The notes beneath the pieces are model-generated. The model saw nothing but the letters and a program-made list of their open reading frames with translations, ran no database searches and was not told where the DNA came from. A DNA stretch of 49,025 nucleotides from an uncultured Eubacteriales bacterium (GTDB lineage Bacteria; Bacillota; Clostridia; Christensenellales; CAG-314): assembly GCA_949289125.1 (NCBI GenBank), contig CASEME010000009.1:1-49025 (forward strand), read 5' to 3'. Positions 1 through 49,025 of this stretch are shown here, in pieces. Positions within the stretch are counted from its first letter, which is position 1; each line of letters begins with the position of its first letter. The translations under genes were made by a program, and so were the position numbers.

Positions 1-1
1 T

Positions 2-601
2 CCGCATGTGCGCGTCGGCGCCGGAGCAGCCGCTGCCGTCAGGCGCGGAGCGCTTATCGCTGTCCCGCTGCTCATGATAGCGGCGATAATCATTCCCGTT
101 CTTGTCGCCAATATGTCGGCGCCCGAGTCGCCCGCGCTGTACGGTTATAACGATGTCATAAGCCAAAGGATTACAGTCGATGAAGTGAAAGCCTTACCGG
201 ATATTTGTCTGTTCGATATGTCAGGCGTGGTGCAGACGGAATCCGTCACGAAAGAGATGCTTAAAACCGACGAAACGTTCGTGCTGTCATACGTATTGAC
301 GAACAATCTGCTTTCCGTGGCGAACGGCGAAACGACGGATGCGTTTTATGTTACGTATAGAATAAGGCTGTACGAGCATTATGAGTTTATCACCTGCGAT
401 AATTACGATAACCTTACTCGTATTGCAGCCGTAAACGGCTATACGGTAGCATATGATATTTTCGATTCACGACATGTTACTGCCTACGCCAGATTTGCGG
501 CAGGCGGCTATGAATATTTCATGGAAGCAAGCGGTTTCGACGGGATAACGGAATTGACGAAAGACAATTTCGAAAATCTGCTGAATAAAATATTGGTATA
601 A
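2..601 (+). CDS. Hypothetical single-pass membrane protein, 5'-truncated by the window edge
   Basis: The frame is open from base 2, and the first start-like codon (GTG at 8) has no visible ribosome binding site, so the gene probably begins outside the window. What remains is an Arg/Ala-rich stretch, one hydrophobic helix (about residues 15-35 from the GTG) and a roughly 160-residue soluble, probably extracytoplasmic domain rich in Tyr, Thr and Asp. This layout resembles the membrane-anchored C-terminal half of anti-sigma factors, but no zinc-binding anti-sigma motif is visible and I do not recognise a family. Leucine codons are mostly CTG/CTT and alanine is often GCG, unlike the TTG-rich genes from 1684 onward. 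A terminator-like hairpin follows directly. Confidence 0.5.
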   Translation, partial: PHVRVGAGAAAAVRRGALIAVPLLMIAAIIIPVLVANMSAPESPALYGYNDVISQRITVDEVKALPDICLFDMSGVVQTESVTKEMLKTDETFVLSYVLTNNLLSVANGETTDAFYVTYRIRLYEHYEFITCDNYDNLTRIAAVNGYTVAYDIFDSRHVTAYARFAAGGYEYFMEASGFDGITELTKDNFENLLNKILV

Positions 602-620
602 TTATACATAAAGAGGATCG

Positions 621-650
621 GGAGGGTGCCGTTTTTGCGGTACTCTCTTT
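621..650 (+). terminator. Terminator-like hairpin after the truncated gene
   Basis: An 11-bp stem (621-631 with 638-648, including G-U pairs) with a TTTTTG loop, followed by CTTTGTTTG. The U-tract is interrupted, so termination is plausible but not certain. Confidence 0.45.
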
Positions 651-1026
651 GTTTGTGCGCCGTTTGCGCCCGGAACGCGGAAAAATTCCCGTTCGGTCGG
701 CCCGATACGCTTTGTTCACGCGGGGTGAACGGATATTTATTGTCCGGGCGGAAACGCATAATATTCAGGCGGTTTCCCGCGTCCGAATACGACGAGCGGC
801 TGCAAAGACACGTACTGAGATCGCAGTACAGAATAATCGAATAAAAGGAGATATGACAGTTGCAGAAGTATGTAATTTATAGTCTATATCATTCTCTGCT
901 TTTAGTTGCATTAAGTAATTTAATTGTCAACAATACAATAAGAGTAAAACAAATTCACAAACCAACAATAATTTTTTCTGCCTTTTAAGTACCCTCAAAA
1001 CAACTTAGTAATTTCAGAAAAAATTT

Positions 1027-1171
1027 TTACTACCATTTTACTACCATTGGGGCAGAATTAGGCAGTTTTCGAGCGGTACGGACAGTTTTTTCGGAAAGAA
1101 TATTTTTCGGCGAAAACACCAAAAAATTCGTCTGCAAATTTACCACCATTTTGAAAATTTTTACTACCATT
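1027..1171. repeat. Four copies of the 11-mer TTACTACCATT
   Basis: TTACTACCATT occurs twice in perfect tandem at 1027-1037 and 1038-1048, again at 1161-1171, and with one change (TTACCACCATT) at 1140-1150. Two tandem sites plus two looser sites, close to a tRNA gene, look like the arm-type binding sites of tyrosine integrases. That role is inference; the repeats themselves are seen directly. Confidence 0.6.
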
Positions 1172-1230
1172 TAATTTCAGGGATTTTTTGCATCTGCATA
1201 AATATTCCCAAAAAATGCATAAAACCATAG

Positions 1231-1266
1231 AAAAAATGCACAAATCATAACGATTTGTGCATTTTT
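1231..1266 (-). terminator. Intrinsic terminator of the tRNA-Thr transcript
   Basis: A 15-bp perfect stem (1232-1246 with 1252-1266, loop 1247-1251). Read on the minus strand it starts a few bases after the tRNA CCA end and is followed by a run of T, the expected form of a Rho-independent terminator. Confidence 0.8.
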
Positions 1267-1269
1267 ATG

Positions 1270-1345
1270 TGGAGCTGATAGCGGGATTTGAACCCGCGAC
1301 CTCGTCCTTACCAAGGACGTGCTCTACCTACTGAGCCATATCAGC
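1270..1345 (-). tRNA. tRNA-Thr (anticodon GGT)
   Basis: A complete 76-base cloverleaf on the minus strand. The acceptor arms GCTGATA and TATCAGC pair perfectly, the D arm is GCTC/GAGC, the anticodon stem CGTCC/GGACG encloses TTGGTAA with anticodon GGT, and the T arm is GCGGG-TTCAAAT-CCCGC. Discriminator T and an encoded CCA follow. It should read ACC and ACU codons. It has no promoter of its own; the consensus promoter lies beyond the broken copy at 1407-1446, so both would be transcribed together and end at the terminator at 1231-1266. Confidence 0.95.
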
Positions 1346-1406
1346 AAATGAAGTTTTTGCCGAATTTTGAGGGGTTTCGGCGTACCCCGCTTTTCGCCTC
1401 GATATT

Positions 1407-1446
1407 CCTTACCAAGGACGTGCTCTACCTGCTGAGCCATAGCAGC
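1407..1446 (-). pseudogene. 5' half of a second tRNA-Thr, lacking its 3' half
   Basis: Forty bases match the 5' half of the intact tRNA-Thr with two differences, from the acceptor strand GCTGCTA to the anticodon loop and the first bases of its 3' stem. Identity then stops: the expected GGACG becomes GGAAT. No T arm and no TAGCAGC acceptor complement follow, so it cannot fold as a tRNA. It lies immediately downstream of a perfect promoter and is therefore probably the original resident copy (inference). Confidence 0.8.
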
Positions 1447-1510
1447 ATAATGTCTTGTAAATACCGCAAAGCTGATGTGTCAAACTTCGCCTGCGTATTC
1501 ACGCTTAGAC

Positions 1511-1539
1511 ATTATATATTGTTTTGTTTTGAATGTCAA
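1511..1539 (-). promoter_or_regulatory. Consensus sigma-A promoter for the tRNA-Thr unit
   Basis: On the minus strand TTGACA (1534-1539) is followed by a 17-base spacer and TATAAT (1511-1516), a perfect match to the consensus. It points at the broken and then the intact tRNA-Thr, consistent with a stable-RNA promoter. Confidence 0.85.
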
Positions 1540-1683
1540 TTATTCATAAAGATGTTTTGCTAAATTTTGATATTAGCTATATGCCTCATTTGTGCAATGC
1601 GCCAAAATAATTGTTGCAAAAAACACTAAGAACTATTGTGCAGCACTAAAATTTAAGCTTACGTGTATGGCGTGACAACACGT

Positions 1684-2613
1684 TTATTGCTTTGCTTTAG
1701 TAGTGGACAGACGTTTGTCTGCGCTTACAAGCTCTGCCAACAGTGTTACCGATTGGTCGGCAATGCGGCTAAATATTCTGTCTTCGTAGCGTGCTCTCAA
1801 CTCTTGCAATCCGAGATTGGTGCTTATTATTGTAGTCAGCTTGTTTTGCATACGTTCGTTAAGCACAACAAACAGATATTCTATAGTCACATTTTTGAGA
1901 ATATTTTCAGTGCCGAGGTCGTCTATTACCAACACTTCCGATTGTGTAAGATTGTCCAGGTAGGCGTCTTTGTCGGCAATATCCGCCAAATGACATTTCA
2001 AAAATTGGTTGTTGAGGTTGTATGCCGTCAAAAACAACACCTGTCTGCCTTGCGTCAACATTCTGTTGGCTATTGCGCTCAATAGGTATGTTTTGCCTGT
2101 GCCCGTCTTGCCCGTCAATAATATGTTGCGCAACTTTGCTTTGTCGCCCTTGTCGCAGATGTCTTTGCACACTTTGTACACCTTTTGATTGTGCTCATTG
2201 CTTTCCTTGCTCTTTTCAAAGGTGTATTGTGCATTGTCAATAGTGCAGTCTGCTGTCAAAACTTCGGTTAGTGCACGCTTTAAGCATACACAACGCTTGC
2301 CGTTTACATATCCGGTGTCGTTGCACTTCGAACAAGTGAAGTGTGGCTTGAGGTCGTCTTCGCTGTATCCGAGTGTCAGTAGCTCTTTGTGACGTTTTGC
2401 CAAAGCCTTGTTGAGCTGTGCCTTTGTATTGGCTTTGTCTGCGTCAGTTTTTGATAGAGCAAGCGCCACACGCAGACGTCTTACTTCGGTATCGGCAAGT
2501 TTGAATGGCACGTTAGCATTGAGCGTGTCCATCAAAGTTTCACTTTGTGCAATAGCCTGTTGACGTCTTTGTGCTATTATGTCTTGAGCTTTTTGTAAGG
2601 GTGTAGTTTTCAT
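1684..2613 (-). CDS. dnaI: DnaI/DnaC-type helicase loader ATPase
   Basis: An AAA+ ATPase expected to load the replicative helicase onto DNA at origins and stalled forks. The 309 residues show a helical N-terminal region, a zinc-binding cluster (Cys94, 97, 108, 110), Walker A GKTGTGKT at 168-175, Walker B VLVIDDLG at 227-234, a sensor-1 TTIISTN at 260-266 and an arginine-finger region around 275-283. Length and order fit the Firmicutes DnaI family. It starts one base after the stop of the upstream dnaD-like gene, so the two are almost certainly co-transcribed and translationally coupled, matching the primosome partnership of DnaD and DnaI. Confidence 0.92.
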   Translation of the reverse strand: MKTTPLQKAQDIIAQRRQQAIAQSETLMDTLNANVPFKLADTEVRRLRVALALSKTDADKANTKAQLNKALAKRHKELLTLGYSEDDLKPHFTCSKCNDTGYVNGKRCVCLKRALTEVLTADCTIDNAQYTFEKSKESNEHNQKVYKVCKDICDKGDKAKLRNILLTGKTGTGKTYLLSAIANRMLTQGRQVLFLTAYNLNNQFLKCHLADIADKDAYLDNLTQSEVLVIDDLGTENILKNVTIEYLFVVLNERMQNKLTTIISTNLGLQELRARYEDRIFSRIADQSVTLLAELVSADKRLSTTKAKQ

Positions 2614-2614
2614 A

Positions 2615-4045
2615 TTACAACTCCACGTTTTCTAAATTGGTAAACAATGCGCTAAGTTGTTCATCTGTGTAATCGTGTTGCGCAAAGTCGGCAGTGTTCT
2701 TTTGCTTGGACGTGGTGGGTGCAGTGTCTTGCAACTTCTGCGCCTTTTCCACTGTGTCTATGCCTTGCGCTTTGTAATTGGACAGTACTTTGTTGAGATA
2801 GTGTATGGCGTTTACTGCGCCTACGCTCTGTTGGGCCGCAAACAAAATAAGTTGGTGCGACAATCCCCAATCACTTGTCCAAGTGTTGTATAGCCGTCTG
2901 TCCGCTTGCGTTATGTTGCGTACTATAGAGGCACCTTCCAACACTTCGGCAATCAGTTTGTCTGTGGCAAGTAGTCTGTTGAGATAGGTGTCAATGCTTT
3001 GTATGGTTACAAGTCCCAATTTGTAAAATTTGTCCAACGTGCTGTCTACGCCTTGCAAAGTGCGTATGCCGTTGCGAAAGCAATATCTGGCTACAGTGTG
3101 CAATGTTTCTTTGTCGTAGCCTCTTTGTACCCAATGCGATACGTATTCATCCACAACGCTATCTAACGATTGGTAATACACGCCTATAGCCTTGTTGACG
3201 TCTGTTGCAATGTCGTACAGTGCATCTTTTTGATTGCGGTAGGCTTCAATTTCCTTTTGCGACATTGCCCCGTTGCGATAGTATTCGTTGCAAAGGCTGT
3301 CCAACCTTTTTGTTCCGCCCGACTTTACTTGCTGAGCAATGTATGTCAATACGTCGAGCGAAAAGCCCATTTTGCCCCATTTTTCGTACAGCTCTCTGTC
3401 CTGATGTTCGATAGCGCGGTTGACTTTGAGCTGCTTAAACAGCATACGTATGTCACTGTCGTATTTGGACTGAGTGCTGAGGTTTTGCATAACCGCGTCT
3501 TTGGTTAGCGCACCTTTGGATAGTTGATTGCGTGCAACTGTAAGTATGTAAGGGTAATTGATATCGTTGCCTTTGAGGTCTACGCAGTAACGGGCGACAG
3601 CTAACAGTGCATCGGGTGCAAAGGTGGTGTTTTCCAAAAACATATAGTACTCGTTGTACTCGTTGACGGTCAACATTCTGCCGTTGATTATGTTTTGTAT
3701 TTCTTTGCCAAACTTGCCGTACTTGGAAGGTTTAATTTTTTTGAGCACAGATGCCGAATCGCGCACTTCGAGGTAGGTTACTTGCTCGTAGGGTGTGTTG
3801 GTTATTGCCACAAGCCCCAATTCTTCCCAATACAAAAAAGCGTCCATTACGTCCTCTTTGGACATATTAAGTTTGGTCGCCATAGCCTCCAATGTGTTGT
3901 CGGGGGTGTCGCCTGCAAGAGCAAGCCCCATAAGGTACACCTTCAATGCGGCATCGGGCGCATCGGGCAGATAGTTGATGAGTAGTTTGTTGTCCACAAC
4001 GGTGTAGCCGTCTGTAGAAAGATGTTGTTCCAATCGGCAAAACAT
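2615..4045 (-). CDS. DnaD/DnaB-type primosome protein with repeated DnaD-like domains
   Basis: A replication initiation and restart protein of the DnaD/DnaB(Gram+) superfamily, which remodels DNA and recruits the helicase loader. At 476 residues it has an N-terminal winged-helix-like part (about 1-110) and then several helical segments of the same type, seen as related blocks around residues 155-195, 230-265, 310-360 and 390-435. Single-domain DnaD proteins are near 230 residues, so this resembles B. subtilis DnaB or a multi-repeat form. Start ATG at 4045 is preceded on the minus strand by AGAGAGG. It is first in an operon with dnaI. The family call is firm; whether it is the dnaB or dnaD orthologue is not settled. 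Confidence 0.82.
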   Translation of the reverse strand: MFCRLEQHLSTDGYTVVDNKLLINYLPDAPDAALKVYLMGLALAGDTPDNTLEAMATKLNMSKEDVMDAFLYWEELGLVAITNTPYEQVTYLEVRDSASVLKKIKPSKYGKFGKEIQNIINGRMLTVNEYNEYYMFLENTTFAPDALLAVARYCVDLKGNDINYPYILTVARNQLSKGALTKDAVMQNLSTQSKYDSDIRMLFKQLKVNRAIEHQDRELYEKWGKMGFSLDVLTYIAQQVKSGGTKRLDSLCNEYYRNGAMSQKEIEAYRNQKDALYDIATDVNKAIGVYYQSLDSVVDEYVSHWVQRGYDKETLHTVARYCFRNGIRTLQGVDSTLDKFYKLGLVTIQSIDTYLNRLLATDKLIAEVLEGASIVRNITQADRRLYNTWTSDWGLSHQLILFAAQQSVGAVNAIHYLNKVLSNYKAQGIDTVEKAQKLQDTAPTTSKQKNTADFAQHDYTDEQLSALFTNLENVEL

Positions 4046-4105
4046 AATAGACCTCTCTTGGGGTGCAAATTAACACAAATGTACGTAAATTATTTATTCA
4101 AAGCC

Positions 4106-4134
4106 TTGATTATTTTGCAAAAATAGTATATAAT
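4106..4134 (+). promoter_or_regulatory. Promoter of the Rad50-like gene
   Basis: TTGATT (4106-4111), 17-base spacer, TATAAT (4129-4134). Transcription would begin near 4141 and give a leader of about 155 bases. The element lies in the divergent region shared with dnaD, so both transcripts start within about 100 bases of each other. Confidence 0.75.
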
Positions 4135-4190
4135 TAAGCATTATAGATAGTATGGCGTATTGTGAAGAGTTTTAACACACATACAAATTG

Positions 4191-4212
4191 TTGTCCGCAA
4201 CGCAACGGACAA
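4191..4212 (+). promoter_or_regulatory. Hairpin in the leader of the Rad50-like gene
   Basis: TTGTCCG and CGGACAA form a 7-bp stem with an 8-base loop in the untranslated leader. No T-tract follows, so it is not a standard terminator; it may stabilise or regulate the mRNA. Confidence 0.4.
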
Positions 4213-4297
4213 TGCTTGTTAAGAATTGTAGCACAAATGCTTGACTATTACAACAATTTTTTCCAACAAATGAGCGACTAATTACAGGGGGAGCATT

Positions 4298-7200
4298 ATG
4301 AAACTACATAGCGTGGAAGCCGTTAATCGTCAAACGGGTAAAAAGCAAGTATTTACTTTTGGCACGGGCGCAAGTCCCAACAAGTTGGTGCTTACGCAAA
4401 ACGATTTGGCTGACAAATACCTCAAATTTTGTTTGTGCGGCGACGTACAGTGTGACGAAGACGTATTCGTACGTTTTAGCGTAGACAACATCAAATATGT
4501 GCTAAAACGTTATCATGGTTCACAAGGCACATACATGCAATTTCAAAAAATTACTGACGATGAGGTGGAGCTAATTGCCGAGGGCAACGACGTACCTGCT
4601 TTGTTGGAAGAGTTGCTGGGAATGAGCCCTGCTGCACTTTTGGCAAACGATTTTGTAGAACAAAGCAAAGTTGATGCGTTTGACGGCAACCTCAATGTGT
4701 TCCGTAGCGTAGAGTTGTTGCGTGACATAATAGGCAGTGCCAACAAAGAGACAGCAGAGCTTACCGAAAAGTGCGAAGACATCAAACGCAAGATGGACGA
4801 AATTACCAATTCGGAGCAACACCTGTCCAACAAAAAACAGTTGGAACAAGCCAATCAACAGTTGAGAGAGACTTCCGAAGAGTTGCTTCAACTTACCGAA
4901 CGTCTTAATCAGCTCAAAACACAACAGGCAGAGTCTACTGTTACAACGCAACTGTTGAAAGAGTTGGAAAAACTTCAAACTACTTACCGCGTATTGTCCG
5001 AGCAGAAAGAGGCTGTAGAAGAACAGCGTGAAAGTCTGCGCAGATACGACAATGTAATGGCGGTGCTTCCCAAAGTAGAGAGAGAAAAAATACTGCAAGA
5101 GGCTGTTGCCGAATGTGAACACGAGCGTGACGAGTTTGCTAACGATGTTCAATTTCAGGAAAGTGAGCTCAACACTATTGAACAGCAGTGGTTGGAAAAA
5201 CAGCAGAAGTTGGATATTGTTGCAGATAGAAAACGCCGCATTGAGATAATCAATGCAGAGATTGCTACTATTGGTGATTTGCAATCACGCAACGATGAGC
5301 TCAAACAAAAGTTGATGGAGCTCAACGACCAAGCAGAGCAGATAGAGGCAGAGCGCGCACAGCTTAAACAAAAACTCAATGTTGTTGAGGGCAAAATTAC
5401 TGAGGCGCGTGGCGGCATGGACAGTGTGCAGTTCCCCAATCGTTCGGTAGGCGAATTGTTGGATATGGTGCGCATTGGCGTTATGATCGACGAAGTGAGA
5501 AAACAGCGCGATCAGGTGCAAGCCGAACTGACAGAAAAAGAACAGCAAATTAACGAAAAAGAAAATATATACCTTTTGCAACGCAAACGCTTTAAGTCCG
5601 TTGCAGAATTGGACGGCAATATCACGCCTGTCAAAGCAAAAGACACCATTTTGCAAGTTTTGGACGCTCGTTACAACAAGTTGTTGTTAATCAACGATTC
5701 GTTGACATCCAAAAAACGCAACTTGCAACGTGCAAAGGAAGACTACGACCACAGATTGCTTGAGCTCGAACACAGCAAAAACTTGCTCGACAGAGAAGTA
5801 AACAGACTGCGTCTGTGCAAGCAGGAAGAATTTAAGCGTGAAGTATTGCTCAACAGTCAAAAACTGTACACACAAGGTGAAGGTAGCGTATATGCGGCTA
5901 CTACCGACATTACCGATCAGGAAGTGGCTACAGTTATGCAAGATTCGGAAAAACGTCTTGCCGACTACGAAGTACTGCTTGCAAAACGCAGTGAAGTACA
6001 GGGACGTTTGGACGAAATTGTACGCCAGATAGAGATTAACGAAGCCGATATGGCGGCTTTGCGTCAGGAAAAGACAAACATCAACAACCGTTACAACGAG
6101 ATAGTTACTCGCAACCGCAACGATGACGTATCCAATTACCTCAAAGCGTTGGAGAGCAACAACGGTACACAGTACTTGTTGCAAGCGCAAGAAGATACGG
6201 TGCGTAACGACGTAGAGTTGAAGCGTTTGAGAGGGGACGTGGAAGACTTGCGCACACAGCTTGGCGCTTTGAAAGCAAGACTCAACCACTTGGAAGAAAC
6301 ACAACAACAAATGGAAGACAGCTCCAGCACGCTTGAGCAGTTTATCGGCACTAACGACCGTGTTAAGGAAGAGTTGTGCGATATGAGCGAGCGTATGGCA
6401 TCGAGCTACGAACAATACAAATCGTTGACTACACAGCTTGAACAGTTGGACAGCAACTTTGTGCGTGTACAGGCTTCCATTATGGAGCACAACAGAGCTA
6501 TTCAGGCTAACGAGGAAGGTATTCAAAAGGCTACCGAACATGCAAAAGAGGTAGCAGAAAAAGAAAATTATGACCTTGCTTTGTCTGAGTTCAACTACGA
6601 GATTAACAGCTTGCAAAGCGAAACCGACCAACTTACAGACTCCCGCTATACAGTGGAAAAAGAGTTGTTTGGCAAAAAGGTTACTTACGAAAAGTTGCTT
6701 TACACATACGGTCAGTTGAAGAGCGAACTTGACGATGTAAGCCGTGCTTTGGAAAGCGAAATGGAAAAACGCGGTATCACGCAGGAAGACATTGAGCAGT
6801 ACAAAGACCAAAAGGACAGCACAGAGTTGCGTGAGGCTATCGTAGAGTACGATGAGCGTTGCAAAAAGATTGCAGAAAGAATTGACAGAAACTACAAACT
6901 GTTGCAACAACAGCCCGAAAGTGCAATTACTGCTGCACAAAATCTTGACAAAGACATTGCAGATACGCAAGCCCAGATTGATGCAAAAACAGCAGAAAAG
7001 GCAGAGCTTGAACAAAAATGCAATGATACGATGCAACACTATGTGGCTTCCAACAATACCAAGTTGCATTATGTGGCAACGGCTACCGAGGCAGGCAGCA
7101 TGAAGACAATGCGTAGTGCAATACGCAAAAACAAGATGGTATTGGTACTTGCGCAAGACAAGTTGAAGTGGATACTCAACGGTGCACAGCGTTATTTGCG

Positions 7201-7471
7201 TATATTTACAGGTGAAGAGTACTTTGTAGATATGGACAACTATGGTATGCTTAACTTGCGTTTGGGCGACAAAACGTGGAGTTATGCTCAGTTGGACGCA
7301 AGTCTCAAAGTGCAAGTATATCTGAGCTTGATATTCGGCGTACCTCAAAGCGAAGAGACGCGTTGTAGCTGGGTATTGCTTGACGAAGGACTTGACATTG
7401 ACAAGCAAGAATTGCAGACTATGATGAGCAAAGTTGTTGACTTTGATTGTGTAATAGCTTTGGAAAACTAA
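4298..7471 (+). CDS. Rad50/SMC-like coiled-coil protein with degenerate ATPase head
   Basis: A 1057-residue protein organised like Rad50/SbcC/SMC: a short N-terminal head half, a very long coiled coil (about residues 145-920) and a C-terminal head half. The head is odd. The N-terminus begins like Rad50, and FVEQSKVDAF near residue 120 resembles the Rad50 segment around the Q-loop, but the expected P-loop GxxGxGKS/T is missing; only GTGASPNK is there. Near the C-terminus the ABC signature is degraded (QLDASLKVQVYLSL), while a Walker B with D-loop is clear (WVLLDEGLDID). A mid-coil break near residues 510-545 could be the hinge; there is no CxxC zinc hook. Start ATG at 4298 follows GGGGGAG. It is divergent from dnaD-dnaI, suggesting a chromosome-maintenance role (inference). 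No nuclease partner adjoins it. Confidence 0.7.
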   Translation: MKLHSVEAVNRQTGKKQVFTFGTGASPNKLVLTQNDLADKYLKFCLCGDVQCDEDVFVRFSVDNIKYVLKRYHGSQGTYMQFQKITDDEVELIAEGNDVPALLEELLGMSPAALLANDFVEQSKVDAFDGNLNVFRSVELLRDIIGSANKETAELTEKCEDIKRKMDEITNSEQHLSNKKQLEQANQQLRETSEELLQLTERLNQLKTQQAESTVTTQLLKELEKLQTTYRVLSEQKEAVEEQRESLRRYDNVMAVLPKVEREKILQEAVAECEHERDEFANDVQFQESELNTIEQQWLEKQQKLDIVADRKRRIEIINAEIATIGDLQSRNDELKQKLMELNDQAEQIEAERAQLKQKLNVVEGKITEARGGMDSVQFPNRSVGELLDMVRIGVMIDEVRKQRDQVQAELTEKEQQINEKENIYLLQRKRFKSVAELDGNITPVKAKDTILQVLDARYNKLLLINDSLTSKKRNLQRAKEDYDHRLLELEHSKNLLDREVNRLRLCKQEEFKREVLLNSQKLYTQGEGSVYAATTDITDQEVATVMQDSEKRLADYEVLLAKRSEVQGRLDEIVRQIEINEADMAALRQEKTNINNRYNEIVTRNRNDDVSNYLKALESNNGTQYLLQAQEDTVRNDVELKRLRGDVEDLRTQLGALKARLNHLEETQQQMEDSSSTLEQFIGTNDRVKEELCDMSERMASSYEQYKSLTTQLEQLDSNFVRVQASIMEHNRAIQANEEGIQKATEHAKEVAEKENYDLALSEFNYEINSLQSETDQLTDSRYTVEKELFGKKVTYEKLLYTYGQLKSELDDVSRALESEMEKRGITQEDIEQYKDQKDSTELREAIVEYDERCKKIAERIDRNYKLLQQQPESAITAAQNLDKDIADTQAQIDAKTAEKAELEQKCNDTMQHYVASNNTKLHYVATATEAGSMKTMRSAIRKNKMVLVLAQDKLKWILNGAQRYLRIFTGEEYFVDMDNYGMLNLRLGDKTWSYAQLDASLKVQVYLSLIFGVPQSEETRCSWVLLDEGLDIDKQELQTMMSKVVDFDCVIALEN

Positions 7472-7486
7472 AACTTATCAGTAAGA

Positions 7487-7518
7487 AAGTGCGACATTGC
7501 TTGAGTGGTGTCGCACTT
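7487..7518 (+). other. Stem-loop after the Rad50-like gene
   Basis: A 10-bp perfect stem (7487-7496 with 7509-7518) and a 12-base loop, 15 bases after the stop codon. It lacks a clean U-tract, so it may be a weak terminator or an mRNA 3'-end stabiliser. The rest of the spacer up to 7715 shows no gene; a short open frame at 7497-7691 has no ribosome binding site. Confidence 0.5.
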
Positions 7519-7715
7519 ACTTGTTTGTAAGTAGTGTTCACAGGCGTGTGTTGCGTTGTGATATTATTACAAATTTAAGCAAGGTATTGTATGTTGTAAG
7601 CGGCAAAGACCGTGGTGTATATGCACTTCACAATTTGCCGTTGTGTAAGCAACGTAACACGTCACAAACAATGCTTGTGGTGTTGTTGTAATGTATAAAT
7701 AAAGGAGAAAATACT

Positions 7716-8144
7716 ATGTTGTATCAACAATTAAAGGATGCCAATATTGCCGCTTTGAAAAACAAAGATGCCAATGCGCGTGCAATATTGTCTGTATTGC
7801 TCAATAAAATTAAGTTGTCCGAGATAGAGCGCAGGGCTGCAGGTGCAGAGTTGACTGATGCAGATATTGTCAAAGTGCTGCAAAAGACTTTGAAAGAGCT
7901 GGAAGAGGAAAAACAAGCGTTTGTCAATGCCAACAGAGCGGATTCTGTGTCAAAATTGGACGAGCAGATAGCCTTTGTAAGCAAATACTTACCCAAAATG
8001 ATGTCGGAAGAACAAATTAAGGCAGAGATAATGGCACTTCCCGACAAAAGCATACCTGTAGTTATGGCTTATTTCAAAAAAGAGCACAACGGCGAATGCG
8101 ATATGCGCCTTGTTCAAAGTGTGCTAAAGAATATTGTTGGCTAA
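7716..8144 (+). CDS. yqeY: YqeY/GatB-tail domain protein
   Basis: A 142-residue protein matching YqeY along its whole length: an N-terminal helical bundle (residues 1-95, with SVLLNKIKLSEIE) and a C-terminal domain (about 96-142, PVVMAYFKKEHNGECDM) of the kind also found at the end of GatB and GatE amidotransferase subunits. In those enzymes the tail contacts tRNA; the free-standing protein has no settled function. In many Firmicutes yqeY lies beside rpsU, which is not the case here. Start ATG follows AAAGGAGA at good spacing. A strong terminator at 8225-8270 ends the transcript. Confidence 0.88.
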   Translation: MLYQQLKDANIAALKNKDANARAILSVLLNKIKLSEIERRAAGAELTDADIVKVLQKTLKELEEEKQAFVNANRADSVSKLDEQIAFVSKYLPKMMSEEQIKAEIMALPDKSIPVVMAYFKKEHNGECDMRLVQSVLKNIVG

Positions 8145-8224
8145 TTGGCTGTATGGCATTTATGAAGTGCTTATGTGGCTCACAAATTGGTTACAATACA
8201 TTGGATTGTATAATATAGATAATG

Positions 8225-8270
8225 CGGGCTATTGAAAATGCCGAGTGGCGTATCAATAGTCCGTTTTTTT
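8225..8270 (+). terminator. Intrinsic terminator of yqeY
   Basis: An 11-bp stem (8225-8235 with 8253-8263, one G-U pair) followed by seven T. Confidence 0.85.
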
Positions 8271-8280
8271 GTATAAGTAA

Positions 8281-8306
8281 TGCGGAAAGGTTTTTGCCTT
8301 TCCGCA
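8281..8306 (-). other. Perfect hairpin between convergent yqeY and the peptidase gene
   Basis: A 10-bp perfect stem TGCGGAAAGG/CCTTTCCGCA with a 6-base loop. It lies downstream of the minus-strand peptidase gene and may protect or end its transcript, although no T-run follows on that strand. A smaller hairpin (8331-8349) lies closer to the gene. Confidence 0.5.
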
Positions 8307-8374
8307 TCGAGTTTGTTTGCAGCTATTTTGTTGCTACGTATTGTAGCAATAAGTGTGTATAAATTGCTCAATAG

Positions 8375-9862
8375 TTATTGTTGTACGGTCTTATCGTAAA
8401 TGATGTCTTTGCCTTCAATAAATGCGCTGAATACAGAAGAGGTATCTGCCCCAAACGCTTTTGTAAAGGCGTCTATCATTTGTTGAGGGTATGCAGTGGT
8501 CATGCGACATTGATTGAAATATGTTTGCAATGCTTTGGAAAACTTGCTTTCGCCCATTGTGTCATACAGGTTGTAAAACAGTATGCTACCTTTTACGTAC
8601 GTCATATATACGTACTCTTTGTCGTTGGAGTATTCATATATTGGGCGCAATGATGTATCCAACGAGCCGTTGTAGTGCGTCAGTACGTCAACATATGTGG
8701 TATATGCTTTGTACATTTGCTTTATTGTAGAAGAAAGTGTAGCAGTGTTGCTTTTGTCCATGGCAAGCATTGTCAAAAACTCTGTCAAACCTTCGTCCAT
8801 CCAAGCATTTTCAATTTGGTCGTTGCCTACAATGCCATAAAACCATTGATGTATTATTTCGTGTACAGTAGCTTCAAGATATTCGGTAGTGCCCGAAGAT
8901 ACCATAGCAAGGTTTGGATATTCCATACCGCCAAAACAAAAGTCAGTTTCTGCCACAACAAGCTCTTTGTATGGATATGTACTTACAAATTCGTTCATAA
9001 AGTTGAGCGTAGCTACAGCACTTGCCAAAGTGGCCTCAGGTGTCTTGTCGGCATAGTAATAGTAGCTTATCTGCGTATTACCTACCGTAGAAGTCAACTT
9101 TGTAAACTTATCAGACAGTACGGCTGCCCAATCTCTCACTGCTTTGGCGCTATAGTTGTATGTGGTCAAACTTGCGTCGCTGTTGTCTACCTCCAACAGG
9201 TCGCCCGTACAAGCTACCATATATGTGTTGGGTACAGTAATACTAACGTTGTAGCTAGCAATGTCGGTGACAAACGGATCTCCCGACGAGTAGTACGGAG
9301 TGGTGCTGTAATTGCCGTCTTTAACTACGCAAAGCACAGGATAAAAGTTGCCAAGGTTGACTGTGTTGTCTGTATATCCCAAGCGGTGTTCGATGTTGGC
9401 AAGCGTCACTTCATATACCATATCAATAGTGGCTTTTTGGTCGGGAAACAACGTAAAGCCAAGCGGTACGCTCAGTATGTCGCTGTCGTTGCCTTCAATT
9501 ACAAAAGCAACTTCCTGCTCGTTGACGGACACTACGTCCATAGTGATGTTGCCGTAGCTTTTTCCGTTGGGATATGCAGTTGTTTGATAAGAGTCGGGCA
9601 CAACAGAGTTAGCGGCGTCCTGTCTGTATTGATTGGCATAGATGTGAAATTTGACAGTTTCGAATGCATTGTCGCTTCTGTTGGTCATCTCTACTCGCTG
9701 ATGTGCCGAAAGTTTGTGGTTTTGGCTGTCGTAAGACAATGTCAAAGTGTAGTTGTCTGCACTTTGCGAAGCCTTTGTGAGGTAATCTCCGCCACTGCAT
9801 GCGGCAAGCACGCTAAGACAGAGCACTAACAACAAAATAATTGCCGATATTTTCTTCTTCAT
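8375..9862 (-). CDS. M1-family zinc metallopeptidase lipoprotein
   Basis: A secreted, membrane-anchored aminopeptidase-like enzyme of the gluzincin M1 family. The start chosen is ATG at 9862, preceded on the minus strand by GGGGGAG; the frame runs further upstream but without support. The 495-residue protein opens with a lipoprotein signal (lipobox LAAC, Cys22). A beta-rich N-terminal domain is followed by GGMEYPN, a variant of the M1 GxMEN substrate motif, and then HEIIH at 334-338 with the third zinc ligand Glu357, exactly the HExxH-x18-E spacing of M1. It probably trims peptides at the cell surface, which suits the peptide importer 1.4 kb away, although the two are not in one operon. It is shorter than classical PepN (near 850 residues) and lacks the C-terminal domains. 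Confidence 0.88.
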   Translation of the reverse strand: MKKKISAIILLLVLCLSVLAACSGGDYLTKASQSADNYTLTLSYDSQNHKLSAHQRVEMTNRSDNAFETVKFHIYANQYRQDAANSVVPDSYQTTAYPNGKSYGNITMDVVSVNEQEVAFVIEGNDSDILSVPLGFTLFPDQKATIDMVYEVTLANIEHRLGYTDNTVNLGNFYPVLCVVKDGNYSTTPYYSSGDPFVTDIASYNVSITVPNTYMVACTGDLLEVDNSDASLTTYNYSAKAVRDWAAVLSDKFTKLTSTVGNTQISYYYYADKTPEATLASAVATLNFMNEFVSTYPYKELVVAETDFCFGGMEYPNLAMVSSGTTEYLEATVHEIIHQWFYGIVGNDQIENAWMDEGLTEFLTMLAMDKSNTATLSSTIKQMYKAYTTYVDVLTHYNGSLDTSLRPIYEYSNDKEYVYMTYVKGSILFYNLYDTMGESKFSKALQTYFNQCRMTTAYPQQMIDAFTKAFGADTSSVFSAFIEGKDIIYDKTVQQ

Positions 9863-10303
9863 ATAGCTCCCCCGTATAGAGTTGTATCTATATGTGATTA
9901 TATGAAAGGCAGACAAGTTATATGACATCAACGCACCCGATAAATGCGCAACAAAGGATGTATTTTGTCGATAGGCACGATTGCTTTAGGGCAGTTGGTC
10001 ACTCAATAGCATATTGTGTTGCTTGTTACCCAATTTGATTGTTATATATAGATATATTTATATATAAGTAACTATATTATATATACTATATGCAGGCTAA
10101 TAGCGGTACAATACACATTCAATTTGTAAACAACAAAACTACACAGTGTGCAACAGAAGTTGTTGCCAAACAAGCAAAAGTTACTGTCAATATTTGTTGC
10201 AGATAAATTTGCCTTTTGCTCAATATTGGTATATAATTGGCTTGTTGTCAATATAATATAGTCTTAGACATTGGCAACAAATAGACCTTGGAGATGATAA
10301 TTT
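9863..10303. other. Divergent spacer between the peptidase and thpR
   Basis: About 440 bases without a gene, carrying the peptidase ribosome binding site at the left and the thpR promoter at the right. Around 10030-10092 lies a run of almost pure T/A alternation, easily melted DNA or a binding region for A+T-rich-DNA proteins. I find no small gene and no strong inverted repeat here. Confidence 0.5.
10209..10237 (+). promoter_or_regulatory. Promoter of thpR
   Basis: TTGCCT (10209-10214), 17-base spacer, TATAAT (10232-10237), about 60 bases before the start codon. Confidence 0.65.
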
Positions 10304-10849
10304 ATGCGATTGTTTATTGCGTTGCCGCTAACTCAATGCGCTACAAAAGCATTGCAACGTTGCACGGATAGTATTGCGCCACATCTAACAAGCGGTAGAA
10401 TAGTGGATAGCGACAACTACCATATTACACTATCCTTTTTGGGAGAGGTGTCGGAAAATAATCTTATCTATATTCAAAGTGCTATGGATGCAATCAAAGC
10501 AATGCCTGCACCCACATTGTCGTTTGTTGGCTTGGGCAATATACGTTCGTCAGAAATAGTGTGCGCAAAACTCAAAAAAAGCGATAAACTATTTGATTTG
10601 CAAAGTGCGCTTGCCAACGAGTTGGAACAACGCGGTTTTGCCGTGGAACATAGGGCATACCGTCCACACGTTACTCTTATACGCAAATATAAGTTCGATT
10701 TGCCTTTTGCCGAGGCTATTAAGTACGCGCAACTGTCCAATATGCCCTTTCAATGTGACCAAGTTACATTGTTCGAAACAATTTTTGGCAGCGGTGGAGT
10801 AAATTATCGCCCTGTATATACGGTAAAATTGCCGTCAAACAACGTCTGA
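10304..10849 (+). CDS. thpR: RNA 2',3'-cyclic phosphodiesterase (2'-5' RNA ligase family)
   Basis: A 181-residue member of the 2H phosphoesterase superfamily. Both catalytic His-x-Thr-x motifs are visible, HITL at 40-43 and HVTL at 122-125, at the usual spacing for ThpR/LigT. Family members hydrolyse 2',3'-cyclic phosphates at RNA ends to 2'-phosphates and can reversibly join 2'-5' ends; the cellular purpose in bacteria is not established. Length is typical. Start ATG at 10304 has GGAG about ten bases upstream. It stands alone between its own promoter and a weak stem-loop at 10858-10881. Confidence 0.9.
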   Translation: MRLFIALPLTQCATKALQRCTDSIAPHLTSGRIVDSDNYHITLSFLGEVSENNLIYIQSAMDAIKAMPAPTLSFVGLGNIRSSEIVCAKLKKSDKLFDLQSALANELEQRGFAVEHRAYRPHVTLIRKYKFDLPFAEAIKYAQLSNMPFQCDQVTLFETIFGSGGVNYRPVYTVKLPSNNV

Positions 10850-10857
10850 AAGCCCAC

Positions 10858-10881
10858 AAAATAGCACAAAAGTGTTATTTT
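10858..10881 (+). terminator. Probable stem-loop terminator of thpR
   Basis: A 10-bp A+T-rich stem AAAATAGCAC/GTGTTATTTT (one G-U pair) with loop AAAA just after the stop codon. The stem ends in four T but is followed by GCCC, so the call is modest. Confidence 0.5.
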
Positions 10882-10945
10882 GCCCAAAAAATTTGATAAA
10901 TAAACGCTCTAAAACAAAAAACAATAAGATTAACTGAAAAAATAG

Positions 10946-10975
10946 TTGACGGATACAGTTTTTTTGTGATAGAAT
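10946..10975 (+). promoter_or_regulatory. Promoter of the opp operon
   Basis: TTGACG (10946-10951), 18-base spacer, TAGAAT (10970-10975). Transcription from near 10982 would give an unusually long leader of about 290 bases before oppA. Confidence 0.7.
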
Positions 10976-10981
10976 ATCTGC

Positions 10982-11274
10982 ATTATTACAACAGTATAGT
11001 TACTCAACAAGAGTTGCGGTAAGTATTACTTGGTTGTTTTGCGTTAGACTGGAACTTAATAAAGTTAGTATTAACTCAGAATCAGCTCTGTAAGACGAAC
11101 ATTATACTCTTTTGAGTTGTATGTATGTTCGTGCGCGACAAAGTAGGTTTTGAGTTTTTTGTTTTTATACAAAAGCGTGCGAAAACGGCGACAGTCTACA
11201 AAGTCGCAAAATATGGTTTGTGCGGACAAATCCGTTAAAACATAAACAAACAAAACTATTATGGAGGTAACACA
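10982..11274 (+). promoter_or_regulatory. Long structured leader of oppA
   Basis: About 290 untranslated bases with no gene. The clearest structure is the hairpin 11095-11132: outer arms ACGAACAT/ATGTTCGT (8 bp) and inner arms ACTC/GAGT around TTTT. The oppA ribosome binding site GGAGG sits at the 3' end. The leader matches no riboswitch I can recognise; its length suggests control after transcription starts. Confidence 0.5.
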
Positions 11275-13455
11275 ATGAAAAAGGCAAAACTATTGGTTGC
11301 ATTGTTGCTTGTGCTTGTTATGGCATTGCCGTTGGCACTTGCTGCATGTAACAAGACGTCTCCTGTCGACGATAAAGACATCGTAGAAAGAACAGATTAT
11401 ACTTCTGTCTACGATAAGATCGGCAAAGATGTTACAATCGACATGGTTGAAGAAGGCGAAAACGGACTTGCTTATGTCACTGTTGATGGAGTTAAGTACG
11501 AACTCGGTATGGATTTCTTGTCTATGGCAATGGTATACAATACAACACCCATTGAAGACAATGAAGCTTACGACACTGCTGAAGAAATTTACAACGAGTG
11601 GTGGAAACTGTACATCTTGAGATGGAACTACCTTGTTCCCGAAGTACCCCTTTACTCCAACACATACTATGATGTTTACAATGCAAAAATTGGCAATTTC
11701 GTGACTACACCTTATTGGGCTCCGTCTGATGCTATTGTTGCAGCTACATCTACAGATGGCAAAGTAATAATGGGTGACACAACTGAACTTTCCGGTTCTT
11801 TCCGTAACAGCTCTTTCGGTAAGACAAGCCCTGGTGCTGGTGACCTTGCTGTTCAGGGTCTTACATCTGGTTATTCTACCGTTGTAACAGATCAAGAAGG
11901 TGCATTTGGTTGGGCAGATACAAGTATCGTTAAGTCTCACGAAATGACACAAAACAAAGATGGTACATTGACATTTACCATTGAAATTGCAAATGGCTTG
12001 AAATTTAGCGATGGTAGTGCAATCACAGCTAAAAACTATGTTGCAAGTATACTTGCATACAGCAACCCTGTTATGGGTGAAGCAGGTGGTACTACTTCTA
12101 CAGGTATGTACTATGTTGGCTATGATAGCTTTGTAAAGAACACTACTGGCGGTAAAGATGCTGTATTCTCTGGCGTAAGACTGTACAGCGACAATGCATA
12201 CAAATTCTCTTTGCAGGTATCTGCAGATTATGCTAACTACTATTATGTAGACTTGTATGCTTCTGTAAGTCCTGTTCCTATGAAGTTGTACTTTGGTACA
12301 TACGACATCAAAGATGATGGCAACGGTTGCTACATTGAAGAAGGCTTCTACGCTACCGAACAAAAAGACGGTATCAAAAGCTACACAATGGCAGCTACTA
12401 TCGAGAAAAATGTTCACAACACAGATCCTACAGCTATTCCTTATTCTGGTCCATATATAGTATCTAAGTGGGACGAAAGCAATAGTGAAGCTACTCTTAC
12501 ACTTAACACCAATTACAAGGGCGACCACCGTGGTCAGGCAACTATCCAAACAATAGTATATCGTCTTATCGTTTCTGAGACACAGCTTGACCAGTTGAAG
12601 AAGGGTGAAATTGATATCTTGGCAGGTGTTACAGGCGCTACAGACACAGAAGCTGCTTTGGCAGTAGTAGACAACGTTAAGTTCAAAGAAACTCACTATG
12701 ACCGTGCTGGTTATGGTAAGTTGGCATTTGTTTGCGACTTTGGACCTACACAGTTTACATCTGCAAGACAGGCTGTTATGTATTCTATCAACCGTCCTGA
12801 CTATGCTCAAACATTTACAGGCGGTCACGGCTCCGTTGTTCATGGTCCGTACTATACAGGTATGGCTGCTTATGTAGCTAACGCTGACGAATTGGAAGCA
12901 AAACTCAACACATACGAATTTAACGTAAACAAAGCTAACGAAGTTTTGGACGAAGGTGGTTGGGTATATAACGAGAAAGGTGAGACTTTTGACGCTACCA
13001 AAGACGCTGTTCGTTACAAGAAGTTGAGTGGTTACGAACTTTCTTATGACAACCTTCACTTTGCATCTACCGATGGTAAGTATAAGACAGTTAAAGTTAA
13101 CGGCGAATACTATATGCCTTTGGTTATCAACTGGATGGGCACACAGCCTAACACAGTTACCGACTTGTTGATTACTGCTTGGCAGACAAGTGCTAACTCC
13201 ACAACTAAGATTGGTATGTACATCACCTATACATCTGGTGACTTCAATACCGCTTTGTACGGAGAATATTATCAGATGTCTGCTTACGGATTCAGCGGAA
13301 CAGCAACATACGGTGCAGTTAACTTTGCAACAGGCTTCACAAGTACAGTGTATGATCAATCTTACTACTGGACAATCAATCCTGATATGTATGCTGACTA
13401 CAACAGCAACCTTATGATGGATGAAGCTGACTTCTATGCTAACTACAGCAAATAA
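11275..13455 (+). CDS. oppA: Oligopeptide-binding lipoprotein (ABC importer, SBP family 5)
   Basis: The extracellular peptide receptor of the importer encoded downstream. The 726-residue precursor begins with a lipoprotein signal ending in LALAAC (Cys25), so it would be lipid-anchored outside the membrane. The core reads as a family-5 solute-binding protein: NGLKFSDGSAITAKNYV near residues 240-260, the usual marker segment, and repeated aromatic-rich segments to the end. At 726 residues it is longer than typical OppA (540-600); the excess is mostly in the first 200 residues. Start ATG follows GGAGG at good spacing. Two overlapping hairpins separate it from oppB, a common way to make more receptor than permease. 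The bound ligand cannot be read from sequence. Confidence 0.9.
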   Translation: MKKAKLLVALLLVLVMALPLALAACNKTSPVDDKDIVERTDYTSVYDKIGKDVTIDMVEEGENGLAYVTVDGVKYELGMDFLSMAMVYNTTPIEDNEAYDTAEEIYNEWWKLYILRWNYLVPEVPLYSNTYYDVYNAKIGNFVTTPYWAPSDAIVAATSTDGKVIMGDTTELSGSFRNSSFGKTSPGAGDLAVQGLTSGYSTVVTDQEGAFGWADTSIVKSHEMTQNKDGTLTFTIEIANGLKFSDGSAITAKNYVASILAYSNPVMGEAGGTTSTGMYYVGYDSFVKNTTGGKDAVFSGVRLYSDNAYKFSLQVSADYANYYYVDLYASVSPVPMKLYFGTYDIKDDGNGCYIEEGFYATEQKDGIKSYTMAATIEKNVHNTDPTAIPYSGPYIVSKWDESNSEATLTLNTNYKGDHRGQATIQTIVYRLIVSETQLDQLKKGEIDILAGVTGATDTEAALAVVDNVKFKETHYDRAGYGKLAFVCDFGPTQFTSARQAVMYSINRPDYAQTFTGGHGSVVHGPYYTGMAAYVANADELEAKLNTYEFNVNKANEVLDEGGWVYNEKGETFDATKDAVRYKKLSGYELSYDNLHFASTDGKYKTVKVNGEYYMPLVINWMGTQPNTVTDLLITAWQTSANSTTKIGMYITYTSGDFNTALYGEYYQMSAYGFSGTATYGAVNFATGFTSTVYDQSYYWTINPDMYADYNSNLMMDEADFYANYSK

Positions 13456-13492
13456 GCAATAAGATAGTTTATTTGAAATAGTTCTTATGTAG

Positions 13493-13593
13493 TAAATGTA
13501 GGGATGACGTTAATGTCACTCATTAGCGTTGTTCCTACTATTTACGCATAGCAAACGACATTTTTCGCTATTTTGTTGCTTGCTATGCGTAAA
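13493..13593 (+). promoter_or_regulatory. Two overlapping hairpins between oppA and oppB
   Basis: The first hairpin (13493-13544) is long and imperfect with a CGTTAATG/CATTAGCG tip. The second (13541-13593) has a 14-bp perfect stem TTTACGCATAGCAA/TTGCTATGCGTAAA. They share bases 13541-13544, so their outer pairs compete. Neither has a terminator T-tract. They probably lower read-through or block 3' decay so that oppA mRNA exceeds oppB-F mRNA (inference). Confidence 0.6.
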
Positions 13594-13622
13594 TATAAAC
13601 AAAACAAAATTTGGGAGGACGT

Positions 13623-14639
13623 ATGGCTAAATATATTTTGAAGCGTATTTTGTACATACTGCTCGTATTTATCATACTGTCGTTTTTGGTGTTCAGTATT
13701 TACAACATGATACCTAACGACAAAGCTGCGGCTGCAGCAAGAGAAGAAATAAAAAACAACAATAAGCTCAATTATGAAGAGCGTTATTTGTATTGGCAAC
13801 GTCGCTATGGTTTGGACGGTAATCTTATACAACGTTATTTGAGATGGCTTGGTCTGTATCCTTTTTATGACGGTTCATACCAAGGTATGTTGCAGGGTTA
13901 TCTCGGTACTTCTATTACGCAAGGTAGACCTGTTTCAGAAGTAATTGCCGAACCTATGCAAAACACAATATTCATCAATATATTTGCCACAATCCTCGCA
14001 CTCGGTATTACTATACCTTTGGGTATTTTCTGTGCGGTAAAACGTGGTAGTAAGCGTGACCTTGCCGTGCAAGTGGGTACCATTGTTGGATACAGTACAC
14101 CGGTATTTATAATAGCTATACTGTTTATTTGGTTATTTTCGGTAGTATTAGGTATATTCCCTGTATCCGGTATGGGAACTCCAGGTGCTGATTATACAGG
14201 TTTCCGCTGGTTTATTGACAGAATGTATTATCTTGCGTTGCCCCTTATTGTTATGACGTTCTGCTCTCTTGGCGGCATGACAAGATATGTGCGCGCCTCT
14301 ATGATAGAAGCACTTTCTTTGGACTGTATTCGTACGGCTCGAGCTAAGGGCGTAAAAGAACAAGTTGTTATTTATAGCCACGCTTGGCGCAATGCTCTGA
14401 TACCTATCGTTACCCTTGTTATCGGATGGTTTTTGAGTATTTTCTCTGGTTCTATAATGATTGAGAATATATTCGGACTTAACGGTGTCGGTAAGGTATA
14501 TTATGACGCATTGAACAACAATGACAATGAGGTAGTGCTTGCATTGCAGATGTTCTACATCTTTATTGCACTTGCAGGCAACCTTGTGATTGACTTGGCA
14601 TATGGATTTATTGATCCGCGTATTCGTATATCTAAATAA
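13623..14639 (+). CDS. oppB: Oligopeptide ABC importer permease OppB
   Basis: First membrane subunit of the peptide importer. The 338 residues show an N-terminal helix typical of OppB/DppB (MAKYILKRILYILLVFIILS), an extracytoplasmic loop, and five further helices of the binding-protein-dependent transport domain. The cytoplasmic EAA-like coupling loop is near residues 235-265 (SLDCIRTARAKGVKEQVV), which contacts the ATPases. The start chosen is ATG at 13623 with GGGAGG nine bases upstream; a TTG twelve bases earlier is in frame but overlaps that site. Length and motifs are normal for the family, in contrast to OppC and OppF of the same operon. Confidence 0.93.
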   Translation: MAKYILKRILYILLVFIILSFLVFSIYNMIPNDKAAAAAREEIKNNNKLNYEERYLYWQRRYGLDGNLIQRYLRWLGLYPFYDGSYQGMLQGYLGTSITQGRPVSEVIAEPMQNTIFINIFATILALGITIPLGIFCAVKRGSKRDLAVQVGTIVGYSTPVFIIAILFIWLFSVVLGIFPVSGMGTPGADYTGFRWFIDRMYYLALPLIVMTFCSLGGMTRYVRASMIEALSLDCIRTARAKGVKEQVVIYSHAWRNALIPIVTLVIGWFLSIFSGSIMIENIFGLNGVGKVYYDALNNNDNEVVLALQMFYIFIALAGNLVIDLAYGFIDPRIRISK

Positions 14640-14654
14640 GGAGGTGGCTGACTG

Positions 14655-17123
14655 ATGGCTAACAAAAAAGATAATCAAGAAAATAAAGTCGTTAATCCAA
14701 CCACCGAAGTTACTTCTGAAAAACAAACTAAAACGACTACAAGAAAAACAACTTCAACAAGTGCGACAAAAAAGTCTGGTACAACTTCTTCAACTAAGAC
14801 AAGTACTTCAAGTGCTTCCAAAAAGTCTTCAGCTGTATCAAGTAGTACAAAGAAAGCAACATCGACAAGTACAAAGAAGTCATCATCTACAAGTGCAAAG
14901 GCTGCTAAATCTAAGACTTCTGAGCGTGTGGAAGCTAATGAAGAAACAAAGTTGGTTGCAGAACAAACAGTTGAAACAACAAACGCGCCAGAAAGCATAG
15001 TGGATGTAAGCAATGTAGAAGCTGCTGAAGTTGAAGTGCCTGCTGCAGATATGGAGTCAGTGGTTGAGAAGGCAAGCCTTGAAGTACCTACAACTCCTAT
15101 GGGGCTTTCTGAGCAACCTTTGCCAATGGCAGAGAAAGCGAAAAAAGAACCTGTGGATCCAATGAAAGATGATGGTTTTTGGGCAAAATGCAAACACGGT
15201 TTGTCCGTGGCAGGCAACGCATGCGTCAACGCAGGCAAAACTGTATGGCGTTGGACAAAGCGTACCTTTATGGGTGCAAGCAAGGAACTGACTGATGATG
15301 AAAAGTTCCGTGTGGAAAATATCGAAAGTCCTGCCAAACAGATGGTTAAGACTTTTATGCGCAGAAGGGTGGCTATTGTTGCTCTCGTTGTATTGATATT
15401 GATGTTTGCGTTGGTGTTTATTGGTCCGTTGTTTGTACCTATGGACGTCAACTATACAGACGCATTGCAGCAGAATATTGCGCCAAACTATTCAATGCGC
15501 AAAGTGCCCAATGCACTGAAAAACGATATTAAAAGTATATCAGGATTTTCCAATTTTACTGTAGGTGTTAGCAATAGTGGTGGTTTGTACATATGGGGCG
15601 ACACAAAACTTCGTGTGCAAGGCATCAATCTTGCCGATTTCCCCGAAGAGATTACTGGTGATAATGTGGCTTTTGCTGCAGCTGGTAAAGACCATATAGT
15701 TGCTATTACAACCGATGGCAAAGTAGTTTGTTGGGGTAACTCTACTAATGGTCAGTTGGGAGATAAGACCGGAACAGGCATATTGAGTATGCCCGAAGAA
15801 TTGAAAAACGGCACCATTGATGTCAACAATGTTAGACAAGTGGTTTGCGGTTATCAGGCAAGTGCCATCGTTATGAAAGACGGCACAATCTACGTTTGGG
15901 GTAACACCAATACTGTTACTAATATGTCTTACTTTGTAGGTAAGCAAGATGTTGCAAAAGTTGCTTTTACCAACAGTACTTTGGTTGCAGTTTTGGAAGA
16001 TGGAACATTTACTGCTGGTAATTCCAACTCGTTTACATCTGTTGTATCGTCCAAAGGTACTGTCACAGGCAAATTGAATACATATTTGCAGGGCAAAAAA
16101 GTAGTTGACGTAGCTGCTACTAACTACTCAATAGCTCTCGTGCTTGATGATGGTGAGTTGGTGTTGTCTGGTGCATTTTCCGATGATATAGACCTTATTC
16201 CCGAACTTCCCGAAGGGGAAACATTTGTCAAAGTAGTGGGCGGCACTCGTCACTTTGTTGTATTAAGTAGTGCTAACAAGGCTTATGGCTGGGGACATAA
16301 CTTCTATGGTCAGTCCGGTTTTTCCGGTGTGGAAAATGTAAGCGATATTTATGCAGGCTCACTGCAAACCTACCTTGTGGGCGACAAAGACAATCTTACC
16401 AATTCTTACGGATTGAAAGGTTATCTTATGGGCACAGACTCTATGGGACGTGATATATTTACCCGTATTATTCACGGCGGTAAGATGACCATGACAGTAG
16501 GTGCAGTTGCGGTTATTGTATCTTCGATTATTGCTATTATAGTTGGCTGTGTATCAGGATACTTTGGCGGCTGGGTGGATATGTTGCTTATGCGCATAAC
16601 CGAAATTTGTTCGGCTATACCTTTCTTGCCGTTTGCTATGATGCTGTCCCTTGTTATACGCAACTACAATGTTAGCGAAACAATGCGTATAGTAATAATA
16701 ATGATAATGTTAGGCTTGTTGTCTTGGCCCAGTCTTGCACGTATGATAAGAGGACAAGTGCTTGCCGAACGTGAAAAAGAGTTTGTTATTGCTGCAAAAG
16801 CAATGGGTATCAAGGAAAGTCGAATAGCTTTTAAGCATATTTTACCTAACGTTATATCGGTAATATTAGTAAGTATGACGTTGGACTTTGCGGGCTGTAT
16901 GTTGACTGAGTCTTCACTGTCCTACTTAGGTTTTGGTGTTCAGCAACCGCAACCTACATGGGGTAATATGCTAAATGGTGCTAACAACAGTATTGTCATT
17001 CAAAATTATTGGTGGCAATGGTTGTTCCCTGCATTATTCCTTGCAATAGCTACTATATCTATCAATATCATTGGTGATACGTTGCGCGATGTAATGGATC
17101 CCAAGAGTACTCAGGATAAGTAA
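14655..17123 (+). CDS. oppC: OppC-type permease with inserted RCC1 beta-propeller and long low-complexity N-terminus
   Basis: Second membrane subunit of the importer, but 822 residues against about 300 normally. Order: residues 1-95 Ser/Thr/Lys-rich low complexity; 95-165 acidic, Val/Glu-rich; 165-235 basic, linking to transmembrane helix 1 (about 238-260, VAIVALVVLILMFALVFIGP); 290-583 six RCC1-type repeats and a partial seventh, marked by LYIWGDT, VVCWGNSTNGQLGD, IYVWGNT and YGWGHNFYGQSGF; then the OppC motif GTDSMGRDIFTRII at about 592-605 and the five-helix permease core with coupling loop AAKAMGIKESRIAFKHI near 715-731. The frame is unbroken and codon use matches the neighbours. The propeller would sit outside the membrane next to OppA. 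Start ATG follows AAGGAGG. Confidence 0.9.
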   Translation: MANKKDNQENKVVNPTTEVTSEKQTKTTTRKTTSTSATKKSGTTSSTKTSTSSASKKSSAVSSSTKKATSTSTKKSSSTSAKAAKSKTSERVEANEETKLVAEQTVETTNAPESIVDVSNVEAAEVEVPAADMESVVEKASLEVPTTPMGLSEQPLPMAEKAKKEPVDPMKDDGFWAKCKHGLSVAGNACVNAGKTVWRWTKRTFMGASKELTDDEKFRVENIESPAKQMVKTFMRRRVAIVALVVLILMFALVFIGPLFVPMDVNYTDALQQNIAPNYSMRKVPNALKNDIKSISGFSNFTVGVSNSGGLYIWGDTKLRVQGINLADFPEEITGDNVAFAAAGKDHIVAITTDGKVVCWGNSTNGQLGDKTGTGILSMPEELKNGTIDVNNVRQVVCGYQASAIVMKDGTIYVWGNTNTVTNMSYFVGKQDVAKVAFTNSTLVAVLEDGTFTAGNSNSFTSVVSSKGTVTGKLNTYLQGKKVVDVAATNYSIALVLDDGELVLSGAFSDDIDLIPELPEGETFVKVVGGTRHFVVLSSANKAYGWGHNFYGQSGFSGVENVSDIYAGSLQTYLVGDKDNLTNSYGLKGYLMGTDSMGRDIFTRIIHGGKMTMTVGAVAVIVSSIIAIIVGCVSGYFGGWVDMLLMRITEICSAIPFLPFAMMLSLVIRNYNVSETMRIVIIMIMLGLLSWPSLARMIRGQVLAEREKEFVIAAKAMGIKESRIAFKHILPNVISVILVSMTLDFAGCMLTESSLSYLGFGVQQPQPTWGNMLNGANNSIVIQNYWWQWLFPALFLAIATISINIIGDTLRDVMDPKSTQDK

Positions 17124-17136
17124 GGAGGTTTAGCAC

Positions 17137-18153
17137 ATGTCATTATTGGAAGTAAAAAATCTTCATACTTATTTCAAAACGCGTAAAGGTATTGTTAAAG
17201 CTGTCAATGACGTTACTTATTCTGTAGAAGAGGGCAAAACCTTGGGTGTTGTAGGAGAAAGTGGTAGTGGCAAATCTGTCTCTGCAATGAGCATTTTGCA
17301 GTTGTTGGATGGTAACGGATATATTGCCGATGGAGAAATACTATTTGAAGGACAAGATCTTACAAAAGTAAGCCTTCAAGAGATGTACCACATAAGAGGC
17401 AACAAAATTTCCGTCATCTTCCAAGAACCGATGACAAGTTTGAACCCTGTGTTTAATATTCAGCGTCAGTTGAGTGAGCCGTTTATTATTCACCAAGGAA
17501 TGAACAAAAAAGAAGCTGCAGAAAAAGCAGTTGAGATGTTGCGAGCCGTTCAGATTCCTAACCCTGAGGCAGTAGTCAAACAATACCCTCACCAGTTGTC
17601 TGGCGGTATGCGTCAACGCGTAATGATTGCTATGGCATTGGCGTGCAAACCCAAAATTTTGATAGCAGACGAGCCTACAACTGCTTTGGACGTTACGATA
17701 CAAGCACAGATACTGCATTTGATGAACGAGTTGCAGAGAGAAAATGGTACTTCAATCATATTCATTACTCACGACTTGGGCGTTATCAATGAAATGGCAG
17801 ACGATGTTGTGGTTATGTACTGTGGTCAGGTGGTGGAAAAGGCGTCGGCACGAGTTATTTTTTCTAACTGCAAAGTAAGCCATCCTTACACCGAAGGTTT
17901 GATGTATTCTATACCTCGTATAGATAACATTACAGACCGACTTGAACCTATCCCTGGTGCTGTTCCGCACCCTCTGGCATTGCCAAAGGGTTGCAAGTTT
18001 GCTCCTCGTTGTAAATATTGCACACAACGTTGTATGGAAGAAGAGCCCGAACTCAGAGAGGTTGCACCCAATCAATTAGTTAGATGTTTTTATCCTGACA
18101 AGGAGGTGAGAGAAAGTGCCGAACACAAGAAAAAAGTTGTTGTCCATAACTAA
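17137..18153 (+). CDS. oppD: Oligopeptide ABC importer ATPase OppD
   Basis: One of the two ATPases that power the importer. The 338 residues carry Walker A GESGSGKS (about 39-46), a Q-loop at FQEPMTSLNP, the signature LSGGMRQR (about 153-160), Walker B LIADEPTTALD (about 175-185), the switch His in ITHD, and the C-terminal oligopeptide-transporter extension with its cysteine cluster (CKFAPRCKYCTQRC), which in relatives binds an iron-sulfur cluster. All catalytic residues are present. Start ATG follows AAGGAGG. Its 3' end overlaps the oppF start by 38 bases, so translation is probably coupled. Confidence 0.95.
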   Translation: MSLLEVKNLHTYFKTRKGIVKAVNDVTYSVEEGKTLGVVGESGSGKSVSAMSILQLLDGNGYIADGEILFEGQDLTKVSLQEMYHIRGNKISVIFQEPMTSLNPVFNIQRQLSEPFIIHQGMNKKEAAEKAVEMLRAVQIPNPEAVVKQYPHQLSGGMRQRVMIAMALACKPKILIADEPTTALDVTIQAQILHLMNELQRENGTSIIFITHDLGVINEMADDVVVMYCGQVVEKASARVIFSNCKVSHPYTEGLMYSIPRIDNITDRLEPIPGAVPHPLALPKGCKFAPRCKYCTQRCMEEEPELREVAPNQLVRCFYPDKEVRESAEHKKKVVVHN

Positions 18154-19783
18154 TCTGAAAAAATACTTTCCCATCGCCAAGTCGAGCATATTCCAAAAGG
18201 AACAGCTTTATGTAAGAGCCAACGAAGACATTAGCTTTGATATATATGAGGGCGAAACGATAGGTATCGTTGGCGAATCTGGTTGTGGAAAATCCACTTT
18301 GGGACGTGTTATTTTGCAGTTATATGAGCAAACTGCAGGTAGTACTATGTATTATGGTCGTAGCCGTTCCGACCTCGCACCTAAATATGTTGCACATACT
18401 CTCAAGTATGCTGCAAAATATGTAACAAAATATAAACAAGCCAAAGAAAAGGCTGAGAAGCTGACCGCAGAGTGTGAGGCAGCAGGTGATGATGCAACAT
18501 TTTTTCAGTTGCAGGACAAAAACCTTGCTGTTGCCGAAGCAAAGACTGCATTGCACAACGTAGTTACCATCTTGGGCGGATTCATTGTGTTAGAAGACAT
18601 AAGTGAGGGAGCAACGGTATTGCTCAATCGTCACAATGTGCATGTAGCAATGGCAAAGATTCGCCATAAGTTGGAAGAGTTGCATGCTAAGGAAGACTTG
18701 GCAGAGTCCAAACTTGGCGAAGCGGAAAAAGACAGCAAAAAAGCCATTGCACTCGCAAAGCGCGTGGAAAAAATTAAGGCTGCAATCAAAACAAATGAGG
18801 AAACTCTTGTAAAACTCGGAGAAGAAAGGGTAAAGTTTAGACAACAACTTATCGATCTCAAAGAAAAATACAAGGATAACGAAGAATTTCAACGCTACGA
18901 TGCTATGATTGATAAGGGCATTGACTTGGCTCGTCTCAATTACAACGAAATGCGTCAGTTGCGTAGAGATTTGCAGATAATTTTTCAAGATCCGTATTCT
19001 TCGCTCAATCCCCGTATGACGGTCGGTCAAATTATAGAAGAAGGTCTTGTAACGCATAATTTCTTCAAACATGGCTCTCCCAAAATGAAAGAGTATATTT
19101 TGAAGATAATGAATGAGTGTGGTCTGCAAGATTATATGATTCACCGTTATCCGCACCAATTTAGTGGCGGACAACGTCAGCGTATATGTATAGCACGTGC
19201 GTTGGCGGTGCAACCTAAGTTTGTGGTGTGTGACGAATGTGTGTCGGCGTTGGACGTGTCTATTCAGTCACAGATTATCAATCTGTTGCTTGAATTAAAA
19301 GAGCGCGACAATCTCACTTATTTGTTTATTTCACACGATTTGTCGGTAGTGCGCTATATTTCTGACAGAATATGTGTTATGTATTTGGGCAATGTGGTAG
19401 AGTTTGCCGATGCAAAAGTATTGTTTGAAGATCCTCGACATCCCTATACATTGGCATTGCTGTCAAGTATACCTACCACCGATATGGAAAGCCTTAAAAA
19501 AGAGCGAATTTTGCTTGAGGGTAATATTCCAAGTCCTATCAAGCCGCCTACAGGTTGCAAATTCCATACTCGTTGCTATATGGCGACAGAACAATGTAAG
19601 CGTGTACCGCCGCCTTTGGTTGAAGTGGCGCCAGGACATTTAGTTGCTTGCCATAATCTTGATAAAAAGGTTGATGGAAAAGGTAATTATTTGTTCAAAC
19701 TCAAAAAGACGGCAAAACTCGCAAAGTCTACGGAGGCAACAGCCGATGCTAAGGTGGAGAAAGACGCTGAAAAAGGCGAGTAA
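18116..19783 (+). CDS. oppF: Oligopeptide ABC importer ATPase OppF with a roughly 205-residue insertion
   Basis: Second ATPase of the importer, 555 residues against 310-330 normally. Walker A GESGCGKST is at about 53-61. Between about 78 and 282, where normal OppF has a short linker, lies a Lys/Glu/Ala-rich helical segment with coiled-coil character (for example KRVEKIKAAIKTNEETLVKL). The ATPase then resumes as in ordinary OppF: Q-loop IIFQDPYSSLNP (288-299), signature FSGGQRQR (about 349-356), Walker B VVCDECVSALD (Cys where Pro is usual), switch His ISHD and the C-terminal cysteine-containing extension. All catalytic residues remain, so it should work. Start GTG at 18116 has AAGGAGG upstream and lies within the end of oppD. 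Confidence 0.92.
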   Translation: MPNTRKKLLSITNLKKYFPIAKSSIFQKEQLYVRANEDISFDIYEGETIGIVGESGCGKSTLGRVILQLYEQTAGSTMYYGRSRSDLAPKYVAHTLKYAAKYVTKYKQAKEKAEKLTAECEAAGDDATFFQLQDKNLAVAEAKTALHNVVTILGGFIVLEDISEGATVLLNRHNVHVAMAKIRHKLEELHAKEDLAESKLGEAEKDSKKAIALAKRVEKIKAAIKTNEETLVKLGEERVKFRQQLIDLKEKYKDNEEFQRYDAMIDKGIDLARLNYNEMRQLRRDLQIIFQDPYSSLNPRMTVGQIIEEGLVTHNFFKHGSPKMKEYILKIMNECGLQDYMIHRYPHQFSGGQRQRICIARALAVQPKFVVCDECVSALDVSIQSQIINLLLELKERDNLTYLFISHDLSVVRYISDRICVMYLGNVVEFADAKVLFEDPRHPYTLALLSSIPTTDMESLKKERILLEGNIPSPIKPPTGCKFHTRCYMATEQCKRVPPPLVEVAPGHLVACHNLDKKVDGKGNYLFKLKKTAKLAKSTEATADAKVEKDAEKGE

Positions 19784-19946
19784 AGAAGATATTGAAAAAT
19801 ACAAAGAAGAGTTGCGCAAAGAAAAACTAACGCACAAAGATAAGTTTGCGATGTACCTTTCTGCGTTTCTTACAATATTTTTGCCTATTGCTATAGGTCT
19901 TATATTGTTTGCGCTAATAATCCTTTTAATATTTGGAGCAATTTGA
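19746..19946 (+). CDS. Small single-pass membrane protein at the end of the opp operon
   Basis: A 66-residue protein not matched to any family. The start ATG at 19746 lies inside the end of oppF (38-base overlap) and has GGAGG eight bases upstream, which favours it over longer in-frame starts. Residues 1-35 are highly charged with helical, Lys/Glu-rich character (KKASKEDIEKYKEELRKEK); residues 36-64 form one hydrophobic helix ending almost at the C-terminus. Overlap with oppF and position before the operon terminator suggest a small accessory subunit of the importer. Its charged segment could contact the coiled-coil insertion of OppF, but that is speculation. Confidence 0.7.
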   Translation: MLRWRKTLKKASKEDIEKYKEELRKEKLTHKDKFAMYLSAFLTIFLPIAIGLILFALIILLIFGAI

Positions 19947-19973
19947 ATAATAGTTTAGTTTGTTTGTGTAAAG

Positions 19974-20003
19974 AAAGACGTCTGTTGATGCAGGCGTCTT
20001 TTT
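19974..20003 (+). terminator. Intrinsic terminator of the opp operon
   Basis: An 11-bp stem AAAGACGTCTG/CAGGCGTCTTT (one G-U pair), 6-base loop and a T-run, 28 bases after the small membrane-protein gene. Confidence 0.88.
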
Positions 20004-20224
20004 GCTACAATACATTTTGTTCTTTCAAAACTACCAAATATCCATATTTAATGTTCTATATATAGATTGGTTTATTGACTATATGATGTGTCTTAATAAT
20101 TTAATTATTTCTTAAAACATAGGCATATATGTTCGTAGATTTGCTGTTGGCAGGTTAATTGACCACCTTCTGTATTTGTAACAAAAATTTTACAATTTTT
20201 TTTGTCAAAGTAAGAATAAAACAT
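20004..20224. other. A+T-rich spacer before the ribosomal promoter
   Basis: About 220 bases of strongly A+T-rich DNA with several A and T tracts just upstream of the rpsJ promoter. I see no gene. Such tracts can act as UP elements for strong promoters (inference). Confidence 0.4.
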
Positions 20225-20253
20225 TTTACAAAAATAGGGGCTTATGGTATCAT
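20225..20253 (+). promoter_or_regulatory. Promoter of the S10 ribosomal operon
   Basis: TTTACA (20225-20230), 17-base spacer, TATCAT (20248-20253). The spacer contains ATAGGGGCTT and ends in TGG, as does the mfd promoter spacer at 37991-38007. Transcription would start near 20260. Confidence 0.75.
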
Positions 20254-20259
20254 GTTCAA

Positions 20260-20514
20260 GCTGTGCAGTACGGTTTGACGTGTGAGGTTACTGAGAAAAC
20301 AGAAAACTTACACTGACCAGCAGAGCCAAAACAAGAGTTCTGCGTCCGAATCACAGTATCAGTCGGTAAATGACTTAGCCTGTCAGACTGCTGGCGATAC
20401 ACTTGTAGAGCAAATGAAAGTTTGCTTTATATTTTAGGCACAGCAGGACACACACGGTTGTGTTGTCCGCATGGTATTCGGATTGATAAAACAAAAAAGG
20501 AGTAAAAGAAGACT
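20260..20514 (+). promoter_or_regulatory. Structured leader of the S10 operon
   Basis: About 255 untranslated bases with nested pairings: CCAGCAG (20317-20323) with CTGCTGG (20388-20394), TCCGAAT (20345-20351) with ATTCGGA (20476-20482), a local AGCAAA/TTTGCT hairpin (20409-20426) and GGACA/TGTCC with an inner CACA/TGTG stem (20446-20468). The first two pairings interlock, so alternative folds are likely. In E. coli the S10 leader is bound by L4; whether this one is bound by a ribosomal protein is inference. Confidence 0.6.
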
Positions 20515-20823
20515 ATGGCTAACCAAAAAATCAGAATCAAGTTGAAGTCTTACGACCACAATCTCGTCGATCTTGCTTGTTCCAAAATAGTGGAAGCTGC
20601 AAATAAGATGGGAAGTAAGGTTTCTGGCCCCATTCCTCTCCCTACAGAGAGAGAAATCGTAACCGTTTTGCGTGCAACTCACAAGTATAAGGACGCTCGC
20701 GAACAGTTTGAATTGCGCACTTACAAGCGTTTGATCGACATCTACAGCCCTAACGCAAAGACCATCGACAGTCTTATCAAGTTGGACTTGCCCTCCGGCG
20801 TAGAGTTCCGTATCATTCAGTAA
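20515..20823 (+). CDS. rpsJ: 30S ribosomal protein S10 (uS10)
   Basis: A 102-residue protein of the 30S head that also serves as NusE in transcription antitermination with NusB. The sequence matches uS10 throughout, including [15 protein letters not shown] and the C-terminal SGVEFRI, at normal length. It opens the ribosomal cluster, directly after the long leader. Start ATG has AAAGGAGT upstream. Confidence 0.97.
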
Positions 20824-20854
20824 CTCATAAATATATCGGAGGTGAACTTTATCA

Positions 20855-21487
20855 ATGAATAAAGCAATCATAGGAAAGAAGTTGGGAATGACTCAGTTGT
20901 TTTTGGACAACGGCACAATGGTTCCCGTTACTGTAGTTAAGGCAGGCCCTTGCACAGTAGTACAAAAGAAAACTGTAGAAAGAGACGGCTACAGCGCCGT
21001 ACAACTCGGTTTTGAAGAAGTAGCAGAAAGAAAGCTCAACAAACCTGAGCTTGGACATCTCAAAAAGGCAAACACGGCCGCTTTGAAACATCTCAAAGAA
21101 TTCAAATTGGACAACGCAGATGCTTTGGAAGTAGGCGCAACAATAGATTGCACAACTTTCAGCGCAGGTGACTTTGTAGACGTTACAGGCACAACAAAAG
21201 GTCACGGTTTTTCCGGTGTTATCAAACGTTGGAATCAACGCAGACTTAAGGAAACACACGGTGTTGGCCCTGTGCACAGAGAAGTAGGTTCTATGGGCGC
21301 TAACAGCTCCCCCTCACGCGTAATGCCCGGCAAACACATGCCTGGTCAGTACGGTGTAGAACAGGTTACCATACTCAACCTTTCGGTAGTAAAAGTCGAC
21401 GCAGAGAAAGGTGTTTTGCTTATCAAGGGAGCAATCCCCGGAGCAAAAAACAGCATTGTTTACGTTCGCAATGCAGTTAAAAAGTAA
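20855..21487 (+). CDS. rplC: 50S ribosomal protein L3 (uL3)
   Basis: A 210-residue early-assembly protein whose long loop reaches the peptidyl transferase centre. The hallmark segment GHGFSGVIKRW and the loop around SMGANSSPSRVMPGKHMPG are intact. Length is normal. Start ATG follows CGGAGGTG. Second gene of the S10 operon, 31 bases after rpsJ. Confidence 0.97.
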   Translation: MNKAIIGKKLGMTQLFLDNGTMVPVTVVKAGPCTVVQKKTVERDGYSAVQLGFEEVAERKLNKPELGHLKKANTAALKHLKEFKLDNADALEVGATIDCTTFSAGDFVDVTGTTKGHGFSGVIKRWNQRRLKETHGVGPVHREVGSMGANSSPSRVMPGKHMPGQYGVEQVTILNLSVVKVDAEKGVLLIKGAIPGAKNSIVYVRNAVKK

Positions 21488-21509
21488 TTGATGAAGGAGT
21501 AATACACTA

Positions 21510-22136
21510 ATGCAAGTAAAAGTTTACAACACACTGGCAAAGGAAGTCGGTACGATGGACTTGGCAGACGAAGTGTTCGGTTGCGAATACAACGAAGCGC
21601 TCATTCATCAATCTGTAGTTACTTACCTTGCCAACCAAAGACAAGGCACAAAGAGCACTCTTACACGTACAGAAGTAAGAGGCGGCGGTATCAAACCTTG
21701 GAGACAAAAGGGAACAGGCCGTGCAAGACAAGGCAGCATCCGTGCTCCGCAATGGATCAAGGGTGGCGTGGTATTTGCACCAAAGCCTCGTGACTTCTCC
21801 AAAAAACTCAACAAGAAAATGAAGCAATCGGCATTCCTTAGTGCATTGAGCTACAAGGTTGCTAACAGCGAATTGGTAGTAGTAGATAAGTTTGCAGTTG
21901 AACAGCCCAAAACCAAATTGGTAGCAGCTATCCTCAAAAACTTCAACTACTCTGACAAAAAAACATTGCTTATCGTAACAGGTGACAACGCAGACGTGTT
22001 GAGAGCGTCCAACAACATTGAAAAACTTACTGTTGTAGATGCAGACCTTGCCAACACATATCAGTTGGTATCCAACGTCAACGTTATTGCCACCAAGGAA
22101 GCAATGCAAAAAATCGAGGAGGCATATAAGGGATGA
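21510..22136 (+). CDS. rplD: 50S ribosomal protein L4 (uL4)
   Basis: A 208-residue protein whose extended loop lines the constriction of the nascent-peptide tunnel; the loop sequence [18 protein letters not shown] is intact. In E. coli L4 is also the feedback repressor of the S10 operon, making it the first candidate ligand for the leader at 20260-20514. The 3' end overlaps rplW by four bases, so the two are translationally coupled. Confidence 0.97.
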
Positions 22137-22423
22137 ACGCATACGATATCATCAAACGCCCCGTGTTGACGGAAAAAAGTTATTCGGGTATCCCCCAAAA
22201 AACTTATACTTTTGAAGTAGCAAAAGACGCCAACAAAATTCAGATAAAAAGGGCAGTGGAAGAAATATTCAACGTAAAAGTTGAAAAAGTAACAACGACT
22301 GTCGTCAAAGGCAAGTTGAAAAGACAAGGCAGATACGAAGGTTATACTGCCGATCGCAAAAAGGCAACAGTAAGCCTTACGGCGGACAGCAAGTCTATCG
22401 AGTTCTTCGACAGCTTGTCCTAA
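22133..22423 (+). CDS. rplW: 50S ribosomal protein L23 (uL23)
   Basis: A 96-residue protein at the tunnel exit, the docking site for trigger factor and signal recognition particle. The start region [13 protein letters not shown] and the core [20 protein letters not shown] are typical. The ATG overlaps the rplD stop; the ribosome binding site AGGAGG lies within rplD. Confidence 0.97.
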
Positions 22424-22441
22424 TACGGAGGAGTACTAACA

Positions 22442-23266
22442 ATGGCTATTAAGAAATACAATCCTACCTCTCCCGCACGCCGCTTTATGTCGGTGTCGGC
22501 TTATGAGGAAATAACAAAGACCACTCCCGAAAAGAGCTTGCTTGCTGTCAACAGCAAGTCCGGCGGCAGAAATGCAACAGGACGTATCACTGTAAGACAC
22601 ATCGGCGGTGGCAACAGAATTAAGTACAGAATAATCGACTTCAAGCGCAACAAGACTGTACCTGCTAAGGTTGCAGCTATCGAATACGACCCCAACCGTA
22701 CAGCAAACATTGCTTTGTTGCATTACCTTGACGGTGAAAAGAGATATATTCTTGCTCCCGTAGGTCTTAACGTAGGCGACACTATAGTTGCTTCTGCTGA
22801 TGCAGATATCAAAGTAGGTAACAACCTTCCTTTGGAAAACATCCCCGTAGGTACAATCGTACACAACATAGAGATGAACCCCGGTAAGGGCGGACAAATT
22901 GCACGTGCTGCAGGTATCTTTGCGCAGCTTATGGCAAAGGAAGGCAAATATGCAACTTTGAGAATGCCCAGCGGCGAAGTAAGACTTGTATTGTTGCAAT
23001 GTCGTGCAACAATCGGTCAGGTTGGCAATCTCGATCACGAAATTGTTTCTATCGGTAAAGCCGGCAAAAAACGTCATATGGGCGTTAAACCTACCGTTCG
23101 TGGTAGCGTAATGAACCCCTGCGATCACCCGCACGGTGGTGGTGAAGGTAAATCACCCGTTGGCCGTCCCGGACCCGTTACTCCTTGGGGTAAACCTGCT
23201 TTGGGTTACAAGACCAGAAAGAAGAAAAAGGCGTCCGATAAGTTTATTATCAAACGCGTCAACTAA
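22442..23266 (+). CDS. rplB: 50S ribosomal protein L2 (uL2)
   Basis: A 274-residue protein needed for subunit joining and peptidyl transferase activity. The conserved C-terminal segment [15 protein letters not shown] with its essential His is intact, as are the OB and SH3-like domains preceding it. Length is standard. Start ATG follows CGGAGGAG. Confidence 0.98.
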
Positions 23267-23283
23267 TCGGAGGATAAGTATAA

Positions 23284-23562
23284 ATGAGCAGATCTATAAA
23301 GAAAGGTCCTTACGTTCATGCCAAGTTGCTTAAAAGAGTGCAGGAAATGAACGCAAAAGGCGAAAAGAAAGTTTTGAAAACATGGTCGAGAAGTTCTACT
23401 ATCTTCCCTGATTTTGTAGGACACACAATAGCCGTTCACGACGGCAGAAAGCATGTTCCCGTATATATCACAGAAGATATGGTGGGTTTGAAGTTGGGCG
23501 AATTTGCTCCCACAAGAACATTTAAGGGGCACGCCGGCAGCAAGACGACTGCGTCCAAATAG
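23284..23562 (+). CDS. rpsS: 30S ribosomal protein S19 (uS19)
   Basis: A 92-residue protein of the 30S head that pairs with S13 near the A site. It begins [15 protein letters not shown] and contains [20 protein letters not shown], both diagnostic. Normal length; start ATG follows CGGAGGA. Confidence 0.97.
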
Positions 23563-23573
23563 GAGGAAAGACA

Positions 23574-23960
23574 ATGGCTACAAGAATGAAACAAAAAGCT
23601 TTGGCTCGTGAGAACAACAGAGATAAACGTCCTCATGCCGTAGCAAAATATATTCGCATTGCCCCCTCCAAAGTACACGTTGTACTTGACCTTATCAGAG
23701 GTAAGGGATACAGAGAGGCAGTTGCAATTTTGAAAACAACAAGAAAAGCGGCTTGCGACCCCGTACTTAAGGTTGTCAATTCCGCAGCAGCAAACGCCGA
23801 GGTCAATCTCGGTATGAACAAAGAAACTCTTTATGTCGCAGAGTGCTATGCAGATCAGGGACCTACTCTTAAGAGAGTACAGCCTGTTTCCAGAGGCAGA
23901 GCTTACCGCATCTTGAAGAGAACGAGTCACATTACTGTTGTGCTCGACGAGAGAGCATAA
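23574..23960 (+). CDS. rplV: 50S ribosomal protein L22 (uL22)
   Basis: A 128-residue protein whose beta-hairpin lines the exit tunnel and can affect macrolide sensitivity. The hairpin tip region around RVQPVSRGRAYRILKRTSH is intact. It is slightly longer than the usual 110-115 residues because of about 15 extra N-terminal residues (MKQKALARENNRDKR). Start ATG at 23574 is supported by AGGAGG. Confidence 0.96.
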   Translation: MATRMKQKALARENNRDKRPHAVAKYIRIAPSKVHVVLDLIRGKGYREAVAILKTTRKAACDPVLKVVNSAAANAEVNLGMNKETLYVAECYADQGPTLKRVQPVSRGRAYRILKRTSHITVVLDERA

Positions 23961-23978
23961 AGAGGGAGGTACTGACAA

Positions 23979-24659
23979 ATGGGACAAAAAGTTAATCCGC
24001 ACGGAATGAGAGTGGGTGTTATTGCAGATTGGGATTCCAAATGGTTTGCAGACAAAAAAGAGTTTGCAAAGTTCATTAAGGAAGACGACACCATTCGTAA
24101 GTTCCTCAAACAAAAGTACTACAACGCAGGTCTTTCCAAGATTGTTGTGGAAAGAAATGCTGACAAAGTAGTAGTAGACATCTGGACAGGCAGACCTGGC
24201 GTGCTTATCGGCAAGGCCGGTGCTGGTGCAGACGAAATCAAAGCAGACGTCCAAAAGTTGGTAGGAGATACAGCAGTTGCGATAAATATTGTGGAAGTAA
24301 AACGCCCCGATATGGACGCACAACTTGTTGCAGAGGCTATTGCCGCTCAGCTTGAAAAGCGTGTATCTTTCCGCCGTGCAATGCGTCAATGCATGGGCAG
24401 AGCTACCCGCGCAGGCGCTAAGGGTATCAAAACAATGGTATCCGGCAGACTTGATGGTGCAGAAATAGCTCGTACAGAACAATATCACGAAGGTAGTATT
24501 CCTCTTCACACATTGCGTGCAGATATCGATTATGGCTTTGCTGTAGCTAAGACCACTTTCGGTGTAATCGGCGTTAAAGTGTGGATATACAAAGGCGAAA
24601 TACTTCCTAAGAAAAAGAGAACCGTAAAAAAGGAGGTAGCTGACAAGGTTAATGCCTAA
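23979..24659 (+). CDS. rpsC: 30S ribosomal protein S3 (uS3)
   Basis: A 226-residue mRNA-entry protein of the 30S subunit. It shows the [13 protein letters not shown] start, a KH domain with the loop [10 protein letters not shown], and the C-terminal domain with [20 protein letters not shown]. Length is normal. Start ATG follows GGGAGG; the 3' end overlaps rplP by eight bases. Confidence 0.97.
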
Positions 24660-25074
24660 AAGAGTAAAAAGACGTCGTCAATTCCGTGGCAGAATGAAGG
24701 GCGAAGCTCACAAGGGCAACAAAGTTGCCTACGGCGAATACGGTTTGATGGCTATGGAACCCGCTTGGGTTACAAGTAACCAAATAGAGGCTGCGCGTGT
24801 TGCTATGACACGTTTTGTAAAGCGTGGCGGTAAAGTTTGGGTAGATATCTTCCCTCACAAACCCGTTACCAAAAAACCTGCCGAAACCAGAATGGGTAGT
24901 GGTAAAGGTAGCCCTGAATATTGGGTGGCAGTAGTAAAACCGGGCAGAGTGATGTTCGAGATGGCAGGTATCACCGAAGAACAAGCCCGCGAAGCATTGA
25001 GACTTGCAAGCCACAAATTGCCTGTGAAGTGCAAGTTTGTAAAGAAAGAGGTGAATGCAGATGAAAGCAAGTAA
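24652..25074 (+). CDS. rplP: 50S ribosomal protein L16 (uL16)
   Basis: A 140-residue protein that positions tRNA in the A and P sites. Diagnostic segments are [37 protein letters not shown] and the C-terminal [13 protein letters not shown]. Its ATG lies inside the end of rpsC with AAGGAGG 15 bases upstream, an unusually long gap, so coupling to rpsC translation probably matters. Confidence 0.96.
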
Positions 25075-25264
25075 CGTTCGCGAACTGAATAACGAGCAGT
25101 TGGTTCAGAAATTGACCGATTTGAAAAAGGAATTGTTCAATCTGCGTCTGTCTCACGCAACAGGTCAATTAAACAATCCTCTTGCACTCAACAACGTCAA
25201 AAAGGACATCGCAAGAGTCAAGACGGTTCTGAGAGAAAGAGAAACTCAGGCTAAGAAGGCGTAA
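25061..25264 (+). CDS. rpmC: 50S ribosomal protein L29 (uL29)
   Basis: A 67-residue two-helix protein near the tunnel exit. The ATG at 25061 ([13 protein letters not shown]) is preferred over one two codons earlier because the GAGG at about 25048 is then nine bases away and the N-terminus matches the family. It overlaps the rplP 3' end by 14 bases. Confidence 0.94.
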
Positions 25265-25278
25265 GGGGGTAAACAGAG

Positions 25279-25542
25279 ATGGAAAATATGCAAAGAAACA
25301 GCAGAAAAGAAAGAGTAGGCGTAGTAGTGTCCGACAAGATGGACAAGACAATAGTTGTTGCTATCGTCAACAAGTACAAACACCCTCTTTACAAAAAGAC
25401 AGTATCTACCACCAAAAAATATAAGGTGCACGACGAAAACAACGAGTGCGGCGTAGGCGATACAGTACGTATTGCTGAGACAAGAAAGTTGTCTAAGGAC
25501 AAAAACTGGCGCTTGTTGGAGATAGTCGAGAAGGCTAAGTAA
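25279..25542 (+). CDS. rpsQ: 30S ribosomal protein S17 (uS17)
   Basis: An 87-residue OB-fold protein binding the 5' domain of 16S rRNA. The segments [18 protein letters not shown] and [20 protein letters not shown] are standard. Start ATG follows AAGGGGGT. Normal length and position between rpmC and rplN. Confidence 0.96.
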
Positions 25543-25559
25543 GCGAGGAGGACCGATCA

Positions 25560-25928
25560 GTGATACAAGCGCAAACGAGATTGAAAGCCGCAGACAACAG
25601 CGGTGCAAAAGAGTTGATGTGTATTAAGGTGTTGGGCGGCTCCTTCCGCAAATTCGGTAACATCGGCGATGTTATCGTAGCAAGCGTAAAGAGCGCTAAC
25701 CCCGGCGGCGTTGTCAAAAAGGGCGATGTCGTCAAAGCAGTAATAGTAAGAAGCGCAATGGGCGTCAACAGAAAAGACGGTACACACATCCGTTTTGACG
25801 ACAATGCCGCAGTAATAATTGACAATCAGAAGCAACCACGCGGAACTCGTATCTTTGGACCGGTGGCGAGAGAGTTGAGAGAGAAGGACTTTATGCGTAT
25901 CGTATCTCTTGCTCCCGAAGTGCTGTAA
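25560..25928 (+). CDS. rplN: 50S ribosomal protein L14 (uL14)
   Basis: A 122-residue protein at the subunit interface (bridge B8). It begins [18 protein letters not shown], encoded by a GTG start with GAGGAGG upstream, and ends in the usual [12 protein letters not shown]. Length is exact for the family. Confidence 0.97.
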
Positions 25929-25943
25929 GAGGAGGACGCAACA

Positions 25944-26345
25944 ATGGCAAGTATGAATGTTAGATCGGGTGACCTTGTTGAGATACAGGTTGGCTCGGTA
26001 GAAGTTCGCGGCAAGAGAGGCAGAGTAATATCTGTCAATCCCGAAGAGCACACCGTAGTCGTTGAAAACCTCAATATGGTTACCAAACACAAAAAACCCC
26101 GTTCTGCTCAGGATCAGGGCGGTAAAATAGAATTTCCGCGTGCTATTGACGTATCCAACGTAATGGTTGTTTGCCCTAAGTGCGGCAAGGCTACACGCGT
26201 AGGACACGTTTTGGCAGAAAATGGCAAGTACGTAAGATGCTGCAAACAAAAAGATTGTGGTGCAGTTATCGACACACAAGCTAAGAAAAAGCAGGACAAA
26301 GCTGCCGCTAAGAAAAAGAGCAGCAAAAAAGCCGATAACGAATAA
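25944..26345 (+). CDS. rplX: 50S ribosomal protein L24 (uL24), cysteine-containing form with lysine-rich tail
   Basis: A 133-residue assembly-initiating protein; the usual length is 100-105. The KOW domain ([18 protein letters not shown]) is followed by a cysteine cluster, [10 protein letters not shown] then CCKQKDC, likely to bind zinc as in the cysteine-containing L24 variants. The last 25 residues are a Lys/Ala/Ser-rich tail ([16 protein letters not shown]) of the same flavour as other extensions in this genome (S5, L30, OppC). Start ATG follows GAGGAGG. Confidence 0.95.
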
Positions 26346-26359
26346 GGAGGAACAGAGCA

Positions 26360-26920
26360 TTGGCTACAAAAACTAAAAAGACCGAATGCAGATTGAAGAC
26401 GGCTTATACCGAACAGATCGTTCCTCAATTGGTTAAGGAATTCGGCTACAAAAATATCAACGAAGTACCTAAGCTGGTAAAGATAGTTGTCAACTCCGGT
26501 TTGGGTGACGTAAAAGACAACAGCAAGAGTTTTCAACTTGCTGTAGAAGAATTGAAAGCTATTACGGGACAAAAACCTCTTGTTACCAACAGCAAACTGT
26601 CTGTTGCTAACTTCAAAGTAAGAAAAGGTATGCCCGTTGGTGCAAAAGTAACTTTGCGCGGCAACCGCATGTACGAATTTTTGGACAAGCTGGTAAGCAT
26701 AGCTTTGCCCCGCGTAAGAGACTTCCACGGCGTTCCCTCCAACTTTGATGGCAGAGGCAACTATACATTGGGCGTTAAGGAACAACTTATCTTCCCCGAA
26801 ATCGTGTATGACCAAGTGGAAAAGACGAGAGGCTTTGACGTAACCTTTGTTACCACTGCAAAGACGGACGCAGAAGGCAAATCTTTGCTTAAGAGTTTGG
26901 GCGTACCGTTCAGAGCGTAA
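26360..26920 (+). CDS. rplE: 50S ribosomal protein L5 (uL5)
   Basis: A 186-residue 5S-rRNA-binding protein of the central protuberance. Segments [12 protein letters not shown]-like ([18 protein letters not shown]) and [19 protein letters not shown] are diagnostic. The start is TTG at 26360 with AAGGAGG upstream; the next in-frame ATG is far inside the conserved region. TTG is rare among ribosomal genes. Confidence 0.95.
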
Positions 26921-26938
26921 AGAGTGAGGTAATGAGAA

Positions 26939-27124
26939 ATGGCTAAAAAATCAATGATAAACAAACAACAGAGAACACCAAAGTATAAGACAAGAGCATA
27001 TACTCGTTGTTCTATCTGCGGCCGTCCGCACTCTGTATTGAGAAAGTACGGCATTTGCAGAATTTGTTTTAGAGAAAAGGCGTATAAGGGAGAAATCCCC
27101 GGCGTTAAAAAAGCAAGCTGGTAA
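26939..27124 (+). CDS. rpsZ: 30S ribosomal protein S14, zinc-binding type (uS14)
   Basis: A 61-residue S14 of the short, zinc-containing type, with CSICGRP and CRICFRE giving the four-cysteine site. It joins S3 and S10 in the 30S head. Firmicutes often carry this type in the spc operon and a zinc-free paralogue elsewhere. Start ATG has GTGAGG upstream. Confidence 0.96.
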
Positions 27125-27137
27125 GGAGGAAATAATA

Positions 27138-27536
27138 ATGGTTGTAACAGATCCTATTGCAGATATGCTTACTCGTATCAGAAATGCTATTACGGCAAAA
27201 CACGCCGATGTGGAAATCCCCGCTTCCAAGATGAAGACGGCAATAGCTGAGATTCTTGTTGAGGAAGGATACATTGCAGGATACGAAGTAATAGAAAAAG
27301 AATTGCAAAACTCTTTGAAAGTGACTTTGAAGTACGGCGCAAAAGGTGAGAAAGTTATCACCGGTTTGAAACGTATCAGCAAGCCCGGTTTGAGAGTATA
27401 TGCAAAGTCGGAAGAACTTCCCAAGGTTTTGAACGGTTTGGGTATTGCAATCGTCAGCACCAATAAGGGAATTATGACAGACAAAAAGGCAAGAACACAA
27501 AACCTTGGCGGTGAAGTGCTTGCTTATGTGTGGTAA
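27138..27536 (+). CDS. rpsH: 30S ribosomal protein S8 (uS8)
   Basis: A 132-residue central-domain assembly protein, and in E. coli the repressor of the spc operon. It starts [13 protein letters not shown] and ends [18 protein letters not shown]...GGEVLAYVW, as expected. Start ATG follows AAGGAGG. Normal length. Confidence 0.97.
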
Positions 27537-27550
27537 GGAGGTAGGTATTT

Positions 27551-28090
27551 ATGTCGAGAATCGGAAAAAAACCTATTGAAATACCCGCAGGCGTAACAGT
27601 AACTGTTGCTGGCAACGATGTGACTGTAAAAGGTCCCAAAGGAACTTTGAGTCGCAAAGTAGTAGACGGCATCGCTGTTGAAGTAAAAGATAACCACGTT
27701 GTTTGCACCATTGTTGTTAACAGCAAGGACGTTGACGCAAAGCACGGTCTTACAAGAGCATTGCTCAACAACATGGTACACGGTGTAACACATGGTTTTA
27801 CCAAAACTATGATAATCAACGGCGTAGGTTACAAATCTCAGGTAAACGGTAACAAATTAGTGCTTAATATCGGCTATTCGCACCCTGTGGAGATGGAAGC
27901 ACCCGCAGGTATCAAGTTTGAATGCACCAGCGCAACAGAAATTGTTGTAAGCGGCTGCGACAAAGAACTTGTAGGACAAACTGCCGCTAATCTCAAGGCA
28001 AAGCGTCCGGTCGAGCCTTACCACGCTTACGGTATTCGTTACAAGGACGAAGTCGTAATTATGAAGGAAGGCAAGAAAGCAGGTAAGTAA
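27551..28090 (+). CDS. rplF: 50S ribosomal protein L6 (uL6)
   Basis: A 179-residue two-domain protein near the sarcin-ricin loop and the factor-binding site. MSRIGKKPIEIPAGV at the start and KAKRPVEPYHAYGIRYKDE near the end are diagnostic. Start ATG follows AAGGAGGT. Normal length. Confidence 0.97.
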   Translation: MSRIGKKPIEIPAGVTVTVAGNDVTVKGPKGTLSRKVVDGIAVEVKDNHVVCTIVVNSKDVDAKHGLTRALLNNMVHGVTHGFTKTMIINGVGYKSQVNGNKLVLNIGYSHPVEMEAPAGIKFECTSATEIVVSGCDKELVGQTAANLKAKRPVEPYHAYGIRYKDEVVIMKEGKKAGK

Positions 28091-28102
28091 GGAGTGTAGA
28101 AA

Positions 28103-28465
28103 ATGATTAACAAAATTGATAAGAATGCCGACAGAAAAGTTAGGCACGCAAGAGTAAGAAAAAAGGTGTTCGGCACCAGCGCAAAGCCTCGTCTTTGTGT
28201 GTATCGCAGCACCAACTACATCTACGCTCAAATTATTGACGACATAACAGGTAACACATTGGCTTCTTCTTCCAGTCTTGCATTGGCTAAGACGTTGAAA
28301 GGTAAGACCAAGACAGATTCGTCCAAAGCAGTAGGTTTGGATGTTGCTAAGAAAGCATTGGAATTGGGTATCAAGGAAGTTGTTTTCGACCGCGGCGGCT
28401 ACATCTACACGGGACGTGTTGCAGCGTTGGCTGACGGCGCAAGAGAAGCCGGACTGAAATTCTAA
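28103..28465 (+). CDS. rplR: 50S ribosomal protein L18 (uL18)
   Basis: A 120-residue 5S-rRNA-binding protein. [20 protein letters not shown] and the end [20 protein letters not shown] are typical. Start ATG follows AAGGAGT. Its stop codon shares bases with an ATG that I do not use for rpsE. Confidence 0.97.
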
Positions 28466-28479
28466 TGGGAGGAAGCTCA

Positions 28480-29115
28480 ATGGAAAACGTTCAAGAAGTA
28501 GAAGTAGTTGTTGCAGAAGCAGCAAACGACAATGCTCAACCTGCTGCAAGTGCAGAGCAACCCAAAAGACACAGCGGTGAACGTCGCCCCGACAGACGCG
28601 GTGGCAGACGCAACAATCGCGAAAGAGATAACAAAGAAGACGATGGTCTTATCAAAAAGACAGTTGACATCAACCGCGTTACCAAGGTTGTAAAAGGCGG
28701 ACGTACAATGCGTTTTGCAGCATTGGTAGTTGTAGGCGATGGCAAAGGTCATGTAGGCGTAGGTATGGGCAAAGCTGCCGAAGTACCTCAAGCTATTGAA
28801 AAGGCTACACAAAAAGCTAAAAAATCCATGGTGCACATTGCATTGCAAGGCACCAGCATACCTCACGAGGTAATAGGCAAGTTCGGTCGCGGCAAAGTAC
28901 TTTTGATGCCCGCACAAGCTGGTACCGGTGTTATTTCAGGTGGTCCTGCAAGAAACGTGTTGGAAGCAGTTGGCGTTAAGGATATCCGTACCAAGTCTTA
29001 CGGTTCCAACAACCCCATCAACTGTGTAAAAGCAACTTTCAACGGACTTATGGCTTTGCGTTCGCCCGAACAAATTGCGGGATTGCGTGGCAAGACCGTA
29101 GAAGAAATATTGTAA
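28480..29115 (+). CDS. rpsE: 30S ribosomal protein S5 (uS5) with extended N-terminus
   Basis: A 211-residue decoding-fidelity protein, against about 166 usually. The start chosen is ATG at 28480, with GGGAGG seven bases upstream; an ATG at 28465 overlaps that site. Residues 1-50 are an extension, acidic and Ala-rich then Arg/Asn-rich ([18 protein letters not shown]), before the normal double-stranded-RNA-binding domain ([18 protein letters not shown]) and C-terminal domain. The extension would lie on the solvent side near the mRNA entry channel (inference). Confidence 0.95.
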
Positions 29116-29132
29116 TACGGAGGGAGACATAG

Positions 29133-29474
29133 ATGACAGACATCAAAGAAAAGAGCGCAAAAAAGACAACCGCTCCCAAAAAATCTCCTGCCAAGAAAGC
29201 TAATCAACCTTTGTACGTCAACGGCAGATACGTTGTTGTCAAAGAGTTGCCGCAAAAACCCAAAAAAGGTACCAAACCTTATGCTTTGGGTAGCAAAAAA
29301 GTTAAGGTTACTTTGGTAAAGAGCGTAAACGGTTGTTTGGAAGGACAACAACGTACAATCGAGGCTTTGGGCTTGAAAAAGATTCACCAAAGTCGTGTAC
29401 TCAACGATAACGAAGCTATACGCGGTATGCTCTTTAAGGTAAAGCACCTTGTCGTTGTCGAAGAAGTGAAGTAA
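29133..29474 (+). CDS. rpmD: 50S ribosomal protein L30 (uL30) with extended N-terminus
   Basis: The last 57 residues match bacterial L30 ([20 protein letters not shown], then [13 protein letters not shown]), which is normally about 60 residues in total. Here 113 residues are encoded; the first half is Lys/Ala/Thr/Pro-rich ([19 protein letters not shown]). ATG at 29133 has CGGAGGGAG upstream and no later start is well placed, so the extension looks real. Confidence 0.92.
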
Positions 29475-29488
29475 GGAGGCTAACAATT

Positions 29489-29938
29489 ATGAGAATTCAT
29501 ACCATACAACCTTCCGAGGGAGCAACGACAAGCTCCAAGAGATTGGGCAGAGGTATCGGAAGCGGTCTCGGCAAAACCAGCGGTAAAGGTCACAAAGGTC
29601 AGTGGGCAAGAAGTGGCGGCGGTGTACGCCCCGGCTTCGAAGGTGGTCAAACACCTCTCGCAAGACGTTTGCCTAAGCGCGGTTTTAACAACAAAAACTT
29701 TGCTGTGACATACGACATTGTCAATGTAGACCAACTCAACGCTTTCAAAAGCGGTACAACTGTTACACCCGAATTGTTGTGCGAACAACGTATCGTTACA
29801 TTCAAACACAACGGTGGCGTAAAAGTTTTGGGCAGTGGTCAGTTGACTAAGAAATTGACGGTAAAAGCCAACAAATTTTCTGCATCTGCAAAGCAGGCTA
29901 TCGAAGCTGCAGGTGGCACAGTAGAGGTAATTGAATAA
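29489..29938 (+). CDS. rplO: 50S ribosomal protein L15 (uL15)
   Basis: A 149-residue late-assembly protein with the Gly/Arg-rich N-terminal arm ([20 protein letters not shown]) and globular C-terminal domain. Normal length. Start ATG follows AAGGAGG. Its stop overlaps the secY start by one base (TAATG), coupling the last ribosomal gene of the spc block to the translocon gene. Confidence 0.97.
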
Positions 29939-31257
29939 TGATAGAAACATTCAGAAATGCCTTTAAGATAAAGGAAGTACGCAAAAAGATATTGTTGACA
30001 ATCTTGTTTGTAATTATCTACAGACTTGGTTGCTACATTCAGGTCCCGGGTTTTGCCGGCATCGAGCTGGATACTTCGGGCGGTGTGGACTTGATAACCA
30101 TACTCAATGCAATCACAGGTAGTGCGTTGAGTCAGGGTACTCTGTTCGCTATCGGCATTTCGCCGTACATCAATGCATCAATTATTATGCAGTTGTTGAC
30201 GGTAGCTATTCCGCCGCTTGAGAGAATGTCCAAAAACGGCGAAGAAGGCAAAAAGAAAATTGCAGTAATCACACGTTGGGTTACTTTGGTGCTTGCAATA
30301 GTAAGCGCTATTGGTGTAGTATTAGGTTTGGGCGGAGACAGCGCGTTGGATACCAACTTTATGGGCGGTATAGCAGCAGACTTCTTCACAGCTAACATCT
30401 GGGTACTTTATATATTCGTAGTGTTTATACTTGTAGCCGGCAGCATGCTTTGCATGTGGTTAGGCGAGCGTATCACCGAATACGGAATATCCAACGGTAT
30501 CTCGCTTATCATCTTTGTAGGTATTTTGTCTACAGCAGGTACAGCAATCATCTCCTCCATACAGGGTGGCAACTGGTTGCAATTAGGTATATTCCTTGTA
30601 TCTATCATATTGATATTTGCATTTATCGTATGGGTAGACGGTGCTGAACGCAAAATCAAAATTCAGTATGCAAAACAAGTAAAAGGCAACAAAATGTATG
30701 GCGGACAAAGCAATACTATCCCCATCAAAGTCAATGGCTCAGGCGTTATGCCTTTGATATTTGCCTTTGCATTGCTCAGCTTCCCCTCAATGCTTATCCA
30801 AACATTCTGGGCAGATTCTACAAGCGGTTTTGTAACTTTCTGGAACAACTACATGGGTACAGGTACAGTAGTTTATACTGTTTTCCTTGCAATACTGATA
30901 TTCTTGTTTAGTTACTTCTATGCACAGATTCAGTTTAACCCTATGGAGATAAGCAAAAATATCCAAGCTAACGGCGGTTCGATAATCGGTATCAGACCAG
31001 GACGCGAGACTACAGAATATCTTGCAAAAGTTATCAGCCGTATTACGCTGTGGGGTGCAATCTTCTTGGCTATTATAGCTCTTGTACCGTCTTTGCTGTT
31101 CAGCATACCAAGCTGGATAGGCGGCGCAAGCGATATGTCACTTATCAACTCATTTAGCGCAACAGGTATGTTGATTACCGTTTCTGTAGCTTTGGAATTC
31201 AACAAAGCATTGGAAAATCAAATACTTATGCGCCATTACAAATCGTTTTTGAAGTAA
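29938..31257 (+). CDS. secY: Protein translocase subunit SecY
   Basis: The channel subunit of the Sec translocon in the cytoplasmic membrane. The 439 residues show ten hydrophobic helices, the N-terminal RKKILLTILFVIIYRLGCYI, the plug-region segment GISPYINASIIMQLL, and the C-terminal cytoplasmic loops (GIRPGRETTEYLAKVI) that contact SecA and the ribosome. Length is normal. The ATG shares its A with the rplO stop codon. Confidence 0.97.
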   Translation: MIETFRNAFKIKEVRKKILLTILFVIIYRLGCYIQVPGFAGIELDTSGGVDLITILNAITGSALSQGTLFAIGISPYINASIIMQLLTVAIPPLERMSKNGEEGKKKIAVITRWVTLVLAIVSAIGVVLGLGGDSALDTNFMGGIAADFFTANIWVLYIFVVFILVAGSMLCMWLGERITEYGISNGISLIIFVGILSTAGTAIISSIQGGNWLQLGIFLVSIILIFAFIVWVDGAERKIKIQYAKQVKGNKMYGGQSNTIPIKVNGSGVMPLIFAFALLSFPSMLIQTFWADSTSGFVTFWNNYMGTGTVVYTVFLAILIFLFSYFYAQIQFNPMEISKNIQANGGSIIGIRPGRETTEYLAKVISRITLWGAIFLAIIALVPSLLFSIPSWIGGASDMSLINSFSATGMLITVSVALEFNKALENQILMRHYKSFLK

Positions 31258-31258
31258 T

Positions 31259-31879
31259 ATGAAAATAATACTTTTGGGTGCGCCCGGTTCTGGCAAAGGA
31301 ACACACGCACAACAACTTACAAAGCAACTCAATATTCCTCAAATTTCCACGGGCGATATCTTCCGTAAGAACCTCAAAGAAGGTACGCCTTTGGGTTTGC
31401 AGGTAAAAGACATTTTGGCTCAGGGCAAACTTGTGCCGGATGAAATAACCGTAGCAATAGTAAAAGACAGATTGGCAGAGCCCGACTGTGCCAACGGTTA
31501 TATATTGGACGGCTTCCCTCGCTCTATCAAACAAGCAGAGGAGCTGGACAAATTTGACAACATCGACTGTGCAGTAGAGATCGATGTGGACAAGGATGCA
31601 ATAGTGCGTCGTTTGTCCGGCAGACGTTTCTGCCCCGACTGCAATGGTACATTCCATATATCTACTTTGTCAGACGCTACCAAGTGCCCCGCTTGCGGAG
31701 GCAAACTTATCGTTCGTGAGGACGACAAAGAGGCAACTGTCAAAGAGAGATTGCGCGTTTACGACGAGACAACCGCACCTTTGTTGCAATACTACAAAGC
31801 ACAAGGCAAACTCAAAACTGTAGACGGCAACGGCACAATAGAGGAAGTGTACGCAAAAATATTGAAGGTATTGCAATGA
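31259..31879 (+). CDS. adk: Adenylate kinase, zinc-lid type
   Basis: Converts ATP + AMP to two ADP. The 206 residues show the P-loop GAPGSGKGTHA (about 7-17), the AMP-binding ISTGDIFR segment, DGFPRSIKQAE, and a LID carrying CPDC and CPAC, the four-cysteine zinc site typical of Gram-positive enzymes. Slightly shorter than the usual 214-217. Start ATG begins two bases after the secY stop; the 3' end overlaps map by four bases (ATGA). Confidence 0.97.
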   Translation: MKIILLGAPGSGKGTHAQQLTKQLNIPQISTGDIFRKNLKEGTPLGLQVKDILAQGKLVPDEITVAIVKDRLAEPDCANGYILDGFPRSIKQAEELDKFDNIDCAVEIDVDKDAIVRRLSGRRFCPDCNGTFHISTLSDATKCPACGGKLIVREDDKEATVKERLRVYDETTAPLLQYYKAQGKLKTVDGNGTIEEVYAKILKVLQ

Positions 31880-32625
31880 TATCTATCAAAAGTAAAGAAC
31901 AAATACAGTTGATGCGTCGTGCCAATCAAATTGTCCGCGATACGCTCAATCTTCTCATTGAGCATACTCGTGAGGGTATTACCACTTACGAGTTGGACAG
32001 ATTGGCGCACGACTACATCACAAAGCAAGGTGCAGTTCCCAGCTTTTTGGGATACAACGGTTTTCCTGCAAGTATCTGCGTGTCTATCGACTGCGAAGTT
32101 GTGCACGGCATACCTTCCAAAAAAAGACGTTTGGAAGAAGGTCAGATTGTCAGCTATGACGTAGGCGCAATTTTTGAAGGTTGGAACGGTGACGCTGCGC
32201 GCACAGTGGGCGTGGGCATCATCTCAGACCAATGCCAACGTCTTATTGATGTGACCGAACAGAGCTTTTTTGAGGGTGTAAAAGCCATTGTGCCTGATGT
32301 CACTCGTTTGGGTGATTTGGGGCACGCTATTCAACGTTATGCCGAGAGTTTTGGCTACGGCGTTGTGCGCGAATTGGTAGGGCACGGTATAGGCAGACAC
32401 ATGCATGAAGAACCTGATGTGCCTAATTATGGTACGGCAGGTCACGGTATGCGTCTTACAAAAGGTATGACCATAGCAATCGAGCCTATGATCAATATGG
32501 GCACGGAAAAGGTCGACTTTATGTCAGACGGCTGGACAGTAAAGACGCGCGACCGCAAACCTTCTGCACACTATGAAAACACTATAGCAATAACAGACAA
32601 CGGTGTAGAGATACTCAGTCTGTAA
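31876..32625 (+). CDS. map: Methionine aminopeptidase, type I
   Basis: Removes the initiator methionine from nascent proteins. The 249 residues show the pita-bread fold motifs with the metal ligands: Asp in SYDVGAIFEGWNGDAART (two Asp), His in GHGIGRHMHEEP, Glu in IAIEPMINMG and Glu in HYENTIAIT. Length is standard. It overlaps adk by four bases and is followed 14 bases later by the KOW-domain gene. Confidence 0.97.
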   Translation: MISIKSKEQIQLMRRANQIVRDTLNLLIEHTREGITTYELDRLAHDYITKQGAVPSFLGYNGFPASICVSIDCEVVHGIPSKKRRLEEGQIVSYDVGAIFEGWNGDAARTVGVGIISDQCQRLIDVTEQSFFEGVKAIVPDVTRLGDLGHAIQRYAESFGYGVVRELVGHGIGRHMHEEPDVPNYGTAGHGMRLTKGMTIAIEPMINMGTEKVDFMSDGWTVKTRDRKPSAHYENTIAITDNGVEILSL

Positions 32626-32639
32626 ACGGCAGGTGCGAC

Positions 32640-32927
32640 ATGAAAGACTGCAAATTGGTAGTGGGCAGCGTTGTGTTGTCCAAAAAAGGTAGAGATAAGG
32701 GTAACTACTTTGTGGTAGTTGCACTTAACGGGGACTTAGCGTTTATTGCCGACGGCGACAAGCATATGCTTATAAGTCCGAAAAAAAAGAATATCAAGCA
32801 CTTAGCTCCCAACGGAGAAGTTTTGCCTGTAATAGCGCAAAAATTGCAGCTTAAGCGCAAAGTGTTCGACAGTGAAGTGCGAAGTGCATTAAGACAGTTT
32901 AACCAACCGTCTGAAAATAATCAATAA
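32640..32927 (+). CDS. KOW-domain RNA-binding protein (L14e-like)
   Basis: A 95-residue protein with a KOW-type start ([21 protein letters not shown]). It resembles the small L14e/L27e-like proteins found between map and infA in many Clostridia. Those are assumed to bind RNA or ribosomes but their role is not defined. The C-terminal 30 residues are basic. Position in the operon supports a translation-linked function. Confidence 0.85.
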
Positions 32928-32937
32928 GGAGATAGTT

Positions 32938-33162
32938 ATGTCCAAAGACGACGTAATCGAGGTTGAAGGTACGGTAGTAGAAGCGTTGCGCAATGCCGAG
33001 TTTAGAGTACGATTGACCAACAATCACGAGATTTTAGCTTATGTTTCGGGTAAATTGAGAATACATTCCATTCGCATTCTCCCGGGAGATGCCGTCAAAG
33101 TGGAGATGAGTCCATACGACCTTACCAAAGGTAGAATAGTGTGGCGTTCCAAAGGCAATTAA
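32938..33162 (+). CDS. infA: Translation initiation factor IF-1
   Basis: A 74-residue OB-fold protein that binds the 30S A site during initiation. [20 protein letters not shown] and the end [20 protein letters not shown] are diagnostic. Start ATG follows AAGGAGAT. Normal length. Confidence 0.97.
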
Positions 33163-33237
33163 CAGATACAATAACTATCACAGCAAGATAACGACTTTTT
33201 TGAAAGTTTGCCTTGATACAAGGCATAGGAGGACAAC

Positions 33238-33354
33238 ATGAAAGTAAAACCGTCAGTAAAACCAATGTGCGACAAGTGCAAAGTAATTAAACGTAACGGC
33301 AAAGTTATGGTTATTTGCTCCAAGTACCCCAAGCACAAGCAAAGACAAGGCTAA
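33238..33354 (+). CDS. rpmJ: 50S ribosomal protein L36 (bL36), zinc form
   Basis: A 38-residue protein encoded by ATG at 33238 with AGGAGG eight bases upstream. It reads [20 protein letters not shown] and onward to PKHKQRQG, with the Cys-x2-Cys, Cys and His of the zinc-containing form. It is one residue longer than usual near the last zinc ligands (CSKYPKH). Confidence 0.97.
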
Positions 33355-33384
33355 GAGCAATATCGGATACACTCACGCTTAAGT

Positions 33385-33421
33385 TCAATCAACATCATTC
33401 CACAAAGGTTGATTGATTTTT
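33385..33421 (+). terminator. Intrinsic terminator or attenuator between rpmJ and rpsM
   Basis: A 9-bp perfect stem TCAATCAAC/GTTGATTGA with a 14-base loop, followed directly by five T. It lies inside the ribosomal cluster, 31 bases after rpmJ and 81 bases before rpsM. It should reduce or regulate read-through into the alpha block. No strong promoter is visible between it and rpsM, so some read-through is probably required. Confidence 0.75.
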
Positions 33422-33501
33422 GCCGTGTTAATATATATCCTTCAACAAAACAAAGCAAATTTACGGCATAAAGCCGCAACATCAATCAAGGAGAAATTAC
33501 A

Positions 33502-33879
33502 ATGGCTCGTATTTCCGGTGTAGATTTACCAAGAGAAAAACGTATAGAAATAGGTCTTACCTACATTCACGGTATAGGCCGTACAACAGCGGACAGAATT
33601 TTGGAAGTTACAGGCATCAACCCCGATACACGCGTAAAAGACTTGTCTGAGGACGATGTTTCCAAGATCCGTGAATATATCGAAAAAAATCTTCATGTAG
33701 AGGGTGACCTCAGAAGAGAAGTTTCTTTGAACATAAAAAGACATATGGAGATTGGTTCGTACAGAGGCATTCGCCACAGAAAAGGCTTGCCCGTAAGAGG
33801 ACAATCTACTAAGCAAAACGCTCGCACGAGAAAAGGTCCCAAACGTACTGTTGCTCGTGGCAAGAAAGCGGCTAAGTAA
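33502..33879 (+). CDS. rpsM: 30S ribosomal protein S13 (uS13)
   Basis: A 125-residue 30S-head protein contacting P-site tRNA and the 50S subunit. [20 protein letters not shown] and the C-terminal [19 protein letters not shown] are diagnostic. Start ATG follows AAGGAGA. It opens the alpha block after the internal terminator. Confidence 0.97.
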
Positions 33880-33892
33880 GGAGGAATAACAA

Positions 33893-34282
33893 ATGGCAGT
33901 AAAGAAAGTTGTCAAGAAAAAGAAAGATCTTCGCAAAGTTGACAAAGGACAAGTGCATATTCACGCCTCCTTCAACAACACTATTGTTACAATTACCGAT
34001 ACCAACGGCAATGCTTTGGCAGCTTGCAGTGCAGGCAGTCTTGGCTATCGCGGTTCTCGTAAGAGCACAGCTTTTGCAGCTCAGCAAGCAGCTGAGATTG
34101 CAGCTAAGAAAGCTAAGGAATACGGACTTCGTTCTGTAGAAGTATATGTCAAAGGTCCCGGACAAGGCAGAGAGTCTGCTATTCGCGCTATGCAAACGGC
34201 GGAGATAGAAGTAACACTTATTCGTGACGTATCACCCATACCTCACAACGGTTGCCGTCCCCCCAAGCGCAGAAGAATATAA
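33893..34282 (+). CDS. rpsK: 30S ribosomal protein S11 (uS11)
   Basis: A 129-residue platform protein near the mRNA exit. [20 protein letters not shown] and the end [18 protein letters not shown] are standard. Start ATG follows AAGGAGG. Normal length. Confidence 0.97.
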
Positions 34283-34304
34283 TCAATAAAGGAGATATTG
34301 AATT

Positions 34305-34931
34305 ATGGCAAGATATACAAGCGCGGATTGCCGTCTGTGCAGACGCGAAAAATGCAAACTGTTTTTGAAAGGTGACAGATGCTATTCGGAAAAATGTGCT
34401 TTGACCAAGCGCAACAAGATACCCGGACAGCACGCCGATGGTAGAAAGAAGATAACAGAATATGGTTTGCAGTTGAGAGAAAAACAAAAGACCAAGAGAA
34501 TTTACGGTTTGCAGGAAAAACAATTTCACAAATACTATGAAGAAGCAGAGCGCATGAGCGGTATGACAGGTGCTACAATGCTTATTCTTTTGGAACAAAG
34601 ACTTGACAACGTTGTATACCGTATGGGTATCGGCGTATCGAGAAGTCAGGCTCGTCAGTTTGTCAATCACGGACTTATCACTGTCAACGGTAAGCGCGTA
34701 ACTATCCCTGCATATCAGGTAAAAGTTGGCGACGTAATTGGCATTAAAGAAAAGAAGGCAAATCAGGTATTGTTCCAAGAATTGAAACAAGCCAAAAAAC
34801 CCGGTAATCTCCCCAAATGGTTGGAGTTTGTTCCGTCTGAGTTGCAAGGCAAAGTAATTGCTGCCCCCACAAGAGAAGATATCGACATGAATATCCAAGA
34901 GCATATGATTGTCGAGTTGTACTCCAAGTAA
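34305..34931 (+). CDS. rpsD: 30S ribosomal protein S4 (uS4), zinc type
   Basis: A 208-residue primary 16S-rRNA-binding protein and known autoregulator of its own operon in several bacteria. The N-terminus holds a cysteine cluster (CRLCRREKCKLFLKG, then CYSEKC) that likely binds zinc; the S4 RNA-binding domain follows (RLDNVVYRMGIGVSRSQARQ). Start ATG follows AAAGGAGAT. The following spacer to rpoA has three hairpins. Confidence 0.97.
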   Translation: MARYTSADCRLCRREKCKLFLKGDRCYSEKCALTKRNKIPGQHADGRKKITEYGLQLREKQKTKRIYGLQEKQFHKYYEEAERMSGMTGATMLILLEQRLDNVVYRMGIGVSRSQARQFVNHGLITVNGKRVTIPAYQVKVGDVIGIKEKKANQVLFQELKQAKKPGNLPKWLEFVPSELQGKVIAAPTREDIDMNIQEHMIVELYSK

Positions 34932-34941
34932 CAAATAGCCG

Positions 34942-35024
34942 ATACGGTAGTGTACCGTATTACAACGTCTGTACAACAAAAGTGTATAACAGGCGTTTGG
35001 ACGGAGACGAGACACACTCTCGTC
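34942..35024 (+). promoter_or_regulatory. Three consecutive hairpins between rpsD and rpoA
   Basis: Hairpin 1: ATACGGTA/TACCGTAT (34942-34960, 3-base loop). Hairpin 2: AACGTCTGT/ACAGGCGTT (34964-34997, one G-U pair). Hairpin 3: GACGAGA/TCTCGTC (35006-35024, 5-base loop). None has a T-tract. This is the only large structured gap inside the alpha block, and may be an RNA processing site or the target of a ribosomal protein such as S4 (inference). Confidence 0.65.
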
Positions 35025-35057
35025 ACAACAAATATATTATAAGGAGATTGTTGTCCA

Positions 35058-36029
35058 ATGATGGAAATAGAAAAACCGGAAATGCGTGTTGAAGAAAGTG
35101 GAATCAATGGTAGCAAAATTACCATCGTTGCAGAGCCGTTGGAGCGCGGTTATGGCATCACTTTGGGTAACGCATTGAGGAGAGTACTGCTTGCCGCATT
35201 GCCCGGTGTTGCAGTAGTAGGCATCAAGATAGACGGAGTGCAACACGAGTTTACCACCATCCCCGGTGTACGTGAGGACGTGACAGACATTATACTCAAC
35301 ATCAAGTGTCTTGCGCTAAAATCCGGCAACGAGGACAAAGACTTCAGAAAGACAATTTCTATTCACAAGGTAGGTCCTTGCGAAGTACGTGCAGGAGATA
35401 TTGTAACGGACGCTGAGGTAGAAGTACTCAACCCCGACCTTTACATCTGTACTTTGGAAGAAGGTAAAGAGTTTAACTGCGAGCTGTATGTGGGCAGAGG
35501 CTGCGGTTATGCCTCTATAGAGAAGAACAAAGAGCGCAATAAGGAATTGAAAATCAACTATCCTTTGGGCTTTATCCCCATCGATTCGATATTTGGACCG
35601 GTAAAGAAAGCAAGCTACACGGTTGATCCCGCGCGTGTCGGTCAGGACCTCACTCACGACAAATTGACTTTGAGTGTAGAAACTAACGGTGCTTTTTCGG
35701 GTAGAGAGATAGTTTCACTTGCCGCAAAAATAATAGAAGACCACATCAGAATGTTTGTAGACTTGTCCAACAACTTCAACATAGATATACTGATACCGAG
35801 AGAGTCGGACACTCACAAGAAAGTATTGGAAATGAGCATTGACGATATGGACTTGTCGGTACGTTCGTTCAACTGCTTGAAGCGCGCAGGTATACAGACA
35901 GTGGAAGACCTTACCCGCAAGAGTGAGGACGATATGCTCAAAGTACGCAACCTTGGTCGCAAATCTTTGGATGAAGTTATTGCAAAGTTGGAAAGCTACG
36001 GCTTGTCTTTGAGAAATAAGGATGAATAG
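35058..36029 (+). CDS. rpoA: DNA-directed RNA polymerase alpha subunit
   Basis: A 323-residue subunit that starts RNA polymerase assembly and contacts promoters and activators. The N-terminal domain shows EPLERGYGITLGNALRRVLL and the dimer and beta-contact regions; the C-terminal domain (about 250-323) has the helix-hairpin-helix RVRNLGRKSLDEV-type segment (KVRNLGRKSLDEVIAKLESY) that binds UP-element DNA. Start ATG at 35058 has AAGGAG upstream; ATG 35061 is equally possible. Confidence 0.97.
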   Translation: MMEIEKPEMRVEESGINGSKITIVAEPLERGYGITLGNALRRVLLAALPGVAVVGIKIDGVQHEFTTIPGVREDVTDIILNIKCLALKSGNEDKDFRKTISIHKVGPCEVRAGDIVTDAEVEVLNPDLYICTLEEGKEFNCELYVGRGCGYASIEKNKERNKELKINYPLGFIPIDSIFGPVKKASYTVDPARVGQDLTHDKLTLSVETNGAFSGREIVSLAAKIIEDHIRMFVDLSNNFNIDILIPRESDTHKKVLEMSIDDMDLSVRSFNCLKRAGIQTVEDLTRKSEDDMLKVRNLGRKSLDEVIAKLESYGLSLRNKDE

Positions 36030-36042
36030 GAGATAGACACAA

Positions 36043-36543
36043 ATGGCTTATCAGAGAAAATTAGGCAAAGCAACCGACCAAAGATTGGCGTTGCTCAAAA
36101 ATCAAGTTTCTCAACTTCTGTGGAACGGCAAGTTGGAAACTACAGCTGCCCGTGCAAAAGAAGTGCAGAAGTTGGCAGAAAAATACATCACTCTTGCCAT
36201 CAATAGCTACAAGGATGCTTACGAAGTAGAAAAGACCAAAGTAGTTAAGGGCAAGCAAACAAAAGTAAAGGTACTCAATGACGGCCCCAAAAAGTTGGCT
36301 GCTCGTCGTACTCTTATGGCTAATCTTGCAGACCTTCAGGAAAAGAGATTGCCCAAAGAGAGCCGTACTGCTTACAAAGTAAGAACAAAGGATGTCAAAC
36401 ACCCCTTGATTGAAAAAATGTTCAACTACTATGCTAAGCACTTTGACGACCGTGAAAACGCTCAGGGCGGATATACAGCTGTCTACAAGATGACTCAGCG
36501 CAAAGGTGACGGCGCAGAGATGGCTTTGGTAGTAGTTCTGTAA
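36043..36543 (+). CDS. rplQ: 50S ribosomal protein L17 (bL17) with internal insertion
   Basis: A 166-residue tunnel-exit protein; the usual length is 110-130. The N-terminal part (YQRKLGKATDQRLALLKNQV) and the end (GGYTAVYKMTQRKGDGAEMA) are typical. Between them about 45 extra residues appear, rich in Lys (KTKVVKGKQTKVKVLNDGPK onward). The frame is open and codon use is unchanged. Last gene of the ribosomal cluster; a terminator follows. Confidence 0.95.
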   Translation: MAYQRKLGKATDQRLALLKNQVSQLLWNGKLETTAARAKEVQKLAEKYITLAINSYKDAYEVEKTKVVKGKQTKVKVLNDGPKKLAARRTLMANLADLQEKRLPKESRTAYKVRTKDVKHPLIEKMFNYYAKHFDDRENAQGGYTAVYKMTQRKGDGAEMALVVVL

Positions 36544-36577
36544 TATCAACACCGTATAGTACTTAATAATTACAATC

Positions 36578-36628
36578 AAAAAGACAATGGCAGGCATACC
36601 GTTAGTATGTAGGCTGTTGTCTTTTTTT
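36578..36628 (+). terminator. Intrinsic terminator of the ribosomal cluster
   Basis: Arms AAAAAGACAA (36578-36587) and TTGTCTTTTT (36617-36626) close over an inner CATAC/GTATG hairpin, followed by more T. A strong terminator 35 bases after rplQ. Confidence 0.9.
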
Positions 36629-36717
36629 GTTGGTAATTGGCGCTTTTTTAATAGGCAAACATGTACACGCCTTAGCAGTATTTGCCTACTAATTTGTATT
36701 GCTTTGTACTTTGGGTA

Positions 36718-36746
36718 TTGAATTTGCCAATTAAATGGTGTAAAAT
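36718..36746 (+). promoter_or_regulatory. Promoter of the NTF2-like gene
   Basis: TTGAAT (36718-36723), 17-base spacer, TAAAAT (36741-36746), 53 bases before the start codon. Confidence 0.65.
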
Positions 36747-36799
36747 AAATTATATACACTATATAGTGGTATTTTGTAGCATAATAAGGAGGGTTTGCT

Positions 36800-37168
36800 A
36801 TGGATATCAAAGGTTATTGGCAGGCAATTTTGCAACAGGACGCAGACAAAATAGCCGATTATTTTCATTCAGACGCATACATAAATTGGCACAATACCAA
36901 CGAGCACTTTACTGTAGAACAGTTTGTTGCTGTCAACTGCTTGTATCCTGGTGAGTGGGAAGGCGAAATTGAGCGTGTGGAGTGGCAGGACAATCTTGTA
37001 ATAAGCGTAGTGAAGATATTTTCGCACGACAAAACACGCTGTTTTCACGTGACGTCCTTTTTTACTATGGAAAACAAAAAGATAAGTGTATTGGACGAGT
37101 ATTGGGGAGAGGACGGACCTGCACCTCTTTGGCGTACGGAAAGACAACTTGGTACAGCACTGCAATAA
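36800..37168 (+). CDS. NTF2/SnoaL-like domain protein
   Basis: A 122-residue cytoplasmic protein whose pattern fits the NTF2-like fold: an N-terminal helix (GYWQAILQQDADKIADYF), then His/Trp-containing HSDAYINWHNTNEHFTVEQF, and a run of beta strands ending in DEYWGEDGPAPLW. Relatives in Firmicutes are annotated as SnoaL-like or nuclear transport factor 2 family proteins of unknown substrate. Start ATG follows AAGGAGGG. It is a single gene between terminator and pth and its role cannot be deduced from context. Confidence 0.75.
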   Translation: MDIKGYWQAILQQDADKIADYFHSDAYINWHNTNEHFTVEQFVAVNCLYPGEWEGEIERVEWQDNLVISVVKIFSHDKTRCFHVTSFFTMENKKISVLDEYWGEDGPAPLWRTERQLGTALQ

Positions 37169-37209
37169 TAATAGGTGTGCAAAACACTTTGTAAGTGCTA
37201 TGCAATAGT

Positions 37210-37238
37210 TTGACGGTGAAATTGTTTTGCTGTATAAT
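37210..37238 (+). promoter_or_regulatory. Promoter of pth
   Basis: TTGACG (37210-37215), 17-base spacer, TATAAT (37233-37238), giving a short leader of about 22 bases. Confidence 0.8.
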
Positions 37239-37266
37239 TGTTGTGCTTTATTAGCGAGGTGTGTAT

Positions 37267-37833
37267 ATGTATCTTATTGTAGGGCTTGGTAATCCCAATG
37301 CAAAATACTTGATGACCTTTCACAACGTGGGTTTTATGTGTGTAGATGTGTTGGCAGACAAACTCAACGTCGAATTTGACAAAAAGGAGTGCAAGGCTGT
37401 CACTGCGCATACGTTTATCAACGGCGAAAAGGTTATACTTGCCAAACCGCAAACTTATATGAATTTGTCGGGCGAAAGCGTGGTAGAGCTAATCAATAAA
37501 TACAAAATACCTTACGACAAAGTGATAGTTGTCTACGATGACGTTGATATTGACTTGGGTTGTTTGCGTATTCGTGCCAATGGCTCTGCAGGTACTCACA
37601 ACGGTATGCGCAACATCGTGGCACTTTGTGGCACAACGGACTTTGCGCGTATAAGAGTTGGCATAGGCAAAGATACTCCTATGTCGCTTATGAACTATGT
37701 ACTGTCCAAAGTGAGTGAGGAAGATATGACATTGCTCAAGCCTGCGCTCAATCATGCCGCAGATGCACTGTGTGAGTGGTCAAAGGGCGACAGCATAGAG
37801 CGTATCGGCAACAGGCACAACATCAAAAAGTAA
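37267..37833 (+). CDS. pth: Peptidyl-tRNA hydrolase
   Basis: Releases tRNA from stalled peptidyl-tRNA. The start chosen is ATG at 37267, six bases after GAGGT; GTG at 37261 overlaps that site. The 188 residues match Pth: IVGLGNPNAKY, the catalytic His19 in TFHNVGF, KPQTYMNLSGES, and VYDDVDIDLG with the catalytic Asp. Two small departures from the usual motif are Asn11 where Gly is common (NPG) and Phe18 where Arg precedes the catalytic His. In Firmicutes pth is usually next to mfd, as here. A strong terminator separates the two. Confidence 0.95.
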   Translation: MYLIVGLGNPNAKYLMTFHNVGFMCVDVLADKLNVEFDKKECKAVTAHTFINGEKVILAKPQTYMNLSGESVVELINKYKIPYDKVIVVYDDVDIDLGCLRIRANGSAGTHNGMRNIVALCGTTDFARIRVGIGKDTPMSLMNYVLSKVSEEDMTLLKPALNHAADALCEWSKGDSIERIGNRHNIKK

Positions 37834-37852
37834 ATAAATAACTTAGTGTTAC

Positions 37853-37891
37853 ACCGATTGTACAGCAGTATTAGCTGTCAATCGGTTTTTT
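37853..37891 (+). terminator. Intrinsic terminator of pth
   Basis: Stem ACCGATTG/CAATCGGT with a continued inner ACAGC/GCTGT stem, followed by six T (37886-37891). Confidence 0.9.
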
Positions 37892-37984
37892 GTGTGCTTA
37901 TCAAACATAAACCACACAAATATTACATTGGTATTATGGTATAATGTTTGTCACTATGTACACGCCTTTGGGTAGTGTATAATG

Positions 37985-38013
37985 TTTACATAATAGGGGC
38001 TTTGTGGTACAAT
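37985..38013 (+). promoter_or_regulatory. Promoter of mfd, abutting its start codon
   Basis: TTTACA (37985-37990), 17-base spacer, TACAAT (38008-38013). The spacer holds ATAGGGGCTT and ends in TGG, like the rpsJ promoter. Expected transcription start is 38019-38021, only 2-4 bases before the ATG at 38023. Confidence 0.75.
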
Positions 38014-38022
38014 AAAACAGAT

Positions 38023-41000
38023 ATGTTAAACTTTTTGCAACGGTTTAATAATACAACGCAATACGACATTTTGTTGTCTGATACCCGTAGTAAACATTTT
38101 ACTGCGGCTTTTGGCGTGCAAAAATATGAAAAACCTTTTATTGTAGGCAGTATGGACGACTTTGTGGTGTACGTTGCGTCCGACTATGTGGATGCTCAAC
38201 GTATATGGCGCACATTGCAGGCAATAAAGGGCAAATTTGCCTATTTGCCTTTCAAAGAGGACGTATTGTTGTACAAGCGTTCAATCAACAAACAGTATGT
38301 ATATCAGCGTAACGCTGTATTGGACGGCATTATCAACGGTAAGTACAACGGCATTGTGGTGTGTATAGAAGCACTTATGCAACTCTATCCCGAGCGCACA
38401 TTGTTTGACAATGTGTTGGAGCTAAGTTGCGGAGCGTCTGTACCTTTTGCTACGCTACATTCTCGCTTGCGCGCGTGTGGTTACAGACGGTGCGACAGCG
38501 TGGAAGATGCCGGAGAATATGCCGTACACGGTGATATCGTAGACTTGTACACGCAAGACGGACGGTACAGAGTAGACTTTTTTGACGATATTATAGAAAG
38601 TATCACGGCAATAGCGCAGGATAAAACTACCAACAAAGTGCAAAGTGTGCGTGTGTGTCCGCTTGCTGAAACTTCGGGCGCAGACCAAAAGGTGATTGAC
38701 GCTTTGCGTGATACCATCAACAGACGCAAAACATCTGCCGATGTTCAGGCGCGTCTTACAGAAATAGTGGACACGATTGCAGTAGACGGTGGTGGAGATT
38801 TGTGTGACAACGGTTGGCTTATGCCCTTTGTGCCCAACAGCACGTTGGCACAGTATCTGCCAAATAATGCGGTAATAGTGTGGGACGAGCCCAAGCTGAT
38901 AGCTCAGCGTGTGGACTTTTTGTACAACGAGCACAATATGAGAGTGGCGTCACTTACAGAGGCGGGAGAAATATTGCCCTTACACGCTGAAGCGTTGACA
39001 GACAACTTCAGATTGTATAGACAATACGATGCCTTTCGACAGTTAGCTATGCAGACATTGCCCTATGGCGGCACTTTTTTCAATGCGCAAAGTATACACA
39101 AGTTTGTTACAGGTGCCGTTGCGTCCTATATGTTGCAACTCGACAGATTGAGAACAGACATGAATAATTGGCTGCACGGTGGCTACGAAGTGGCAATTTT
39201 GGGCGGCGAAAGCAACGATATAGACAATGTGGTGCGCCTTTTGCGTGATGAGGGTATAGAGGTAGAGCTTGGCGACAAGTTGCAATCGGGTGCACAACAC
39301 GGACTTGTGTTGCCTATCTCGGTAGAAAACGGCTTTGTGTCGCACTCCAACAAACTTGTAGTAATAGGCACAAGAGATTTGGGACGCAAAATGTCGGACG
39401 CCAATCTGCCTAAAAGCAAAAAGAGAGCTTTTTTGGCAGTGGAAAAAGGCGACTACGTAGTGCACGACTTCCACGGTATAGGGTTGTGTGAAGGTATACA
39501 AAAGATAACCTCGCCCGACGGTGAAAGCAAGGACTACATTGTAGTTACCTACAAAAAGGGCGACAGACTGTATGTGCCTGCCGAAAACAGCGACACGTTG
39601 TCACGTTATAGCGGTGGTGAAAACCCAACCTTGTCCAAATTGGGCGGAGATGACTTTGCTAAGGTCAAAAGCAAAGTCAAAGCAAGCGTCAAAGCAATGT
39701 CCTTTGACTTGCTCAAACTGTACTCCGAGCGTCAACGTCCGCGCGGTTTCAAATATGCAACAGACAGCTATCTTCAGGAGGCTTTTGCACGTGCGTTTGC
39801 GTACACACCTACCGAAGACCAAATAAAAAGTATCAACGAGATACGTCAAGATTTAATGTCCGACCGCATAATGGACAGAGTGCTTGTGGGCGACGTAGGT
39901 TTTGGCAAAACAGAAGTAGCAATGCGTGCTGCCTTTGACGTAGTGTGCAACAAGAGGCAAGTGGCAGTGCTTGTGCCTACAACTATACTTGCCGAGCAAC
40001 ATTATCGCAACTTTGTCAAACGTATGCAGCCGTTTGACATCAAAGTGGCTTGCGTCAATCGTTTTCGCACACCGCAACAGCAAGACAAAATACTAAGCGA
40101 TACCGCAACGGGCAAAGTGGATATCCTTATAGGTACGCATAGACTGCTCAGCCGTGACGTGCATTTTGACAATCTTGGTTTGCTTGTTTTGGACGAGGAA
40201 CAGCGTTTTGGCGTAGAGCACAAGGAACAGTTGAAAACTATCAAAAAGACAGTGGACGTACTAACGCTGTCGGCAACGCCCATACCACGCACGTTGCATA
40301 TGGCGCTTTCGGGCATAAGAGATATTTCCACAATCACCACACCGCCCGTCAAACGTATGCCGGTAGAAACTTTTGTCACCGAAGAATCGGACGCAATGAT
40401 GAGAGATATTGTGCTAAGAGAGTTGGGGCGTGGCGGACAGGTATTTTTTGTGTACAACCGTGTAGAAACTATAGACTCTTTTCAGAAAAGGCTGTCACAA
40501 TTATTGCCTGATGCACGCATTATTGTGGCACACGGTCAAATGGCGGAAAATGTATTGGAAGATAGCGTATATAGCTTTCAACAGGGCAAAGCAGACGTGC
40601 TGTTGTGTACTACTATTATCGAAAACGGTATAGATATATCCAATGCCAATACGCTTATTGTGTATGACGCCGACAACTTAGGTTTGTCGCAGTTGTATCA
40701 GTTGCGTGGCAGAGTGGGCAGAGGGGACAAGTTGGCTTATGCTTACTTCTTGTATAGACAAAACAAAATACTCAATAGCGACGCATACAAACGACTGAGT
40801 TCTATTATGCAATACACGCAGTTGGGTAGCGGCTTCAAAATAGCCATGAAAGACTTGGAAATTCGCGGTGCAGGCAACGTGTTGGGACGAGAGCAACACG
40901 GGCACATGATGAAAGTGGGCTACGATATGTATGCAAGGCTGTTGAAAGAGGCAGTTGCCGAGGCAAAGGGACAAAAGGAAAGTTATATACCTGCCGCGCA

Positions 41001-41433
41001 AATGGAAGTGGATTTGGACGCTTATGCCCCCGAAGATTATATCGCCGCACAGTCCGAACGTATAGAGTTTTATCAGGAGTTGGCTTGCGCGCAGGATATC
41101 GAGCAGTTGGACAAGCTACGAGCGCAGACCGAGCAAGTGTATGGTGCAATACCCAAGCAACTTGACAACTTGTTTTTGGTGGCAAACCTCAAAGTAAAAG
41201 CCACTCAAGCAGGCATAACAAAAGTTACTGTGCGTCACGGCAGAGGCGAATTGCTGTTTGGTAGCAAAGAGCTGTTGCTTCAAAAAAAGGTGGTGGATAC
41301 TGTATTGGCATCTCCCAATAGATACAAATTTTCTTCCGTTGGCTATGAAGTGGTAGTAGAAGGCAAAGAGCTTGTTGCCAAACAAAGATTGCTTGCAGCC
41401 ATAGACGATTTTTTGCAATCTGTATCAAACTAA
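38023..41433 (+). CDS. mfd: Transcription-repair coupling factor Mfd
   Basis: A DNA translocase that removes stalled RNA polymerase and recruits UvrA. The 1136 residues, from ATG at 38023, show the UvrB-like N-terminal domains, the polymerase-interacting CarD-like domain (KGDYVVHDFHGIGLCEGI), the RecG-type helicase core with Walker A GDVGFGKTEVA (about 622-632), DEEQRFG and the motif VI region QLRGRVGRG, and the C-terminal autoinhibitory domain. Upstream in-frame codons back to 37948 lie within the promoter and have no ribosome binding site. The chosen ATG also lacks one, and the promoter spacing implies a nearly leaderless mRNA. Confidence 0.93.
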   Translation: MLNFLQRFNNTTQYDILLSDTRSKHFTAAFGVQKYEKPFIVGSMDDFVVYVASDYVDAQRIWRTLQAIKGKFAYLPFKEDVLLYKRSINKQYVYQRNAVLDGIINGKYNGIVVCIEALMQLYPERTLFDNVLELSCGASVPFATLHSRLRACGYRRCDSVEDAGEYAVHGDIVDLYTQDGRYRVDFFDDIIESITAIAQDKTTNKVQSVRVCPLAETSGADQKVIDALRDTINRRKTSADVQARLTEIVDTIAVDGGGDLCDNGWLMPFVPNSTLAQYLPNNAVIVWDEPKLIAQRVDFLYNEHNMRVASLTEAGEILPLHAEALTDNFRLYRQYDAFRQLAMQTLPYGGTFFNAQSIHKFVTGAVASYMLQLDRLRTDMNNWLHGGYEVAILGGESNDIDNVVRLLRDEGIEVELGDKLQSGAQHGLVLPISVENGFVSHSNKLVVIGTRDLGRKMSDANLPKSKKRAFLAVEKGDYVVHDFHGIGLCEGIQKITSPDGESKDYIVVTYKKGDRLYVPAENSDTLSRYSGGENPTLSKLGGDDFAKVKSKVKASVKAMSFDLLKLYSERQRPRGFKYATDSYLQEAFARAFAYTPTEDQIKSINEIRQDLMSDRIMDRVLVGDVGFGKTEVAMRAAFDVVCNKRQVAVLVPTTILAEQHYRNFVKRMQPFDIKVACVNRFRTPQQQDKILSDTATGKVDILIGTHRLLSRDVHFDNLGLLVLDEEQRFGVEHKEQLKTIKKTVDVLTLSATPIPRTLHMALSGIRDISTITTPPVKRMPVETFVTEESDAMMRDIVLRELGRGGQVFFVYNRVETIDSFQKRLSQLLPDARIIVAHGQMAENVLEDSVYSFQQGKADVLLCTTIIENGIDISNANTLIVYDADNLGLSQLYQLRGRVGRGDKLAYAYFLYRQNKILNSDAYKRLSSIMQYTQLGSGFKIAMKDLEIRGAGNVLGREQHGHMMKVGYDMYARLLKEAVAEAKGQKESYIPAAQMEVDLDAYAPEDYIAAQSERIEFYQELACAQDIEQLDKLRAQTEQVYGAIPKQLDNLFLVANLKVKATQAGITKVTVRHGRGELLFGSKELLLQKKVVDTVLASPNRYKFSSVGYEVVVEGKELVAKQRLLAAIDDFLQSVSN

Positions 41434-41457
41434 TAGCCACAAATGTGTCTTAAACGA

Positions 41458-41486
41458 TTGCTATTTTGCGGCAAATCTATTATAAT
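41458..41486 (+). promoter_or_regulatory. Promoter of the PrsA-like gene
   Basis: TTGCTA (41458-41463), 17-base spacer, TATAAT (41481-41486), giving a leader of about 60 bases with a small imperfect inverted repeat near 41498-41522. Confidence 0.75.
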
Positions 41487-41552
41487 TAACAGGTATAAGT
41501 ACGATAATCGACTATTGTCGTTTGACACCGTACAAATGTTTAGGAGTGTAAA

Positions 41553-43397
41553 ATGAAGAAAAGCATTAAAGTTCTTGCGCTGGTTATTGCAGTAGTGATG
41601 GTACTGTCCATATTGGCAGGCTGTTCGCTGTTCGGCAAAGAAATGGCTAAATATCGCAATCAGACTATGCTTATTGTAGGCAACGAGCCTGTCAGTGTAG
41701 GCGTAGTTATGGATCAGTTCAACAATTACTATTACAACTATTCTTCTTACATCAGCAGTGGTTATATGACTTTGAATGATTTGTTCTCCACAGTGATGGA
41801 CAGTATTTATACGTTGTATTCCAAGGTAGATTCGTACAAAAATGATGTAACTACGGTAAAATACACCGAAGAACAAAACCCGTACATTAAGTTGGGTTAC
41901 TACAGTGCGGAGTATCTTACCAAGAGCGAAATGGAATATGTGTTGCAGTATGTAAAGTACGGTCTGTTTACTTCCTTTGATATAGAAGTCAACAACTACA
42001 TTGCTCTCGAGATAGGCAAAATGCCCGAAGAGACAGAAGAGACAGACGACAGAGCTTTTTATGAGTACGACGATATGGGCACTGCTAAGACGTATGCCGA
42101 AAAGTTGTACAACGACAGCATCACATCGGAAGAGATGAATGAGTACTATGACAAGTACTACAACTTTGCTGAGTTTGATCGCAATTCTGCAGACTACAAC
42201 GACTACGTATTTGCCAACGCTCAACAGGCTCAGGCAAGAGTGGACTATATCAACGAGCAGCTCAAACAATACGTCATCGATGAGGAAGGCGAGAAGGACG
42301 AGTATCCTACAATAACTGCCGAGAAGTACATCGAGTATCAGAACAAGGCTATCAAAAAGCTTAATGAGCGTGTAACAGATACCTATGGTGCAGATCTTAG
42401 CAACTACTTTGTAGAAAGAGCAGAGTCTTCTATCATAACAATTATCAGCTACAAGTGGGATTTGAAACAATCGAGCGTAATAGAGCAAGATCAGGCTGCA
42501 TTGATTGACACGCTTACACAACGTTACAACAATGCAAAAGACGCATTTACAACTTCTATCAATGCCAACGTAGACAACTACATCACGTTTATAGAAGGTT
42601 TGTCTGATACAAGCTATATCTACAACGTTCCTACCCTCTATAAAGATAGTTATATCTTTGTCAAAAACTTGCTTATACCTTTTAGCGATGCACAAAAGGC
42701 AAAACTTGCCAACTATGCAACAATTTTGGGTTCTACAACAAGTGAAGAATATATCAAAGTACGCAATCAACTTGCTGCCGAGATAGTGGCAAAAGACTTC
42801 AACAACGACGAAGCAGAAGTGAGCGGTTTGTTTACCTATGATGCTGAGTTCAACAAAATACAGCTCGCTGGTGAGCTTGCATCGGCTTTGCCCAATGACG
42901 GTTCTGTCACTCCCGAATCGTTTGTAGAGCTTATGAAACGTTTCAACACAGATACAGCACAGCACTCTGCTTTGTACGAGTACGTTGTACGTGTGGACGA
43001 AACAACTCCTTCCGATTATCAAGCTAAGTGGGTACAAGAGTTTGTGGATGCAGCTTTGGAAGCAAAACAAGGTGGCTTGCATCACTACGGCATTGCAGTG
43101 AGCGAATATGGCGTACACATTGTATACTATTCGTCCGATGTTACCGCTTGGGATAGCTTTGATAGTAGCAGAATTTACGATACAAAGAGCAACGAATATC
43201 GTTTCCTCAAATCGTACTACGAAAGTGTTCAAACCAACATCAATACCGAAGCCGTAGAAAAGCTTAACGACGAATACAGATATGCAGGCAAAATTAAAGT
43301 TGTCAATTCTGAGTTGCAACAGTTGCTTAAGGACTTTGGCGTATCTTATGACTTTAATGCCGCTATGGTAAAACCCGAGGAAGACACCGAAGAATAA
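41553..43397 (+). CDS. PrsA/SurA-like peptidyl-prolyl isomerase lipoprotein
   Basis: An extracytoplasmic folding factor. The 614-residue precursor has a lipoprotein signal ending LAGC (Cys24). An N-terminal SurA-type segment follows (LIVGNEPVSVGVVMDQFNNY), then a long helical middle region rich in Tyr, Asn and Glu, and a parvulin-like block near residues 370-530 (FVKNLLIPFSDAQKAKL; GLHHYGIAVSEYGVHIVYY, the typical end of a parvulin domain). It is about twice the length of PrsA. In many Firmicutes a prsA-type gene lies directly after mfd, supporting the call. Start ATG follows TTAGGAGT. Catalytic competence of the isomerase domain cannot be judged by eye. Confidence 0.82.
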   Translation: MKKSIKVLALVIAVVMVLSILAGCSLFGKEMAKYRNQTMLIVGNEPVSVGVVMDQFNNYYYNYSSYISSGYMTLNDLFSTVMDSIYTLYSKVDSYKNDVTTVKYTEEQNPYIKLGYYSAEYLTKSEMEYVLQYVKYGLFTSFDIEVNNYIALEIGKMPEETEETDDRAFYEYDDMGTAKTYAEKLYNDSITSEEMNEYYDKYYNFAEFDRNSADYNDYVFANAQQAQARVDYINEQLKQYVIDEEGEKDEYPTITAEKYIEYQNKAIKKLNERVTDTYGADLSNYFVERAESSIITIISYKWDLKQSSVIEQDQAALIDTLTQRYNNAKDAFTTSINANVDNYITFIEGLSDTSYIYNVPTLYKDSYIFVKNLLIPFSDAQKAKLANYATILGSTTSEEYIKVRNQLAAEIVAKDFNNDEAEVSGLFTYDAEFNKIQLAGELASALPNDGSVTPESFVELMKRFNTDTAQHSALYEYVVRVDETTPSDYQAKWVQEFVDAALEAKQGGLHHYGIAVSEYGVHIVYYSSDVTAWDSFDSSRIYDTKSNEYRFLKSYYESVQTNINTEAVEKLNDEYRYAGKIKVVNSELQQLLKDFGVSYDFNAAMVKPEEDTEE

Positions 43398-43425
43398 TTA
43401 GTTGTCTCAATACAGATAAGTTAAT

Positions 43426-43465
43426 AACAACCGCTTACGTATATAGCGCAAGCGGTTGTTTTTTT
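43426..43465 (+). terminator. Intrinsic terminator of the PrsA-like gene
   Basis: An 11-bp perfect stem AACAACCGCTT/AAGCGGTTGTT followed by a T-run. Confidence 0.92.
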
Positions 43466-43628
43466 ATCAAACAAATATTAGACGTATTGCACATAAGTAT
43501 TACAGGCAATGCCAACAGCATTACGCTAACAATAGTGCGCGTACAAGTTGTGACCGCAAGGTGTACAATATTTTTGTACTTGCAAATTGTATTTTAGAAG
43601 CTTTGTAATTGAAAATTACACTTTGCTA

Positions 43629-43656
43629 TTTACAAAAAATATGTGTGTGCTATAAT
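43629..43656 (+). promoter_or_regulatory. Promoter of the PIG-L deacetylase gene
   Basis: TTTACA (43629-43634), 16-base spacer, TATAAT (43651-43656). It lies inside the longest open frame, which is why the start is placed at 43687. Confidence 0.75.
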
Positions 43657-43686
43657 GAGTTTAGTCAATTACAGGCGGTAAATAGT

Positions 43687-44454
43687 ATGAGCATGTTTGT
43701 ATCTATTCTCAAAAAAGCCGTACCGTTGCCCAAAGTGGAGCAGTACGACAGATATTTATTTGTTGCGCCTCACCCCGACGATATTGAGGTAGGGTGCGGA
43801 GCTACCGTTGCCAAACTGTGTGAGTTGGGCAAGTCTGTCACTTTTGTTGTAGTTACCGACGGCAGTGGCGGCGCGTTGGACAATAGTGTTACCGATACGC
43901 AGTTGATTGCGCAACGTCGTGAAGAGTGCACCCGTTCGGCACAGTTGTTGGGTGTTAGTGATATACGCTTTTTGAACTATGTGGACGGTATGACATATGG
44001 CAACAAGAATATTGCTGTGGACATTGCAAAGATTATTGTTGATGTTCAAGCTCAGGTGGTAGTATGTCCCGATTACAAAACGGTGTTCGAATATCACCCC
44101 GACCACCTTTGGGTGGGCGAGATGGCTACTATTGCATATTATCTGGCACAGTACAAGCGTGTAGGTGCACGCTACGGCATTGCGTCCGATGCACCCGTTG
44201 AGGCTTTGGCGTACTATTATACCGACCGTCCTAACAGATATGTTGCAATAAGCAAAAAGCACTTTGCAAAGAAGATGCAGGCAATACAATGCCAACAGTC
44301 GCAGTTTGACCAAGCTACTGTACGTTCTTACCTTACATACTTCAAGTTGCGCAACGCACGCTTTGGCATGCGCATTGGCAAAAAGAGAGCAGAGGGGTAT
44401 AGAGTGCTTGGCAATGTGCACATGCACTGTTTTCCAGAAGCAGGCGAATTTTAG
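43687..44454 (+). CDS. PIG-L (LmbE-like) N-acetyl-sugar deacetylase
   Basis: A zinc-dependent deacetylase of the PIG-L/LmbE family, which acts on N-acetylglucosamine-containing compounds. The start ATG at 43687 lies downstream of its promoter; the longer frame from 43609 would begin upstream of it. Zinc-site motifs are HPDDIE (about residue 28) in FVAPHPDDIEVGCGATV and the second His motif in YHPDHLWVG. The 255 residues fit the family. The substrate is unknown; in Firmicutes relatives include BshB of bacillithiol synthesis and cell-envelope sugar deacetylases. It occupies the slot where sporulating relatives have spoVT. The ribosome binding site AGGCGG is weak. Confidence 0.87.
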   Translation: MSMFVSILKKAVPLPKVEQYDRYLFVAPHPDDIEVGCGATVAKLCELGKSVTFVVVTDGSGGALDNSVTDTQLIAQRREECTRSAQLLGVSDIRFLNYVDGMTYGNKNIAVDIAKIIVDVQAQVVVCPDYKTVFEYHPDHLWVGEMATIAYYLAQYKRVGARYGIASDAPVEALAYYYTDRPNRYVAISKKHFAKKMQAIQCQQSQFDQATVRSYLTYFKLRNARFGMRIGKKRAEGYRVLGNVHMHCFPEAGEF

Positions 44455-44632
44455 GCAAATAAGTCTCATATTGTAACAATATGACAACAATCAATGTATG
44501 TGCAAATGTGCATACAACATATTTTTTGTTTTTTCTGTGTGAATAATATGTGTGCTTATGCGCATATTAACAGTGTCGGCATCAGCACAAAAGAAAAATA
44601 TACAACGAGTTTACAAAAGTGTGTCGACAATA

Positions 44633-44669
44633 GCAGTCGGATAGTTATTATCCGACTGCGCTTTTTTTT
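44633..44669 (+). terminator. Intrinsic terminator of the deacetylase transcript
   Basis: An 11-bp perfect stem GCAGTCGGATA/TATCCGACTGC with loop GTTAT and a tract of eight T. It lies about 180 bases after the stop codon; the sequence between holds no convincing gene. Confidence 0.9.
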
Positions 44670-44715
44670 GTTGTGTCACTGTACTTTTGCAACAAATTGT
44701 CGGCTTTACAAATAA

Positions 44716-44744
44716 TTAGCACAGTTATCAACATACTATATAAT
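44716..44744 (+). promoter_or_regulatory. Probable promoter of the flippase gene
   Basis: TTAGCA (44716-44721), 17-base spacer, TATAAT (44739-44744). The start codon is at 44749, so the mRNA would begin at or beside it. Confidence 0.5.
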
Positions 44745-44748
44745 AATT

Positions 44749-46311
44749 ATGAAAGATACAGAAAAACACGGCAATTTTATTACAGGGGCATTGTTGCTGA
44801 GTCTTGGCGGTTTGTTTGCCAAAATTTTGGGTGCGTTGTACCGCATACCGCTCACCAACATTATAGGCAGTTACGGTATGGGAGTGTACCAACTCATATT
44901 CCCACCGTACATTTTGTTTTTGACAGTGGCGCAGGCAGGTATTCCTGTGGCATTGTCCAAACTGATTGCAGAAAAAACGCAGTTGCAGGACAAAGCAGGT
45001 GAACGCAAAATTTTCCGTTACTGCTTAGGCTTGCTTGCAATGACGGGCATTACGGGAGCTGTGCTTATTGCTTGCCTTAGCGGTGTATTGGCACGAGCAG
45101 AGGGCAACCCCGACACAGCATACGCATTTATAATAGTTGCGCCCGCGTTGGTGTTTGTACCGCTTACCAATGTGCTCAAAGGATACTTTCAGGGCAAAAT
45201 GCATATGTTGCCCAGCAGTGTTACCACTGTGGTGGAGCAGGTAGTCAAATTAGCAATAGGTCTTACGCTTGCAAGCTACTTTATGCCCGATGTCATCAAA
45301 GCTGTTCACGGTGCAGTAATAGCCATTACTGTAAGCGAGTTTGTTTCGCTTACAATTATGACCATAGTTTACCTAAGATATTCTCGTACCAACAAGTTTG
45401 CGGTGTCTTTGCAAAAAAGCGATGTGCACCAAATATCGCGCAGTATATTCAATTTGGCTTTGCCTGTAGCTTTGGGCGGATTTGTAATGCAAATGTCGCA
45501 GGTAATAGACAGCGTTATGGTAGTCAACCTGCTTACTGTTCCCAACGCTACCAATTTGTACGGACTGTGGACGGGACCTGTCAACTCTATGTTGGGGCTT
45601 CCTATAGCTTTGTCGGCAGGCGTTGCAGTGTCAGCTTTGCCAAGTATAACAGGTACGTTTGTCAGCGGTGACCGCCAGAAGCTGCTTAGTGCGTACAACT
45701 CCGCTTTCAAATTGACAATAGTCATTGCTCTGCCCTGTGCCTTAGGTATGATAGCATTGAGTCGTCCTATACTTTCTATGCTGTACGGCTCGTTGCCTGC
45801 AGACGAAATATATATATCGGCAATGTTACTTAGTATATCGGGTATGTCCATTGTCTTTCTTGCCATTATGCAAACTGCAGTATCGGTATTTCAGGCACTC
45901 AACAAGCCGTATGTATCGGTGTATATTCTTACAGGTGCAATAGTGGTCAAAGCGGTAGTCAATCTTGTACTTTTGCCTTCTGCCAAAATAAATATTTACG
46001 GAGCGGCAATTTCCGAGACATTGTGCTATCTTTTTGCAACTATTTGTGTTATTATATACACAAAGAGAGGATTGCATCTGCATCTCGATATGGTCGCTTG
46101 TGTGCTCAAACCGCTTGCCGCAAGTATGGTAATGACGGTAGGGCTTGCCGCACTTACAATCTTTGCAGAAAGCTTTGTAAGCACTACTATAGGCACATTG
46201 TTTACAATAGCTGTCTCTGGAGTGTTGTATATGGCGTCCCTTGCCTTATTCAAAGTGTTTGACAGCAACGAACTTGCGCTTATGCGTTTTCGTCTTAAAA
46301 AGGCAAAGTAG
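44749..46311 (+). CDS. MOP-superfamily lipid flippase, SpoVB/MurJ type
   Basis: A membrane protein of 520 residues with 13-14 hydrophobic helices, matching the polysaccharide-biosynthesis/SpoVB/YabM branch of the MOP superfamily. The start LLSLGGLFAKILGALYRIPL with GSYGMGVYQL is typical. Members move lipid-linked sugars such as lipid II across the membrane. In B. subtilis the order mfd-spoVT-yabM-yabN is conserved; here the gene also precedes a yabN homologue. No ribosome binding site precedes the ATG and a -10 element ends five bases before it, so translation may start on a leaderless mRNA. No other plausible start is nearby. Confidence 0.9.
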   Translation: MKDTEKHGNFITGALLLSLGGLFAKILGALYRIPLTNIIGSYGMGVYQLIFPPYILFLTVAQAGIPVALSKLIAEKTQLQDKAGERKIFRYCLGLLAMTGITGAVLIACLSGVLARAEGNPDTAYAFIIVAPALVFVPLTNVLKGYFQGKMHMLPSSVTTVVEQVVKLAIGLTLASYFMPDVIKAVHGAVIAITVSEFVSLTIMTIVYLRYSRTNKFAVSLQKSDVHQISRSIFNLALPVALGGFVMQMSQVIDSVMVVNLLTVPNATNLYGLWTGPVNSMLGLPIALSAGVAVSALPSITGTFVSGDRQKLLSAYNSAFKLTIVIALPCALGMIALSRPILSMLYGSLPADEIYISAMLLSISGMSIVFLAIMQTAVSVFQALNKPYVSVYILTGAIVVKAVVNLVLLPSAKINIYGAAISETLCYLFATICVIIYTKRGLHLHLDMVACVLKPLAASMVMTVGLAALTIFAESFVSTTIGTLFTIAVSGVLYMASLALFKVFDSNELALMRFRLKKAK

Positions 46312-46346
46312 CAGATGTACTCCTTTACAAAAGGAGCAAATACTAT

Positions 46347-47777
46347 ATGTTATACGTTGTAGCTACAGGCAGACAACCTTCCGACTTGACTTTGGCAGGC
46401 TGCGAAGTTTTGCAAAAGGCGGACGTTGTTGTAGTTAAGTCAGACAAAACGCACATCAAAACAATGCTTGCACGTCTTAATATTACTAATTACCAAACTT
46501 GCGACGCATTGTACGAAGAGGCAGAAGACTTTGACCAACTCAATTTGGCAATAGCAGATCAACTCACCTTGTTGTGTAAGCAACACGACAAGGTGGCTTT
46601 TTGCGTGTACGGAAGTGGTGCGGACGACAGCACGGTGGAATTGCTACGCACTTCGGGAGTGCCCTTTGAGCTGATAGCAGGTGTATCGTTGGAAGCCGCA
46701 TTGCCATCGTGTTCGGATAGCAGAGGCGTGGTGGTGTATACGGCGGCACAACTGTTGCAACAGCACGATTTTGTCACTACAGGGGGCGTCACTGTTATCA
46801 AAGCTATAGACGACGCATTTGTAGCGTCCGAAGTTAAGTTAAAATTACTTACCGTGTATGACTACGACAGTACAGTGCAAATATCTGACGGAACCACGGT
46901 AAAAAACATTTTGCTTGAAGAGTTAGACAGACAAAAGAAATACAGCTACTGCACTTCTGTTGCCGTGTTGCCCAAAGAGTTGACGGCAAAGCATACTCAC
47001 GATTATTGCGATATAGCAACTGTTATGCGCATTTTGCGTGCGCCCGACGGCTGTCCGTGGGACAGAGAACAAACGCACATGTCTTTGCGCAAAAATGTTA
47101 TAGAAGAAGCCTATGAGCTTTCGCATGCCATAGAGCAGGGCGACACAGACAATATGGTGGAAGAATTGGGCGACATATTGATGCAGGTGGCTTTTCACAT
47201 TGGCATAGCAGAGGACGAAGGGGAGTTTTGTGCATCCGACGTATATTCGGCGTTGTGCAACAAACTTATCAGCCGTCATGCGCATGTATTTGGACAACTT
47301 CCCAAGTCTGCCACGGCAGAAGAAGCATTGGTAAATTGGGAAGCGGCTAAAAAAAAGGAACACAAAATTGTAGATTTGAAACACAATCTCCAAGATGTAC
47401 CATACAGTATGTCTGCTTTGATGCGCGCACAAAAGGTGCAGTACCGTGCCAAAAAAGGCGGTTACGACTTTGCAGACATTATGCAAGCAGTGGAAAAGGT
47501 GAAGGAAGAATTGTCCGAATTTCTGGCAGAAGTTGATAAGGGCGATGCCCAACTCGCCGAAAAAGAGGGCGGAGATTTGCTGTTTACGGCAATCAACGTT
47601 TTGCGACTTGCAGGCGTGGACGGCGAGACGGCTTTGACTTCTGCTACCGACAAATTTATATCACGTGTGACACTTTGCGAACAGGAGTTGAAGCGTAGTG
47701 GCAAGACGCTAAGTCAACTGTCTATGGCAGAGTTTGACCAACTGTGGGAAAAGGTAAAACGCAATGAGAAAGACTAA
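46347..47777 (+). CDS. yabN: YabN-type fusion: tetrapyrrole-methylase-like domain plus MazG pyrophosphohydrolase
   Basis: The 476 residues contain an N-terminal domain of the SAM-dependent tetrapyrrole methylase fold (1-225) and a C-terminal MazG domain (about 230-476) that hydrolyses non-canonical NTPs. MazG motifs are clear: LRAPDGCPWDREQTHMSL, the metal-binding VIEEAYELSHAIE and EELGDILMQV. The methylase half looks degenerate: the SAM-site GxGPGD is replaced by ATGRQPSD. Start ATG follows AAAGGAGC. The 3' end overlaps dus by 14 bases. The MazG activity is likely intact; methyl transfer is doubtful. Confidence 0.88.
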   Translation: MLYVVATGRQPSDLTLAGCEVLQKADVVVVKSDKTHIKTMLARLNITNYQTCDALYEEAEDFDQLNLAIADQLTLLCKQHDKVAFCVYGSGADDSTVELLRTSGVPFELIAGVSLEAALPSCSDSRGVVVYTAAQLLQQHDFVTTGGVTVIKAIDDAFVASEVKLKLLTVYDYDSTVQISDGTTVKNILLEELDRQKKYSYCTSVAVLPKELTAKHTHDYCDIATVMRILRAPDGCPWDREQTHMSLRKNVIEEAYELSHAIEQGDTDNMVEELGDILMQVAFHIGIAEDEGEFCASDVYSALCNKLISRHAHVFGQLPKSATAEEALVNWEAAKKKEHKIVDLKHNLQDVPYSMSALMRAQKVQYRAKKGGYDFADIMQAVEKVKEELSEFLAEVDKGDAQLAEKEGGDLLFTAINVLRLAGVDGETALTSATDKFISRVTLCEQELKRSGKTLSQLSMAEFDQLWEKVKRNEKD

Positions 47778-48720
47778 TGCGGACAATCTGTTTGGTGGCA
47801 ACAACACTGTGCTTGCTCCTATGGCAGGCTTTACCGATGTGGCTTTTCGCAGCATTTGTCACGAATATGGGTGCGGTCTAACAGTCACCGAGATGGTAAG
47901 CAGCAAAGCGCTTGTTATGAACAACAGCGCAACACGAGCTTTGCTTGCACGGCTTGCCAACGACAGCCCGTGTGCAGTGCAGATATTCGGACACCAACCG
48001 CAGGTTATGGCGGATAGTGTGCAACTGCCCGAACTATCAGGCTTTGACGCTATTGACGTCAATATGGGCTGCCCTGTGCACAAAATTGTCAGCAACGGCG
48101 AAGGTAGCGCATTGTTGGAAAACGTCAAGTTGGCGTCCGACATCATACGCGCATTGAGGCTGGCTACGGACAAACCGTTGTCTGTCAAATTTCGTTTGGG
48201 TGTAAGCGACAGCAAAGGCGCAGTAGACTTTGCCAAGATGTGTTGCGACAGCGGAGCAGATTTTATCACCGTACACTTGCGTACTCGCAAACAGATGTAT
48301 AGCGGCAATGCCGACTACTCCATCTTGCCCGACATTGTAAAAGCAGTGGACATACCTGTCATTGCCAATGGCGATGTAATTGGTCGTCAACAATATCTTC
48401 ATCTTGTCAACGACTGCGGCGCATACGGCGTGGCGGTAGGCAGAGGAGCATTGGGCAGACCATATATTTTTGCGCAGTTGTTGGACAAGCCATATCAGTT
48501 TGACATTGCAGGCACAGTAAGACGGCACGCCAACACCTTGTTGCAATACAAACCACAGCGTGTTGTGGTCAACGAAATGAAAAAACATATTGCTTATTAT
48601 CTCAAAGGTTTGCGCAACGCCAAAAGTGTAGTTGTGGCAGTGCAAAACGCAAGTTGTGTGGACGAGCAAATACAGTTGGTACAAAATTTTTGTGCAAAGG
48701 AAGATATTATCAATGATTAA
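47764..48720 (+). CDS. dus: tRNA-dihydrouridine synthase
   Basis: An FMN enzyme that reduces specific uridines in tRNA. The 318 residues show the flavin-binding start VLAPMAGFTDVAFR, the catalytic Cys in NMGCPVHKI, KFRLG, HLRTRKQMYSG and the C-terminal VAVGRGALGRPYIF, all typical of Dus. The ATG is within the end of yabN (14-base overlap) and the 3' end overlaps the next gene by eight bases, so the three genes form one unit. Which Dus subgroup (A/B/C) is unclear. Confidence 0.94.
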   Translation: MRKTNADNLFGGNNTVLAPMAGFTDVAFRSICHEYGCGLTVTEMVSSKALVMNNSATRALLARLANDSPCAVQIFGHQPQVMADSVQLPELSGFDAIDVNMGCPVHKIVSNGEGSALLENVKLASDIIRALRLATDKPLSVKFRLGVSDSKGAVDFAKMCCDSGADFITVHLRTRKQMYSGNADYSILPDIVKAVDIPVIANGDVIGRQQYLHLVNDCGAYGVAVGRGALGRPYIFAQLLDKPYQFDIAGTVRRHANTLLQYKPQRVVVNEMKKHIAYYLKGLRNAKSVVVAVQNASCVDEQIQLVQNFCAKEDIIND

Positions 48721-49025
48721 CATAGTTTTGGTAGAACCGGAAATACCCTCCAACACGGGCAACATAGTGCGTACCTGTGTTGCTACAGGTAGCAGATTGC
48801 ACCTTGTGCGCCCTTTGGGCTTTAGCACAGATGACAAAATGCTCAAGCGTGCAGGGCTCGATTATTGGTACAACGCAGATATCAGTTACTACGACAACTT
48901 CGATGAGCTGCGCCAAAAGTACAAAGATTATCCCTTTTATTACTTCACCACCAAGGGCGACAAAGTGTATTCGGACGTGCAGTTTGAAGAAACTTGTTTT
49001 TTGGTGTTTGGCAAAGAAACAAAAG
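48713..49025 (+). CDS. trmL: tRNA (cytidine(34)-2'-O)-methyltransferase TrmL, cut by the window end
   Basis: The first 104 codons of a SPOUT-class methyltransferase. INIVLVEPEIPSNTGNIVRT and HLVRPLGFSTDDKMLKRAGL are hallmark segments of TrmL/CspR, which methylates the wobble base of certain leucine tRNAs. ATG at 48713 has AAGGAAG upstream and overlaps the dus stop. The catalytic C-terminal knot lies outside the window, so completeness cannot be judged. Confidence 0.92.
   Translation, partial: MINIVLVEPEIPSNTGNIVRTCVATGSRLHLVRPLGFSTDDKMLKRAGLDYWYNADISYYDNFDELRQKYKDYPFYYFTTKGDKVYSDVQFEETCFLVFGKETK

Follow-up and report, generated by a model that had tools for sequence, protein, structure and literature searches.

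An Opp-type importer of Clostridia with an RCC1-type propeller inserted into its OppC permease

How ABC importers hold and release their binding proteins is known mostly from transporters with small outer loops, together with the well-studied MalF-P2 domain, a non-propeller fold that lies between TM3 and TM4. In the maltose importer, this inserted domain of MalF contacts the binding protein MalE (PMC3150292), and MalE is reported, in a reference given within that paper, to bind P2 of MalF and P1 of MalG. In DppABCDF of Escherichia coli, a scoop motif in the TM1–TM2 region of DppB occupies the cleft of DppA at the outer face, and the main differences between DppB and DppC lie in TM1 and in the TM1–TM2 and TM3–TM4 regions (PMC12136057). 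BLIP-II, the nearest solved bacterial propeller to the domain described below, is a tight, secreted binder of another protein (PMC9218822; entry titles). Natural circular permutation of a binding protein has been described for a Treponema sugar-binding protein and its Gram-positive relatives, with tethering proposed as a reason (PMC4990184).

Here we describe an oppABCDF operon from an uncultured Eubacteriales bacterium in which the OppC permease carries an RCC1/BLIP-II-type propeller, inserted after transmembrane helix 1. Positions are those of the window, that is, the whole stretch of 49,025 nucleotides that was analysed. Such an importer is apparently undescribed so far, as nothing relevant was found in the open-access literature on RCC1 together with OppC or oligopeptide permeases, or on propellers in ABC importers. 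The earlier note on this DNA, which knew of no ABC importer whose permease contains a propeller, is thus consistent with that literature, from which most subscription journals are absent.

Organization of the operon

The five genes all lie on the forward strand. oppA (11275..13455) encodes a lipoprotein substrate-binding protein of 726 residues (SBP_bac_5, 7.5e-31), which is circularly permuted as described below. It is followed by oppB (13611..14639), a permease of ordinary length whose alignment with E. coli DppB covers the full length, scoop-motif region included, then by oppC (14655..17123) and by the ATPase genes oppD (17137..18153; Pfam ABC_tran and oligo_HPY) and oppF (18116..19783). 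Pfam thus places SBP_bac_5, BPD_transp_1 and two ABC_tran/oligo_HPY genes beside oppC, and the substrate of this Opp-type importer is, going by sequence, probably peptide.

OppF itself carries an insert of about 190 residues in its ABC domain (~18377–18949), which stretches the 137-position ABC_tran profile across aa 37–376; the insert is charged and probably helical or coiled-coil. In most propeller operons OppF is long (510–590 aa), and in several of the deer-gut group it has just ~345–365 residues. Elsewhere in the window, a frame downstream of mfd (transcription-repair coupling factor) encodes a putative lipoprotein of 614 residues (41553–43397) that gave no Pfam match at 0.01, and a 1,057-residue long coiled-coil protein, SMC/SbcC-like by eye (4298–7471), gave no Pfam family above cut-off.

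Domain order of OppC

The oppC frame runs for 822 residues without a break. Its first 224 residues (14655..15326) form a low-complexity cytoplasmic extension rich in Ser, Thr and Lys; alignment lengths show that this extension exceeds 200 residues in this genome and measures 20–100 residues in most relatives. The OppC_N segment with transmembrane helix 1 follows at aa 225–277 (15327..15485; PF12911, 9.1e-10, 38.7 bits against a cut-off of 23.9). Next comes the propeller, at aa ~279–588 (15489..16418), in which RCC1_2 scores 87.4 bits (3.7e-25; cut-off 22) and RCC1 25.8 bits (cut-off 21.7); WD40_RLD, matched from aa 284 onward, reaches 109.5 bits and stays under its own cut-off of 150. The permease core with the remaining transmembrane helices and the coupling region (aa ~589–817; 16419..17105) completes the chain, with BPD_transp_1 at aa 627–817 (PF00528, 3e-33, 115.5 bits against 26.4).

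The protein is thus an OppC by its OppC_N and BPD_transp_1 domains, its full permease fold and its operon partners, and its insert is an RCC1/BLIP-II beta-propeller by RCC1 repeats above the curated threshold and by seven predicted blades. The Pfam RCC1 model has a single location in the source genome, namely this frame. Among the NCBIfam permease models listed, none reaches its cut-off on this frame, the best being Opp4C with 302 of 350 bits, so that automatic annotation probably gives just a plain permease or a protein with RCC1 repeats.

Fold of the propeller

Residues 205–822 of OppC were modelled with AlphaFold2 from a 49-row alignment of homologues. The model has a mean pLDDT of 87 and a pTM of 0.80, and most of the insert exceeds 90 when read in blocks of ten residues. 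DSSP assigns seven blade signals to the predicted insert, most at a pLDDT of at least 90 and usually with three strands per blade. The strands span aa 292–315 in blade 1 (15528..15599), 338–361 in blade 2 (15666..15737), 393–417 in blade 3 (15831..15905), 433–447 in blade 4 (15951..15995), 483–506 in blade 5 (16101..16172), 524–547 in blade 6 (16224..16295) and 564–586 in blade 7 (16344..16412), the last of which leads nearly straight into the GTD..GRD motif of OppC. The structure prediction that the earlier note had called for therefore contains the propeller, with seven blades. Its description of six repeats and a partial seventh was right about RCC1 repeats and fell short in the count: the model shows a full seven, with blade 4, the most degenerate in sequence, the hardest to read.

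The closest fold match is BLIP-II (1jtd_B), with which model residues 75–373 align at Z 27.1 and an rmsd of 2.4 over 252 residues (VIA alignment). UVR8, RPGR, HERC2 and RCC1 come next, Foldseek is concordant, and identity of the propeller to these solved members is ~17–25%. Residues invariant in the insert are chiefly Gly, Trp, Pro, Gln and His, at positions like those of the RCC1 consensus.

Insertion site and topology

Without the propeller, the model superposes on E. coli OppC (8z21_B) at Z 31.0 and an rmsd of 2.3 over 278 of 278 residues, and it spans the entire OppC of both E. coli and Mycobacterium tuberculosis (Z 29–31). In the sequence alignment, E. coli OppC breaks off at residue 77 and restarts at 81; the propeller, with ~310 residues, thus replaces about three. 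The short loop that had been taken as normal for OppC holds for E. coli (~3 residues) and does not hold for the many clostridial OppCs whose non-RCC1 inserts reach several hundred residues.

The hydropathy peak of TM1 lies at aa 239–257, with five Lys/Arg residues before it and none after, which should put the propeller outside the cell. The TM1–TM2 region is likewise outside in the homologous OppC proteins of E. coli and M. tuberculosis. The propeller is therefore very probably extracellular, as the earlier note had proposed from membrane topology. By pseudo-symmetry, we infer that its location in OppC would correspond to the scoop region of OppB.

The same first outer loop holds non-RCC1 inserts of ~150–400 residues in other clostridial OppC/DppC-like proteins (loci L009, L010, L020, L026, L114, L116, L127, L128 and L129), some of them with internal repeats. 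Four OppCs with such inserts were scanned with Pfam, and nothing besides OppC_N and BPD_transp_1 rose above cut-off. Because enlarged first outer loops occur in many clostridial OppCs, the loop seems to accept or to favour additional domains, the propeller being the recognisable case.

Distribution and origin

All of the approximately 50 non-redundant relatives examined share the architecture, and the order oppA-B-C-D-F is conserved in propeller loci wherever the flanks extend far enough. Relatives with the full architecture span several genera and families. Further OppCs with RCC1 repeats turned up in samples of the order (33 of 396 genomes, with matches at 1e-49 or better), the class (17 of 391, two of these carriers being single-contig genomes) and the phylum (9 of 299, seven of the nine outside the class). 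When named genomes were searched with the insert only, 30 of 32 loci were full OppC proteins; their carriers are mostly gut Clostridia known from metagenome-assembled genomes (MAGs), joined by the isolate Clostridium sp. Cult1. Two distant loci with low insert scores and short frames, L062 (actinomycete; 548 aa) and L063 (Bacteroidetes MAG; 468 aa), were left out of the family. The insertion of an RCC1-type propeller into OppC is thereby backed by Pfam profile, by predicted fold and by some 50 homologues. Chance repeats are ruled out by the profile and fold scores; the insert model scores ~170–566 bits, always within a long, OppC-sized frame (33 of 396 genomes), which is far beyond chance.

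In a tree of the permease core, which is unrooted, a branch with support of 100/99 separates all 52 propeller-bearing proteins from the rest; long branches adjoin it (a warning given by the tool). A propeller-less sister was sought with a core-only profile in the 391 genomes of the class, and no intermediate was found: every core scoring at least 320 bits bears the propeller, and the next ones drop to 280 bits. Loss of the propeller was not seen within the clade. The simplest reading of a single clade with no propeller-less relative is one insertion that was retained since, and by these sequence comparisons the propeller was apparently inserted into OppC once.

Circular permutation of OppA

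Profile and alignment show a circular permutation in the OppA encoded here. Residues 78–157 (11506..11745, forward strand), which correspond to the C-terminal part of related OppAs and of PDB 9p48, match the profile of the C-terminal segment built from 10 relatives in propeller operons (4e-24), and aa 101–154 match residues 502–555 of 9p48. The remainder, aa ~160–719, matches residues 44–636 of the relatives with its order kept. A segment that is C-terminal elsewhere is thus N-terminal here, with the rest of the protein in order.

Among 26 propeller operons, 16 have the permuted order and 10 the ordinary one (for example L045, L047, L049, L055 and L061, which served as non-permuted comparisons). 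Permuted and ordinary orders form separate groups on the core tree, consistent with a single permutation event. The predicted model of the permuted OppA is of low confidence (mean pLDDT 67; 16-row alignment), and binding-protein chains align with this low-confidence model from about residue 140 onwards, at Z 14–16.

Possible roles of the propeller

We favour, with a probability of roughly 0.5, the reading that the propeller is an extracellular docking clamp that holds OppA at the pump, a proposal drawn from predicted topology, position, the habits of the fold and co-divergence. The propeller would stand outside, next to where the substrate enters, and would clasp one lobe of the lipoprotein OppA. 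OppA so clasped would stay at the pump, and the propeller would aid its orientation and sealing while peptide is transferred, much as the unrelated MalF-P2 acts on MalE. Five observations make this reading the preferred one: the scoop contact of DppB, the analogy with MalF-P2, protein binding by BLIP-II, the joint inheritance of the propeller with the oppA-B-C-D-F order and the co-divergence of propeller and OppA.

Co-divergence was assessed in 26 complete propeller operons by partial Mantel tests, in which the pairwise distances are non-independent. Propeller distances follow those of OppA (r 0.89, partial r 0.68) and show far lower partial correlations with the permease core of their own chain (0.16) and with OppB (0.12); the values for OppD and OppF (0.27 and 0.34) are significant and below that for OppA. 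When two subsets are taken separately, OppA again ranks first in each (partial r 0.69 and 0.33). This pattern could also stem from both proteins being on the cell exterior and fast-evolving. The earlier note had set the propeller at the docking face for OppA; the homologous Dpp, Opp and Mal systems and the co-divergence speak indirectly for that placement. The data do not separate the roles which that note had offered (filtering, tethering or presenting peptides, or sensing a surface ligand), and a protein–protein clamp for OppA has the best support. Two points count against a clamp: the scoop region of OppB is ordinary, which leaves no evident need for another docking element, and the propeller, being variable in sequence, could serve just as well as a shield or for adhesion.

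A scaffold that docks on something else at the surface (for instance a cell-wall polymer, an S-layer protein or a cell-surface peptidase) and would site the pump by a source of peptide is a possible role that we regard as rather unlikely. RCC1-type propellers do bind diverse protein partners (BLIP-II, UVR8, HERC2 and RPGR complexes occur among the fold matches), and this one is predicted to be extracellular and is variable; against a scaffold, its divergence follows OppA best, and no conserved partner gene beyond oppABCDF was identified in the loci, where the opp genes alone were sought.

A wider reading, about as tentative and if anything slightly more so, would extend the clamp to a remodelled class of importer. 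OppA would need the propeller as its clamp or gate, the altered geometry would have accompanied the permutation of OppA that moved the membrane anchor, and clostridial OppCs would generally receive accessory domains in their first outer loop.

It is improbable that the propeller itself binds or senses a small ligand or peptide, gating transport or adding a peptide site. Its position near the entrance of the transport path and the general ability of propellers to bind ligands would suit such a sensor, but the invariant residues resemble the RCC1 consensus and form no obvious ligand pocket. Marginally more doubtful still is a shield or decoy that would keep bacteriocins, phages, proteases or antibodies away from an exposed importer. 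Other clostridial OppCs fill the same loop with different, non-RCC1 inserts, as if bulk outweighed fold, and the insert evolves faster than the core (mean identity 0.38 versus 0.68); retention across the clade, with no loss seen, is nevertheless more than a passive shield needs.

An assembly join or gene-model artefact, which the draft state of the source genome (29 contigs) might suggest, has a negligible chance of being the explanation in view of some 50 independent loci, the Cult1 isolate and the single-contig genomes. Close relatives lacking the insert, named beforehand as the sign of such a join, did not appear, and recurrence in dozens of related genomes marks a real pump design.

If the clamp reading is true, importers would have two independent ways to hold the binding protein, the second being this clade-wide propeller, in another subunit and with a fold known for protein binding. 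The propeller opens a testable question, namely whether such domains raise the affinity for the binding protein, steer the choice of peptide or serve another role at the surface, in gut bacteria with a possible dependence on peptides.

Comparison with known systems

E. coli OppBCDF (8z21) and DppABCDF (8z1v–8z1z) and M. tuberculosis OppABCD (8j5q–8j5t) have the same permease fold, the same OppC_N/BPD_transp_1 domains and the same operon partners as the importer described here; the clostridial OppC differs by its propeller of ~310 residues where E. coli OppC has about three. With BLIP-II (1jtd), UVR8, RCC1 and HERC2 the propeller has RCC1 repeats and seven blades in common, at a compact size near that of BLIP-II, and it differs from all four in being nested within a membrane transporter subunit. 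As an extracellular bacterial domain, it is not expected to act in nucleotide exchange of the Ran type.

The permuted OppA has its counterpart in TpMglB-2 (Tp0684) of Treponema pallidum, likewise a naturally circularly permuted, tethered binding protein (PMC4990184). TpMglB-2 is a sugar binder of cluster B, whereas the OppA here is an SBP_bac_5 protein, and the permutation of OppA is thus a separate event.

A possible functional parallel is MalF-P2: there, too, the permease of a type I importer has a folded domain set into one of its extracytoplasmic loops, the arrangement that prediction and homology give for OppC. MalF-P2 has another fold and occupies another loop, and is thus an analogue of the OppC propeller and not a relative. 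By this analogy the propeller may act like MalF-P2, yet as a separate kind of domain and not as a member of that class.
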